This document shows positions 1 to 53,628 of a DNA stretch of 53,628 bases, piece after piece. Location: NCBI GenBank assembly GCA_017554335.1, contig JAFZIO010000058.1, positions 1 to 53,628 on the forward strand, written 5' to 3'. A model generated the notes under the pieces. The model made no database searches. It saw only the letters and a list, made by a program, of their open reading frames with translations, and had not been told where the DNA came from. The translations under genes and the position numbers were made by a program. The DNA comes from Bacteroidales bacterium. GTDB taxonomy: Bacteria; Bacteroidota; Bacteroidia; Bacteroidales; UBA932. Position 1 is the first letter of the stretch, and each line of letters starts with the position of its first letter.

Positions 1-637
1 AGCGAGCGGGAAGTACAACATGGTCATAGGGGCCGAAGTGGCCTCCCGCCTGGTGTCTCCCCTGCTGGGCGCCCTGAATGCCAATTCCATTCAGCAGGGC
101 AACTCTTTCCTGGTGGGGAGCGAAGGCAAGCAGCTGTTCTCCGAGGGCTTTACCCTGATGGACGAGCCCTGGCGCAAGGGGGAATCCGGAGCCAAACTCT
201 TCGACTCCGAGGGCGTAGCCACAGAGAGCGCCCCCATTATCGAGAACGGTGTGGTGCGGCGCTATTTCGTGAATACCTACATGGCCGGCAAGATGGGCAT
301 CAAGCCTACGCTGGAAGAGGCAGTGCGCCCGCGCCTGTGCGGCTGGCCCGCAGATGGGCTGGACCGCAACTCCTTAATGGAGATGTGCGGAAACGGCATT
401 CTGGTAACCGATTTCAACGGCGGCAACTGCAATATGACCACCGGGGACTTCTCCTACGGCATTTCCGGCCAGGTCTTCGAAAACGGCAAGCCTGTTCGGC
501 CGGTACACGAGATGCTTATAACCGGCAACTTCCTCACCCTCTGGAAGAACCTCATCGCCGCCGGCTCCGACTTCCGCCCCTGCGCCACCCGCCTCGTTCC
601 CTCCCTCGCCTTCAAGGAAGTTGACTTCAGCGGATAA
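1..637 (+). CDS. PmbA/TldD-family metalloprotease, C-terminal part (5' end outside window)
   Basis: The reading frame is open from base 2, so the gene begins before the window; about 211 C-terminal residues are visible. PmbA (TldE) works with TldD as a zinc protease that processes modified peptides and other small proteins in the cytoplasm. The C-terminal signature is clear: FNGGNCN followed by TGDFSYGISG, then VRPVHEMLITGNFLTLWKN, which is typical of PmbA. The zinc-binding HExxxH lies on the TldD partner, so its absence here is expected. The true partner gene is not visible. Within the window the gene has no same-strand neighbour downstream; a repeat-containing spacer and a tRNA on the other strand follow. 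Family assignment is firm; PmbA rather than TldD is likely from the motif wording and the lack of a zinc motif. Confidence 0.88.
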   Translation, partial: ASGKYNMVIGAEVASRLVSPLLGALNANSIQQGNSFLVGSEGKQLFSEGFTLMDEPWRKGESGAKLFDSEGVATESAPIIENGVVRRYFVNTYMAGKMGIKPTLEEAVRPRLCGWPADGLDRNSLMEMCGNGILVTDFNGGNCNMTTGDFSYGISGQVFENGKPVRPVHEMLITGNFLTLWKNLIAAGSDFRPCATRLVPSLAFKEVDFSG

Positions 638-890
638 TTTGTTTTTGGTGACGGACGCCGCTGCTTCCGCTTGCAGTGGGGCTGATGCGGCAGAACCTTC
701 GTGCCTGTCACTGCGCCGTTCGCTACAAAGGCATTTCAGTTCCGGGAACAAAAAGAAAGGTTTTATTCCAGAAATGGCAAAAACAAACAAATCTGGAACA
801 AATCCTCTTCGTTTGTTCCTGAATCCAGGTAATGTAGTAATGTGGGCAAAACGGTTGGTGACGGCCGTCGCGGTAAGAAGGTCTACAAAA
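638..890. other. Non-coding spacer with repeat and short inverted repeats
   Basis: No convincing gene lies between the PmbA stop and the tRNA-Glu terminator. The stretch holds one copy of a dispersed repeat (660-701), a 10-bp direct repeat TTGGTGACGG at 645-654 and 855-864, and an inverted pair GGAACAAA/TTTGTTCC near 795-820. The open frame running through it crosses the terminator and the antisense of the tRNA, so it is not taken as a gene. Confidence 0.6.
660..701 (+). repeat. Dispersed repeat, copy A
   Basis: This stretch matches the reverse complement of 53110-53155 almost throughout. The 15-base block GCGGCAGAACCTTCG and the block CGCTTGCAG are identical in both, with a few substitutions and short indels between. 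Copy A is intergenic, while copy B forms the end of a coding region. Two diverged copies in 53 kb suggest a repeat family spread over the genome. Confidence 0.55.
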
Positions 891-917
891 AAAACAGACT
901 CGGATCGAGTCTGTTTT
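891..917 (-). terminator. Intrinsic terminator after tRNA-Glu
   Basis: A perfect 12-bp inverted repeat, AAAACAGACTCG and CGAGTCTGTTTT, encloses the 3-nt loop GAT and is flanked by A and T runs on both sides. It lies directly after the 3' end of the minus-strand tRNA-Glu and could also stop plus-strand transcription from the PmbA gene. Confidence 0.88.
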
Positions 918-920
918 TTG

Positions 921-992
921 TACTGGGTAGGAGAATCGAACTCCTATTGCAAGATTGAGAATCTTGAGTACTAACCGTTATACGAACCCAGC
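921..992 (-). tRNA. tRNA-Glu (anticodon CTC)
   Basis: Read on the minus strand, a full cloverleaf forms: acceptor GCTGGGT/ACCCAGT (first pair G-U), a D arm with GGTTAG, an anticodon stem CAAGA/TCTTG around loop TTCTCAA giving anticodon CTC, and a T arm AGGAG-TTCGATT-CTCCT. The discriminator is A and no CCA is encoded. It is a single-gene unit with its own promoter (1004-1034) and terminator (891-917). Confidence 0.93.
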
Positions 993-1003
993 AGATTGGA
1001 GTG

Positions 1004-1034
1004 CAAAGATAATGAAGATATTTTAATCTGCAAA
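1004..1034 (-). promoter_or_regulatory. Promoter of tRNA-Glu
   Basis: On the minus strand TTTG (1031-1034) is followed by 19 nt and then TATCTTTG (1004-1011). This fits the Bacteroidota housekeeping promoter TTTG-N19-TAnnTTTG. The predicted start falls a few bases before the mature tRNA 5' end at 992. Confidence 0.85.
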
Positions 1035-1051
1035 TTTTTTCTGCGCTCCGT

Positions 1052-3235
1052 TTATAATATGTTGCTGAACGATGATTCCGCGGCCTCCTGCAGGTTTGCA
1101 GGCACCGCCGCAAAGAAGTTGAAGCCGGCCCGCTGCTCTATGGCGTCAATGGTGGTCTTGTACTCGGCGTCGTAATAGTTCTTGCCTTGGTGAGCTATGT
1201 TTTGATACAGGTATGCAGCCCCTTTAGCTGCAGTCATATTGCCGGAGCTGTCGAAACTGCAGAGCATCAGAAGCTTATACATATGGCTCGGGCGAGCTAC
1301 GTCTCCACCATCATTGCTTGGTCCAGTGTCACCGCTATCGAAAAGGGTACCGGATACCACATACAAAGTATCTCGTGCAATGAGCGATTCCGCCTTACTC
1401 TGAACTGCACCTTCCAGGCTGCTCCACACTCCACTATTAAAACTGTTAGCCCATTGAGGAACTTGGTTGGAGTAATAGAATGTCTGACAATTTGCGCCAT
1501 AGGTTGTCTGCCTGTCGTTGGACGCACACAAATGGCCTCTGTCATAGCCGCTGTCCCCGCCTTCAGTAGATCCGCTTGACTGCCAGGATGCAGGAATAGC
1601 AGGATCGTAACTGGTCTTTTCATCGAACTTGCCGGAACGGCCAATCTTGTTGTTTTTGTATGTCTCTCCGTGCATGGGACATGCGACCCATAATGCGCAG
1701 CGCTTGTTAAGATCCACCATTGCAGTGTAGTTGCGCAACTTCCTGCCGTTATATAAGAATGTATGAGTAACAATTCTTCGACCAGCATCCGGAATGTCGT
1801 ACTCATGCCATACACTTGTTCCATTATCGTCATCTCCGAACGTTTCATTGCCCGTAGAGCTGCAGTTAACCGTCGGAATATCCGGCATCTCGTTGCAGTC
1901 CAGATAGAAGCGGTCAGGCGTATACGCCGACTGCACATACGTTACAGAGAATTTGGTAAAGCCAAGATTTCCCAGCTTATTTCCAACATGCCATGTTACA
2001 CTGCAACCGGATACAGCCTGAGCAACTCCGCTGGCAGGGCCGTCAAAAGAGGGCGTAGTTGATCCACTTTTATTAACAACATAGGTCAAAGTGACACTCT
2101 GCAGTTCATAGCCAGGAGCCGCTTTGATCTTAATATTACCATAATCGGCAGCATAGATTCGCCAGTTCTTTCCGGAATTATAGTACTTACCGCAATTATT
2201 ATAGCCGTTGGTTTCAACTGTAATAACATCATCCAGCTTCATTGCCTCGTACTTGACACCGTTCTCGGGCGTTGCTCCGGAATAGTTGATCATTTCAATA
2301 ACTGTCTTTGTTACGGTCTTTGTAGCTGCGGTGGATTCTCTGTTCTGACAACTCCCCAAATCCACGTCAAAACCGCGGATAACACTACGTTTAAAGGTCT
2401 GGGGCGAGTTCAAGGTAAAATGGTACCTTGCCAAATCTGTTACAACTGTAACTGTACCGCTGTAGCTACCAGGAGCGAGGACCATGTAAATATAAGCGGC
2501 ATCGTCGCGGGACGCGGAAATGGCGGGAGCAGAAGCTACCAGGGTTTCTACAGAATTTGATGAAAAACCGGAAATCTCCAGACTGGACTCATCCTCGGCA
2601 ATAATAGCCGTAATGTCTTTTGTGAATGGACCTGCCAAAGCAGCATCTGCCTCAAATTTTACGCTCTGGATAGTTTCAGACCTATATGAAGCATTACTGG
2701 AAAAGACCCTGAATTCAGCCATGGCCGCCAGGTTATACAGCCGTATCTCTCCTATTGAAGTGTTGTCTGTGCCCAGAGCAAACTTGTCTGGAATCACAAA
2801 CGGAGCGGCAGCAAGAGGCATGGCATCAAAGTCAAACTCGGTGCCGTTCTGGTTTTGGCTTGATGGAATCTGGAGTTTGGCAGCTTGTGCACTCTGGGTT
2901 TCCGAATTATACGGGTAGTATGTGTAAAGCTTCTCACCAACAGTCAGGCCTCCGGGACGGTAGATGCTGAAAGTTGAGGGCGTTCCCACATTGACGAAGG
3001 AATATCCGGGCTTGCCGGCAGCCACTGCAGTACCGAGCCTGTCGCCGGACTCCCAGTGGCCGTATTTGCCTCTGGCATTCTCTGCCAATACAGCCTTTGT
3101 GCCATCATCGGACAGAGTGAAGGTGTAAATATCGGAAGGCTTGTCTTCCGAAATGATATCCTTGGAACAGGATGCGAGTGCCGACACGACGAGGACGGCA
3201 GCCGCAATTCTAATAAATAAAACCGCCGTCTTCAT
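1052..3235 (-). CDS. Secreted lipoprotein with DNA/RNA non-specific endonuclease (NUC1) domain
   Basis: The 727-aa product begins with a lipoprotein signal peptide and lipobox ALASC, so it is probably anchored in the outer membrane. Residues of about 40-300 resemble the fimbrillin-like N-terminal modules of Bacteroidales surface proteins (TKAV, then W-SGDRLG). The C-terminal third is a NUC1-type nuclease: the catalytic motif DRGH is at 565-568, followed by the TFYYSNQVPQ block that carries the conserved asparagine. These enzymes cut DNA and RNA with a divalent metal; a role in extracellular nucleic acid use is inferred. The start ATG lies inside a 44-aa peptide ORF (3210-3344) in another frame, so the two are probably translationally coupled. 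The gene ends at the tRNA-Glu promoter. Confidence 0.85.
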   Translation of the reverse strand: MKTAVLFIRIAAAVLVVSALASCSKDIISEDKPSDIYTFTLSDDGTKAVLAENARGKYGHWESGDRLGTAVAAGKPGYSFVNVGTPSTFSIYRPGGLTVGEKLYTYYPYNSETQSAQAAKLQIPSSQNQNGTEFDFDAMPLAAAPFVIPDKFALGTDNTSIGEIRLYNLAAMAEFRVFSSNASYRSETIQSVKFEADAALAGPFTKDITAIIAEDESSLEISGFSSNSVETLVASAPAISASRDDAAYIYMVLAPGSYSGTVTVVTDLARYHFTLNSPQTFKRSVIRGFDVDLGSCQNRESTAATKTVTKTVIEMINYSGATPENGVKYEAMKLDDVITVETNGYNNCGKYYNSGKNWRIYAADYGNIKIKAAPGYELQSVTLTYVVNKSGSTTPSFDGPASGVAQAVSGCSVTWHVGNKLGNLGFTKFSVTYVQSAYTPDRFYLDCNEMPDIPTVNCSSTGNETFGDDDNGTSVWHEYDIPDAGRRIVTHTFLYNGRKLRNYTAMVDLNKRCALWVACPMHGETYKNNKIGRSGKFDEKTSYDPAIPASWQSSGSTEGGDSGYDRGHLCASNDRQTTYGANCQTFYYSNQVPQWANSFNSGVWSSLEGAVQSKAESLIARDTLYVVSGTLFDSGDTGPSNDGGDVARPSHMYKLLMLCSFDSSGNMTAAKGAAYLYQNIAHQGKNYYDAEYKTTIDAIEQRAGFNFFAAVPANLQEAAESSFSNIL

Positions 3236-3344
3236 AATCTAAATATTCAGTGTTGTCGTCCCCGTTGTAACTGGAGGCCAGCACGCTTTCCGGGATACGT
3301 GCCATCCACTCCGTTTCTGGAGAATGGTATATCAGCTTTTGCAT
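3210..3344 (-). CDS. Small acidic peptide (44 aa) upstream of nuclease lipoprotein
   Basis: The ORF opens 16-22 nt after a TACTTTTG promoter element (3366-3373) and overlaps the first 26 nt of the nuclease gene in another frame. The product starts MQKLIYHSPETEWMA, continues with PESVLASS and ends in an acidic and aromatic tail (DYEDGGFIY). It resembles the 45-aa peptide at 51268-51405, which also heads a surface lipoprotein transcript. Both have a P-x-T-E block, then Ile or Val followed by Leu and a nearby Ser, then an acidic tail with an aromatic end. No signal peptide or membrane segment is visible. Its function is unknown; it could be a leader for translational coupling or an independent peptide. 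Confidence 0.62.
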   Translation of the reverse strand: MQKLIYHSPETEWMARIPESVLASSYNGDDNTEYLDYEDGGFIY

Positions 3345-3365
3345 GTGGTTATCAGCTTGCAACTT

Positions 3366-3373
3366 CAAAAGTA
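3366..3373 (-). promoter_or_regulatory. -7 element upstream of the peptide/nuclease pair
   Basis: TACTTTTG on the minus strand fits TAnnTTTG. No good -33 box stands at the usual distance because the preceding bases are the A/T run of the L31 terminator. Its position before the 44-aa ORF, rather than before the nuclease start, supports the peptide being part of the message. Confidence 0.45.
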
Positions 3374-3390
3374 GCGAATAAAAACAACAA

Positions 3391-3424
3391 AAAAAAGACC
3401 GGCCCGCTGCGGGTCGGTCTTTTT
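3391..3424 (-). terminator. Intrinsic terminator after rpmE2
   Basis: The stem GACCGGCCCGC/GCGGGTCGGTC (one G-T pair) is flanked by A and T runs, giving a long U tract on the minus strand. It lies 22 nt past the L31 stop codon. Confidence 0.88.
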
Positions 3425-3445
3425 CACCTATTGAAATCGCAAGTA

Positions 3446-3697
3446 TTATTTCTTGCGGGCCTTGTAACGCTGGTAGAACTGGTCCACACGGCCGGCGGTG
3501 TCGACGATCTTCATCTTGCCGGTGTAGAAAGGATGAGAAGTGTTGGAAATCTCAAGCTTCACGAGAGGATATTCAACGCCCTCGATAGTTATCGTCTCCT
3601 TGGTGTTGGCGCAACTGCGGGTGATGAACACGTCTTCGTTGGACATATCCTTGAAAGCTACAAGTCGGTAGGTTTCGGGATGGATTCCTTGTTTCAT
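3446..3697 (-). CDS. rpmE2: 50S ribosomal protein L31 type B
   Basis: The 83-aa product is a component of the large ribosomal subunit. It begins [17 protein letters not shown] and contains [20 protein letters not shown], the L31 core. The CxxC zinc motifs of L31 type A are absent, which places it in the zinc-independent type B group; one cysteine is present in SCANTKET. The gene stands alone, with a consensus promoter upstream (3725-3755) and a strong terminator downstream. In many bacteria type B L31 replaces the zinc form under zinc shortage; no zinc-regulator site was recognised here, and in Bacteroidota this form is commonly the only copy. Confidence 0.95.
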
Positions 3698-3724
3698 ATA
3701 AAACTATAGTTTTTATTGCGGGCG

Positions 3725-3755
3725 CAAAGATAGCACTTTTTTGCGAAATAGCAAA
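3725..3755 (-). promoter_or_regulatory. Promoter of rpmE2
   Basis: TTTG (3752-3755), 19 nt, then TATCTTTG (3725-3732) on the minus strand. The leader to the ATG at 3697 would be about 20 nt. The promoter begins directly at the stop codon of the upstream SGNH gene. Confidence 0.85.
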
Positions 3756-6260
3756 CTATTCTTCCAGCCAGGCTCCGAGTTCCGTATAAATCTTCTCCGC
3801 AATGAACTTCATGGCCTGCGAGCCGGGATGGCAACCGCCAACATCGCCTGCATAATCATGCTTGGGCATGTTGGGCTGCTTGCCCTTATTGCTGAGAGTT
3901 TCGGGGCTGTATCCTCCGAGGTCGTTGAATCCGTTCACCCGGAAGAGGTTCACAGTCTTTGCCCCGTAATGGCCTGCAATTTCCAGTACCGACTGCTCTA
4001 TGCTCTGGCTCAGATAGTCGCCGATTATACATACCACCTTGCACTTGGGGTAACGCTCGCGTATCTGGCAGAGCAGCTTCACATACGCCTCGCAGAAGGT
4101 TCCGTCCGGCAAGGCGTTCACCGCGCTGCGCGTCTTGGCGGCATCGGCCTTTTCATAAATGGCCTGCATCACAGACGCGGAAGGTGCCGAACCGCCGTAA
4201 ATGTTGGATGCGTCGTTGCGTATCGCCACGCCGGGAGCCAGAGGATCGGCGTTATGTGCCCAGTCGTTGGTGCCTCCGTGAATCACGATAATGTCCGGAT
4301 TGCCGCAGCCGCCGCACTCCGCAAAGCGGGTGCAGAAGTCCTTCTTGAACCAGGCGTTGGTGGCAGTGCCGTAGCGGGCCTTGTAGTTCGCGTCGGTGGT
4401 ATTGGTTACCGTGGATCCCGAGAAGGCGATATTGGTATCGAAGGCGCAATCCTTCATATAATCGTGTGCAAGGCGGTACCAGTAGGTCTCGTTGACGAGG
4501 GTAAGGGTGCCGTCGGTCGCAGGATAATGGGCGGAATAGCCGGCAGGTATCCATCCCTTGAAGGTAGATATGGAGTCACCTATCACGCTGAGTTTCTTGG
4601 CGGCCTTGGGCTTTACGTTCGGGTCGGCGGGCAGCCCCTGAATGGTCGGCAGTCCGTTAGGACCCGCAATCCAGGTGGTCCCGTTTGCCGTTGCCTGAAG
4701 CTTGGCCAGCAGGGTTCCGTCCGACAATTGGGCGGTAGCCAAAGCTTCGTTGCCGCTCTCCTGGGTATTCCCCTCGGCAGGGCCTATCTGCTTCATAGCT
4801 ACATCCCAGAAGCAGTTGCGCACTGTAGTGGCCTGGGTGCAGCGGGCATAAATAGCGCCGTAGAAACAGTCGCCGGAAACATCCGTAACCCTTTCGCTAC
4901 GATTCAGGACCTTCTCCGGCGTGAGGGTAGAATAGCAGTTTTCATAAACCGTGGTACCTGTACAGTTCTGATATCCGCTGATTCCGCCAAGGGCGCCGCG
5001 GTTGCCTACAGAAATGGTCTGTATCAAAGACGGGGCTGCATAGCAACCCTTGATAGTGGTGACGCTGCTGCCATGCGTCCAGCCGCAGAGGCCGGTAACC
5101 AGTGAATAGGCATTGCTGCCTCCGTTGTTGCCGGTTGCAGTCACCTCTGCCCCTATGGATGCGCAGTTGGAAATAGTAACGGCCTTAGTTGCCGACGCCA
5201 CCTTCAGGGAACTCGTCAGGAAGCCGGTGTAACCGACGACGGCGCCCACTGAGTACTGCCCCTTTACACGGCCGTAAACGGCACAATTGTCTATCACCAG
5301 ATCGGAAGTAGGAACAGCTGCTCCCACTATTCCGCCGACGAAATACTTGTCGGAGCCCATGTCGCCGTAGCTACCGAAAACGCAGTCCTCCACGCGGCCG
5401 CCCATAACCTGGCCCACAATGCCGCCGAGTATGTATCCGACGTTGGTGAGGTTGCCTTCGAAACTGCAGCCCTTGATAAGGGTGTTCGCTCCTTCGGCCT
5501 TACCGACAACGCCGCCGGCCCAGTGGTAATACACATTTACAGTGTGCTCTTTGGTCACGCGGCAGTTTTCTATAACAGAATCCTTGGCATAACCGACGCA
5601 GCCGCCGCTGAACTTGCCGTAGAATGTGGCTTCTCCGTCCAGGGTACAGTTGCGGAGCGTAGTCTGGTTCATCCAGCCCACAAGGCCTCCGGAATAACCG
5701 CTGTTATCATCGCTCCCTACCGATATACCTGAAGTATATTCGCGAACCTGGCCGCTTAAGGTACAATTCTCTATCGTACAGGAGACCGCATAACCGATGA
5801 GGCCGCCGCAGTAGACATACTTCGAGTCGATTGAGGCACCGGCAAGGGTAAGGTCTTTCAGGCTGGCTCCCTCCGCCTTGGCTATGAATCCTGCGGGCTT
5901 GAGGACCGTGGACGCAATGGTAAGGTTGGAGATGCGCTTGCCGCCTCCGTCGTACGTGCCGGTAAACGAGCTGTTCTGTGCAATCGGCTTGAACGACTTG
6001 CCGGACATGTCTATGTCTGCACTCTGGATATAGCAGCAGCCGGTAAAGTCCGACGCCTTGTCTCCATTAGTGTAGATGGAGAGTGAATCAAGATCCTGGG
6101 CGTTTCCGATTATGAAAGGCTCATCCGGTTCACCCCGGCCTCCGGAGAAATGCCATTCTCCCGGGCCTATGGGTTTGATGGGTGTAATCTCCAGCTTTAA
6201 ATCATCGCATGCGCTGAGCAGCAGGGCAAGCGGCAACAATAATGTGGCTAGTCGTTTCAT
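3756..6260 (-). CDS. SGNH/GDSL hydrolase lipoprotein with GLUG-type repeats
   Basis: The start is set at MKRLATLLLPLALLLSACDD because this gives a lipoprotein signal with lipobox LLSAC and lies 4 nt after the upstream stop; an earlier ATG in frame would run back into the preceding gene. The 834-aa protein has many short repeats of the GLUG type between about residues 60 and 520 (GGLIGYA, GGLVGWM, GGCVGYA, GGVVGKA, GGIVGQV), which form a beta-solenoid-like adhesive region. The C-terminal 280 residues are an SGNH hydrolase: GDSIS (block I), HGGTNDW (block III) and GGCHPG carrying the DxxH-like histidine. The substrate is unknown; an ester on a surface glycan or cell-wall polymer is a guess from the operon with glmM and a NamZ-like gene. 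Last gene of that operon. Confidence 0.85.
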   Translation of the reverse strand: MKRLATLLLPLALLLSACDDLKLEITPIKPIGPGEWHFSGGRGEPDEPFIIGNAQDLDSLSIYTNGDKASDFTGCCYIQSADIDMSGKSFKPIAQNSSFTGTYDGGGKRISNLTIASTVLKPAGFIAKAEGASLKDLTLAGASIDSKYVYCGGLIGYAVSCTIENCTLSGQVREYTSGISVGSDDNSGYSGGLVGWMNQTTLRNCTLDGEATFYGKFSGGCVGYAKDSVIENCRVTKEHTVNVYYHWAGGVVGKAEGANTLIKGCSFEGNLTNVGYILGGIVGQVMGGRVEDCVFGSYGDMGSDKYFVGGIVGAAVPTSDLVIDNCAVYGRVKGQYSVGAVVGYTGFLTSSLKVASATKAVTISNCASIGAEVTATGNNGGSNAYSLVTGLCGWTHGSSVTTIKGCYAAPSLIQTISVGNRGALGGISGYQNCTGTTVYENCYSTLTPEKVLNRSERVTDVSGDCFYGAIYARCTQATTVRNCFWDVAMKQIGPAEGNTQESGNEALATAQLSDGTLLAKLQATANGTTWIAGPNGLPTIQGLPADPNVKPKAAKKLSVIGDSISTFKGWIPAGYSAHYPATDGTLTLVNETYWYRLAHDYMKDCAFDTNIAFSGSTVTNTTDANYKARYGTATNAWFKKDFCTRFAECGGCGNPDIIVIHGGTNDWAHNADPLAPGVAIRNDASNIYGGSAPSASVMQAIYEKADAAKTRSAVNALPDGTFCEAYVKLLCQIRERYPKCKVVCIIGDYLSQSIEQSVLEIAGHYGAKTVNLFRVNGFNDLGGYSPETLSNKGKQPNMPKHDYAGDVGGCHPGSQAMKFIAEKIYTELGAWLEE

Positions 6261-6264
6261 ATGG

Positions 6265-7323
6265 TTATTTAATTCTGTAAGGCGCATCTTCATAGAGCAA
6301 ATAGCGCTTCGCCTTGCGAATCCACTTCTGCTCTTCAAGTTTTACGTGTTCCTGTACTATGTCGAATGTTATTCTGCCTCTGAGATATTCGCTGATGACC
6401 GGGTCGTTGATACGGTCCAGCAGCTCCCCGGTTATCTCGAACCGGGAATCGCGGTCGGCGAACCAGCGCATCAGCTGCAGTGTATGCAGGAGCGAATGGT
6501 ACTGGGCCCCTGGGAGCAGGATGATCTGGTAGCCGTGGCAAACTTCCCCGGCGTACTTGCCGGATGCCGGAGTGAAGGAGCACGGGCGCATAAGCACGCC
6601 CTGAGGGCTCGGAGGGATGGAATTGTTGCTCACGAACGGAGCGCCTATGTACTCATACGGGCGGGGTGTTCCCAGGCCCGCGGTAATGGCGGTAGCGCTC
6701 CAAAGTCCGCCGCCGCTGTACATGTCGCAGGTGAACAGACCCGGAATGTCGGGCGCCGGTGCTATAGTCCAGGGCAGGAGGTCCTTTCCCACTCCGCCGG
6801 CGAGCGCGGAAATGATATGCAGGGGGAAGTGTGCTCCTATCTCCCCGCACCAGAGGTTGCACAGCTCCGCCAGCGTAAGTCCGTGACGATGGGCCACCTT
6901 AGGGGTCCACAACTCCGGCTCCAGCACGGGAATCGTACCTTCCACCACTCGTCCTGCCGGGTTGATATGGTCGATTATGTAAATCGACGGTCCCTCTTCC
7001 ATGCGGGCGCGGAAGCTCAGCAGGCGCAGCACGTCGCGGGTATAGCCGAAATAGCGGGAACCAACGTCCTGGATTTCCACCACAACCGCATCAAGACCTT
7101 CAAGATCCTCGGCGCTGAAGTCGATATGCCTCGCCTCCGGATCAAGCTCCGCACCTGCGGGGCCGAAGACGCGCACCAGGTTGCCTCTGCGGCGGAAAAT
7201 GTCGTAGAGGTACTCCTGTGAGGAGCTGTCCCAGCAGTTGGGAGTACAAAAACAAGCAACCCGGCCTTCTGTAAGACTTCGGTCGAGCTGCTCGCTTATT
7301 GGTGTTGTGCGGAAACTAAACAT
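6265..7323 (-). CDS. DUF1343 (NamZ-like, GH171) protein, divergent
   Basis: The 352-aa product matches DUF1343, the family of exo-beta-N-acetylmuramidases that remove terminal MurNAc from peptidoglycan chains. Visible family features are VVEIQDVGSRYFGYT near residue 80, then IIDHINPAGRVVEG and the VAHRHGLTLAEL block near 140. Two things are odd. The usual signal peptide is missing, so a cytoplasmic location is suggested. The early segment that commonly reads PEHGxRG is shortened and reads FGPAGAEL here, so catalytic competence is uncertain. It overlaps the glmM stop by 8 nt and lies 4 nt before the SGNH gene, which implies one operon. A role in cell-wall recycling is inferred from family and context. 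Confidence 0.78.
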   Translation of the reverse strand: MFSFRTTPISEQLDRSLTEGRVACFCTPNCWDSSSQEYLYDIFRRRGNLVRVFGPAGAELDPEARHIDFSAEDLEGLDAVVVEIQDVGSRYFGYTRDVLRLLSFRARMEEGPSIYIIDHINPAGRVVEGTIPVLEPELWTPKVAHRHGLTLAELCNLWCGEIGAHFPLHIISALAGGVGKDLLPWTIAPAPDIPGLFTCDMYSGGGLWSATAITAGLGTPRPYEYIGAPFVSNNSIPPSPQGVLMRPCSFTPASGKYAGEVCHGYQIILLPGAQYHSLLHTLQLMRWFADRDSRFEITGELLDRINDPVISEYLRGRITFDIVQEHVKLEEQKWIRKAKRYLLYEDAPYRIK

Positions 7324-8734
7324 TGCCTATAATGCGCTGCGCAAGGGCCACCACTTCCGCTGCAAGCGCCTCCGCCTCGGCGGCCGTAGGGGCCTCGGAG
7401 TAGATGCGGATGATGGGCTCGGTGTTGGAGCGGCGCAGATGCACCCAGCGGCGGGAGGCTTCGAAATCTATCTTCACGCCGTCTATGGTGTTCACCTTTT
7501 CGTCCTTGTAGTGCTCCTTCATCTCGTCCAGGATGCGGTCTATCATGGCCTTGTCGCTCAGGTCGATGCGGTTCTTGGCGATGAAATACGGAGGCAGGGT
7601 GGCCTTGTAGGCGCTGGCGCTCAGCTTCTTGTGTGCCAGCTGGCTGAGGAAGAGGGCCACGCCCACCATGGCGTCGCGTCCGCAGTGGGAAGCGGGATAG
7701 ATGACGCCTCCGTTGCCTTCGCCGCCGATAAGGGCGCCCACCTTGTGCATCAGGGTGGTCACGTTAACCTCGCCCACGGCAGATGCGTAATAGGTGCCGC
7801 CGTGCGCCTCGGTGACGTCGCGCAGGGCGCGGCTGGAGCTGAGGTTGGAAACGGTATAAAGGGGCTTGACGCCGCGCTTTACGGCATCGTCCAGCAGATA
7901 ATCGGCCACGGCAACGAGGGTGTACTCCTCCACGAAGGGCTCTCCGTTCTCGCAGATGAAGGCCAGACGGTCCACGTCGGGGTCGACGCTCACGCCGAGG
8001 TCGGCCTTCTCGCGCACGACGGTCTCGCTCAGCTCCACAAGGTTCTGGGGCAGCGGCTCCGGGTTGTGCGCGAAGTCGCCGGTAGGATTGCCGTTGAGGG
8101 TTATGCACTTGACGCCCAGGCGCTTGAGCAGGCGGGGCATGATGATGCCGCCGACGGAGTTGATGGCATCCAGCACTACCGTAAAGCCGGCGGCCTTGAT
8201 AGCCTCGACATCCACGGCCTCCAGCTTGAGCACCGAGTCTATATGTTCATCTGTGAAATCGTGGTCCTCGATGGCGCCGATTTCATCCACGGGGGCGAAA
8301 TCGAAGTCTCCGCTCTCCGCGCAGTCGAGTATAGCCTGTCCCTGGACGGCAGTGAGGAACTCTCCGTGCTCGTTGAGGAGCTTGAGGGCGTTCCACTGGC
8401 GGGGGTTGTGGCTGGCGGTTATGATGATGCCTCCGTCGGCCTTGCTGAACGTTACCGCAAGCTCGGTAGTAGGGGTGCTGGCGAAGCCGCAGCGCACCAC
8501 GTCTACGCCGCAGGCAATGAGGGTGCCGATTACCAGCTGCTCGACCATCTCGCCGCTGATTCGGGCGTCGCGGCCCACGACCACCTTGTAGCGGTCGCCG
8601 AAGGGCTGCTTGCGCTCCTTGAGGCATTTGCAATATGCATAAGTAAACTTGACGATGTCGACGGGGGTGAGATTGTCCCCGGTGGGGCCTCCGATCGTAC
8701 CACGGATGCCGGAAATAGATTTAATCAGTGCCAT
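7316..8734 (-). CDS. glmM: Phosphoglucosamine mutase-type phosphohexomutase
   Basis: A 472-aa alpha-D-phosphohexomutase. The four family signatures are present in order: the active-site serine loop TASHNPRQWN (about 101-110), metal loop DPDVDR (about 249-254), sugar-specificity loop EGNGG (about 338) and phosphate-binding RRSNTEP (about 434). GlmM converts glucosamine-6-phosphate to glucosamine-1-phosphate for UDP-GlcNAc; the GlmM assignment rests on length and family habit in Bacteroidota, and other hexose phosphates cannot be excluded. The start MALIKSISGIRG is chosen because the promoter at 8752-8782 lies over the earlier in-frame start. First gene of an operon with a NamZ-like gene and an SGNH lipoprotein, which fits a cell-wall role. 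A second phosphohexomutase lies at 22552-24213. Confidence 0.88.
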   Translation of the reverse strand: MALIKSISGIRGTIGGPTGDNLTPVDIVKFTYAYCKCLKERKQPFGDRYKVVVGRDARISGEMVEQLVIGTLIACGVDVVRCGFASTPTTELAVTFSKADGGIIITASHNPRQWNALKLLNEHGEFLTAVQGQAILDCAESGDFDFAPVDEIGAIEDHDFTDEHIDSVLKLEAVDVEAIKAAGFTVVLDAINSVGGIIMPRLLKRLGVKCITLNGNPTGDFAHNPEPLPQNLVELSETVVREKADLGVSVDPDVDRLAFICENGEPFVEEYTLVAVADYLLDDAVKRGVKPLYTVSNLSSSRALRDVTEAHGGTYYASAVGEVNVTTLMHKVGALIGGEGNGGVIYPASHCGRDAMVGVALFLSQLAHKKLSASAYKATLPPYFIAKNRIDLSDKAMIDRILDEMKEHYKDEKVNTIDGVKIDFEASRRWVHLRRSNTEPIIRIYSEAPTAAEAEALAAEVVALAQRIIGNV

Positions 8735-8751
8735 ACGCTCGTGTAATTGCA

Positions 8752-8782
8752 CAAATTTAACTATTATTGTTTAACTTTACAA
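8752..8782 (-). promoter_or_regulatory. Promoter of the glmM operon
   Basis: TTG (8780-8782), 20 nt, TAAATTTG (8752-8759) on the minus strand. The transcript should start near 8746, leaving a leader of about 12 nt before the ATG at 8734. This decides the start codon. Confidence 0.8.
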
Positions 8783-8783
8783 C

Positions 8784-10148
8784 ATGAAACAGTATATTGA
8801 AGAGAACAAAGAGCGCTTTTTCGAGGAGCTTTTCTCCATGCTGCGCATACCTTCCGTAAGTGCCAAAGCCGAACACAAAGCCGACATGTACGCATGCGCC
8901 GACAGGCTGTGCGAACTGCTGATGGAGGCGGGTGCCGACAGCGCCGCCGTCTATGAAACCGACGGACACCCGGTGGTCTTCGGGCAGAAGACCATTGACC
9001 CCTCCGCCCGCACCGTACTGGTCTACGGCCACTACGACGTGCAGCCGGCGGAGCCGCTGGAGAAATGGCGCACGGACCCCTTCGAACCCGTCATCGGCCC
9101 CGACGCCACCGGCCAGGAGGCAATCTGGGGACGCGGTGCCAACGACGACAAGGGCCAGCTCTTCATGCATATAAAGGCCTTCGAGTTCCTGCTCCGTACC
9201 GGCCAGCTGAAGCATAACGTAAAGTTCATTTTCGAGGGCGAGGAAGAAATAGGCAGCCCGTCACTTCCTGCCTGGATCAAGGCCCACAAGAAGCTGCTGG
9301 CAGCGGACATCTGCCTGGTGAGCGACACCACCATGATAAGCGAAAAGGTGCCCTCGATCAACTGCGGCATGCGCGGTCTGAGCTATCTGGAGGTGAAGGT
9401 CGTGGGGCCGAACAAGGACCTGCATTCCGGCCATTACGGCGGCGCCGTCGCCAATCCCATCCAGGTGCTGTGCGAGATGATCTCCACCCTTATTGACGCC
9501 GACGGCCGCGTGACCGTCCCCGGTTTCTACGACAAGGTCGTGGAGCTTTCCCGCGCCGACCGCAGGCTGCTGGCCAAAGCCCCCTTCGACATGAAGGAAT
9601 ACAAGGAATTCCTGGACATAGACGCCGTACGCGGCGAGAAAGGATACACTACCCTGGAGCGCACCGGAATACGCCCCTGCCTGGACGTCTGCGGCATCTG
9701 GGGCGGCTACACGGGAGAAGGAGCCAAGACAGTGCTGCCAAGCGAAGCTCACGCGAAGATCTCCATGCGCCTGGTGCCGAACCAGCGCAGCGGCGAGATT
9801 ACCAGGTTGTTCGCGAAGCACTTCAAGGCCATCGCGCCCAAGTGCGTCAAGGTGGAAGTCAAGCCCTGCGAAGGAGGCGACGGCTTCCTCATCCCCATAA
9901 GCAGCAGCGCCTACAAGGCAGCAAGCCGCGCAATCGCGGAAGTTTACGGCATAGAGCCCGTTCCCTCACGCGGCGGCGGCAGCATCGCCGTGCTGGCCGA
10001 GGTACAAAAAATCCTCGGCATAGACCCGTTGCTGATGGGATTCGGCCTGGAGCGTGATACAATACATTCCCCCAACGAAAGCTATCTGCTGAAGCAATTC
10101 TTCGGGGGAATGGAAAGTATAGCGCTATTCTATAAGTACTGGGACTAA
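8784..10148 (+). CDS. M20-family metallopeptidase (dipeptidase)
   Basis: A 454-aa cytoplasmic M20 peptidase, a family that uses two metal ions to hydrolyse dipeptides or related amides. Motifs in order: YGHYDVQP near residue 80 (His and Asp metal site), GRGANDDKGQ near 116 (bridging Asp), EGEEEIGSPS near 152 (catalytic Glu pair), HSGHYGG near 213 in the lid domain start, and DTIHSPNE near 430 (last metal His). No signal peptide is seen. It is transcribed away from glmM from a 50-bp divergent region, and its stop codon overlaps that of tig by 4 nt on the other strand. The closest named relatives are Bacteroidota dipeptidases; the exact substrate cannot be read from sequence. Confidence 0.92.
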   Translation: MKQYIEENKERFFEELFSMLRIPSVSAKAEHKADMYACADRLCELLMEAGADSAAVYETDGHPVVFGQKTIDPSARTVLVYGHYDVQPAEPLEKWRTDPFEPVIGPDATGQEAIWGRGANDDKGQLFMHIKAFEFLLRTGQLKHNVKFIFEGEEEIGSPSLPAWIKAHKKLLAADICLVSDTTMISEKVPSINCGMRGLSYLEVKVVGPNKDLHSGHYGGAVANPIQVLCEMISTLIDADGRVTVPGFYDKVVELSRADRRLLAKAPFDMKEYKEFLDIDAVRGEKGYTTLERTGIRPCLDVCGIWGGYTGEGAKTVLPSEAHAKISMRLVPNQRSGEITRLFAKHFKAIAPKCVKVEVKPCEGGDGFLIPISSSAYKAASRAIAEVYGIEPVPSRGGGSIAVLAEVQKILGIDPLLMGFGLERDTIHSPNESYLLKQFFGGMESIALFYKYWD

Positions 10149-11155
10149 AGCTCCCTGAACTTCTCGGAGGTAATCTTCTTCTCCTTGAACTTGACGGTCT
10201 CCTTGATCTTGGCGATGACTTTGTTGTCCTCGACCTGCTCGGAGAGGCGCTCGAGCTGACGGCGGTCCTTGAGGATGTTGCCGACAGCCTCGGTAATCAT
10301 TTCCTCGGGGACGTTGCCCAGGCCGTACATTGCGTACTGGTATGATACATAAGCTTTTGCGGCCTCGTAGATATCGTCGTGCTCAACCTTGAAGCCGAAC
10401 TTCTGCATCAGGCTGCCGCGGACCAGCTGCCACTTGAAGTCCTCGCAGAATCCTGCGAAATCCTTCTCGATATCCTCTTTGCTGATCTTGCCCTGGTTTG
10501 CGACGAACAGCCACCTCTTGAGGAAGTCCTCGGGGAGCTTCACGCCGGCCTTGGTCACATAGAAATCGCGGATATCCTTGCTCAGGCGCCACTCGGCCTC
10601 CTGCTTGTGCTCCTCCTTAAGGCGCTCGGTAACTTCCTTCTCAATCTCCTCGTCGCTCTTAACCTCGGGATTCTCCTGGTCCTTGTTGCGCTCCTCGTAG
10701 TACTTCTTGACATTCTCAATAGCGGATGCCTTCTCCTTTGCGGAGGTGCTGATGCTGTACTTCACAATCTCGTCGCTCTCCTCTACCTCAACCTTGACCT
10801 CGGGGGAAAGGGCTGCATCGAACACAAAAGTGAAAGAGTTGCCTTCTGCCCACTCGATCTCGGGCTGATTGTTCTCGCTGCCGAGAGGCTCGCCCAGAAG
10901 ATGCAGGCCGTTATCGTTTATATATTTGTCCAGGGATGATGTGACGACGTCGTTGACCGCATCCACAAGCACATGCTCGCCATATACCCTCTTGATAAGG
11001 GATGCGGGCACCATGCCCTTGCGGAAGCCCTTGAATTCTGCTGTACGCCTGCGCTCTGCAAGCTTCTTGTGCACTTCTTCCGCGTAATCCTCGGGAGCCA
11101 CCTCAACGGTAAGCTCAATGTTAAGATCGTCGATTTGTTTCTTTGTAAGATTCAT
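10145..11155 (-). CDS. tig: Trigger factor lacking an evident PPIase domain
   Basis: Ribosome-bound chaperone for nascent chains. The ribosome-docking signature GFRKGMVP is at 43-50 and the N-terminal domain runs to about 125. The substrate-binding C-terminal domain is recognisable from about 150 on (RLSKDIRDFYVTKAG, then LPEDFLKRWL). At 336 residues the protein is about 100 residues shorter than the usual 430-450, and the missing part corresponds to the FKBP-like PPIase domain: after the N domain the sequence passes straight into a charged helical segment. The frame is intact, so this is a shortened architecture and not a frameshift. Last gene of the gyrB operon, 4 nt after the PgpH-like gene. 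Confidence 0.9.
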   Translation of the reverse strand: MNLTKKQIDDLNIELTVEVAPEDYAEEVHKKLAERRRTAEFKGFRKGMVPASLIKRVYGEHVLVDAVNDVVTSSLDKYINDNGLHLLGEPLGSENNQPEIEWAEGNSFTFVFDAALSPEVKVEVEESDEIVKYSISTSAKEKASAIENVKKYYEERNKDQENPEVKSDEEIEKEVTERLKEEHKQEAEWRLSKDIRDFYVTKAGVKLPEDFLKRWLFVANQGKISKEDIEKDFAGFCEDFKWQLVRGSLMQKFGFKVEHDDIYEAAKAYVSYQYAMYGLGNVPEEMITEAVGNILKDRRQLERLSEQVEDNKVIAKIKETVKFKEKKITSEKFREL

Positions 11156-11159
11156 AATA

Positions 11160-13163
11160 CTATTTAAAATTTAAAAATTTCTTTCGGGTAGCAGGATAGG
11201 CGACGCGCCCGTGATGCATCTGGGCCAGATACACCTTGATTGCCTGCTTGACTTCGTTAAGCTCCTTGATTGTTATTTCCGCATTCAGCAGCTGTCCCTG
11301 ATCCACCTTGCCCTGGACTATCTTCTCCACGAAGGCGGAGAATGCCTCGGGGGTGTACTCGTTGAGCGTGCGGGAGGCTGCTTCTATGCTGTCGCACAGC
11401 ATAAGGACGACCTGTTCCTTTGTAGTAGGAGCCGGGCCCGGATAAGTGAATGCAGCCTTATCTTCCGGACTGCCCTTGGCGGCCAGATGCTTGCCCCAGA
11501 AATAACCGGTAACTGTGGTGCCGTGATGCGTGCGGATGAAATCCACCACTATATCGGGCAGCCTCAGTTTGCGGGCCATCTCGACTCCGTCGGACACATG
11601 CTTGATAATATCCTCGGCGCTCTGCTTGGGCTCAAGGTTGGTGTGGTACTTCTGGTCTTCGGACTTGTTCAGCAGGGATTCGTTCTCTACGAAGCAGATG
11701 GGGTTGTTCATCTTGCCTATGTCGTGATACAAGGCTCCCACCCTGAGCAAAAACGGGTTGGCGTCGATTGCGCGAGCGGCCGCATCGGCCATGTTCATTA
11801 CCTGGAGGGAGTGCTGGAAGGTGCCGGGCGCCTTCTGCTCCAGTTCCCTGAGTATCGGAGATGAAGTGTCAGCCAGCTCGGCGAGGCGGGAATTGGACAC
11901 CAGGTTGAATATCTTCTCGAAGAGATATATCAGCGGATAGCCGGCGACCGCGAGGAATGAGGCGATAAGGAGACGCAGGAGGTCCGGCAGCACAGGCGTA
12001 TGGATTGCGCCCGCAAGATGCAGGGCTATGTACGTCAAACCCATGGCCAGGAAATTGATAAGGGCCAGCATGAACTGCTTCCAACCCTGTACCAGGTAGC
12101 GCGATGCGTAAATGGACACCATGCCGCCGGCGAGGAAAATGACGAACAGAACTGCGCCGTGGTCGGCATATACCAGCAAAGGCAGTAGCGACACTATATA
12201 TACCGGCACTATAACACGGGCGCGCACGAAGGCTTGCAGATACAGGGCGGCCAGCGTGAGCGGAGTCAGGAAAAGCCAGGCGGAATTTATCCTGGATATC
12301 AGGGTAATAGCTACCGAGCAAAGGGTGAATACGAAGACCAGATAGTAATACCTGATGTCGTCGAAGAAACTCTTCCCGGAGAACAAGATTGCCAGGAAGA
12401 AGAGGAACACCATCATAAAGGCAACCATGACGTTGCCGAGTATGCTGAGATATGCCTGGCCGGAAGAGCCGACGTTGTTTTCGTACTCCTTCTTGTAAGA
12501 ATCGAGTATCTGGGCGATTTCTGCCGTAACCACTTCCCCGTTGGAGACAATAAGCTGGCCTGCTGATATATAACCTCCTGTCGGAGAAATACGGCTGATG
12601 GCTTCAGCGCTCACAGCTTCGGAAGTTTTAGCGTCATAAACCAGATTGGGGATTATAAGGCCGTAAACGCCATGGGCCTTGAGCAGAGAATCCGGAACCT
12701 CGGCCATTAGCATCTCGCGGGCCTGGGATATGCCGAGCACCTCGGAAGACGGTACCTTCACCGCCCTCTTGTCTTTCTGCACGTATATGATTTCTACATG
12801 CTCAGGGACCTCGTCGTCTGCGAGCACCCCCTTCTCCATTATATTTCTGAGAGCACCGGTAACTACGGGCTTCATGGCTCCGAGTTCAAGCGCTTCGGCA
12901 GCCGAAAGGCTGGATGCGGTAACGGCGGCAGAATACTTATAATACGGAACACGTGCCCCCTGAGCCTTCTCCATCTCTTCCTGGATCTGTTCCGAAGTCT
13001 TGTAGATGGGGAAATCGAACTGGGCGAACAGGGTCTCGTACTTCCAAATAGAGCCTTTCTTATAGTCATAGCTGAATTTGGCAGTACGCGGGGCGACTGC
13101 TGCAATCAGGGCTGCTACCAGAAGCAGAGGCAGGAACTTATCTAAACGGGCTGTCAGTCTCAC
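11160..13163 (-). CDS. 7TM-HD domain protein (PgpH-like, probable cyclic-di-AMP phosphodiesterase)
   Basis: The 667-aa membrane protein has the architecture of PgpH: an N-terminal membrane anchor (about 9-28), an extracytoplasmic 7TMR-HDED domain (about 40-265), a multi-span membrane block (about 275-450) and a cytoplasmic HD phosphohydrolase domain. The HD signature is YHDIGKMNNP near residue 480, with later histidines in KHVSDGVEMA and RTHHGTTV. Characterised members hydrolyse c-di-AMP; activity here is inferred from the family. The start is GTG and overlaps the end of the SDR gene by 26 nt. It sits in the gyrB operon between the SDR and tig. Confidence 0.9.
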   Translation of the reverse strand: MRLTARLDKFLPLLLVAALIAAVAPRTAKFSYDYKKGSIWKYETLFAQFDFPIYKTSEQIQEEMEKAQGARVPYYKYSAAVTASSLSAAEALELGAMKPVVTGALRNIMEKGVLADDEVPEHVEIIYVQKDKRAVKVPSSEVLGISQAREMLMAEVPDSLLKAHGVYGLIIPNLVYDAKTSEAVSAEAISRISPTGGYISAGQLIVSNGEVVTAEIAQILDSYKKEYENNVGSSGQAYLSILGNVMVAFMMVFLFFLAILFSGKSFFDDIRYYYLVFVFTLCSVAITLISRINSAWLFLTPLTLAALYLQAFVRARVIVPVYIVSLLPLLVYADHGAVLFVIFLAGGMVSIYASRYLVQGWKQFMLALINFLAMGLTYIALHLAGAIHTPVLPDLLRLLIASFLAVAGYPLIYLFEKIFNLVSNSRLAELADTSSPILRELEQKAPGTFQHSLQVMNMADAAARAIDANPFLLRVGALYHDIGKMNNPICFVENESLLNKSEDQKYHTNLEPKQSAEDIIKHVSDGVEMARKLRLPDIVVDFIRTHHGTTVTGYFWGKHLAAKGSPEDKAAFTYPGPAPTTKEQVVLMLCDSIEAASRTLNEYTPEAFSAFVEKIVQGKVDQGQLLNAEITIKELNEVKQAIKVYLAQMHHGRVAYPATRKKFLNFK

Positions 13164-13961
13164 GTGCTATGTATTTGTATGTCAATTTGTCTGTCAGTCT
13201 GGGGAAGAGCCTGTGGGCCCAAACCGTTGCCTTTCCCAATCCGGTAAGGATAAGCTCGGACTTGCGTTTTGCAAGGCCGCGGGCCAGGTGGCGGGCGCAT
13301 TCTTCAGCACTCATAAGCTTGTCTTCGTCCAGCGGAGTCTCACCCTGCGCGCTTCCGTCGGCAGTCAGGGCGGCGTTGCGGACATTGGAAGATGTGTAAC
13401 CGGGGGCGAAAACCAGCACCCCGAGACCGTCCTTCATATGCTCTATGCGCAAGGTGTCCAGGAAACCGCGGATGGCGTATTTGGAGGAACTGTAGCCGGT
13501 ACGTGCGGGCAGCGCGGAATAACCGGCTATGCTGATGACCCCGACTACCTGCCCCTTGGTTTCAAGAAGATAGGGCAAGGCGTATTTTGTACAGTTGACG
13601 GTGCCCCAGAAGTTCACATCCATAAGGGAATGTATAACCTTGAGGTCCAGGTCCTTGAACATGGCCCTCATGGACAGTCCGGCATTGTTTACGAGTATGT
13701 CTATCCTGCCGAAGCGTTCTACCGCTGCATCAACCATCGCTTTGCAGTCATCTTCCACGGACACGTCGCAACGCACGCAGAGAACCTTGTCTGAAGGCCC
13801 GACCGAAGGGGCCAGCGACAACAGCTTGTCGTATGAGCGTGCAGACATCACCACCCTGGCGCCAAGGCTGCCGAAGAGCCTGCACGCAGCCAGACCTATG
13901 CCGGAGCTGGCACCGGTAACGATGATAACTTTGTCCTGGAAATATGATGGTAGATTCTTCA

Positions 13962-13962
<1 letters not shown>
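13138..13962 (-). CDS. SDR-family oxidoreductase, probable 3-keto-sphingoid or 3-ketocapnine reductase
   Basis: A 274-aa classical short-chain dehydrogenase. The cofactor motif TGASSGIG is at 16-23, NNAG is near 90, and the catalytic YSSSK is at about 155-160. The GTG start overlaps the stop of the upstream alpha-oxoamine synthase by one base (TAGTG), so the two are translationally coupled. That pairing is the basis for the functional proposal: an alpha-oxoamine synthase makes a 3-keto long-chain amine, and an SDR normally reduces the keto group next. The basic and aromatic C-terminus (AHRLFPRLTDKLTYKYIA) suggests membrane contact, as in ketosphinganine reductases. Membership of the SDR family is certain, the substrate is inferred. 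Confidence 0.8.
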
Positions 13963-17232
<3,270 letters not shown>

Positions 17233-17245
17233 TTAATAAAACTCG

Positions 17246-17253
17246 CAAATTTA
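17246..17253 (-). promoter_or_regulatory. -7 element of the gyrB operon
   Basis: TAAATTTG on the minus strand, about 19 nt before the gyrB ATG. It sits in the 36-bp gap between gyrB and the stop of the upstream barrel gene; no clear -33 TTG was found at the usual spacing. Confidence 0.5.
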
Positions 17254-17262
17254 CACAAAAAA

Positions 17263-18858
17263 TCACAAACTAAGGGTTATGCCGGCGATGACCGAAGGGC
17301 CGTACTGGCAGTACATGGGACTCTGCCTGACCTGATGGTTCAGCAAGTTGCTTCCCTTGAGCCAGACGCCCAGTTTATTGTTGAACTTATACTCGCCCCA
17401 TACGCCGAGGTCGAGATACCAGGGCAACTCCACGGTAGTGTCGTTCACCACGGCCGAACGGCTGGTAGACATATTTCCGGAGATACCGGCGTATATACGT
17501 TTCATCCAGTTGTAAGACGCCTTAAGGTCCGCCCTTACGGCCGCGGGCATGAACACCCTCTCTTCCACCCCTTCAGGCAGCCAGTTGTAATGAACTGCAC
17601 CCTGAACGTCTACGCGTTTGTTGCTCCATGCAAAATCCAGGTCTGCATGAAGCATGCCGAAGCTGTTGAATGTCAATGTCTCACCACCTGTGGCGCTTAC
17701 GGTCCATAGAGGTGCGTCCTCAACGAAGACATATCCCGCCTTGAGGTCTGCACGGAGACCGAAGCCGGTAAAGCCGCGGGCACCCAGATACAGGTCGGCA
17801 ATTTCCCGGACGGAACGGGGAGTTTCATAACTCATGAAATAGCGGTGAGCCATGGTTTTGTAATCCCAGTAGCTCAGCATGTTGTTCTGTCCCACAGCCC
17901 CGGCGTACAGTACCAGATGCCTGTCAAGAAGGCTGCAGTTTACTTTCAGGGCGGGACTTATATCGAGCACATTGGTATAATAGCTCTTCCAGCCCAGCCT
18001 GAATCCGGCCTCGAAATCCCATACTCCTTCACCGAACTGAACGCTGGGATGCCCTTCAAAACCGGTATAAGCATTGTTGTAAACGAAGTCCAGATCAAAT
18101 CCTACGCGCAGCCTTTCGCTAACATAAGGCAATACCATGAATGTTGCCTTCACATCGTGATCCTGCTGGGGAGCCCATCCCTCAAGCGTGTCGTTTACGT
18201 AACGGTATCTGACATCCGCCCTGTAGGTGAAGCCATAAGGCTCATCATTGCCTACGCTGACATGTGCGTAAGGAGCGTGCCCGATGGCGTTATGGTAAAG
18301 CTCGTGCCCGGTGAACAGGCCCTCGTACGCCAACTCGGCGCGAAGCACGGACCTGCCTATGTTGAAGCGGGTGTCCACGCCGGCGACGGGATTGAAATCC
18401 CAGCCGTTGTACAACGTACCCTTGTCGGCCACGAAAGTATCCTCCGCAATCTTCAGGTAGTTGCCGTAGAATCCCCTGCCGGTCGCAAATACATTCACGG
18501 CGGCGCGCTTGCGGTCCAGTGCGGACCATACCAGGTCCAGCTCGGGCTTGAGCACCCAGCCGGCACCTGCACGCAGGTACAATTTGCGTCCGTCATAAGC
18601 CCCGGCGGCCGGGGTAATCATCACGGAATACGGCGAGAATTCATATGCTCCCTTGTACGGGGACTCGAATACGGAGTAATCGAAATGATAGTTGAAGCGC
18701 AGCATGGAATCGGGGACCGTCATGGCCGGACCCTGCTTGGTGACGTCGTTTATACGGGTCTCGTACTCGTTTGTCACCTGCACCTCCGGATTAAGATTCT
18801 GGGCACCGAGTCCCAGAGGCAGGAGGAATGCTGCAATCAGTATGATGTGTCTTTTCAT
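17263..18858 (-). CDS. Outer-membrane beta-barrel protein, TonB-receptor-like, without plug
   Basis: A 531-aa secreted protein with signal peptide MKRHIILIAAFLLPLGLGAQ. The rest alternates aromatic and polar residues in long beta strands and ends in TLSL, with NLLNHQVRQSP just before, a tail common to TonB-dependent receptors of Bacteroidota. The N-terminal plug domain and a carboxypeptidase-like extension are missing, so it should not act as a classic TonB transporter by itself. It follows the TPR gene by 11 nt and the two are probably co-transcribed. A role as an assembly or transport partner of the TPR lipid-face protein is a guess. Family level is solid, function unknown. Confidence 0.75.
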   Translation of the reverse strand: MKRHIILIAAFLLPLGLGAQNLNPEVQVTNEYETRINDVTKQGPAMTVPDSMLRFNYHFDYSVFESPYKGAYEFSPYSVMITPAAGAYDGRKLYLRAGAGWVLKPELDLVWSALDRKRAAVNVFATGRGFYGNYLKIAEDTFVADKGTLYNGWDFNPVAGVDTRFNIGRSVLRAELAYEGLFTGHELYHNAIGHAPYAHVSVGNDEPYGFTYRADVRYRYVNDTLEGWAPQQDHDVKATFMVLPYVSERLRVGFDLDFVYNNAYTGFEGHPSVQFGEGVWDFEAGFRLGWKSYYTNVLDISPALKVNCSLLDRHLVLYAGAVGQNNMLSYWDYKTMAHRYFMSYETPRSVREIADLYLGARGFTGFGLRADLKAGYVFVEDAPLWTVSATGGETLTFNSFGMLHADLDFAWSNKRVDVQGAVHYNWLPEGVEERVFMPAAVRADLKASYNWMKRIYAGISGNMSTSRSAVVNDTTVELPWYLDLGVWGEYKFNNKLGVWLKGSNLLNHQVRQSPMYCQYGPSVIAGITLSL

Positions 18859-18869
18859 TTCCAGCGTAA

Positions 18870-21815
18870 CTAGTTAAGTTTGTCAAGTCTGAGCTGTACG
18901 AGATCCAGGATGTCGTCGTTCTGGCGCTCCGGAGTGTAACCGTCACGTATACTCTGGAGGGTGGCCTTGGCCTGGTCTTTCTTACCCTGCTGCACGAAGG
19001 TGTCGGCAAGGGTCACATAGCATCGTGCCAGCCAGTAGTTCTGGCTGCCGAACTTTTCGGAGAAGTCGAATACCTTCGACTGTACGGAAGCGTAATCGGC
19101 CCTGTCGAAGGCGTCCTGGATCAGGATGTAGCAGGCTTCCGCGCCTTCGTCGGTGGCCGGCTGGGCGGACAGCTTGAGGAACTCTGCCAGGGCTTCGTCG
19201 CGACGGCTGCAGGACAGCAGGGACTTTGCCTTGATGTACGACGCTTCGCGCATCTGGGCGTCAGTCTGGCCGGACAGGGCTTCCACCGCTGCGGCAGCAT
19301 CGGCCGCCTGGGCATAGGAACGGGCCTTGTAGGCGGAGCGCATCATGCCGTAAAGGGCCATGACGCGGTTGTCGTCAAGCTTTGCCCTGTCGCGCAGGCG
19401 CACATAGCCGTCGTAAGCCGCGGAATAACGCTCGAGGCTGTAGTTCAGTTCCGCCGAACGGAGCATGGAGCTCTCCGCGAAGGAACCGGCATCGGGAGCC
19501 ACTATGACCTTCTCGTAGTAGTCGCAGGCCTTCTCCTTGTTGCCGAGGGCGGCATAGGATTCGGCCAGGTAGAATATGGCGTTGGTGACATGGCTGCCTT
19601 CCGGGTAGCTGTCCAGATACTTCTGGAGCGATGCGGCCGCCTGCACATAGTTGCCGGAGAGGTAAACCTGCTCGGCAGTATTGAAGTAAAGGTTCTCCTT
19701 GTCCGACTCGGACTTGCCGGAAGCGAGGTTGTTTTCTTCCACATATTCCAGATACTTCTCAGGCGTCTGGAGGGCCTGGTAAATGGACTCTATGGCAAAC
19801 ATTGCATCCTCGGCGTACTGGCTGCCGGGCAGCAGGCGCACGACCTCCTTGTAGCAGCTGAGCGCTTTCTCGTAATCGGAAGTGTTGCGGCTAACCATGC
19901 CCATGCCTATCAGCGCCCTGGCCCTGGTCTCCTTGTCTGCGGCATTGTCCCTGAGCAGGCTGAAGGCGCTCATGGCCTTGGTGTTGTCGGAAATGTCCAT
20001 GTAGGCGCGGCCGAGCTCGTAAAGGCCCTCGGCATACATGGGAGTGGAAGGATCCGCCTTCATCACGAAAGACAGGGCCTCTGCCTTTGCCTTCTTGTTG
20101 CCGGTAAGGCCGTAGCACAGAGCCAGCTGATGGTACGGGTAGATGTCTTCGCTCACCCCTATCTCCTTTATGGCGTTTTTGTAGGAATTTATGGCGGAGC
20201 TGTAGTTGCGCTGCACGTAATCGCAGTCGGCACGGCGGAGCAAGGCGTCCTTGCGGTAGCTCTTGTCGCCCTCGTTCAGATAAATGTCGAACCAGCGGGC
20301 AGCGGGATTGTACTCTTTGTTCTTGAGGTGGGAGTAAGCAACGTTGTAGGAAAGGATCTTGCCTTCGGACTCCTCTTCAAGGGCGGAGAGATTGTAGAGG
20401 TCCGCGAAAATCTTCGCGGCCTCCGGGTAATTCTCGGAACGGTAGCAAGCCTCGGCCTGCCAGTAGCGGGCCAGCTGGTTGATCTTGTCGTGCTTGGGCA
20501 GATAATAGGCGGCGGCCTTGAGGCAAGGGATGGCGTCCCGGTAGGCCCCGCTGGCTATGAGCTGCTCGCCGCGGAGGAAGTACGCCTTGACGTAATTGCT
20601 CTGCTGGTCTGCGTCCAGCTCGTCTATCTTGTCGTATGCCTCGACCGCACCCACGTAATCCCGGTTGTACAGGGATGCCAGGGCCATGTAGCTGTAAATC
20701 TCATCTCCTCGTTTGGAGGTGTTGTAGCGTGAAATATACTCCCCGAAAGGCTTGGTGTCCTTGTTCAGGTCGAAGGCCAGTTTGGCATAGTTGAACATGG
20801 CGTCTTCCTGGAGATTCTTGTCCCAAGCAACTTCGGAGGCCCCCTTGAAGGCATTCATCGCAGCCACATTGTTGCCCGTATTCAGATAGGCGTTGGCCAG
20901 CTGGTAATTGGCAATCTGCCCCAGGGAGTCGCTGCGCTCCGTCATCTTGTTGAAGTTCCCTATGGCGCCTTCCCAGTCCTCCATGGCATACAGAACAGAA
21001 CCGGCGAAGAACCAGTCTGCACGGCTCATGTTATCCTGGGAAATGTCGTAATAATACTCCATGGCCTTTTCCTTCTCCCCGTTCACGAGGAAGGCCTCGG
21101 ATATCATGCGGGCGAGGCGCTGCTTGCGTATGGACGGCTGGCCTTCGAACTGGGCCACCCCTTCCGAAAGCACGTAATCGTAGTCTTTCTGCATGAAGTG
21201 GCAGTCTACCAGGTAGAAGTTGGAGAGCTGGTCGAAGCGGGGGTCTTTGGCCGAAAGCTCGAACCACTTTATGGCTTCGGAGAAGTCTTTGTCGCAGTAG
21301 GCCATATAGCCGAGGGCGTAGCGTGCCGGAGCCTTGTAGTCCGACATTGGCAGGTCTTCCACCTTCAGGAAGCCGTCACGTGCGTCCGCATACCTTCCGG
21401 CCACGTAGTCGCAGTAGCCCTGCTTGAACGCCAGCTCCGGAAGCATCACGTCCTCCAGAGTGCCCGGCGCCACATTCTGCAGGCGCGCGGCGGCGTCATC
21501 GTAGCGGGCCGCGTCGAACAGCACCCGTCCGTACTCCCAGTTAATCTGTGACGAGAGCGGAGAACTCTCCCACTTCTCTTCGTAATCCTTCACCAGAACG
21601 TCCAGGCCGGCGCTTTTCATCTTGATTGCACACAACAGCGCGTACCCGTCGCTTACGTTGTCTCCCTTGATGCGGTCGAAGAGAGAAGCGGCGCGTTCGT
21701 ACATCCCGGAATTATATAGTGAGACCGCCTCGCGGAAGAGCTCCGTGCGCCCGTCAGAAGCCGCATTCAGCGACACTGAGAGCAATATGGCAGCCAATAA
21801 TAATCTTACTCGCAT
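18870..21815 (-). CDS. Large tetratricopeptide-repeat protein, secreted
   Basis: The 981-aa product starts with a signal peptide (MRVRLLLAAILLSVSLNAA) and consists almost entirely of TPR helical repeats, for example SLYNSGMYERAASLFDRI near residue 32 and ALYELGRAYMDI in the middle. No catalytic domain is visible. TPR solenoids serve as protein-binding scaffolds; with a signal peptide this one should be periplasmic. It lies 11 nt upstream of a barrel protein in one transcript, from a promoter region shared with the divergent ftsE-like gene. Partners are not known. Confidence 0.85.
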   Translation of the reverse strand: MRVRLLLAAILLSVSLNAASDGRTELFREAVSLYNSGMYERAASLFDRIKGDNVSDGYALLCAIKMKSAGLDVLVKDYEEKWESSPLSSQINWEYGRVLFDAARYDDAAARLQNVAPGTLEDVMLPELAFKQGYCDYVAGRYADARDGFLKVEDLPMSDYKAPARYALGYMAYCDKDFSEAIKWFELSAKDPRFDQLSNFYLVDCHFMQKDYDYVLSEGVAQFEGQPSIRKQRLARMISEAFLVNGEKEKAMEYYYDISQDNMSRADWFFAGSVLYAMEDWEGAIGNFNKMTERSDSLGQIANYQLANAYLNTGNNVAAMNAFKGASEVAWDKNLQEDAMFNYAKLAFDLNKDTKPFGEYISRYNTSKRGDEIYSYMALASLYNRDYVGAVEAYDKIDELDADQQSNYVKAYFLRGEQLIASGAYRDAIPCLKAAAYYLPKHDKINQLARYWQAEACYRSENYPEAAKIFADLYNLSALEEESEGKILSYNVAYSHLKNKEYNPAARWFDIYLNEGDKSYRKDALLRRADCDYVQRNYSSAINSYKNAIKEIGVSEDIYPYHQLALCYGLTGNKKAKAEALSFVMKADPSTPMYAEGLYELGRAYMDISDNTKAMSAFSLLRDNAADKETRARALIGMGMVSRNTSDYEKALSCYKEVVRLLPGSQYAEDAMFAIESIYQALQTPEKYLEYVEENNLASGKSESDKENLYFNTAEQVYLSGNYVQAAASLQKYLDSYPEGSHVTNAIFYLAESYAALGNKEKACDYYEKVIVAPDAGSFAESSMLRSAELNYSLERYSAAYDGYVRLRDRAKLDDNRVMALYGMMRSAYKARSYAQAADAAAAVEALSGQTDAQMREASYIKAKSLLSCSRRDEALAEFLKLSAQPATDEGAEACYILIQDAFDRADYASVQSKVFDFSEKFGSQNYWLARCYVTLADTFVQQGKKDQAKATLQSIRDGYTPERQNDDILDLVQLRLDKLN

Positions 21816-21835
21816 AAAAATGGTATTTTAACTTA

Positions 21836-21863
21836 CAAATTTACTCAAAATAACTTATATTTG
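21836..21863. promoter_or_regulatory. Divergent -7 elements, TPR gene and ftsE-like operon
   Basis: TAAATTTG on the minus strand at 21836-21843 points at the TPR gene, and TATATTTG on the plus strand at 21856-21863 points at the ftsE-like gene. The two core elements are separated by only 12 bp, so RNA polymerase binding at one probably excludes the other. Confidence 0.6.
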
Positions 21864-21886
21864 CAGAGTTTAAGGCCAGAAAAATC

Positions 21887-22555
21887 ATGAAAAATGTGAT
21901 ATTTTTCAAAGATGCTGACATCACAAGCGGCGAGAGCATCGTCGTCTACGGAATGAATATGGAAGTCCGCGAGGGCGACCTGGTCTATATCGTCGGCAAA
22001 GTTGGTACGGGAAAGACATCCATAATCCGTACCATAATTGCAGAAAACCCCCTTCAAAGCGGCGAAGCCGAGGTCTGCGGCTACAATCTGGCGAAGATAC
22101 GCAGCCGTGAAGTACCCATGCTCCGACGCAAACTGGGCGTGGTTTTTCAGGACTTCCAGCTGCTCATGGACCGCAGCGTGGAAGCCAACCTTGATTTCGT
22201 GCTCAAATCTACCGGCTGGAAGGACCGCGAAGCGATGGACAAGCGTATCGCCGAGGTCCTCGACGCCGTGGGGATGCAGACCAAGGCCCACAAAATGCCC
22301 CACCAGCTTTCCGGCGGCGAGCAGCAGCGCATAGCCATAGCCCGCGCCATCCTCAACTCCCCTGAAGTCATTATCGCAGACGAGCCCACGGGAAACCTTG
22401 ATGCAGAGACCGCAGAAGGCATACTCCAGCTCCTCATGCAGATCAACCGCGAGCAGGGCACCGCAATCGTAATGGTGACCCACAACCGCAATATAATAGA
22501 ACGCTACCCGGGAAGGGTATTCGAGACCAAGAACGAAACTTGCAAAGAGATATGA
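21887..22555 (+). CDS. ABC transporter ATP-binding protein, FtsE-like
   Basis: A 222-aa single-domain ABC ATPase. Walker A GKVGTGKTS is at about 37-45, the Q loop VVFQDFQLL near 84, the signature LSGGEQQR at about 141, and Walker B VIIADEPTGNLD near 162. The closest type is FtsE, which with FtsX controls peptidoglycan hydrolases at the division site; LolD-like ATPases are the alternative, since no permease gene is adjacent. In Bacteroidota ftsE and ftsX are often apart, so the missing partner is not decisive. Its stop overlaps the phosphohexomutase start by ATGA, indicating an operon with pgm and cdd. Confidence 0.85.
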   Translation: MKNVIFFKDADITSGESIVVYGMNMEVREGDLVYIVGKVGTGKTSIIRTIIAENPLQSGEAEVCGYNLAKIRSREVPMLRRKLGVVFQDFQLLMDRSVEANLDFVLKSTGWKDREAMDKRIAEVLDAVGMQTKAHKMPHQLSGGEQQRIAIARAILNSPEVIIADEPTGNLDAETAEGILQLLMQINREQGTAIVMVTHNRNIIERYPGRVFETKNETCKEI

Positions 22556-24213
22556 AAGAATTTGAACTCAAAGTACAGAACTGGCTGGAAGGAGACTTCG
22601 ACCAGGCTACCAAAATGCAGATTCTCAAACTCCGCAACGAGGATCCTGCAGCACTCGAAGATGCATTCTACAAAGATCTGGAGTTCGGAACCGGAGGCCT
22701 CCGCGGCATCATGGGCGTTGGCACCAACCGCATGAACAAATACACGGTGGGAATGGCCACCCAGGGTCTTGCCAATTACATCCTTCAGCATTATGACGGC
22801 GACGACCCCCGCGTTGTCATTTCTTTCGACTCCCGCAACAACAGCAAGGATTTCGCCCGCATAGCAGCCGACGTGCTCTCCGCCAACGGAATCCACGTAT
22901 TCATATTCGACAACATCCGTCCTACGCCGGAAATGAGCTACGCCGTACGTCTCAAGAAGGCAGTGGCCGGCATCATGATTACCGCCTCCCACAACCCCAA
23001 GGAGTATAACGGATACAAGGTCTCCTGGTCCGACGGCGGTCAGGTGACCTCCCCCGTAGACAAGGAAATCGTAGCCGAGGTGGCGAAGATTACCGACCCT
23101 TCCATGGTGAAGTTCGAGGCCGGCCTGCGCTGCGGCGAGATCGAGTCCATGGGCGCCGATGTAGACGAGCTCTACCTCAACGACCTGCTCTCCCTGCGCC
23201 TCAGCCCGGATGCCGTAGCCAGGCACAACGACTTCAAGATAGTCTACACTCCCCTTCACGGATGCGGCGTACGTCTGGTACCCGAAATCCTCAAGCGAAG
23301 CGGCTTCAACAACATAATCCACGTCCCCGAGCAGGACATCTCCGACGGCAACTTCCCCACCTGTGTCTCCCCCAACCCTGAGGAGCCGGCAGCCCTTAAG
23401 CTGGCGATAGAGAAGGCCGAGGCCACCGGAGCCGACCTGGTAATCGGAACCGATCCCGACGCCGACCGCGTGGGCATCGCCGTACGTGACGACGAAGGCA
23501 AGATAGTGCTGTTCAACGGCAACCAGACGGCCTCCATGCTCACCTACTACATTCTCAGGCGCTGGAAGGAGCTGGGCAAGCTCGTCCCGGGTAAGTATGT
23601 AGTCAAGACCATCGTTACCACCGAGCTCATCAGCGACATCTGCAAGGGATTCGGCGTTCCCGTCTACAACGTGCTCACCGGCTTCAAGTACATTGCCGAA
23701 GTGGTGAAGCGCCAGGAAGCCCAGGGCGGCGAGTTCATCTGCGGCGGCGAGGAGAGCTACGGCTTCAACGTAGGCCAGTTCGTCCGCGACAAGGATGCGC
23801 CCGTGACCTGTATGATGATTGCAGAGTGTGCCGCATGGGCCGCCGGCGAGGGCCTTACCCTCTATCAGCTCATGCAGAAGATATACAAGGAGTTCGGCTA
23901 CCGCAAGGAAGGTCTGGTGAGCCTGGTGCGCAAGGGCATCAGCGGCGCACAGGAAATCCAGCAGATTATGGTTGACCTCCGCAACAACCCTCCCAAGGAG
24001 CTCTGCGGCTCCCCCGTCAACAAGGTGGTGGACTACCTGGAGCCCGAGAAGACCGGCCAGCCCAAGTCCAACGTGCTGCAGTTCTTCGACGAAGCGGGAG
24101 ACGTGGTGTCCGTACGTCCTTCCGGCACCGAGCCCAAGATCAAGTTCTACTTCGGGGCCAAGGGCAACGACGCCGACGCCAAGATCGAACAGCTAAAACA
24201 ACAGTTTACCTAA
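22552..24213 (+). CDS. Phosphoglucomutase/phosphomannomutase
   Basis: A 553-aa alpha-D-phosphohexomutase of the long PgcA/ManB type. Order of motifs: TGGLRG near residue 50, TASHNPKEYNGYK near 144 (catalytic serine), DPDADRVG near 302 (metal), GGEESYG near 398 (sugar binding) and RPSGTEPK near 522 (phosphate binding). It interconverts hexose 1- and 6-phosphates for glycogen and surface sugar synthesis. ATG at 22552 is chosen over a start four codons earlier because it gives the ATGA coupling to the ftsE-like gene. Intact and of normal length. Confidence 0.92.
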   Translation: MKEFELKVQNWLEGDFDQATKMQILKLRNEDPAALEDAFYKDLEFGTGGLRGIMGVGTNRMNKYTVGMATQGLANYILQHYDGDDPRVVISFDSRNNSKDFARIAADVLSANGIHVFIFDNIRPTPEMSYAVRLKKAVAGIMITASHNPKEYNGYKVSWSDGGQVTSPVDKEIVAEVAKITDPSMVKFEAGLRCGEIESMGADVDELYLNDLLSLRLSPDAVARHNDFKIVYTPLHGCGVRLVPEILKRSGFNNIIHVPEQDISDGNFPTCVSPNPEEPAALKLAIEKAEATGADLVIGTDPDADRVGIAVRDDEGKIVLFNGNQTASMLTYYILRRWKELGKLVPGKYVVKTIVTTELISDICKGFGVPVYNVLTGFKYIAEVVKRQEAQGGEFICGGEESYGFNVGQFVRDKDAPVTCMMIAECAAWAAGEGLTLYQLMQKIYKEFGYRKEGLVSLVRKGISGAQEIQQIMVDLRNNPPKELCGSPVNKVVDYLEPEKTGQPKSNVLQFFDEAGDVVSVRPSGTEPKIKFYFGAKGNDADAKIEQLKQQFT

Positions 24214-24219
24214 TAGCCA

Positions 24220-24693
24220 ATGATTGAACAGGAAATAAAAGTCAAATACCAGGAGTTCGCGTCCATAGACGAGCTGAACGCCGAGGACAGGGAGCTTGCG
24301 CATGCCGCCATAGAAGGCATGCAGGGTTCCTATGCCCCGTATTCCCACTTCAACGTGGGAGCCGCGGTGCGTATGACCAACGGCCAGATTGTACGCGGAG
24401 CCAACCAGGAAAACGCAGCATTCCCGTCAGGTATTTGCGCGGAGCGTACAGCCATGTTCGCAGCCAGCGCAAAGTATCCGGACAAAGAGATGGTGAGCAT
24501 AGCCCTCGCCGGCGGCGTTTACGGGCGTATCACCGATGAGCCGGCTACGCCCTGCGGGGCCTGCCGCCAGGTAATGGCCCAGTACCAGACAAGGTCCGGC
24601 AAGCCCATGAGCGTAATCATGGTAGGAGGCAAAAGAATTTGGAAATTCGAGAAGGTGGACGACATTCTTCCGCTGATTTTCGACAGTATCTAA
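24220..24693 (+). CDS. cdd: Cytidine deaminase
   Basis: A 157-aa tetrameric-type zinc deaminase that converts cytidine and deoxycytidine to uridine forms in pyrimidine salvage. The zinc site is complete: CAERTAMF supplies Cys and catalytic Glu, and PCGACRQ supplies two Cys. The substrate motif FNVGAAVR near residue 45 is also present. Six bases separate it from the phosphohexomutase; it is the last gene of that operon and faces the SRP RNA gene 7 nt away. Confidence 0.95.
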   Translation: MIEQEIKVKYQEFASIDELNAEDRELAHAAIEGMQGSYAPYSHFNVGAAVRMTNGQIVRGANQENAAFPSGICAERTAMFAASAKYPDKEMVSIALAGGVYGRITDEPATPCGACRQVMAQYQTRSGKPMSVIMVGGKRIWKFEKVDDILPLIFDSI

Positions 24694-24699
24694 ACGAAA

Positions 24700-24800
24700 A
24701 AAGGGAAAGCTGACTGTATCGCACCGCTACAACCTCATACCCTTGCTACCTTCCGGTCCTGGGGGAGTTTTGAGGGAGCTGGTCGTACAGGACTTTCCCG
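24700..24800 (-). ncRNA. ffs: Signal recognition particle RNA, small (4.5S) type
   Basis: On the minus strand the conserved apical domain reads CCAGGACCGGAAGGTAGC followed by AAGGGTA, including the GGAA tetraloop region and the internal loop bound by Ffh. The ends pair (GGGAAAG with CTTTCCC) to close a hairpin of about 100 nt, followed by a T run. It lacks an Alu domain. It is a monocistronic gene with TATATTTG just upstream. Confidence 0.93.
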
Positions 24801-24803
24801 CTG

Positions 24804-24811
24804 CAAATATA
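24804..24811 (-). promoter_or_regulatory. -7 element of the SRP RNA gene
   Basis: TATATTTG on the minus strand, placed so that transcription would begin at the closing GGGAAAG stem of the SRP RNA. The nearest TTTG is 16 nt away, closer than usual. Confidence 0.6.
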
Positions 24812-24834
24812 AGAAAATATTTTTAGACAAATCA

Positions 24835-24870
24835 GAAAGAGGCTGAAAACGCAAATTTTCAGCCTCTTTC
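24835..24870 (-). terminator. Hairpin terminator ending the gcv operon
   Basis: A perfect 15-bp inverted repeat (GAAAGAGGCTGAAAA and its complement) with a 6-nt loop lies 19 nt past the SDR stop codon. It separates the SDR transcript from the SRP RNA promoter. Confidence 0.82.
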
Positions 24871-24888
24871 ATATATAGCAACTATATA

Positions 24889-25659
24889 CTAGATGCAAGT
24901 GTAGCCACCGTCGACGGCGATATTCTGGCCGTTGACATAGGTGCTGGCGGGTGATGCAAGGAAGAGGGCGCAGGTGTCGAGCTCTCCGGACTTGCCGTAA
25001 CGGGCCATAGGGATGCTCTGCTTGGCGATGGCCTGGAAGTAATCGGAATCCAGGGTTGCGGTGGTGAGGTCGGTGTAGAAGTAACCGGGGCAGATGCTGT
25101 TGACGGTGATGCCGTACTTGCCCCACTCTGCTGCGAGTGCACGGGTCAGGTTCACGACGCCGCCCTTGGCTGCATGGTAAGGAGCGCTGCCGCAGATGAG
25201 GTTGCCCACCAGACCGTACATGGAGGCGATGTTGATGATACGTCCGTAACCGGCCTTGATCATTTCCTTGCCGAATTCGCGGGAGCAGTTGAATGTACCG
25301 AAGAGGTCGATGTCGAGCTCCTTCTTGAACTGCTCGTCAGTGATTTCTTCTGCAGGGGCGACTGCACCTGTACCTGCATTGTTCATGAGTATGTCCACGC
25401 GGCCGAACTTCTCAATGGTTGCAGCAACTGCAGCCTTGACGCGCTCGGTGTCGGTGATATCGCAGGCGAAAGGCAGAACCTCTACGCCGAATTCTTCATG
25501 GATAGCCTTGGCATTCTCTTCGAGAAGGTTCATGCGCCTTGCAAGAAGTACCAGATTTGCTCCCTGGCTGGCGAAAGCCTTGGCCATCTGGAGACCGAGT
25601 CCTGTGGATGCGCCGGTTACAACTGCAACACGGCCGGTAAGGTCAAAATAATTTTTCAT
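24889..25659 (-). CDS. SDR-family oxidoreductase, gluconate 5-dehydrogenase-like
   Basis: A 256-aa classical SDR with TGASTGLG at 15-22, NNAG near 92, catalytic Ser in NIASMYG near 145 and YHAAKGG near 160. The C-terminus VNGQNIAVDGGYTCI is the usual end of FabG and gluconate 5-dehydrogenase relatives. It acts in the cytoplasm with NAD(P)H; the substrate is not defined by sequence. It lies 17 nt after the metallophosphoesterase gene, before a strong terminator, so it is read as the last gene of the gcv transcript. A second, distinct SDR lies at 13138-13962. Confidence 0.85.
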   Translation of the reverse strand: MKNYFDLTGRVAVVTGASTGLGLQMAKAFASQGANLVLLARRMNLLEENAKAIHEEFGVEVLPFACDITDTERVKAAVAATIEKFGRVDILMNNAGTGAVAPAEEITDEQFKKELDIDLFGTFNCSREFGKEMIKAGYGRIINIASMYGLVGNLICGSAPYHAAKGGVVNLTRALAAEWGKYGITVNSICPGYFYTDLTTATLDSDYFQAIAKQSIPMARYGKSGELDTCALFLASPASTYVNGQNIAVDGGYTCI

Positions 25660-25676
25660 AAATAATTGATTGTTAG

Positions 25677-27305
25677 TTATTGTGTATTCTTGTTGAATTC
25701 TTTTGGCCGCTTCAGGCTTTGCTCATAGAGCACCTTCCCTTCGGCATCGGTAACTCGTACTGTCACAGGAGCCGTGGCCGTTCTGGCAGTGGCCACGAAG
25801 CTGTGCGGCGTACGCCTGTCCTTCATGTTGGACTTGGAGGCTTCGCTCTTTTCGTCCAGCTTGGGAGTTATGTAAGTGATTACGTAAAGCGGTTCGTCCA
25901 GCTTGGAGAGTGTAACGTTCAGGGGCTTGCCGTTCTCCAGAATCTCCACCTTCTGGCCGGGTTCGTATCCCCAGTAGTTCACGTAAATCATGTTCTTGAA
26001 CCTGGGATCGGCATACCAGCTGCGCTCGGGATAGAGTTTATGGAAAATACGGCACTGGGGGTCGTTGCGGTAGAACTCCCCTACTTTGTTAATGTCGTAC
26101 ACCCTCATCATCTCGGGGCTGCCGTTGACGGCCACATAGCGGGGCCGGGGCTCGGCGGCGCTGCAGTCCATCACGTTGAAGGCCTGGTTGCATGAGTCGG
26201 AACCTATGGGCTGATAGCCCTCGGGGTGCTGCCACATGCTGCCGGAAGTGGCTCCGAAGATATACTGCTTGAAGCGGGTGAACTGCCCCATGTCGGTGTT
26301 GATGTGCTTGTGGGTGTGTCCGGAGAACAGGTACACCTTGGGGAAGTCGCGGAAAATTTCGTAAAGCAGCTCCGCCTGGCCGGGCATGAGTACCTCCGAC
26401 TTGCTGGCGTCGTTGACCACGGGAACGTGGCAGCAGAAGAACACCCTGGTGTCGGCGGGAACGTACTTGAGGTCTTCCTTCAGCCATTCCAGGTCCTTAT
26501 CCAGGAAGCGGCAGTTGTAGTTGCGCTTTCCGTTGATGTTCTTGTGCTTGGCGTCAGGTTCGCCGTCGTTGAGGTATTCAACTGAATCCATGAAGATCCA
26601 ATGGTCGCCGCCTATGTTGACCGAATAGCAGGCGGGACCCCAGGTATGGCGGTAGTTCCATGCCGACACAAAGTCAGTACTCTCGCCCAGTCCGGCAATG
26701 GCGCCGTCGTTATCGTGGTTGCCGGTAACCGAATAGACGGGGGTAGGATAGCCGGCCTCTGCCAGGAACTGCTCCGCCTTGTACTCGTTGAAGTCGAAAT
26801 CGTACCAGTAACGGTCGTGGGCAAAATCTCCGAGGTTGACGGTATAAACCGCACCCTTGGCAGACATCTGCCCGTACTCTTTCTTTATTACCGGAAGCAC
26901 TGTCTCCTTGAACCTGCCCAGGTCGTTCCTGGAAGGGTCGTTAGCAAAGTGGCAGTCGGTAATGAAGATTATGCCATACTGGTCCTGATTTTCCTCAACC
27001 AGCTTGAAATCATGGACTTCCGTCTTATTGGACGGCTTGGTAAGCATTTGCCAGAAAGCGGGACGGATGGCATCTGCCATCTCCGCCCTGTAGCCGGAAG
27101 GAGTGGTGATGAACACTACGCTGTCGGCCTTGTCGGTCTTCATCTTATAGCGGCCGCGGGCATTGGTGAGCACAACCTGGCGGCCGTCGGACACCTGCAC
27201 GCCGGCAAGCGGACGTCCTGCTGCGGTCACCTTGCCCTTGACGACGCCGGCAGAGACAGCCAGTGGCAGAATCAGCAAGGCAGTTAGAAGGATGGCACGT
27301 TTCAT
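25677..27305 (-). CDS. Calcineurin-like phosphoesterase, secreted
   Basis: A 542-aa product with signal peptide [19 protein letters not shown]. Residues of about 20-95 form a carboxypeptidase-regulatory-like beta domain ([18 protein letters not shown]). The metallophosphatase core follows with all blocks: FITDCHF near 114, GDFAHD near 157, GNHDNDG near 193, CCHVPV near 293 and SGHTHKH near 327. The C-terminal domain is the one found with such enzymes in Bacteroidota. The ATG overlaps the gcvPB stop (ATGA), which decides the start and shows coupling. Its substrate in the periplasm or at the surface is unknown and a link to glycine metabolism is not obvious. Confidence 0.87.
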
Positions 27306-28813
27306 GACCTGATGTATTTCAGTACCGGCTGACGCGCGGCCGTGGTCTCGTCGGGACGTCCAATGGGCGTATTGTGAGGGGCCGTATGCAGCATTTCGGA
27401 ATCTTCTGCCGCCTCGCGGGCAATGACGCGCATCACCTCGATGAAGGCATCGATGGTCTCCAGCGACTCGGTCTCCGTGGGCTCTATCATAATGGCCTGG
27501 TGGAAGAGCAGCGGGAAGTAGATGGTGGGTGCGTGGAAGCCGTAGTCCAGCAGCCTCTTGGCCACGTCCAGGGTGCTTACGCCGTTGGGCTCGGCAAGGC
27601 CGTCGAACACGAATTCGTGCTTGCAGACGGTGGGTATGGGCAGCTTGTAGCAGTCCTTGAGGCTCTCCTTGATGTAGTTGGCGGAGAGGGTCGCAAGAGG
27701 GCCGGCCATCTTGAGGTTCTCGCGTCCGAGCGCCAGGATGTAGGCGCATGCGCGGAGGATGATGCCGAAGTTGCCGTGGAAGCCGCTGGTGCGGGGTATG
27801 TCCAGAAGGGGCACGAGCTTGTCGGCCACACCTACGGGACCGCTGCCGGGGCCGCCTCCGCCGTGAGGGGTGGAGAAGGTCTTATGCAGGTTGAGATGCA
27901 TGATGTCGAAGCCCATGTCGCCGGGGCGCACGACTCCCATGAGGGGGTTCATGTTGGCGCCGTCGTAGTACAGCAGGCCTCCGCATTCGTGTACGAGTTC
28001 AGCTATCTCCTTGATATCGCGCTCGAAGAGGCCGAGGGTGTTGGGGTTGGTCATCATGATGCCGGCGATGTCGGGGCCGAGGAGTGGTTTGAGGTCCTCC
28101 ACGTCCACGAGGCCGTTTTCCTTTGACTTGACGACTACTATGTCGAGTCCGCAGACGGCGGCGCTGGCGGGGTTGGTGCCGTGGGCGCTGTCGGGGACTA
28201 TCACCTTGGTGCGGGCGAGGTCTCCCCTGCTCATGTGGTATTCGCGCATGAGCATGAGGCCGGTGAGTTCACCGTGGGCGCCGGCGCAGGGCAGGAAGGT
28301 GAAGTGCTTCATGCCGGTTATTTCTGCGAGGGCTTTGTCCATGAAGTCATAGACTGCCTGGATGCCCTTCGTGGTTTCTTTCGGCTGGAGGGGGTGTATG
28401 CCGTTGAACTGGCCGACTATCTCTTCGTTTATCTTGGGGTTGTACTTCATTGTACAGGAGCCCAGAGGATAGAAGCCGGTATCAACGCCGAAGTTCATCT
28501 GGCTCAGATTCGTATAGTGACGCACCACATCAGGTTCACTCACCTCGGGCAGATCCAACGGTGCTTCGCGCCAGACGCTGCCGGCTGACGTCGAGGCTGC
28601 AGCCCAGGCAGGGACGTGCCACCCTCGGCACGGAAGAGGGGGGACCACGTCAGTGGTGGGGTCGGAAGAAATCGGAGAATTTTGCGATCCTGCAAAATTG
28701 GACGAATCTTCCGACTCCCTGCCGGGCTGGCAGCCAAGAAGGCATGACGGCAGCGAATAGCCAATCCGGCCGGGTTTCGAGAGTTCGAATATCAGTTTAT
28801 CGTAGTATTTCAT
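27302..28813 (-). CDS. gcvPB: Glycine dehydrogenase (decarboxylating) subunit 2, with in-frame repeat insertion
   Basis: The C-terminal half of the split P protein, which decarboxylates glycine with PLP and passes the aminomethyl group to GcvH. The PLP lysine is in [11 protein letters not shown] near residue 308, with [13 protein letters not shown] near 112. The protein is 503 aa against a usual 480 or fewer: residues of about 24-75 ([13 protein letters not shown] to AGSVWR) have no counterpart in the family and coincide with a structured repeat (28596-28735). The flanking [16 protein letters not shown] and [13 protein letters not shown] are normal, the frame is open, and the insertion lies in the N-terminal linker, so activity may persist. 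Four-base overlaps join it to gcvPA and the phosphoesterase. Confidence 0.94.
28596..28735. repeat. Structured palindromic repeat inside gcvPB
   Basis: Outer arms GCTGCAGCCCAGGCAGGG and CCCTGCCGGGCTGGCAGC pair nearly fully. Within one side an inner hairpin pairs GTCGGAAGA and AATTTTGC blocks (28660-28716) around GATCCT, and the other side holds small hairpins (GTGCC/GGCAC, CCAC/GTGG). The whole could fold into a branched, cloverleaf-like structure. It is multiple-of-three compatible and adds about 50 codons to gcvPB. Confidence 0.75.
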
Positions 28814-30123
28814 AGAGCGGCCTCCTTGATAACGTTAACGAGATTATCGATCTCCTCTTTGGTACGGCGCTCGGTGACGCAGAAGGTCACGTAGCCTTCT
28901 TCGGTCTGGAGGGCGGCGAAGAAGCCGGCGTCCAAAAGCGCCTGCTGGAGCTTCTTCACATCGCACAGAGGCTTGAGTGCGAACTCCTTAAGGAACTCGC
29001 GTCCCTCGAACGGATCCTCGAACTTGCCCGTGGCGAGCAAAGCGTCGTGCAGGTAATGGGAACCGGCGTAGCAGAGCTCGTTGAGCTTGCGCATGCCTTC
29101 CGGGCCCATGAGGGAAAGGTACACCGTGCACCACAGGGCCAGCAGGGACTCGTTGGAGCAGATGTTGGAAGTGGCCTTCTCGCGGCGGATGTGCTGCTCG
29201 CGAGCCTGAAGGGTAAGCACGAAAGCGCGGCGGCCTTCGGCGTCGGCGGTCTGGCCCACGATACGGCCGGGGAGCTTACGCATCCACTCGTTCCTGCAGG
29301 CCATGAAGCCAACGTAAGGGCCTCCGTAGCAGAGAGGTATGCCGAGGCTCTGCCCGTCTCCTACGGCGATGTCGGCGCCCCATTCGGCAGGAGACTTTAC
29401 CACGGCGAGGGCGGAAGGGTCGCAATATTCGACCAGCAGGCCGCCCGCCTCATGTACCATGTCCGCAAGGCCAAGGTGGCTCTCGATGATGCCGAAGCGG
29501 TTGATCGACGGCACGATGACGCCGGCAAGGTCAAGCGTACCTTCGCCGACGGCCTCGTACACGTCGTCCGTAACCACCAGGTTGATGCCGGAATACTTGG
29601 CATAGGTCCTCAGAACCGCCAGCACGTTGGGCAGCAGGCGGTCGGATGCGACCACGGTGTTGCGCTTGCGGGTGCAGGCGACGCACATGCGCATGGCCTC
29701 CGCAGCAGCGGTGGGGCCGTCGTACATGGAGGCGTTCGCGACATCCATTCCGGTGAGGTTGCAGATCATGGTCTGCCACTCGAAAATGTAGCGCAGCGTA
29801 CCCTGGGAGATCTCGCACTGGTAGGGAGTGTAAGCAGTAAGGAACTCCGAACGGGAGGTGATATAAGGGATCACGGAAGGGGTGTAGTGGTCGTAGGCAC
29901 CGGCGCCGACGAACACCTTGAGTTCGGTGTCCTTGGCGGCCAGGTCCTTGAACCAGGCACGCACTTCCTCCTCGCTCTTGGCGGAAGGCAGGTCATATTC
30001 GCCCTTGTGGACGAACTCTGCCGGCACATCGGAGTACAGCTCATCCATGGACTGCACGCCGATACGCTCCAGCATGGTCCGGATGTCCTCCTTTGTGTGG
30101 GGGAAATATGAAAAGTTGCTCAT
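28810..30123 (-). CDS. gcvPA: Glycine dehydrogenase (decarboxylating) subunit 1
   Basis: A 437-aa product, the N-terminal half of the split P protein, which dimerises with GcvPB to make the active decarboxylase. It starts with [19 protein letters not shown] and contains the GcvPA blocks [19 protein letters not shown] and [12 protein letters not shown], followed by [10 protein letters not shown]. Length is normal and no insertion is seen. The order T-H-PA-PB in one transcript matches other split-P bacteria. A two-base gap follows gcvH. Confidence 0.96.
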
Positions 30124-30125
30124 TT

Positions 30126-30503
30126 CTACTTGGCGATAGCTGAGTAGGCGGCTGCATCCATGAGGGCGGAGAGTTCGGACTCGTCGCTCATGCGCACCTT
30201 GATGATCCAGGCAGCGTAGGCATCCTCATTGACTTTCTCGGGAGCGGCCTCAAGTTCGGAGTTGACTTCTACCACGGTGCCGCTGACGGGGCTGTAGAGT
30301 TCGCTGGAAGCCTTCACGCTCTCCAGGGCGCCGAATTCTTCGCCGGCCTCGACCTCGTCGCCTTCGGAGGGAAGGTCAACATAGGTGATATCGCCCATCT
30401 CGGCCTGTGCGAAATCTGAAACTCCTATGACGGCGATGCCGTCTTCTACTTTTACCCATTCATGTGACTCGCTGTAAAGGAGTCCTTCGATGACTTTGCT
30501 CAT
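30126..30503 (-). CDS. gcvH: Glycine cleavage system H protein
   Basis: The 125-aa carrier protein shuttles the aminomethyl group from P to T protein on a lipoyl arm. Lys64 in the motif ESVKASS is the lipoylation site, placed in a standard single-hybrid barrel fold (GISDFAQ-like VIGVSDFAQAEMGDITYVDLP). It requires lipoate attachment; lplA lies two genes upstream. It overlaps gcvT by 4 nt. Confidence 0.97.
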   Translation of the reverse strand: MSKVIEGLLYSESHEWVKVEDGIAVIGVSDFAQAEMGDITYVDLPSEGDEVEAGEEFGALESVKASSELYSPVSGTVVEVNSELEAAPEKVNEDAYAAWIIKVRMSDESELSALMDAAAYSAIAK

Positions 30504-31603
30504 TTCTTATAGTTTGTTTTGTAAAAACGTTTCTTGACCACGACGCCCGGGAAGGTGTTCTTGCGGATGCGTACGTACAATTTGGTGTCCAAAGCTGAGT
30601 AGGCGCTGTCCACGAGGGCGAAGCAGATGCTCTTTTCCAGGGAAATGGAATGGTATCCGGTAGTGACTTCTCCCACCACGGTGCCGTCTTCCAGCTCCAC
30701 GGGGTAGCCGTGACGAGGGATGGCCTTGTCTGCCAGCTCTATTCCCACCAGCTTGCGGGCCACGCCTTCCGCCTTCTGCTTAACCAGGGCGTCCTTGCCG
30801 ATGAACTCGGGCTTGTCCAGCTTGCAGAACATGGAGAGTCCGGCCATAACGGGGCTGATTTCCGGGCTTAGCTCGTCTCCGTAAAGCGGCAGGCCGGCCT
30901 CGAAACGCAGGGTGTCGCGGCAACCGAGCCCGCAAGGCTTGATTCCGTCTTCCAGGAGAGCGGCCCACATGTCCTTGATATTGTCAGGAGACGCATAGAT
31001 TTCGAACCCGTCTTCCCCGGTATATCCGGTACGGCTCACGATGACGCGGCCGCCGTCTTCGTCTTCCAGGTCGTAGAAGGTGTAGAATTCAAGCTCGCGC
31101 AGCTCCTCGATGCCGAAATAGCGCACCAGGGCGTCCTCTGCCTGAGGGCCCTGGAGGGCAATCTGGCCCCAGGAATCGGAATCGTTGAACACTTCCGCCT
31201 GATAACCTTCGACCTGCTCCTTCATCCACTCGTAATCCTTGTCGATGTTGGCGGCGTTGACCACCAGCAGGAAGCCGCTTTCGAACTCCTTGTAGACGAG
31301 CAGGTCGTCCACCACTCCGCCGTCCGGATAGCACATCATACCATAAAGGATGTGTCCCGGCTCCAGGCCGCGTACGTCGTTCGTGAAGATGTGGTTGACG
31401 AAGGCCTCGGCATCCGGCCCGTCGATAAAGATTTCGCCCATGTGAGATACGTCGAACATGCCTGCGGCTTTGCGTACGGCATTGTGTTCGTCGATTATGC
31501 CGGAATACTGTATGGGCATGTCAAAGCCTGCGAAGGGACTCATTTTAGCCCCGAGAGCGACGTGCTCGTCGTGCAGGCATGTGGTTTTGAGTTCTTGGTC
31601 CAT
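30500..31603 (-). CDS. gcvT: Glycine cleavage system aminomethyltransferase (T protein)
   Basis: The 367-aa enzyme moves the methylene group from aminomethyl-H protein to tetrahydrofolate, releasing ammonia. Typical blocks are AGFDMPIQYSGI near residue 27, MFDVSHMGEI near 52, and SRTGYTGEDGFEIY near 190. It is first in the gcv operon. The consensus promoter at 31611-31641 places the transcription start within about two bases of the ATG, so the message is nearly leaderless and no glycine riboswitch can fit upstream. Length and motifs are normal. Confidence 0.96.
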   Translation of the reverse strand: MDQELKTTCLHDEHVALGAKMSPFAGFDMPIQYSGIIDEHNAVRKAAGMFDVSHMGEIFIDGPDAEAFVNHIFTNDVRGLEPGHILYGMMCYPDGGVVDDLLVYKEFESGFLLVVNAANIDKDYEWMKEQVEGYQAEVFNDSDSWGQIALQGPQAEDALVRYFGIEELRELEFYTFYDLEDEDGGRVIVSRTGYTGEDGFEIYASPDNIKDMWAALLEDGIKPCGLGCRDTLRFEAGLPLYGDELSPEISPVMAGLSMFCKLDKPEFIGKDALVKQKAEGVARKLVGIELADKAIPRHGYPVELEDGTVVGEVTTGYHSISLEKSICFALVDSAYSALDTKLYVRIRKNTFPGVVVKKRFYKTNYKK

Positions 31604-31610
31604 AGTTCGT

Positions 31611-31641
31611 CAAAGATACGAACTTTATAGCGCTTTTCCAA
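31611..31641 (-). promoter_or_regulatory. Promoter of the gcv operon
   Basis: TTG (31639-31641), 20 nt, TATCTTTG (31611-31618) on the minus strand. The -33 box lies inside the last codons of lplA. Only seven bases separate the -7 element from the gcvT ATG. Confidence 0.8.
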
Positions 31642-32335
31642 GAATAAAAGATGGCTCCGTGTAGCTTTTTTCTATATCTTCTATGGCCCTTACATCGGCG
31701 GTCCCCAGAAGCTCTTCACCCCGGCTGAAAGCCTTGATCAAGGCGTCGCATAGTTCCTCCGGGGAAAGCTCCAGTCCAAGTTCCGAAAGATTGGCCACCC
31801 GCTGCCGTACAGACCGGATTCCGTGCTTCGCCAGCTTCTCCCCCGTGGGCGTTATGGCCTTTGCGAGCATGTCGAAATCGACCGAATGCAAAAGCGTCCC
31901 GTGGACTATGCTTCCGTGCGGCAGGCTGAAGAAGGCGTTGCCGGAAACTTTGGCCCCGTCGACCAGTATATCGTTGTGCGCCGTGCATACGGCCGGCAGG
32001 CCGAGGGACTGCAGGACACCCGCATACTGGTCAAGGAAACTCTTAAAGACTGTTTCCACCCCTTTCTGAGAAGTGATGTAGGAAACCATGATGTTCCCCA
32101 TGTCCGCATAGACGCATCCCCCACCGCTTTTGCGGCGTACTATATTAATGCCGTGCTCCATGCAGAAAGGCAGGTTGACTTCCGTCTCCAGAACCTGGTT
32201 GCGCCCTATTATAACCGTAGGAGCCACCCTCCAGACAAAAAAGCCGCAGCCGTAAGCCGCAGCCACATGCTCCTCCATAGCCAGGTAGAAAGACAAAGGT
32301 CTTCCAGCAGAATCCGGGAGGACTATGTGCTTCAT
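31625..32335 (-). CDS. lplA: Lipoate--protein ligase family protein
   Basis: A 236-aa enzyme of the biotin/lipoate ligase fold that activates lipoate with ATP and attaches it to lysines of H protein and 2-oxoacid dehydrogenases. The lipoate-binding loop RRKSGGGCVYAD lies near residue 69, and the catalytic lysine region reads DILVDGAKVSGNAFF near 128. It is shorter than E. coli LplA and lacks the C-terminal accessory domain, as common in this group. The start MKHIVLPDS is set by overlap with the preceding stop (TAATG). Position just before the gcv promoter fits a supply role for GcvH; octanoyltransferase activity is an alternative. Confidence 0.87.
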   Translation of the reverse strand: MKHIVLPDSAGRPLSFYLAMEEHVAAAYGCGFFVWRVAPTVIIGRNQVLETEVNLPFCMEHGINIVRRKSGGGCVYADMGNIMVSYITSQKGVETVFKSFLDQYAGVLQSLGLPAVCTAHNDILVDGAKVSGNAFFSLPHGSIVHGTLLHSVDFDMLAKAITPTGEKLAKHGIRSVRQRVANLSELGLELSPEELCDALIKAFSRGEELLGTADVRAIEDIEKSYTEPSFILGKAL

Positions 32336-32802
32336 TATTGCAACAGTTTCAGATCCTTCTTGAGAATCATCTTGGGCTCCATCATGGATACCTTCTGGAA
32401 AAGCCTGATACGGTTGCCCAGGGACAGGAAGACCTTGTCTTCGTGTTTTCCCTTGCGCCACCACTTGTAGAAGCCTACAGGATCGTTCTCGTAAGGAATC
32501 TTTGCCAGGATGCCTGTGCTGTAACCGGGATAGTCGATAATGAGCTGAAGGCCCATGAAACGTTTGTAATATTCGGGATCCGCTCTGCGGAGCTTGCTGA
32601 CAAGAGGATTCAGCACTTCAAAGTTATCGACCTGTAACACCTTGTCTTTCACTATCATACGATGAATCCGGACGGGATCGGCATTGAGCCATGCCCCAAC
32701 TTTCATGGTGACGGGGCCTTCTTCGGTGTCGAGCGTGAGCTCATCCATCGAGTAGTAAATCTTCTCCGGATCCAGAGGGAACAGTGCTTCTGCTTCCATC
32801 AA
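32335..32802 (-). CDS. Conserved-looking protein of unknown function
   Basis: I do not recognise this 155-aa protein. It has no signal peptide, membrane segment or cysteine pair. It is rich in charged and aromatic residues, with a beta-like first half (MDELTLDTEEGPVTMKVG) and a C-terminal part with PVGFYKWWRKGKHEDK and a Lys-rich end. Its stop codon overlaps the lplA start by one base (TAATG), so the two are translationally coupled, which suggests a role linked to lipoate or the gcv system. A TAAATTTG element on the minus strand at 32831-32838 supports transcription starting just ahead of it. Start could be either of two adjacent Met codons. Confidence 0.75.
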   Translation of the reverse strand: MMEAEALFPLDPEKIYYSMDELTLDTEEGPVTMKVGAWLNADPVRIHRMIVKDKVLQVDNFEVLNPLVSKLRRADPEYYKRFMGLQLIIDYPGYSTGILAKIPYENDPVGFYKWWRKGKHEDKVFLSLGNRIRLFQKVSMMEPKMILKKDLKLLQ

Positions 32803-32826
32803 ATAATACTCTACATAGGTGTACAG

Positions 32827-32857
32827 TTGGCAAATTTAAGAATTTTTTTTAGATTTG
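32827..32857 (+). promoter_or_regulatory. Promoter of arginase-like gene, overlapping a minus-strand element
   Basis: TTG (32827-32829), 20 nt, TAGATTTG (32850-32857) on the plus strand, with the ATG only 7 bases later. TAAATTTG for the opposite gene (32831-32838) lies within the same spacer, so the two promoters should compete. Confidence 0.75.
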
Positions 32858-32864
32858 TTAAGTT

Positions 32865-33506
32865 ATGAACATATTTATTAACATCAGCGGCGTTTACGAC
32901 GAAGAATCCTGGTTCCCGGAAGGTTCCCGGATTATAAACCTCAGACACCTTGAAGGCTGCTGCTGTTATTGTGATCCCGAAGCGGAAGCGGCCCTCCGTG
33001 AGGCCATCGCCCCGTATCCAGCCTGCGGTCTCCACTGGATAGACACAGGCGACTACCATTACCTGAGCAAGCTGTGGATGGAAAAGATAGACGAGCCTTT
33101 TGTGCTGGCGCTGTTCGACAACCACCCCGACGACCAGCCCGGAGCATTCGGTAACCTGCTGAGCTGCGGCAGCTGGGTGCAGGCGGCAAGGGAAAGCCTG
33201 CCCATGATGAAGGCCGACTACCTGAACACCGGAACCATTCCCGGAGACCTTCCGGTGTACTTGTCCATAGACCTGGATGTAATGCCCGGGCAATTCGCCC
33301 GTACGGACTGGGACCAGGGAGAAATGTCTCCCAACAGCCTGCTTGCCGCCATTGACGAAATTGCCCGCGGGCATCGAATCCTGGGTGCCGACATTTGCGG
33401 AGGCATCACATCGTCCAAGGGAGCCCTGGCCGAAGACTTCGCCGTCAACTCCCGCACCCGGGAGCTTTTAAACAGTTATTTCAGTTATCTTACAAAAACC
33501 AGGTGA
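32865..33506 (+). CDS. Arginase/ureohydrolase-fold protein
   Basis: A 213-aa protein with a reduced form of the arginase metal site. Candidate ligands appear in order: GDYHYLSKL near residue 62, DNHPDDQP near 85 (the DxHxD-like motif), and YLSIDLDVMPG near 127 (DxD motif). It is much shorter than arginase or agmatinase (around 300 aa), so the substrate is uncertain. Other short members occur in Bacteroidota with no assigned activity. It is transcribed alone from a consensus promoter. Its 3' end overlaps the convergent pilus gene by 22 nt. Confidence 0.78.
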   Translation: MNIFINISGVYDEESWFPEGSRIINLRHLEGCCCYCDPEAEAALREAIAPYPACGLHWIDTGDYHYLSKLWMEKIDEPFVLALFDNHPDDQPGAFGNLLSCGSWVQAARESLPMMKADYLNTGTIPGDLPVYLSIDLDVMPGQFARTDWDQGEMSPNSLLAAIDEIARGHRILGADICGGITSSKGALAEDFAVNSRTRELLNSYFSYLTKTR

Positions 33507-34756
33507 CTTGCGCTCAATGCGCCGTCCCAGGACGTTACGGTAATTTCCATGCATGAACCCGGAGGAGCTTCATCAAGGGCACTTACCGAAAAGCATAGAC
33601 CCGACCAGTCGAGTACTGTATCAAAGCAGTCTGCATCCCCGCTCAGCTCATAAGTATAATCTCCCGCCTCATAACTGATGTTTGTATCTATGTAGATATT
33701 ATCCCATTCTCCGGGCTCGAGCTCCGTATAAGAGGTCCGGAAACCGAGGGAACGTGTATCGCAGACTGTACAGCTGCTCCTCCAGTCGTTGCGGAAGCAG
33801 ACATCGTCCGTGAAACGCAGTGTTATGTTGTAACGCCAGTTACGGTTTACGTCAAAGTTGCTGCATGCGTCTTCCCCCAGGAAAAACTTGGTCACTACAG
33901 GCTCCGCCTTGAACTCTCCCCTTATGTCTGTATATTCTCCCTCCACTTCGATATAAGTGCAGAATCCCGGATCACCTCCGGACTGCGTAACCCTTGCGGG
34001 GTTTTTCAGGTTCGGATCGGTGTTGTTGGGAAGCAGAGTCCCCTGCTTGTTTTCCAGCACATAGAACTTGGTCTCCCAGCCGCTGTTGAGCAAGACCATG
34101 TCGTTGCTGTCAGACAGATCCCCGTCCGTCACGTCCCCGCTCCCCTGCGCCCGGCCGTCCCCGAAGAAGGGGCATACCGTATTCATCTGGCGCACTTTTA
34201 CAGAGTTGATCGTGAGGCTGCCGTGCTGCAATCCGGATTTATCCAGCTGCAGGGTGATATCAGCCACCAGCCGTTTGAGCTTGACTTGCACAACGGGCTG
34301 GTACTTTGCAACGGTTATAGTCTCGCGTCCGCACATTGGGATGCCGTTCGCTATTATGTCGTCCATTCCTCCTATCCTGTACACAAAATCATTCAAGGCG
34401 GCATCAAGCGAAGCAGGAGGCGTATGTACACTGTTGTTGGCAACCACGATTATATCATAGGTCGAACCGACAATCAGGCGGGTAGAGACGGTCATGGCGG
34501 AGGAGCCGCCGGCGTCCCTGTTCATGCACAACCTTGTCCTCAACACCCCGGAATCGTAGATAAATATATCCACTTTATTCAAAGACATCTGTTCGTCCGG
34601 GATGCAGCTTTTTGTGCCTTCGTACGTATCCGCATCTGCGATTATTGCGAAAACCACATCACTCTGCTCCTCCAGGTCTTCAACCGGTGGCATCCTTTCA
34701 TACTCGCAGGCGCATATAGTGCAAAGTGCGAGCAGTATTGTTATACAATATCTCAT
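33485..34756 (-). CDS. Type V pilus tip-like lipoprotein (DUF4906-type)
   Basis: A 423-aa lipoprotein with lipobox ICAC after a short signal peptide. The region of about 40-170 resembles the N-terminal fimbrillin fold (VDIFIYDSGVLR, then VVANNSV), and the C-terminal half has extra beta domains with cysteine pairs such as SSCTVCDTR. The third gene of a fimA-fimB-like set usually encodes a minor or tip subunit, which is the assignment here by position and architecture. It follows the FimB-like gene by 3 nt. Lipidation and later proteolysis in the outer membrane are expected from the family. Confidence 0.72.
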   Translation of the reverse strand: MRYCITILLALCTICACEYERMPPVEDLEEQSDVVFAIIADADTYEGTKSCIPDEQMSLNKVDIFIYDSGVLRTRLCMNRDAGGSSAMTVSTRLIVGSTYDIIVVANNSVHTPPASLDAALNDFVYRIGGMDDIIANGIPMCGRETITVAKYQPVVQVKLKRLVADITLQLDKSGLQHGSLTINSVKVRQMNTVCPFFGDGRAQGSGDVTDGDLSDSNDMVLLNSGWETKFYVLENKQGTLLPNNTDPNLKNPARVTQSGGDPGFCTYIEVEGEYTDIRGEFKAEPVVTKFFLGEDACSNFDVNRNWRYNITLRFTDDVCFRNDWRSSCTVCDTRSLGFRTSYTELEPGEWDNIYIDTNISYEAGDYTYELSGDADCFDTVLDWSGLCFSVSALDEAPPGSCMEITVTSWDGALSASHLVFVR

Positions 34757-34759
34757 AAT

Positions 34760-35533
34760 TTAGTATTCAATTATCGGGATTGTTTCCTGGCCCCAGCCTT
34801 CTATTGTCAGGGCAGCATACGATTTTTCCAAATCGACCGTCATGGAAATATCCCTCAGATCTTCATCCTTAAAACTGTATCCGGAGGACGCTATCAAGGC
34901 CCCGAGAGCAATTGAGCGCACTGTCTCCCCACCTACGATTACATTCAGGGAAAGGTCGTCGTCCAGTTGCCTGGGCAGACGTATGCAATAGTCCCGGGAG
35001 TCCTTGTCCCCTTCAGGAAGGCAGTTGAAGTCCCCTTCGTACGGAGCGGCGTCCAACAGGTCGTAACCGCTGACTTTACCGCTTATGCCAAGGGTCATAC
35101 CTTCCTTCAGATTATAGACAGTCAGGAGCAAACGCGCAAAGTTCTTATGCAAGCTTACCTGGTATTCCATGCTCTCTCCCGTCAAGTCAGTGCTGGTATT
35201 GCTGCTGAACAATTCATCACACTGGTTCTCCGTCTTTATACCAAGCCTTCGGCCCTTCAGGAGACTCATGTTTGTAATGCCGGTGAAAACTGTTATCATA
35301 GTTGGTTTGCGGCTGACGGTAATCATGCAGTTGCCGGACTCGAAGTCTTCCCTGCTCAACATTTCCTGTTTTACCACTGACCCGTCCTGTACAAGGCTGA
35401 CTACGACGCTTCCTTCTGTCTTGAGCTTTTCAGTAGGCCGGATCAACAAGTCACAGGGACAGCCTGAGCGGTTTTCCTTGACGGTGCATGCACATGGAAG
35501 CAAAAGAGCAACCATACATAAAATCCGGCGCAT
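34760..35533 (-). CDS. FimB/Mfa2-family fimbrial anchor subunit
   Basis: A 257-aa lipoprotein, lipobox LPCAC, followed by ENRSGCPCDLLI, the start typical of Mfa2/FimB. These proteins anchor type V pili to the outer membrane and limit fibre length. Two beta-domain halves are suggested by the strand pattern, with the fimbrillin-like block ITVFTGITNMSLL near residue 88. It lies between the major subunit and the tip-like gene, 5 and 3 nt from them. Overall length is near the usual 280-320, slightly short. Confidence 0.8.
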   Translation of the reverse strand: MRRILCMVALLLPCACTVKENRSGCPCDLLIRPTEKLKTEGSVVVSLVQDGSVVKQEMLSREDFESGNCMITVSRKPTMITVFTGITNMSLLKGRRLGIKTENQCDELFSSNTSTDLTGESMEYQVSLHKNFARLLLTVYNLKEGMTLGISGKVSGYDLLDAAPYEGDFNCLPEGDKDSRDYCIRLPRQLDDDLSLNVIVGGETVRSIALGALIASSGYSFKDEDLRDISMTVDLEKSYAALTIEGWGQETIPIIEY

Positions 35534-35538
35534 AAGGC

Positions 35539-36567
35539 TTAATTGAAAGTCTCGGTGTATGAATGCCCCGTACTCCAGTTGTCTACCTGTATGGTGAATG
35601 TGCAGCTCTGGACAGACGACACCTCCTCTCCCGGCACGTCCGCTTTCGGCGAACCGGGTCGTTTAAGTATAAGCTCGGTAATACGATATACCTTGTTCCT
35701 CTCAAGCACTCCCCTGCTTCCGTCCTTAATGCCCGGAAGGGTTATGGGATAATAACAAGTTTTACCGTTGTACTCACATTCCACAATAAGCCTGGTCCTT
35801 CGGGCATCGAACGAAGTGCCTCCGAACTCGTCATCGGTCACGCCGTTGGGATAAGCATAGAAGGTGTGTACCGTGGCATCAGAATCCCCGTCCATGAGGG
35901 TTGAGTTCAGATTCTCATCTACCAGAAGGGCCTTTCCGGCCGCATTCAGGTTTCCTATCACTCCCATCTGTACGCAGAAGCTGGAAGGAATCCCTGCTTC
36001 CGCCGCCAGGTTGCTGAGGTTGGCAACATTGCTGAGATATACCTTTTTCACATAAAGTGGGATCTCGGAATATGCCGTTTCCTCAAAATTCCTTATAATC
36101 TTCTCCAGTACAACCTTGCACGCCAGGCGCTTGAGATGGAACTGAATTGTGCCGGACTGGGTTATGGTAAGCTCCTGACAATCGCTCATTATCAGTTTTG
36201 TGGTAGTGTTGTTTGTAAGGTTGTATTCATTCATCAGCAATTCATCCAGGTCGGTGGCAGTACACTTGGCCGGCAAGTTGCCTAACGCCCAGAGTGTCTT
36301 TGTGCCTGGAATAACATTCAGTGCCAACTGGCTGCCGCTGGACACATAATCAGTAGTAGTTTCAAGGTCCCCGCGGTTATTGAATACCATGACCTGTACC
36401 TTATCCAGTGCCAGGTCGGCGTTTTCTGTAACATAGGCCTTGGTTCCGGCAGGCTCCACATTCAGCTTCAGTGTTACCGGCTCCGGCTCAAAAGCTGTGG
36501 GCTGGGAATCCTTGGTGCAGGCACACAATGCAGACACTGCTGCAAATACGAACAATATCTTTTTCAT
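35539..36567 (-). CDS. Major fimbrial subunit, FimA/Mfa1-like
   Basis: A 342-aa prepilin lipoprotein: signal peptide, lipobox LCAC, then TKDSQ. The fimbrillin motif ALDKVQVMVFNNRGDLE is near residue 50 and TLWALGNLP near 94, with VYRITELILKRPG near 300. In type V pili the lipidated precursor is exported, cleaved by an arginine or lysine gingipain-type protease, and assembled by strand exchange using a C-terminal donor strand. Several Arg and Lys sites exist before the mature N domain. It is the first structural gene of the operon, 12 nt after a small ssb. Confidence 0.85.
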   Translation of the reverse strand: MKKILFVFAAVSALCACTKDSQPTAFEPEPVTLKLNVEPAGTKAYVTENADLALDKVQVMVFNNRGDLETTTDYVSSGSQLALNVIPGTKTLWALGNLPAKCTATDLDELLMNEYNLTNNTTTKLIMSDCQELTITQSGTIQFHLKRLACKVVLEKIIRNFEETAYSEIPLYVKKVYLSNVANLSNLAAEAGIPSSFCVQMGVIGNLNAAGKALLVDENLNSTLMDGDSDATVHTFYAYPNGVTDDEFGGTSFDARRTRLIVECEYNGKTCYYPITLPGIKDGSRGVLERNKVYRITELILKRPGSPKADVPGEEVSSVQSCTFTIQVDNWSTGHSYTETFN

Positions 36568-36579
36568 ATCCTTCCCCTC

Positions 36580-36927
36580 CTACATTTCATATTGTACATC
36601 TTCTTCGTCCGAGATGTGAATCAGTTTGCTGCAGATTACGTCCACGTAAGTCCTGTCGCTCCCGTCTTCTGCCGTAACGCGCTGGATCTGCAGCCTCCCC
36701 CACAAATGTACGGCACAGCCTTTCTCAAGAAGGTCAAGATCCTGGATGTGCTTGCCCTCGAAAGCAGTTACGTTGTGCCATTGGGTTTCGATAACCGGCG
36801 CACCTTCCTTGTTTTTATAAGCGCGGTTGGTTACCACTGTGAATTTTGCCATCTGCTTGTCGTTGATGTACTGCATTCGTACATTCCCGACAATGCCAAG
36901 CAACTCGATTCGGTTGATTTGTTCCAT
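36580..36927 (-). CDS. ssb: Single-stranded DNA-binding protein, short, without acidic tip
   Basis: A 115-aa OB-fold SSB: starts MEQINRIELLGIVGN and contains TNRAYKNKEGAPVIETQWHN and EKGCAVHLWGRLQIQR, the tetrameric core. The C-terminus ends DEEDVQYEM instead of the usual acidic DDDIPF tail that recruits replication partners, and the flexible linker is almost absent. It may therefore be a secondary SSB with a restricted role. Start chosen at the core; an upstream in-frame start would add 22 residues unlike any SSB. Position 12 nt before the pilus genes suggests co-transcription, which is unusual and may be accidental. Confidence 0.88.
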   Translation of the reverse strand: MEQINRIELLGIVGNVRMQYINDKQMAKFTVVTNRAYKNKEGAPVIETQWHNVTAFEGKHIQDLDLLEKGCAVHLWGRLQIQRVTAEDGSDRTYVDVICSKLIHISDEEDVQYEM

Positions 36928-37166
36928 GAGTTTCTCATTTTTTAAGTTTACAATCGGGCATCCCGGCGAGGCACGCCTTCGTCCCGTTTGCAAAGTAAAA
37001 CAATGAGGTGCACACCGGAAAGAAAAACGGGCACCGGCACGCAGATATTTACGATTCTTTGCCTTTTACGCCCAGACCGAAAGAATTCGGAATACAATAT
37101 TACTTATGAAACGTTTTCTCTTTATGAAAAAAAACGCAAAATGTGATTTACGTTTTTTTCAGTTCC

Positions 37167-37197
37167 TTGGACATACCGTAAACCCGGCATATATTTG
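37167..37197 (+). promoter_or_regulatory. Consensus promoter, leaderless arrangement
   Basis: TTG (37167-37169), 20 nt, TATATTTG (37190-37197). The ATG of the next gene begins six bases after the -7 element, where transcription itself should begin, so the message is probably leaderless. Confidence 0.82.
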
Positions 37198-37202
37198 GCG
37201 CC

Positions 37203-37571
37203 ATGTACAAATTGATAAACGACGACGAAGACAGGCATTGTCTGGAATGCGGCGAACCTCTCTACGGCCGCACGGACAAGAAATTCTGCAACATTTCGTG
37301 CAGGAGCAAATACCACGGACAGTTGCGCCGGTGGCATAACGCGCTATACACCAACACCCTGAACAGCCTTAACAGGAACTATGAGATACTGGAACACTTG
37401 TACAGGCTGCACAGCACTTTCTGCCCGATAAGGGAACTCACGGAGATGGGATTCCTGCCGGACTTCGTCACCCACAGGGCAGAAAAAAAAGGAAAGCACC
37501 TGGAATACAGGTGCTTCGACTTCATTTACAATTTGAGCGACAACAAGTTATTCAACCTGCGCAGGCTTTGA
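37203..37571 (+). CDS. Small zinc-ribbon-like protein of unknown function
   Basis: A 122-aa protein with a four-cysteine zinc site at its N-terminus: CLECG at residues of about 13-17 and CNISC at about 29-33. The rest is helical and basic (SKYHGQLRRWHN, then FNLRRL at the end). A small DNA- or RNA-binding regulator is plausible but no named family was recognised; similar short zinc proteins are common in Bacteroidota. The start is fixed by the promoter 6 nt away. The 3' end overlaps the convergent bactofilin gene by 24 nt. Confidence 0.75.
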   Translation: MYKLINDDEDRHCLECGEPLYGRTDKKFCNISCRSKYHGQLRRWHNALYTNTLNSLNRNYEILEHLYRLHSTFCPIRELTEMGFLPDFVTHRAEKKGKHLEYRCFDFIYNLSDNKLFNLRRL

Positions 37572-37949
37572 CACCAGGTTGCCCAGGCACGCATCGAAGT
37601 CCTCTTCGGAAATCATCTTGCAAGTGCCGTTCAACTCGGCGCCCATCTCAACCTGAAGCCTGCGGACGTGCAGGTTTCCGGTAATGGACGAAGTGCCTTT
37701 AAGGGAAAGCACATCCTTCACATATACGTCGCCTTCAATTTTACCCCAGAGGTCCAGGTTGCCGCAAAGCAGCGTACCGACAATGACGGCATGCTCGCCT
37801 ACAACGATACGGCCTTCGGAGTACAGTTTCCCGTCAACCTTTCCGTCTATGCGGATATCATTGGAAGACTTGATCTCGCCTGTTACAGAGGTGCCTTCCG
37901 AGATGCGGCTGACAGAATTGACGTCCACTATTTCTGCTAGTTTGCCCAT
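37548..37949 (-). CDS. Bactofilin (polymer-forming cytoskeletal protein)
   Basis: A 133-aa protein with the DUF583 right-handed beta-helix: repeated hydrophobic-glycine strands such as GEIKSSNDIRIDGKVDGKL and VVGEHAVIVGTLLCGNLDLWG. Bactofilins polymerise without nucleotide into filaments under the membrane and act in cell shape and wall synthesis. The N-terminal short tail may bind membrane. It follows secA by 12 nt and is likely co-transcribed with it. Confidence 0.92.
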   Translation of the reverse strand: MGKLAEIVDVNSVSRISEGTSVTGEIKSSNDIRIDGKVDGKLYSEGRIVVGEHAVIVGTLLCGNLDLWGKIEGDVYVKDVLSLKGTSSITGNLHVRRLQVEMGAELNGTCKMISEEDFDACLGNLVSKPAQVE

Positions 37950-37961
37950 ATATTTGAAGCT

Positions 37962-40900
37962 TTAAAAGAGGTCTTTACCGTGACAGTTCTTGTATTTCTT
38001 GCCGCTGCCGCAAGGGCAAGGGTCATTACGGCCTACACGCTTCTCCACCTTAACGGGAGCATTTGACTTCTGCTCGCCGTTGGTGCTCAGCTCACTGTGC
38101 TGGGTCTGCATCTGGGACATGTCTGTCCTGCGCTGCATAGCCCTCTGAGGAGGCTGGTTGCGGTCCTGAAGAGGAACGAAGGCACGGAAGAGGAAGGAGA
38201 GCACATCCTGGTTGAGGGCCTCCAGCATCTCGGAGAAGAGGTTGTAACTCTCGAGCTTGTAAACCACGATAGGGTCTTTCTGCTCGTACGCCGCGTTCTG
38301 GACGCTCTGCTTAAGGTCGTCCATGTCGCGCAGATGCTCTTTCCAATGCTCGTCAATCTGGTAGAGTATGATGTTCTTGCTCAGGGTCTTGGAAATCTCC
38401 TTGCCGCCGTTCTCGTAGGCTTTCTCCAGATTTACGGAGAGATTGATGACCTTGCGGCCGTCGGAAACGGGGATGGCAATATTCTGATACATGGAGCCCT
38501 GCTTCTCATAAACCTCCTTGATAATAGGATAGAGCTTCTGGTCCAGACCGTCCATGCGGCGCCTGTAAGTCTCCTGCATCACCTGGCAGATACGGCGGAC
38601 CAGGTCCTGCCTCTTGATCTTCTCATATTCAGCGGCAGTGATCTCAAGGTCGATGGAATAACGGGCCATGAGGGACTCGCGGAAGTCTTCGCAAGTCATG
38701 CCCTCGCACTTCTCCACGAAGAGGGATGCGGAGTCTACCATCATGTTCTGGAGGTCGATTTCCACCTTCTCGCCGGAGATTGCGTTGCGGCGGCGGGAGT
38801 AGATGGCTTCACGCTGATAATTCATGACGTCGTCGTACTCCAGCAGGCGCTTACGTATGCCGAAGTTGTTCTCCTCCACCTTCTTCTGTGCGTTCTCGAT
38901 GGCACCGGAGAGCATGGAGCTTACGAGTGCCTCGTCGTCACGCATACCCATCTTGTCCACCATACCTGCGATACGCTCCGAGCCGAAGAGACGCATGAGC
39001 TTGTCTTCCAGAGAGATGTAGAAGGTCGACGAACCCGGGTCGCCCTGACGTCCGGCACGGCCTCGCAGCTGACGGTCGACTCGGCGGGAGTCGTGACGCT
39101 CGGTGCCTACGATGGCAAGTCCGCCGGCGGCCTTAACCTCGTCGGACAGCTTGATATCGGTACCACGGCCTGCCATGTTGGTGGCGATGGTCACGGTGGA
39201 GCTCTGTCCGGCCTGGCCTACGATTTCGGCCTCGCGGGCGTGTTCCTTGGCGTTCAGCACGTTGTGACGTATGCCGCGCAGCCTGAGCATGCGGGAAAGC
39301 AGCTCGGAGGTCTCCACGTCGGTCGTACCCACCAGCACGGGGCGTCCTGCTGCCGAGAGCTCGGCGACGCGGTCGATAACGGCGGCGTATTTGGCCTTCT
39401 TGGTCTTGTAGATGCGGTCGTCCTGGTCGTCACGTATGACGGGGCGGTTGGTCGGAATGACCATCACGTCCAGCTTGTAGATGCTGTAGAACTCGCCGGC
39501 CTCCGTTTCAGCGGTACCGGTCATACCCGCAAGTTTGTGATACATACGGAAATAGTTCTGCAGCGTAATGGTGGCGAAGGTCTGCGTGGCGGCTTCCACC
39601 TTCACGCTTTCCTTGGCCTCGACAGCTTGGTGCAGGCCGTCGCTCCAGCGGCGTCCCTCCATTATACGGCCGGTACTCTCGTCCACTATCTTCACCTTGC
39701 CGTCGTCGGAGATGATGTAGTCCACATCCTTCTCGAACATGGCGTAAGCCTTGAGCAGCTGCTCCACAACATGCACGCGTTCGCTCTTGATGGAGAACTC
39801 CTCCATAAGCTGGTCCTTCTTGGCCTGCTTCTCGGCAAGGGTCCCCTCGCCCTGCATAATCTCCGCGGTACGGGCGCCAACGTCGGGCAGCACGAAGAAG
39901 TCTTCGTTGCCTACGGCCGATGCAAGCATGGCATCACCCTTGTCGGTCTTGACGACGGAGTGAAGCTGCTCGTTGATAACGAAATAGAGAGGGTCGGTAA
40001 TGACCGGCATCTCTTTCTCGTTGTCCTGGATATAGTAGTTCTCTGTCTTTTGGAGAATAACCTTGATACCCGGTTCGGAGAGGTACTTGATGAGGGGCTG
40101 GTACTTGGGCAGACCCTTGTGGGCACGGAGCAGGAGCTTGCCGCCCTCGCGCTCGTCACCTGCAGCGATGAGCTTCTTGGCCTCGTTCAGGCACTGGTTG
40201 ACCAGCTGGCGCTGAGCCTGGTACATCCTCTCCACGTAAGGCTTGAACTCGGAGTACTGGGCGTCGTCGTCAGCGCTCTTCTGCACCGGACCGGAGATAA
40301 TGAGCGGGGTACGGGCGTCGTCGATGAGAACGGAGTCAACCTCGTCCACGATGGCGAAATGGTGCTTGCGCTGCACGAGGTCTTCCCTGGCCACGGCCAT
40401 GTTGTCCCTCAGGTAGTCGAAACCGAACTCGTTGTTGGTACCGAAAGTGATGTCGCACTCATAGGCCCTGCGGCGGGCGTCGGAGTTGGGCTGGTGCTTG
40501 TCGATACAGTCAACGCTGAGGCCGTGGAACATATAGAGGGGTCCCATCCACTCGGAGTCACGCTTGGACAGGTAGTCGTTGACGGTCACCATGTGCACGC
40601 CCTTGCCGGCGAGAGCGTTGAGGAACACGGGCAGGGTCGCCACCAGGGTTTTGCCTTCACCCGTCGCCATTTCGGCTATCTTTCCCTGATGCAGGGCGAT
40701 ACCGCCGATGAGCTGCACGTCGTAGTGGACCATGTCCCAGGTGATTTCGTTGCCGCCGGCCACCCAGTGGTTATGGTAGATTGCCTTGTCGCCGTCTATG
40801 GTCACGAAGTCGTGGTTCACGGAGATGTCGCGGTCGAACTGGTTGGCCGTCACCTCTATGCTCTCGTTCTCCTTGAGCCGGCGGGCGGTACTCTTCACGA

Positions 40901-41240
40901 TGGCGAACGCCTCGGGGAGTATCTCGTTGAGGCAGGCCTCGATGGCGTCGTCCTCATCCTTCACGAGCTTGTCGGATTCAGTGGCGAGCTTCTCCTTCTC
41001 CTCTATGGGGATATCCTCGCCCAGCTGGACGCGGATCTGCTCCATACGCTCCTCGAAGGGGGCCTCTACGGCGCGAAGACGCTCACGCAGAGCGGCGGAA
41101 TGTGCCCTGAGATCATCGTTGGACAGGGCGTCTATCTCGGGATAAATTGCAAGTATCTTGTTAAGTATCGGTTTTACGGCCTTGTAATCACGTTCTGCTT
41201 TTGAGCCGAAAATCGCCTTAATAACATCAGCTAATGCCAT
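37962..41240 (-). CDS. secA: Preprotein translocase ATPase SecA
   Basis: A 1092-aa motor of the Sec pathway at the inner membrane. Walker A GEGKTLVATLP is near residue 193, the DEAD-type box IVDEVDSVLIDDART near 295, and GRAGRQGDPG near 725. The C-terminal zinc motif CPCGSGKKYKNCHG is present, which binds SecB or ribosomes. The length exceeds the E. coli protein by nearly 200 residues, as in other Bacteroidota, from insertions in the NBD1 and helical domains. Start MALADVIKAIFG is well supported; a TAAATTTG element lies 28 nt upstream. Confidence 0.97.
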   Translation of the reverse strand: MALADVIKAIFGSKAERDYKAVKPILNKILAIYPEIDALSNDDLRAHSAALRERLRAVEAPFEERMEQIRVQLGEDIPIEEKEKLATESDKLVKDEDDAIEACLNEILPEAFAIVKSTARRLKENESIEVTANQFDRDISVNHDFVTIDGDKAIYHNHWVAGGNEITWDMVHYDVQLIGGIALHQGKIAEMATGEGKTLVATLPVFLNALAGKGVHMVTVNDYLSKRDSEWMGPLYMFHGLSVDCIDKHQPNSDARRRAYECDITFGTNNEFGFDYLRDNMAVAREDLVQRKHHFAIVDEVDSVLIDDARTPLIISGPVQKSADDDAQYSEFKPYVERMYQAQRQLVNQCLNEAKKLIAAGDEREGGKLLLRAHKGLPKYQPLIKYLSEPGIKVILQKTENYYIQDNEKEMPVITDPLYFVINEQLHSVVKTDKGDAMLASAVGNEDFFVLPDVGARTAEIMQGEGTLAEKQAKKDQLMEEFSIKSERVHVVEQLLKAYAMFEKDVDYIISDDGKVKIVDESTGRIMEGRRWSDGLHQAVEAKESVKVEAATQTFATITLQNYFRMYHKLAGMTGTAETEAGEFYSIYKLDVMVIPTNRPVIRDDQDDRIYKTKKAKYAAVIDRVAELSAAGRPVLVGTTDVETSELLSRMLRLRGIRHNVLNAKEHAREAEIVGQAGQSSTVTIATNMAGRGTDIKLSDEVKAAGGLAIVGTERHDSRRVDRQLRGRAGRQGDPGSSTFYISLEDKLMRLFGSERIAGMVDKMGMRDDEALVSSMLSGAIENAQKKVEENNFGIRKRLLEYDDVMNYQREAIYSRRRNAISGEKVEIDLQNMMVDSASLFVEKCEGMTCEDFRESLMARYSIDLEITAAEYEKIKRQDLVRRICQVMQETYRRRMDGLDQKLYPIIKEVYEKQGSMYQNIAIPVSDGRKVINLSVNLEKAYENGGKEISKTLSKNIILYQIDEHWKEHLRDMDDLKQSVQNAAYEQKDPIVVYKLESYNLFSEMLEALNQDVLSFLFRAFVPLQDRNQPPQRAMQRRTDMSQMQTQHSELSTNGEQKSNAPVKVEKRVGRNDPCPCGSGKKYKNCHGKDLF

Positions 41241-41268
41241 AATAAGTTTTGAATTCTATATAAACGGA

Positions 41269-41296
41269 CAAATTTAGCAAAAAAATCGTACTTTTG
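41269..41296. promoter_or_regulatory. Divergent -7 elements, secA and first glycosyltransferase
   Basis: Minus-strand TAAATTTG (41269-41276) serves secA. Plus-strand TACTTTTG (41289-41296) is only seven bases from the glycosyltransferase ATG at 41304. No clear -33 TTG was found at the usual distance for either. Confidence 0.55.
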
Positions 41297-41303
41297 TAAA
41301 AGT

Positions 41304-42209
41304 ATGCCCTTCGTAAGTATAATAATAGTGTGTATGAACAGGCCGGACAACCTCCGGCCGTGCCTTCAGAGCATCAAAAAGAATACCACTGCCGATTATG
41401 AGATCATTGTGGTGGCATACCGCTTTTCCCCTGACAATCTGTCAGCGATGGAGGCTGAATTCCCCGAGGTACGGTTCATAGAAAACAACGCCCTGAGCGG
41501 CTTCTCGGAGAACAACAATATGGCCCTGAAAGAGGCCAGAGGCGAATTCTGCTTCATACTGAACGACGACACGGAACTGCCCGGGCCGGCCATCGACCGT
41601 CTGCTGGAAGACTTCGGCAAACTGCCGGAAGACGCGGCCATCGTTAGCCCGAAGTTGCTTAACGCCGACGGCAGCCTGCAGCTCTGCGGACGTCCCGACT
41701 ACCCTGCCGTCAACTACGTCCGCCAGCAGTGGCACCGCTACAAGGAGCCGGTCGACAACGGCAGCGGCCTCTTCCGCACCTTCAACATAAGCGGCGCCGC
41801 CTTCCTCATACGCACGGATGTGTTCCGCAAGCTGGGATGGTTCGACGAGCGTTACTACTTCACTCCGGAAGACATCGCCCTGTCCACCATGGCCCGCAAG
41901 AAAGGCTGGTCCGTGTGGTGCGATTCCGAGGCCGAGGTCGTCCACAAATGGCGCACGACCGCATCCCGGATAGCCCCCGCAGTGCGTCCGGCGGCGGTAC
42001 GCGGCAGCCTCATCTTCTTCAGCGACGGCAGCAAGCTGCGCTACCTGCTGCTGGCCCTGGGCGTATGGCCGGCGGAGATGGGGAAACGCATCAAGGCGCG
42101 GCTGCAAGGGCGCAAGGCCGACTACATCACCTACCGCAACATAACCCGCAGCATCTTCACCCGCAGGACGCCAAAGGAAATCTTCATACGCTATTTCCAT
42201 GAACTCTGA
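41304..42209 (+). CDS. Glycosyltransferase family 2 protein
   Basis: A 301-aa GT-A fold enzyme. The N-terminal strand VSIIIVCMNRPDNL and the metal and donor motif LNDDTELP near residue 92 mark GT2; FYFTPEDI-type acceptor-side block YYFTPEDIALSTMARKKGW follows near 190. There is no membrane span, so it acts at the cytoplasmic face on a lipid-linked glycan. It overlaps the next glycosyltransferase by 11 nt. Close in type to rhamnosyl- and galactofuranosyltransferases of O-antigen clusters, but the sugar is not determined. Confidence 0.9.
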   Translation: MPFVSIIIVCMNRPDNLRPCLQSIKKNTTADYEIIVVAYRFSPDNLSAMEAEFPEVRFIENNALSGFSENNNMALKEARGEFCFILNDDTELPGPAIDRLLEDFGKLPEDAAIVSPKLLNADGSLQLCGRPDYPAVNYVRQQWHRYKEPVDNGSGLFRTFNISGAAFLIRTDVFRKLGWFDERYYFTPEDIALSTMARKKGWSVWCDSEAEVVHKWRTTASRIAPAVRPAAVRGSLIFFSDGSKLRYLLLALGVWPAEMGKRIKARLQGRKADYITYRNITRSIFTRRTPKEIFIRYFHEL

Positions 42210-43059
42210 GATACTGGTCATCATAGTGACTTTCAACGGCATGCGCTGGCTCGAGCGCTGCATAGGCTCGGTACGCAAATCCACCGTTCCCGCCGATATC
42301 CTGGTGATAGACAACGGTTCCACGGACGGCAGCGTCGAGTGGCTCCAGGGGCATGGCGTAGAGGTCGTATGCAACAAATCCAACACTGGCTTCGGCGCCG
42401 CCAACAACGTCGGCCTTAAGAGGGCGCTGGAAGAGGGCTACTCATACGCTTACCTGCTGAACCAGGACGCATGGGTGTCTCCCGACTGCTTCAGCAAGCT
42501 GGTCGGAGCCTTCGAATCCGGCCCCTACGGCATTCTGAGCCCCATTCAGTACGACGCTTCCGGCAAGAAGATGGACAAGCAGTTCGCCAAGCGGTGCCGC
42601 CGGTTCATACGCCGTCAAAAGGGCGAAAGAGTTGCGGAGGTACCCTTCGTGATGGCCGCACACTGGATGGTCAGCAGGGGCTGCTTCATGAAAGTAGGCG
42701 GCTTCTCCCCCGCTTTCTCGCAGTACGGAGAGGACGACAATTATATCGACCGAGCCCGCTGGTTCGGATGGAAGACCGGAGTGGTTCCGGAGGCCTCTGC
42801 AGTGCACGACAGGGCCGACCGCCCGAACTCGCCGGAAAGGCGTATGTTCCTGAAATGCAATGCCTCCGTTGTGCATGTTAGCAACCCTAAGTTCGGCGTG
42901 CTGTTCCGCATGCTGGTGGAGCCGCTGCGGCTAGTCGCCATCGGCTGTCTCCACTTCAGCGGCGCCCCGTTCCGCTTCATCGGCCGCCTGATCAAACGTT
43001 ACCCCGAACTTCTCCGCTACCGCCGCCGCAGCCGGAAGAAAGGAGCCTTTTTAATTTAA
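42199..43059 (+). CDS. Glycosyltransferase family 2 protein
   Basis: A 286-aa GT2 enzyme with LVIIVTFNGMRWLERC, IDNGSTDGSVEWL and the donor motif LLNQDAWVSPD near residue 88. The later block GGFSPAFSQYGEDDNYIDRA is typical of rhamnosyltransferase-like members. The C-terminus is basic (RYRRRSRKKGAFLI), compatible with membrane association. Translationally coupled to the preceding GT2. The last 68 nt overlap the convergent gene at 42992-43789. Confidence 0.9.
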   Translation: MNSEILVIIVTFNGMRWLERCIGSVRKSTVPADILVIDNGSTDGSVEWLQGHGVEVVCNKSNTGFGAANNVGLKRALEEGYSYAYLLNQDAWVSPDCFSKLVGAFESGPYGILSPIQYDASGKKMDKQFAKRCRRFIRRQKGERVAEVPFVMAAHWMVSRGCFMKVGGFSPAFSQYGEDDNYIDRARWFGWKTGVVPEASAVHDRADRPNSPERRMFLKCNASVVHVSNPKFGVLFRMLVEPLRLVAIGCLHFSGAPFRFIGRLIKRYPELLRYRRRSRKKGAFLI

Positions 43060-43789
43060 ATTTCTCGAGGCGGCGGCGGGCATCAAAGAATTTCTTTATG
43101 AGCCAGGGGCGTGCCGGCTGACGGTCATGATAGATATAGGTCAGCCAGCTGCAGTCGCGCAGCAACATGCCCTCCGGCAGCAGCGGCGTAATGGTCACGC
43201 CGCACTCACGGGCGCAATAGACCAGCGACAGCTGGTCGCGGCCGGAAAGAGTTTGCAGGCACTCCCACCACATGGCGTCCATTTTCGCAATGGCAGCGTC
43301 GCTCGAGCGCCGCAGCAGGATGGAGTTTTCGAACAAGCCGGCGTGGCGTGGGAAACCCTTGGAATCCAGGAACTTGATCACGCGGTGCGCAACGGCGTAA
43401 CGCTCCTTGTCGGCAGCCACGACGGCATACGCCTCATCGTAAACGCAGTCGCGCTTCGGATGCCTGGCCGCCGCCATCTGCACGCCGGAGGCTATCAGCT
43501 CGTCGATACGGCCGTAAAACGCCTCGTCGCGTATGCTGATGTTGCCGTCGATCCAGAGGGTCCATTCGTAACCCGGCAGCAGCTCCTCCGGATGCAACTT
43601 GGGGTAGCGGGACAACATGCGGTCGTCAGCTATGTCGGCGGGAATCTCCCGCAGCTGCCAGACTCCCCCGTCGAGCCCTTCGGCACAACGTACGAAGCAT
43701 ACGTAATCGTATCGCGGATCTACCACCTGCGGCTGCATGAGGACGTCGATATCGCCCACGACGGAGGTATATATCACCCTGTCCTTCAT
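42992..43789 (-). CDS. DUF616/TOD1-like glycosyltransferase-domain protein
   Basis: A 265-aa protein that begins IYTSVVGDIDVLMQP and contains YEWTLWIDGNISI near residue 73, the acidic metal-site strand of the DUF616 family, plus HPKRDCVYDEAYAV and GLFENSILLRR. Members of this family are thought to transfer sugars in surface polysaccharide pathways. It overlaps the flippase stop by 4 nt (43786-43789), which shows coupling to that gene. Its end overlaps the convergent GT2 gene by 68 nt; the basic tail WLIKKFFDARRRLEKFKLKR is natural, so the overlap seems real. Confidence 0.78.
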   Translation of the reverse strand: MKDRVIYTSVVGDIDVLMQPQVVDPRYDYVCFVRCAEGLDGGVWQLREIPADIADDRMLSRYPKLHPEELLPGYEWTLWIDGNISIRDEAFYGRIDELIASGVQMAAARHPKRDCVYDEAYAVVAADKERYAVAHRVIKFLDSKGFPRHAGLFENSILLRRSSDAAIAKMDAMWWECLQTLSGRDQLSLVYCARECGVTITPLLPEGMLLRDCSWLTYIYHDRQPARPWLIKKFFDARRRLEKFKLKRLLSSGCGGGSGEVRGNV

Positions 43790-46206
43790 GACTTTGGCAA
43801 TTTAAACATGGCTCCGAACTCCAGGTCGGCCTCCGGAGGGTCGAAGGGCACGAAGCCGCCCCAGTGGCAGAAAGTGTACTCCCCGAACAGGATGCGGCCG
43901 TCTCCGGGGGCATAGAAGTCTATGCGCACCTGGGGGAAGTCGCCGGCCAGGGTCGACGCCAGCTTAAGCATTTCGTCCAGGCAGGCCGGCTTCTCGGGCG
44001 GCACGGCGGCATTCGGGTGGCCGTTACGGACATCCAGGTGCTGCCAGTCGGGTGTAAAGAAATCGAACTTTGTCTCTTCTGCAGGATTGTCGCGGTCCGT
44101 AACCACAAACAGGAATCCGGGCTTGCCGCTGAAGCAGAATATCTTGTAGTCCTTGAGGCCGGCGCCGATGTAGGGTTCGGCAATTATCCTCGGCTTCACG
44201 CCCTTGTAAGCCCATTCCCGGGCCCTCAGCCAGAACTTGTCTTTCAATGCTTCGGCAAGGCGCGCGCAGGCCGCTTCCCTGTCGAACGTGCTCTTATCCG
44301 TACAGATTACGGTGCTGCCGCTGTCGTGCGTACACTTGAGCACGAACTGCTCCGGCAGGGCGTTCCAGTCTATATCTTCAGGCTTGTCCCATACTCCCAG
44401 CGTGGGAATAACGTGCTCTGCACCTATCTTTCCGGCTACGTACGACTTCACCTCAGCCTTATCCACCAGCTTGTGGTACAGAGGGTTACGGTCGTGCAGC
44501 TTCTGCCGCTGCAGCTTTTCGGTAAAGGTCTGCGGACGGCAGAGACGGAGACGGCGTCCCATAGCACAACGGTATTTCATCCGGAGGAACAGGGCATCCG
44601 GGAGCCACCGGCCGGTTTTACGGAGCACGAACTCCCTTTCGCCGTTTGTGAGCGCGTAACGCCAGCAGAGCGGGGGGAAAGTCACGACGGTGACAGCCAG
44701 CACCGCCAGCAGACGCCAGCCGGGAGCGTCAATCAGTATATGCAGGTTGAACGGAACCGCCGAGCTGAGTATGGCGACCGCAATCACGGGGCCCAGCGCT
44801 TCATCGAAAAGGGCTCTGGCGGAATAGCCGGCCAACTTTCTGGCATACAGGACCTTGATTACATCAACGATAAGATATACGACTGCGAAGAAGATATAAG
44901 ACACCTGAGCAGGCGCCCCGGCCCTGAAGGCCACCCAGGAAGCGGCAAAGGCCAGCAGAGCAACGGAGGAACTGACCAGATAGTATCCTTTTACGCGCCC
45001 GTCTGCCTGAATCAGCGTTACCAGGGGGTTGAACAGCATATCCGCAAGGATGCAGAGAACCGTGAGGCGGGTGAAGACTACTGCATAATCCGGAACGTTC
45101 CCCAGCCACAATTGCAGCAGCGTCGGCGCCTCCAGCACCAGCGGAATACCGATAAGCGTAAGTATCAGGCCGCTGAATTTGATTCCCTTGTTCACCAGCT
45201 CGAAGCTGTAAGACTTGTCGCCGGCGGCGTAGGACTTGGTTATCTGGGGATTGAGGGCCGTAAGGAAATTGGAGATAAACTGTTTGATGATGTTCTCCAC
45301 CTGCGAGGCAACCAGCCTGGCGCCGTTCAGGGCTACGCCGAAGAATATATTTACCAACTGGTTGATACCCTGTGTGTTGACCACGTATGCGCCGCTGCCC
45401 AGAACGTTCCAGCCTGCAAAGGCCGTCATCTCCTTGAGCAGGCCGCCGTCGAAAACGACCTTGCCGCGGGTTTCCGCGAACAGCCTGCGGCAGGTGATGC
45501 CGTAGGTGAGGCGGATTACAAGCGCCACCGCCAGCATGAGTATGGCGTAGAGTATCAGCTTATCGCAAGCCGCCGTAGCAATCAGCAGGGCTACGCCGAG
45601 TTTCAGGACCGCCTCCCCTATGCTTATCCAGGCGAAGACGTCCATGCGTTCGTGGGAGATTATGGTGGCGTTGAACGGTACGCTGAGGAGGTTGACCATG
45701 AGTACGCCCATGGAGCATTGGAGCACCCATCTGGCGGCGTCCATGCGCCCGGCGGGGATGTTCATTTTGTTCTCCAGCCACCAGACGCCGAGGGTTTCGG
45801 TAAGCAGCAGGAGCACGGCGCAGAAGATCAGCTGCATCAGAACGGCCGTAGAAAACACCCGGTGGAGGGTGCCGCCGGCATCATTCTGCTCCGGGGAGGC
45901 GCCCCCATGTCTCCTGAAGACTTGGGAAAACGTCGCCATGGAGGCACCTCCCCGTCGCTCGCCACCGGCGGTGCCAAGGTGCCAGGTGATGTAGCGGCTG
46001 ATGGATTGGGAGACGGAATTGGTGACGACGGTGAAGAGCATCACGAGTCCCCCTACGGCTCCGTAGACGCCATAGTCTTCCACCCCCAGGGCCTGCAATA
46101 CCACACGGGAGGTGAAGAGGCCTATCAGCATGAGCAGAAACATCCTGAAATAGAGCAGGATGGTGTTCTTCGCTATGCGGCGGCTATTTTCCGAAATGTC
46201 AGGCAT
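43786..46206 (-). CDS. Polysaccharide flippase fused to a TupA-like ATP-grasp domain, with in-frame repeat
   Basis: An 806-aa fusion. Residues of about 1-510 form a MOP-superfamily Wzx-like flippase with around 12-14 membrane spans (NTILLYFRMFLLMLIGLF near 14). Residues of about 525-806 form an ATP-grasp domain of the TupA-like or amidoligase type: TFTEKLQRQKL, LKCTHDSGSTV, IIAEPYIG and FGEYTFCHWGG. The flippase moves lipid-linked glycan across the inner membrane; the ATP-grasp part would add an amide-linked group to a sugar acid, which is inferred. Residues of about 78-113 (ERRGGASMATF to EQNDAGG) lie in a loop between early spans and come from a palindromic repeat. Start MPDISENSRRIAKN was chosen to match flippases. 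Confidence 0.87.
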   Translation of the reverse strand: MPDISENSRRIAKNTILLYFRMFLLMLIGLFTSRVVLQALGVEDYGVYGAVGGLVMLFTVVTNSVSQSISRYITWHLGTAGGERRGGASMATFSQVFRRHGGASPEQNDAGGTLHRVFSTAVLMQLIFCAVLLLLTETLGVWWLENKMNIPAGRMDAARWVLQCSMGVLMVNLLSVPFNATIISHERMDVFAWISIGEAVLKLGVALLIATAACDKLILYAILMLAVALVIRLTYGITCRRLFAETRGKVVFDGGLLKEMTAFAGWNVLGSGAYVVNTQGINQLVNIFFGVALNGARLVASQVENIIKQFISNFLTALNPQITKSYAAGDKSYSFELVNKGIKFSGLILTLIGIPLVLEAPTLLQLWLGNVPDYAVVFTRLTVLCILADMLFNPLVTLIQADGRVKGYYLVSSSVALLAFAASWVAFRAGAPAQVSYIFFAVVYLIVDVIKVLYARKLAGYSARALFDEALGPVIAVAILSSAVPFNLHILIDAPGWRLLAVLAVTVVTFPPLCWRYALTNGEREFVLRKTGRWLPDALFLRMKYRCAMGRRLRLCRPQTFTEKLQRQKLHDRNPLYHKLVDKAEVKSYVAGKIGAEHVIPTLGVWDKPEDIDWNALPEQFVLKCTHDSGSTVICTDKSTFDREAACARLAEALKDKFWLRAREWAYKGVKPRIIAEPYIGAGLKDYKIFCFSGKPGFLFVVTDRDNPAEETKFDFFTPDWQHLDVRNGHPNAAVPPEKPACLDEMLKLASTLAGDFPQVRIDFYAPGDGRILFGEYTFCHWGGFVPFDPPEADLEFGAMFKLPKS
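45868..45975. repeat. Palindromic repeat inside the flippase gene
   Basis: Two nested inverted repeats: GGTGCCGCCGG (45868-45878) with CCGGCGGTGCC (45965-45975), and GGGGAGGCGCCCCCATG-type arms (45893-45911 and 45935-45953, four mismatches). The length is a multiple of three (108 bp) and the frame stays open. The coded residues have no counterpart in related flippases. Confidence 0.75.
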
Positions 46207-46249
46207 CTCTATCGGGCTTCGTCTTGCGAAGATACGAAATAAAAACGAA

Positions 46250-46272
46250 AAAGTCCGGACGGGCCGGACTTT
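46250..46272 (-). terminator. Intrinsic terminator after tRNA-Gly
   Basis: AAAGTCCGG and CCGGACTTT pair around a 5-nt loop directly beyond the tRNA 3' end, with a T-rich tail on the minus strand. Confidence 0.82.
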
Positions 46273-46274
46273 AG

Positions 46275-46345
46275 AGCAGGATAAGGGAGTCGAACCCTCC
46301 TCCTTGGCTTGGGAAGCCAATGCACTACCGATGTGCTAATCCTGC
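46275..46345 (-). tRNA. tRNA-Gly (anticodon CCC)
   Basis: Read on the minus strand: acceptor GCAGGAT/ATCCTGC, D arm with GGTAGTGC, anticodon stem TTGGC/GCCAA around TTCCCAA (anticodon CCC), T arm GAGGG-TTCGACT-CCCTT. Discriminator T and no encoded CCA. It has its own promoter and terminator. It reads GGG codons. Confidence 0.94.
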
Positions 46346-46354
46346 ATTGGGTTG

Positions 46355-46385
46355 CAAATATATAAACAATATTTGTCAACCACAA
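46355..46385 (-). promoter_or_regulatory. Promoter of tRNA-Gly
   Basis: TTG (46383-46385), 20 nt, TATATTTG (46355-46362) on the minus strand. The start point falls a few bases before the tRNA 5' end. The promoter fills the gap between the TMEM43 stop and the tRNA. Confidence 0.85.
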
Positions 46386-46391
46386 ATAGCG

Positions 46392-47597
46392 TTACGCCTC
46401 AGCTGCAGGAGCTGCTGCCTTCTCCTTGCTCTTCTTGCTGAGGAACCAGATGAGGGCGGCGGCTGCGACAAGCAGGGAGATGCCGACCACAGGACGGTAA
46501 GCGACCCATGCTATGGCAATCACCACCAGAGACCAGACAAGGCCGAGCACCCAGGCTACAAGGCCAACGCCGAGGCCGGCAATATTGCCGAGGAACGGGA
46601 GAACCTTGAGGAGGGCGGTGATGATGTCGAAGATGTTCCTGAAGCCGAAGACCACCAGGAGTATTCCGATGACACGGAGTACCCACGCAATGGTCTTGTT
46701 GCCCTGGCGCTCGGTTTCGAACATCTCATCCATGGCTACGGTGCCATCCTGAAGGGTCATGAGGGTATATCCGTTCTTGGCGGTAAATTTCTCGAAAGTG
46801 TCGCCGCTGGCCACCGCGAGGATGGAGACCTCACCGGGGAGGACCTTCTCGTAGCTCACGCGGACGTCGCCGACGGTGGGGTTGTTGGGATTGACGCCAA
46901 GGTAGATGGTGTTGCCGCTGGTGTGCACGAAGTTCTTGTCTGCGGGCACGTCGAAGGCCTTGTGGAAGTCCGCCTCATATTCGTCGACCACCTCAGGCTC
47001 CAGGTCCACGGTAACAGGAACCCTCTTGTTCATCTGGGACACCAAGCCTTCGGGGAGCTTGTAGGCGCCGAAGCTGACGTTCCGGGCCTGCCAGTTCTGG
47101 TCGTCCAGATTCAGCAGAACATCGTTGTTGATGCCCTTGTAATCGGGATCCTCAAAAGAGGAAGAATTGACGGGGCTGCTCACCCACTCCTTGCTGTAGG
47201 TGTACGTGGTAACGGTCTCCTGACCGCCGCCAACTTTATCCTTGGTAGTGGTGCTGGTGTGCTCCACCCACTGATAGAACTCGGTGCTGCGGGCAAGCTT
47301 TACGGCATTCACGGAGATGCCGAACAGGCCGTCCGTCAGGATGTCCTTGGTGTCGGCGTATCCCGTAGCGTGAACCATCTTTCCGTTCACCTCGGAGTTG
47401 ACCTGCGCAGGGTCGCCCAGTTCGACGCAAACGCCCTGGGCCTCTTTGAGCATACGGGTAGTCTTTACGGTGCGGCCCTCGTTCCAGAACAGGAGCACGG
47501 TGCCGATAATAAGCATAAGAAAGCCTGCGCCAACGCCACTGAGGGCATTCTTCAGCCTTCCGCCATACGAAGTTTTCGTTACTTTTTGGTAAGCCAT
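46392..47597 (-). CDS. TMEM43-family membrane protein
   Basis: A 401-aa integral membrane protein. One span lies near residues 24-40 (FLMLIIGTVLLFW), a large extracytoplasmic domain at about 60-290, and three to four spans at the C-terminus (about 305-390), followed by a Lys/Ala-rich tail. The pattern and the FWNEGRTVKTTRML block after span 1 match TMEM43 (LUMA), a family shared with eukaryotes whose molecular role is unsettled and which has been linked to membrane and lipid organisation. Start and promoter (47630-47660) agree, leaving a leader of about 25 nt. Confidence 0.85.
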   Translation of the reverse strand: MAYQKVTKTSYGGRLKNALSGVGAGFLMLIIGTVLLFWNEGRTVKTTRMLKEAQGVCVELGDPAQVNSEVNGKMVHATGYADTKDILTDGLFGISVNAVKLARSTEFYQWVEHTSTTTKDKVGGGQETVTTYTYSKEWVSSPVNSSSFEDPDYKGINNDVLLNLDDQNWQARNVSFGAYKLPEGLVSQMNKRVPVTVDLEPEVVDEYEADFHKAFDVPADKNFVHTSGNTIYLGVNPNNPTVGDVRVSYEKVLPGEVSILAVASGDTFEKFTAKNGYTLMTLQDGTVAMDEMFETERQGNKTIAWVLRVIGILLVVFGFRNIFDIITALLKVLPFLGNIAGLGVGLVAWVLGLVWSLVVIAIAWVAYRPVVGISLLVAAAALIWFLSKKSKEKAAAPAAEA

Positions 47598-47629
47598 AGT
47601 AAAATAATTAACTGGTTTTTTCTAGTTTA

Positions 47630-47660
47630 CAAAAATACTTTTTTCTACCGTCAAAAACAA
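47630..47660 (-). promoter_or_regulatory. Promoter of the TMEM43 gene
   Basis: TTG (47658-47660), 20 nt, TATTTTTG (47630-47637) on the minus strand. The -33 box lies within the T tract of the preceding terminator, so the two units are directly back to back. Confidence 0.75.
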
Positions 47661-47666
47661 AAAAAA

Positions 47667-47688
47667 GGAGCCGTCAAACGACGGCTCC
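47667..47688 (-). terminator. Intrinsic terminator after small gene
   Basis: GGAGCCGTC and GACGGCTCC pair around AAAC; the minus strand continues into a long T run. It lies 31 nt past the stop of the 41-aa ORF. Confidence 0.9.
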
Positions 47689-47718
47689 CGGGAGTCAAGG
47701 GAAAAAGAAGACTACCCT

Positions 47719-47844
47719 TTATTGGGTACTAATCCGAACTGATAACACCTCACCGCACTGAGTACGGCGATAGTGAGACCGGACAGTCTCTTTTTTGCCA
47801 TTGCGGATGCGCGTATACGCATTCACTTTGACAAAAGAGGGCAT
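47719..47844 (-). CDS. Small basic protein (41 aa), candidate
   Basis: Starts MPSFVKVNAYTRIRNGK, continues KETVRSHYRRTQ and ends with a beta-like tail. The tyrosine- and arginine-rich YTRIRNGK and VRSHYRR pattern resembles short proteins seen near mobile or phage genes, but no family was identified. A strong terminator follows and an A-rich stretch (AAGTAAGA) precedes the ATG. Longer in-frame starts read through the upstream hairpin. Whether it is translated is uncertain. Confidence 0.42.
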   Translation of the reverse strand: MPSFVKVNAYTRIRNGKKETVRSHYRRTQCGEVLSVRISTQ

Positions 47845-47974
47845 TCTTACTTCAGCTTGAAGTCTGATGCCATAGCGAGAACCACTTTTCCGTTGTCGCA
47901 TTGATGTATAGATTGAAAGTGCAAAAAGTGTTCTGGCGGCTTGAAGACCACATCCTCGACCCCTCATTCTCTCG

Positions 47975-48046
47975 AAGAAAAAAAAGAAAGGCATCCCACA
48001 TAAACGGAGATGCCTTAAAAACTTTCAATCTGTCATGCATCAATGA
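47975..48046 (-). ncRNA. Candidate small RNA or attenuated leader
   Basis: Between the promoter at 48053-48082 and the terminator hairpin at 47988-48016 a transcript of about 70 nt would form. It could be a free small RNA, or a leader whose terminator decides expression of the 41-aa gene that follows on the same strand. No known RNA family was recognised. Confidence 0.4.
47988..48016 (-). terminator. Intrinsic terminator or attenuator
   Basis: AAGGCATC and GATGCCTT pair around a 13-nt loop. The minus strand then reads TCTTTTTTTT. It lies 36-40 nt after a consensus promoter, too close for a protein gene between. Confidence 0.7.
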
Positions 48047-48052
48047 CTGTTG

Positions 48053-48082
48053 CAAAGGTAGTCATTTTTCCGATTCAAGCAA
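48053..48082 (-). promoter_or_regulatory. Promoter of the candidate small RNA
   Basis: TTG (48080-48082), 19 nt, TACCTTTG (48053-48060) on the minus strand. No gene start follows within 200 nt, only the hairpin at 47988-48016. Confidence 0.65.
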
Positions 48083-48376
48083 TAGTCAAATAAAAAAAGC
48101 GGCCCCCAAATGGTGACTCTCGGAGTCAAGAGCGTTTTTGCTCTGTACGGCATATAGTGTGCTTTGCAAATACTGGACTTCAAGCATCCAAAGGGAGACA
48201 AAATAGTCAAAAGACTGATAATCACTTTCTTTTTTTTGTTTGTACGCCAATGCTTCGAACGGGCAGGCTGAGACCCTGGCGGAACTCCGTTCGCCGCGCC
48301 ATGCGCGTCATCTCCGCCTTGGCGTAAGAGCACATCAAAAAGTCTTACCCGTTTTGTCCTTGTTATAGCAAAAAAG
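48083..48376. other. Non-coding stretch with hairpins and a weak small ORF
   Basis: No supported gene. The stretch holds small hairpins (GACTC/GAGTC and AGAGC/GCTCT at about 48115-48145) and an inverted repeat TACGCCAA (48243-48250)/TTGGCGTA (48319-48326) that frames an 84-bp block. An ORF of 37 codons (48222-48335, minus strand; starts MCSYAKAEMTRMARR and ends KKRK) runs through this block and is basic, but nothing else supports it. Confidence 0.5.
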
Positions 48377-48404
48377 AAGGGCCGGCCTTGAGGCCGGCCC
48401 TTCG
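48377..48404 (-). terminator. Intrinsic terminator after the multidomain lipoprotein
   Basis: GAAGGGCCGGCC and GGCCGGCCCTTC pair around TTGA, followed on the minus strand by TTTTTT. It lies 12 nt past the lipoprotein stop. Confidence 0.92.
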
Positions 48405-48415
48405 AGCAGAAGGAG

Positions 48416-51247
48416 TTATTCGATTGAAAAACTCTTTATGTAATAACCTCCGGTTGCTCCCGTAAAGTTAAATAGAATCTCTCCCTTTTGTGCGCTAGTG
48501 ACCGTGAAGGTCAGGGTGACATCAGATGTGCTGGAGACTGTCTGCTCCTTGTCACACGTATACTCCACGCCATTAACAGAAGCACTAACTTTTACCGTTT
48601 TTTTACTATTTGTCTTTACGACAAGAACAATCTGTTTTACATCTTTGTCGTAATCAGTACAACTGAAAGTAGCGTTATCTGTACGAGATCCAGTGGTTAA
48701 CTGTAGATAGGGGGAATTGTTTACTTTAATGTATACAGCTGTCAGGCTCCATGTATACTCTCCAAGCTTTGCGGATTTTGTTGCCGGGGTATTTGAATCT
48801 CTTCCATCATAGTCTTCTCCAAAAGGATTACTGTTGAAAGTAAAAGAATATGCCTCAGCGCTCGGACCAGTACCAGCTGCAAGTTGGCTGACTTTGATGA
48901 CTTTCACTACATCAGACTCACCTCCCTTGGTGAGGGTGATAGTAATGGATCCGTCGCGCGCTGCACCTTCATTGGCGGAGACCGAATAGGTAATAACATT
49001 ATTACTGATAGATGCTGCAGTTACGACGGTCATGTCGGGAGTGGCCGTTGCATTCCATCCGTCACCATTCTTAATGGTTATCATTTTTGTAGCATCGGTT
49101 ACGCCTGCGGCGGCAACATCAGTAATGTCAGTTGCTTCAATTGAAGCAGGAACAGCGACATCCTGATCTACAGTGATGGCATCTAACTTGAATACCTTAA
49201 TCTGCTCCGTTGAATTATACTTGGTCACAATACCCACGACCGTAATGACCTGTCCAGCAACGTTCTTGGAGTTTGTACTGTTTAGATACACCTGATAATT
49301 CGAAGTACCATCAGTTACAGATATATACTTCCCGTCGACAGCCGTTACAGTAAGTCCGGAAACCTTTACATAAGCATTCTGGTATGTTGAGAAATTACCA
49401 GCTAGAGCAGAAAGCGCTACAGTTTCGGGCTCAACCACGGCTTCTTCTCCTGTAAACGATGCATCTATTGCTGTAACCTCACTGTAGCCATTGTATAAAA
49501 GTGCAGTTACAGTCAAGTCTCCGCTGAAAGTCTGGCCCTGCTTCAGTCCGTGACTGCTCTTGTAATACGTAATGGAGCCGGTGGCATCCTTGATAATGGC
49601 AGTATTTGTCGCGGGAACAAATGAAACAACGGCATTGGTTAAATGACCATTTAACACAGCTGATTTGTCCGTGACTTTTGCATTCAACTCAGCGATGGTA
49701 CTAAAGTCTGTGTACTGAATAGTTTCCTTTAAAGTATATGAAGCGGACGCAATATTGGAATCAATCATGCCTTCCTTCTTTGCAACGGCAGTAATCATGA
49801 CCGTCTCTGTAATGGATATAGGCGCGGAATAAAGAGTTGAAGGCTCAGCATCAGTTAATGAATAATAAATAGACGCCCCTTCTGTTGCACAGCTTAAGCT
49901 TACCTGGGTCCCGCTGTCTACTGCACCGGCAGCAGGGTTGAAGGTGGGAGCTGCAACGCGTTTGTAAACGACAGGATCCTGTTCGGAGCCAGTACCTACG
50001 GTTATGGTAACTATCCTGCGCTGACCAGTAGTTCCACCGATGGTGAACACCAGATTCTTCGCTTCACCTGTCCAGACGGGATTATCTTTAGCAAGAACAC
50101 TACCTGCACCATAAAGGATATCGTTCTCTCCGTCATCAGCGCCGAAGGTAAATTCAACCTTGGTAATATTCTTTTCACTGGTCAGAGTAATAGTATTGCC
50201 ACCGTAGAAACGACCTGCAGAGCCTGTGTTATAATATTTTGGAGCATTCGAACCATCTCCCTTGCCGGCAACAAGTGTAACATCTTCAGATACTACTGTT
50301 ATGATCTCCTCCGCATTTTCATACCCCAACTTCGGGAAATCGAACAGGCCGTTTGCCGTTTCCGGTTGAGGCTGCTCGCCGGCGGTAATTGCAGGGACAT
50401 CATGCACCTTGTTCTGGTCCACGGAGACGGCGCCGGAAGTGCTTCTTTGAGCAACGATGACCTCGCCGTTATACAGGGTAAACGTAGCGCCTTCTGCAAA
50501 AGACATAGGGGGAACGACCATATAATACGTCTGTCCAACCACGAATGAGTCGCTGGAGGAAGGTCTGAGAGTAATCACCTCTGCGGTCTGAGCTCCGTCT
50601 GTCGGGACTGTGTACAGCTGGCCGGCAAGTCCAAGGATGGTGCGTGTCAGACTGAAAGCATCTCCTGCTTTGTTGCTTTTGAGTGTGATGCTCGTGACGT
50701 TTTCTTCTCCAACCTTAATTGCCAGGAGTCCGTACAGGTTCTTGAAATTGAAGTTCAGACTACTTTCCGAGTAAGCAACTGCAGCGAATGCATCAGTGTC
50801 AAAACCACTGACTCCTGCCGACTGCTGCACTTTGAAAGGAATCTGAAGGTGACCGTTAACCATTTCGTTGGCACGATCATAAGGATAAACGCCCCAATAC
50901 GGCGCAGTTCCGGGAATCTCGGCACTTCCATGAGTGAATGCAAGGGATTTCCATCCTCCCTCCCAGTACGCTGTATAGGCATCTGCGGTAATATAGAAAT
51001 ACATGTTCGGATTCGGATCCGTATTATCAGTCGAAAAAACACTGAGTTTATCGTCGGCCCCCCAGATCAGGGCATTGGGCGTGTCGGGATGCCACGTAGT
51101 CTTTGTTTCCGCGGCTTCGCGGGTAGCGTGGATTACAGCATTGCCTTCGGAAATGCCGGGTTGGGTTTCTACGGAAAGTTCCTGATTGCAGGCTGCGGTC
51201 ACAAGGGCTGCGAGAGCTATTGCTCCTAAAGAGATTATCTTTTTCAT
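48416..51247 (-). CDS. Large multidomain surface lipoprotein
   Basis: A 943-aa lipoprotein: signal peptide, lipobox TAAC, then NQELSVE. Visible modules in order: a fimbrillin-like N-terminal domain (TKTTWHPDTPNALIWGADD near residue 50); a beta-sandwich near 310-430; a chitobiase/beta-hexosaminidase C-terminal-type repeat (ASIYYSLTDAEPSTLYSAPI near 460); an OB-fold-like DUF5689-type domain near 520-720; a BACON-like module near 740-820 (SANEGAARDGSITITLTKGG); and a final beta domain. No catalytic site was seen, so binding to glycan or protein at the surface is the likely role. The 45-aa peptide upstream shares its transcript. Confidence 0.8.
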   Translation of the reverse strand: MKKIISLGAIALAALVTAACNQELSVETQPGISEGNAVIHATREAAETKTTWHPDTPNALIWGADDKLSVFSTDNTDPNPNMYFYITADAYTAYWEGGWKSLAFTHGSAEIPGTAPYWGVYPYDRANEMVNGHLQIPFKVQQSAGVSGFDTDAFAAVAYSESSLNFNFKNLYGLLAIKVGEENVTSITLKSNKAGDAFSLTRTILGLAGQLYTVPTDGAQTAEVITLRPSSSDSFVVGQTYYMVVPPMSFAEGATFTLYNGEVIVAQRSTSGAVSVDQNKVHDVPAITAGEQPQPETANGLFDFPKLGYENAEEIITVVSEDVTLVAGKGDGSNAPKYYNTGSAGRFYGGNTITLTSEKNITKVEFTFGADDGENDILYGAGSVLAKDNPVWTGEAKNLVFTIGGTTGQRRIVTITVGTGSEQDPVVYKRVAAPTFNPAAGAVDSGTQVSLSCATEGASIYYSLTDAEPSTLYSAPISITETVMITAVAKKEGMIDSNIASASYTLKETIQYTDFSTIAELNAKVTDKSAVLNGHLTNAVVSFVPATNTAIIKDATGSITYYKSSHGLKQGQTFSGDLTVTALLYNGYSEVTAIDASFTGEEAVVEPETVALSALAGNFSTYQNAYVKVSGLTVTAVDGKYISVTDGTSNYQVYLNSTNSKNVAGQVITVVGIVTKYNSTEQIKVFKLDAITVDQDVAVPASIEATDITDVAAAGVTDATKMITIKNGDGWNATATPDMTVVTAASISNNVITYSVSANEGAARDGSITITLTKGGESDVVKVIKVSQLAAGTGPSAEAYSFTFNSNPFGEDYDGRDSNTPATKSAKLGEYTWSLTAVYIKVNNSPYLQLTTGSRTDNATFSCTDYDKDVKQIVLVVKTNSKKTVKVSASVNGVEYTCDKEQTVSSTSDVTLTFTVTSAQKGEILFNFTGATGGYYIKSFSIE

Positions 51248-51267
51248 CTTCTTGTTCGCTTTAAGGG

Positions 51268-51405
51268 TTAGAACGTCCACGGATCACCTTCACCTACAAT
51301 TTCGAGGTCCGCCTCCGGACTCTCACACAAAATGTCGGGAGCCATGGCCTCGGCCTCCGTCTTGGGAGCAATGTATTTCTCCCTGAAAAAAAAGTCTTTT
51401 ACCAT
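51268..51405 (-). CDS. Small acidic peptide (45 aa) upstream of surface lipoprotein
   Basis: Begins MVKDFFFREKYIAPKTEAEAMA, and the C-terminal half is acidic with an aromatic end (EGDPWTF). The consensus promoter at 51480-51510 is about 70 nt upstream, and the lipoprotein ATG lies 20 nt after the stop, so both are on one message. It resembles the 44-aa peptide at 3210-3344 in length, in the aromatic or basic start, in the P-x-T-E block and in the acidic aromatic tail. Such short ORFs occur widely before surface lipoproteins of Bacteroidales but lack an assigned function. No signal peptide is seen. Confidence 0.68.
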   Translation of the reverse strand: MVKDFFFREKYIAPKTEAEAMAPDILCESPEADLEIVGEGDPWTF

Positions 51406-51479
51406 ATAGTCTATTGTTTATATTGTTAGTGTGTTTTTGAAAGTCAAAATAATTATTTAAAAATTAGTCGTGCAAATTG

Positions 51480-51510
51480 CAAAATTATAAATATTAATCG
51501 TAGAGACAAA
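51480..51510 (-). promoter_or_regulatory. Promoter of the peptide/lipoprotein pair
   Basis: TTTG (51507-51510), 19 nt, TAATTTTG (51480-51487) on the minus strand. Its position supports a transcript that starts before the 45-aa ORF. Confidence 0.75.
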
Positions 51511-51520
51511 AAAGAATACG

Positions 51521-51528
51521 TATATTTG
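51521..51528 (+). promoter_or_regulatory. -7 element of the flavoprotein gene
   Basis: TATATTTG on the plus strand, 19 nt before the ATG at 51548. No -33 box was found at the normal spacing; the divergent promoter lies directly beside it. Confidence 0.5.
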
Positions 51529-51547
51529 TCAACAGGTTTTCAACAAA

Positions 51548-53164
51548 ATGAAGTACGACATTCTGGTTATCGGAGCCGGCGCCTCCGGACTCATGGCAGC
51601 ATATTCCGCAGCACGCAGCGCGGCAGAAAAAGGGAACGACCTGAGGGTCTGCGTCCTGGAAAAAATGCCCCGCCCGGGCCGGAAGATCATGATTACCGGC
51701 AAGGGACGTTGCAACTTCACCAACATGAAAGACTGGAATGCCTTCTCCGCCCACGTGCGTTCAGGCTCCAAGTTCCTCCGTTCGGCCTTCTACAGCCTCC
51801 CGCCCGAGCGCCTGGCCGACTTCTTCCGCGAGCACGGCATGGAAAGCGTCGTGGAACGTGGCGACCGGGCCTTCCCCGCATCCCACCGTTCGGCCGACGT
51901 GGTTGACGCGCTGGTGAACGCCTGCCACGGCGTCGGCGTCGTCATTCAGACGGAAGCGGAGGTCGTCTCGATAGAGCCGACTGACGCAAACGGGCAGGAA
52001 ATGCGGCAAAAGCTGTCAGAAACGACCGAAAATGACGCAAACGGGCAGGATTTGAGGCAAAAGCTGTCAGGATCGACCGAAATTGACGCAAACGGGCAGG
52101 ATTTGAGGCAAAAGCTGTCAGGCGGCTTCAAGATAACGTTGAAGGACGGAACCGAGCACAAGTGCGGCAAGCTGATTATCGCCACCGGCGGCCTCAGCTA
52201 CCCAGGAACGGGCAGCACAGGCGACGGCCTCCGCTGGGCCGGAGAAATGGGGCACAACGTCACGCCGCTCTTCCCGTCGCTGACGGCGCTCGTACCAAGG
52301 GGCTACAAGGAGATCCTTCGCTCCGCTCAGGATGACAGGGGAAGCGAGCTGCCGTCCGCTGCCGAATCCACATCGGCGCCGCCCCTCCCCCGCCACATCC
52401 CCCGCGAGACGCCGCTCACCGAGACCGGCCAGAAATTCTGCGGCATACAACTGAAGAACATAGGCGCGCGCCTGCTGGTCCAGGGAACCGAAGCCGGAGC
52501 CGAATTCGGCGACATAGACTTCACCGACGGCGGCATCGAAGGGCCGCTCGGCTTCCAGCTGAGCCGCAAGGCCGTCAAATCCCTCATCAACGGTTCCCGC
52601 GTGACCCTGGAACTCGACCTCAAGCCCGGAGTGAGCCTCACCGAACTCACCACCCGCGTCAAGGAGCTCTGGGAAGAAATCGCCCGCGACCCCAGAAGCG
52701 CCCGCATCAAAGAAAAGGAACGCTGCCGCATACTGCTCGGCAAGCTGATGCCGTGGGAACTCATCCCCGCCTTCACCGCCACGCACCCGGAAATAATCAC
52801 CCTCGAACGCCGCGGGCGTGCCGACACCAAAGTCTGGGTGAACCTCGTCAGCATAGCCAAAGCCCTCAAAGAGTGGCGTTTCGACATCGACGGATACGTA
52901 GGATGGGAGCGGGCGGTCATCACCGCCGGCGGCGTAAGCCTCGACGAAATTATCCCCAAGACCATGGAGTCCCGCCTCGTGCCCGGCCTCTACTTCTGCG
53001 GCGAGGCCCTCGACATCGACGCCGACACGGGAGGCTACAACCTCCAGCTGGCGTTCTGCACCGGCTGGTTAGCCGGGCAGACCGCCGCAGGACGCTGGGA
53101 TGAGCGAAGCGAAGGTTCTGCCGCGGCAGTCCCCCTGCAAGCGAAGCGGCGCAGCAATAGCTAG
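51548..53164 (+). CDS. NAD(P)/FAD-dependent oxidoreductase (HI0933/BaiN family) with repeat insertions
   Basis: A 538-aa flavoprotein. The FAD-binding start DILVIGAGASGLMAA, the motif GRKIMITGKGRCNFTN and the C-terminal RPGLYFCGE-like VPGLYFCGEALDIDADTGGYN identify the HI0933/YhiN family. Natural substrate is unknown for most members; one relative reduces bile acid intermediates. It is about 120 residues longer than the family norm (about 400-420). The excess lies in three places: a 17-residue tandem repeat at about 146-192, an inserted segment at about 255-297 that starts with ILRSAQDD, and a tail from about 518. The frame is intact throughout. Its stop overlaps the convergent trkA stop by 4 nt. 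Confidence 0.86.
   Translation: MKYDILVIGAGASGLMAAYSAARSAAEKGNDLRVCVLEKMPRPGRKIMITGKGRCNFTNMKDWNAFSAHVRSGSKFLRSAFYSLPPERLADFFREHGMESVVERGDRAFPASHRSADVVDALVNACHGVGVVIQTEAEVVSIEPTDANGQEMRQKLSETTENDANGQDLRQKLSGSTEIDANGQDLRQKLSGGFKITLKDGTEHKCGKLIIATGGLSYPGTGSTGDGLRWAGEMGHNVTPLFPSLTALVPRGYKEILRSAQDDRGSELPSAAESTSAPPLPRHIPRETPLTETGQKFCGIQLKNIGARLLVQGTEAGAEFGDIDFTDGGIEGPLGFQLSRKAVKSLINGSRVTLELDLKPGVSLTELTTRVKELWEEIARDPRSARIKEKERCRILLGKLMPWELIPAFTATHPEIITLERRGRADTKVWVNLVSIAKALKEWRFDIDGYVGWERAVITAGGVSLDEIIPKTMESRLVPGLYFCGEALDIDADTGGYNLQLAFCTGWLAGQTAAGRWDERSEGSAAAVPLQAKRRSNS
51983..52122 (+). repeat. Tandem 51-bp repeat inside the flavoprotein gene
   Basis: Two full units (51983-52033, 52034-52084) and a partial third (52085-52122). 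Each begins GACGCAAACGGGCAGGA and contains GGCAAAAGCTGTCAG. A unit equals 17 codons, so copy number can change without breaking the frame. Units 2 and 3 are nearly identical; unit 1 differs at several bases. Confidence 0.92.
52312..52336 (+). repeat. REP-like palindromic repeat inside the flavoprotein gene
   Basis: GATCCTTCGCTCCGCTCAGG followed by ATGAC; ATCCT and AGGAT form the ends of an imperfect palindrome. This wording is known as a dispersed repeat in many bacterial genomes and here is translated as EILRSAQDD. Confidence 0.7.
53110..53155 (-). repeat. Dispersed repeat, copy B
   Basis: Reverse complement of this stretch matches 660-701 (see that entry). Here it supplies the last residues of the flavoprotein reading frame, where the family would normally already have ended. 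Confidence 0.55.
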
Positions 53165-53628
53165 GCCTTAAAGAATTTGTCGATCTCCTTGATTGTTTGC
53201 GGCATGGCGAAGATAGCCACGCGGTCGTAATCCTCGATACGGGTATCGCCGACGGCGATGAATGAATCGCTGCCGCGGACCACGCCGGCGATAATGGCAT
53301 TGGCCGGGAAGTTCAGATCCTTCAGCGGCTTCTTTGTAATGGCGCTGCCGGGAGCCACGGTATACTCGATAATCTCCGCATTGCTCCCCGACATATACTT
53401 CACAAAACGCGCCTTCCCCGAAAGCGTAAACTTGAAAATCTTGCCGGCAGTAATAAGCTTCTTGTTTATAACCGTATCCACACCCATCTCCTCCGCCAGC
53501 CGGATATACTCAATATTCTCAACCTCGGCAATAGTACGCGGCACACCGAACTTCTTGGCAACCACGCAAGACAACACATTGCTCTCGTCGCTATCCGTAA
53601 GCGCAATGAAAGCATCGTAATCGCTGAT
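53161..53628 (-). CDS. trkA: TrkA-type potassium channel/transporter regulatory subunit, C-terminal part
   Basis: The frame is open to the window edge, so the N-terminus is outside; 155 C-terminal residues are seen. TrkA binds NAD(H) or ATP and controls potassium uptake by TrkH. Visible are the end of a Rossmann RCK-N domain (AFIALTDSDESNVLSC, VAKKFGVPRTIAEV) and a complete RCK-C domain (IIEYTVAPGSAITKKPLKDL near the middle, then VAIFAMPQTIKEIDKFF). TrkA of the usual length has two such pairs; this would be the second. It is convergent with the flavoprotein. Confidence 0.9.
   Translation of the reverse strand: MSDYDAFIALTDSDESNVLSCVVAKKFGVPRTIAEVENIEYIRLAEEMGVDTVINKKLITAGKIFKFTLSGKARFVKYMSGSNAEIIEYTVAPGSAITKKPLKDLNFPANAIIAGVVRGSDSFIAVGDTRIEDYDRVAIFAMPQTIKEIDKFFKA

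Follow-up and report, generated by a model that had tools for sequence, protein, structure and literature searches.

A dispersed palindromic element with a pseudoknotted head, probably mobile, lies in frame in gcvPB and other genes of a Bacteroidales genus

Background

To our knowledge, palindromic elements that lie in frame within protein-coding genes are known chiefly from Rickettsia. As described in PMC10969869 and PMC3733652, the Rickettsia palindromic elements (RPEs) are repeats of ~150 bp that fall into several families, with many copies in frame in unrelated genes, and the review account attributes to each RPE a conserved encoded peptide (PMC10969869, PMC3733652). REPs are described as short palindromic hairpins of 20-40 bp with a GTAG or CGTC tag, present in many copies of which some lie inside genes, and MITEs as small, gene-less elements with inverted repeats at their ends (both in PMC3733652). 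Inverted repeats embedded in protein-coding genes have also been described from the mitochondria of Nematomorpha, and the part of that account drawn on here mentions no dispersed family with a common head (PMC6649704).

Such a family is described in this study, starting from a copy found in a contig of a Bacteroidales bacterium (the window, all 53,628 nucleotides of JAFZIO010000058.1, assembly GCA_017554335.1). Like RPEs, it is dispersed as palindromic copies through a genome and its relatives and is inserted in frame in unrelated genes. It differs from them in encoding no conserved peptide, both strands and more than one frame being used, and in having a covarying pseudoknot head, arms that mostly differ from site to site and inversions at shared sites. 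Compared with the REP/REPtron systems and their RAYT transposases, it is mostly 100-180 bp long and multi-hairpin, and no transposase gene was seen beside the head. With MITEs it shares small size, the lack of a gene and the inverted repeats at its ends; however, leaving aside a subset with ~20 inner nucleotides in common, most arms are not common to copies, and no parent element was found. In intragenic invertons, inverted repeats inside genes enclose a spacer that may lie in either direction. The present element resembles them in its inversion at a fixed site, here seen between species (14 of 31 shared sites), but no recombinase site is evident and the spacer is itself a dispersed repeat. 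On balance, we consider that this is probably a non-coding mobile palindromic element of one Bacteroidales genus, working like a Rickettsia palindromic element. The initial annotation had drawn the same likeness, which the dispersed, in-frame family bears out; we claim similarity of working by description and not membership in the RPEs, since head, strand use and inversion differ.

Results and discussion

An in-frame palindrome in gcvPB

The window gene gcvPB (27302..28813, minus strand) encodes glycine dehydrogenase subunit 2, a protein of 503 residues recognised from its open reading frame, from the NCBIfam model NF003346 (642.9 bits) and from PDB 1wyt_B, which matches residues 81-501 with an E-value of 1.9e-133. 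The NCBIfam model matches only from residue 74, and ~47 extra residues are placed after the conserved N-terminal GYSLP; in close relatives without the element, GcvPB has 456-457 residues and is shorter by these ~47 at the same point. It had been annotated at the outset that a segment near the N-terminus lacks a counterpart in the family, coincides with a foldable palindrome and leaves the frame intact, and both the position and the description proved right. The reading frame is open through the element, which spans 28595-28735 and forms a nested inverted repeat, its arms (28595-28614 and 28716-28735) surrounding a three-hairpin head. None of 200 shuffles folded as well as the native sequence in any of three predictions, namely minus-strand RNA over 28590-28742 (-80.6 kcal/mol, z -7.3), plus-strand single-stranded DNA of the element (z -7.7) and plus-strand RNA over 28585-28750 (z -6.6). 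A repeat search of the window reported the inner 12-bp hairpin only.

The gcvPB genes of other genomes were compared using the best 30 of 87 matching genomes, a sample in which close relatives are over-represented and of which 28 N-termini were readable (L055 and L057 are incomplete). The element is present in six of the 28, as different subtypes and in both directions, and hence is not a segment carried by every GcvPB of the lineage. In three other N-termini (L037, L052, L054) the linker is longer, and no head was recognised in it. The linker of L039 (genome G104) holds a second short palindrome, like GAGATTCCGGGACAGGCCCGGAATGAC, with the peptide EIPGQARND, and a stretch similar to this palindrome adjoins the element in L253; it may represent another palindromic family of the genus.

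Architecture and covariation of the head

The element (28595..28735), as delimited by its sequence, its folds and its relatives, is read on the plus strand, antisense to gcvPB. The order on the head strand is left arm, P1 hairpin with the loop ACCCTC, linker, GAGGG, G-tract, P2, G-tract, P3 and right arm, and the typical size is ~100-180 bp. In the window, weaker arm pairing reaches outwards to 28576 on the left and 28755 on the right. P1 (28615..28632) reads CGTGCC-ACCCTC-GGCACG, and its loop bases CCCTC (28622-28626) pair with GAGGG (28636-28640) in an H-type pseudoknot (28622..28640). The following stretch (28641..28661), delimited by sequence, covariance model and covariation, comprises the G-tract, the P2 hairpin (28644-28657) and the second G-tract. 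P3 (28661..28715) takes a long form in the window copy, with GTCGGAAGA (28661-28669) opposite TCTTCCGAC (28707-28715), as seen in the sequence, the repeat search and the single-stranded DNA fold.

The head is conserved and covarying, with a pseudoknot. In 107 aligned matches of a covariance model built from 23 heads (R1), representing 94 distinct rows, the 14 head pairs are 94.4% paired, and 140 pair cells show changes at both positions, where shuffles average 37.3. Not one of 500 shuffles reached any of five covariation measures and slid versions scored far lower, with the alignment fitted to P1 and P2 and so favouring those helices. The pseudoknot helix, which is absent from R1, is paired in 99.8% of its cells, with double-sided changes in two of the five pairs (7 cells). 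Five of the six P1 pairs change on both sides, G-U pairs included. P2 is weaker (80.5% paired, one of three pairs mostly non-standard), because subtypes seem to pair in a shifted register. One weak match in the source genome (L104, G000:C71:42366-42454) has CCCCC/GGGGG in the pseudoknot instead of CCCTC/GAGGG. Identity with a known RNA family was considered and set aside, as the five weak Rfam matches obtained for the window stretch and eight loci (E-values down to 4e-5) all lie far below the gathering scores.

Family size and host range

R1 finds the head at 15 places in the source genome at E<=0.05, 10 of them at E<=0.001, so that the window copy is far from solitary. By BLAST, the exact window subtype occurs as one copy in the source genome and has matches in 12 of 61 genomes of the genus, the source included. 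Six source-genome copies were inspected, each with its own paired arms and four with the variant P1 GTGTCC/GGACAC. Across the genus, R1 matches at E<=0.001 in 36 of 61 genomes (source genome included), with up to 31 copies per genome; because filtering was strict and the initial look capped, these are minimum figures, and a genome without a match may still carry the element.

The family is rare beyond the genus. At E<=1e-5 it was detected in 4 of 295 genomes of the order, the source included, and the three others gave loci (L284-L287) with the same architecture and other arms; across the phylum, only the source genome matched among 395. An exact-pattern scan of named genomes returned at least 119 stretches, and the titles among the matches listed were all Bacteroidales, Bacteroidia or Rikenellaceae, many of them naming ruminant samples and a few horse faeces. 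Viral contigs scanned with one exact pattern gave no match, nor did plasmids and phages searched with one copy as query. Among the open-access papers listed by the literature search, we saw none that describes elements of this kind from Bacteroidales. Occurring in many gut Bacteroidales species at up to ~30 copies per genome, the family offers far more comparative power and lets one study, within conserved enzymes, how sites are occupied, how elements invert and decay and how their arms co-evolve.

Two element-like copies in L005 (G009:C37) lie inside an array of ~50-bp repeated units. Contigs end close to elements in L145, L153-L155 (G072) and L125 (G017), as if repeated heads broke the assemblies.

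Copies inside and between genes

The gene context of 214 of the 224 copies, the other 10 lying at edges, was classified by codon statistics trained on the loci themselves. In 54, both flanks are coding on the same strand and in the same frame, with the frame open through the element. Stops are present in 39 copies with flanks on the same strand but in another frame and in 8 with flanks in the same frame, both classes as assigned by this rough codon method. The remainder comprise 24 copies between convergent and 5 between divergent genes, 66 with one side coding and 18 with neither. All six gcvPB copies were placed in the class of 39 although they are in frame, because the 300-base flank reaches into the upstream gcvPA; the IspE copy L144, which lies in the gene, was placed under one side coding. 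The 54 in-frame copies are therefore a lower bound. They divide into 27 read in sense and 27 in antisense, in more than one frame. Nine interrupted proteins besides GcvPB were scanned, and UvrA, RNase R, RecG, MetH and IspE scored above a curated cut-off, while a lipoyl acyltransferase (E2), an RsmF-like methylase, a PLP aminotransferase-like protein and an RlmB/TrmH-type methylase each scored below its own. For annotators this carries a warning, as a single element has left its footprint in unrelated enzymes in the form of peptides such as TATLGTLRGGT or PPLTVPRVAR.

The branched RNA fold might suggest an intron-like, bypassed or RNA-processed segment that is removed before or during translation, and an RNA-processing site had been offered at the outset as an alternative. 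However, besides the 54 copies that are in frame and open, not one of the 214 was classed as frame-shifted without a stop, and frames are open more often in intragenic copies (192 of 324) than in intergenic copies (148 of 408). Judged from these frames, removal at the RNA level appears disfavoured, and we regard it as highly improbable.

Arms that stay paired while differing between sites

Against a null of 1,000 pairings of arms from different loci, the match between the two arms of a copy exceeds the 99th percentile in 212 of 224 cases; the null maximum (89) is higher than any true score, presumably because near-identical copies were sometimes paired. Pairing begins at the head in 188 of 222 copies. 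In gapless Watson-Crick comparison of these 188, 96% of the first five positions are paired, a figure helped by the inner arm end having been picked by best match, followed by 65% at positions 20-24, 51% at 25-29, 34% at 30-34 and ~29% beyond. The stem measures ~28 bp, and its sequence mostly differs between sites while staying paired. Arms have a median identity of 0.63 when different sites of one genome are compared, 0.60 for unrelated sites and 0.72 for shared sites.

Several origins of the arms were considered. That they are made anew at every insertion is weakened by ~20 inner arm nucleotides common to several copies in G017, G066 and G073 (for example L066, L109, L120 and L128), from which it follows that arms can travel with the element. 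A pre-existing target palindrome was suggested by the gcvPB linker, and none was seen by eye at the empty IspE site. An inverted native flank, as a general source, seems by eye to explain only the outer part of one L034 arm.

In the 50 usable genome pairs of 70 that share an occupied site, 509 stem pairs are unchanged, 266 have changed on both sides and are still paired, and 52 have changed on one side. A further 190 are paired in just one of the two genomes and 83 are unpaired in both, and these broken pairs count against the explanation we favour. Median head identity is 0.81 within a genome, 0.84 at shared sites and 0.73 otherwise, values on which a genome-wide homogenisation of heads is not established. 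In L025/L068 and L038/L041, the heads differ inside similar arms.

Inversion at shared sites

Comparison of flanks yielded 70 pairs in which one site is occupied in two genomes, 37 in the same and 33 in opposite orientation; the pairs, whose genome labels were assigned by hand, are not independent, and 15 belong to gcvPB, in which the element sits at varying points of the linker. They form 31 sites, of which 14 have at least one inverted pair, and with gcvPB left out 24 of 55 pairs are inverted. Counts of same and inverted pairs are 19 and 20 where flank identity is in the 70s, 16 and 12 in the 80s, and 2 and 1 in the 90s. The window copy is itself inverted relative to that of G027, with flanks 92 and 91% identical, and in the alignments of L029/L192 and L134/L112 the arms are kept and the head between them is reversed. 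When intragenic copies are flipped on paper, the used frame is still open in 46 of 54. For comparison, 80 of 148 frames stay open in intergenic copies, and 124 of 192 when every open frame of the intragenic copies is counted. Misassembly at inverted repeats in these metagenome-derived genomes could conceivably account for the inversions.

The 33 inverted pairs and the 46 frames that survive flipping would also be expected of recoding invertons, in which a recombinase acts on the arms and inversion within a population changes the protein. This seems improbable to us, since the arms differ between sites so strongly (0.63 within a genome, 0.60 between unrelated sites) that no shared recombinase site stands out, all inversions were observed between species, and copies also lie between convergent genes.

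Possible mechanism and the question of the mobiliser

Under the preferred reading of a mobile element that works like an RPE, the element would have spread to many places, and in-frame copies in tolerant protein loops would persist because they are translated harmlessly. That it moves at all is suggested by its patchy distribution. The mobility machinery would recognise the element by its head, and template switching from one arm to the other during replication could both keep the arms complementary and flip the head. Template switching is described as homogenising arms and inverting spacers in PMC8604942, and its occurrence between inverted repeats is also treated in PMC8794818. The family would allow a direct test of whether template switching maintains hairpins in nature. 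We also entertain, as an unlikely but bolder proposal, a new class of mobile element that has a pseudoknotted head and a stem with arms that keep being rewritten at each site to fit each other, that flips in place, is translated both ways and may have its spread directed by the head and not by a protein-coding parent.

A candidate mobiliser is the host Y1 tyrosine transposase, by which the element would be moved in a REP-like manner. The element is palindromic and foldable as single-stranded DNA, and Y1_Tnp is present in 19 of 20 genomes with at least seven heads (source included) against 14 of 25 without a match (Fisher p 0.005, with kinship and completeness uncontrolled). We nevertheless find this explanation doubtful, as a head lay within ~1.5 kb at none of 20 Y1 loci (of ~98 Y1 rows), 11 of them from carriers, no common tag was noticed outside the arms in the copies viewed by eye, and those 14 genomes possess Y1 genes yet have no head match. 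Divergent Y1 (HUH) transposase-like proteins of ~310 residues, often several per genome, are found in the genus (L292-L305). A link to reverse transcriptase was dismissed: of 20 carriers, 7 have RVT_1, as do 8 of the 25 genomes in which no head was matched. No gene-sized insert of the kind expected from a longer autonomous form was seen by eye in the ~160 nucleotides downstream of 19 partial matches.

Occupied and empty sites

At the IspE site, the empty locus L283 reads DGIITRCSMGLKDAL, whereas G033 (L144) reads DGIIPRDS, the element and then GLKNAL, with the remainder nearly identical and both 27-nucleotide arms absent from L283. The site is occupied in four of the five genomes compared, and an element also lies near the same residue in L126, L173 and L262. 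Because L283, the sole empty one, is the nearest to the occupied G033, this pair does not prove insertion; the sequences would fit either clean loss or repeated insertion in one loop. A target-site duplication was looked for at this one clean empty site, with flanks ~80% identical, and none was established; nor did any of the sites compared catch a fresh insertion. The search for an empty counterpart of a source-genome copy gave a best flank match of 77%.

Another site shared by G033 and G096 lies upstream of a gene which, from its start, we take to be htpG. Here the element is 95% identical and inverted, against 85% identity on the gene side and 80% in the far flank. Well-kept heads at old sites could instead mean that each copy has a function, and the better preservation of this element than of its flanks, the strong covariation and the excess of convergent (24) over divergent (5) intergenic copies are what one would expect of a structured RNA selected in mRNAs as terminator, stabiliser or regulator, and not of a selfish element. 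This alternative is nonetheless rather improbable in our judgement, given that both strands are used equally in genes and that presence at single sites is patchy. Upstream of the htpG-like gene, a head was seen by eye in 3 of 20 loci (~330 bases each). Several element-free relatives (in L335-L351) have another hairpin between the start codon and a motif like TGACAAATTGTCA, and it appears as if the element replaced a hairpin at this site.
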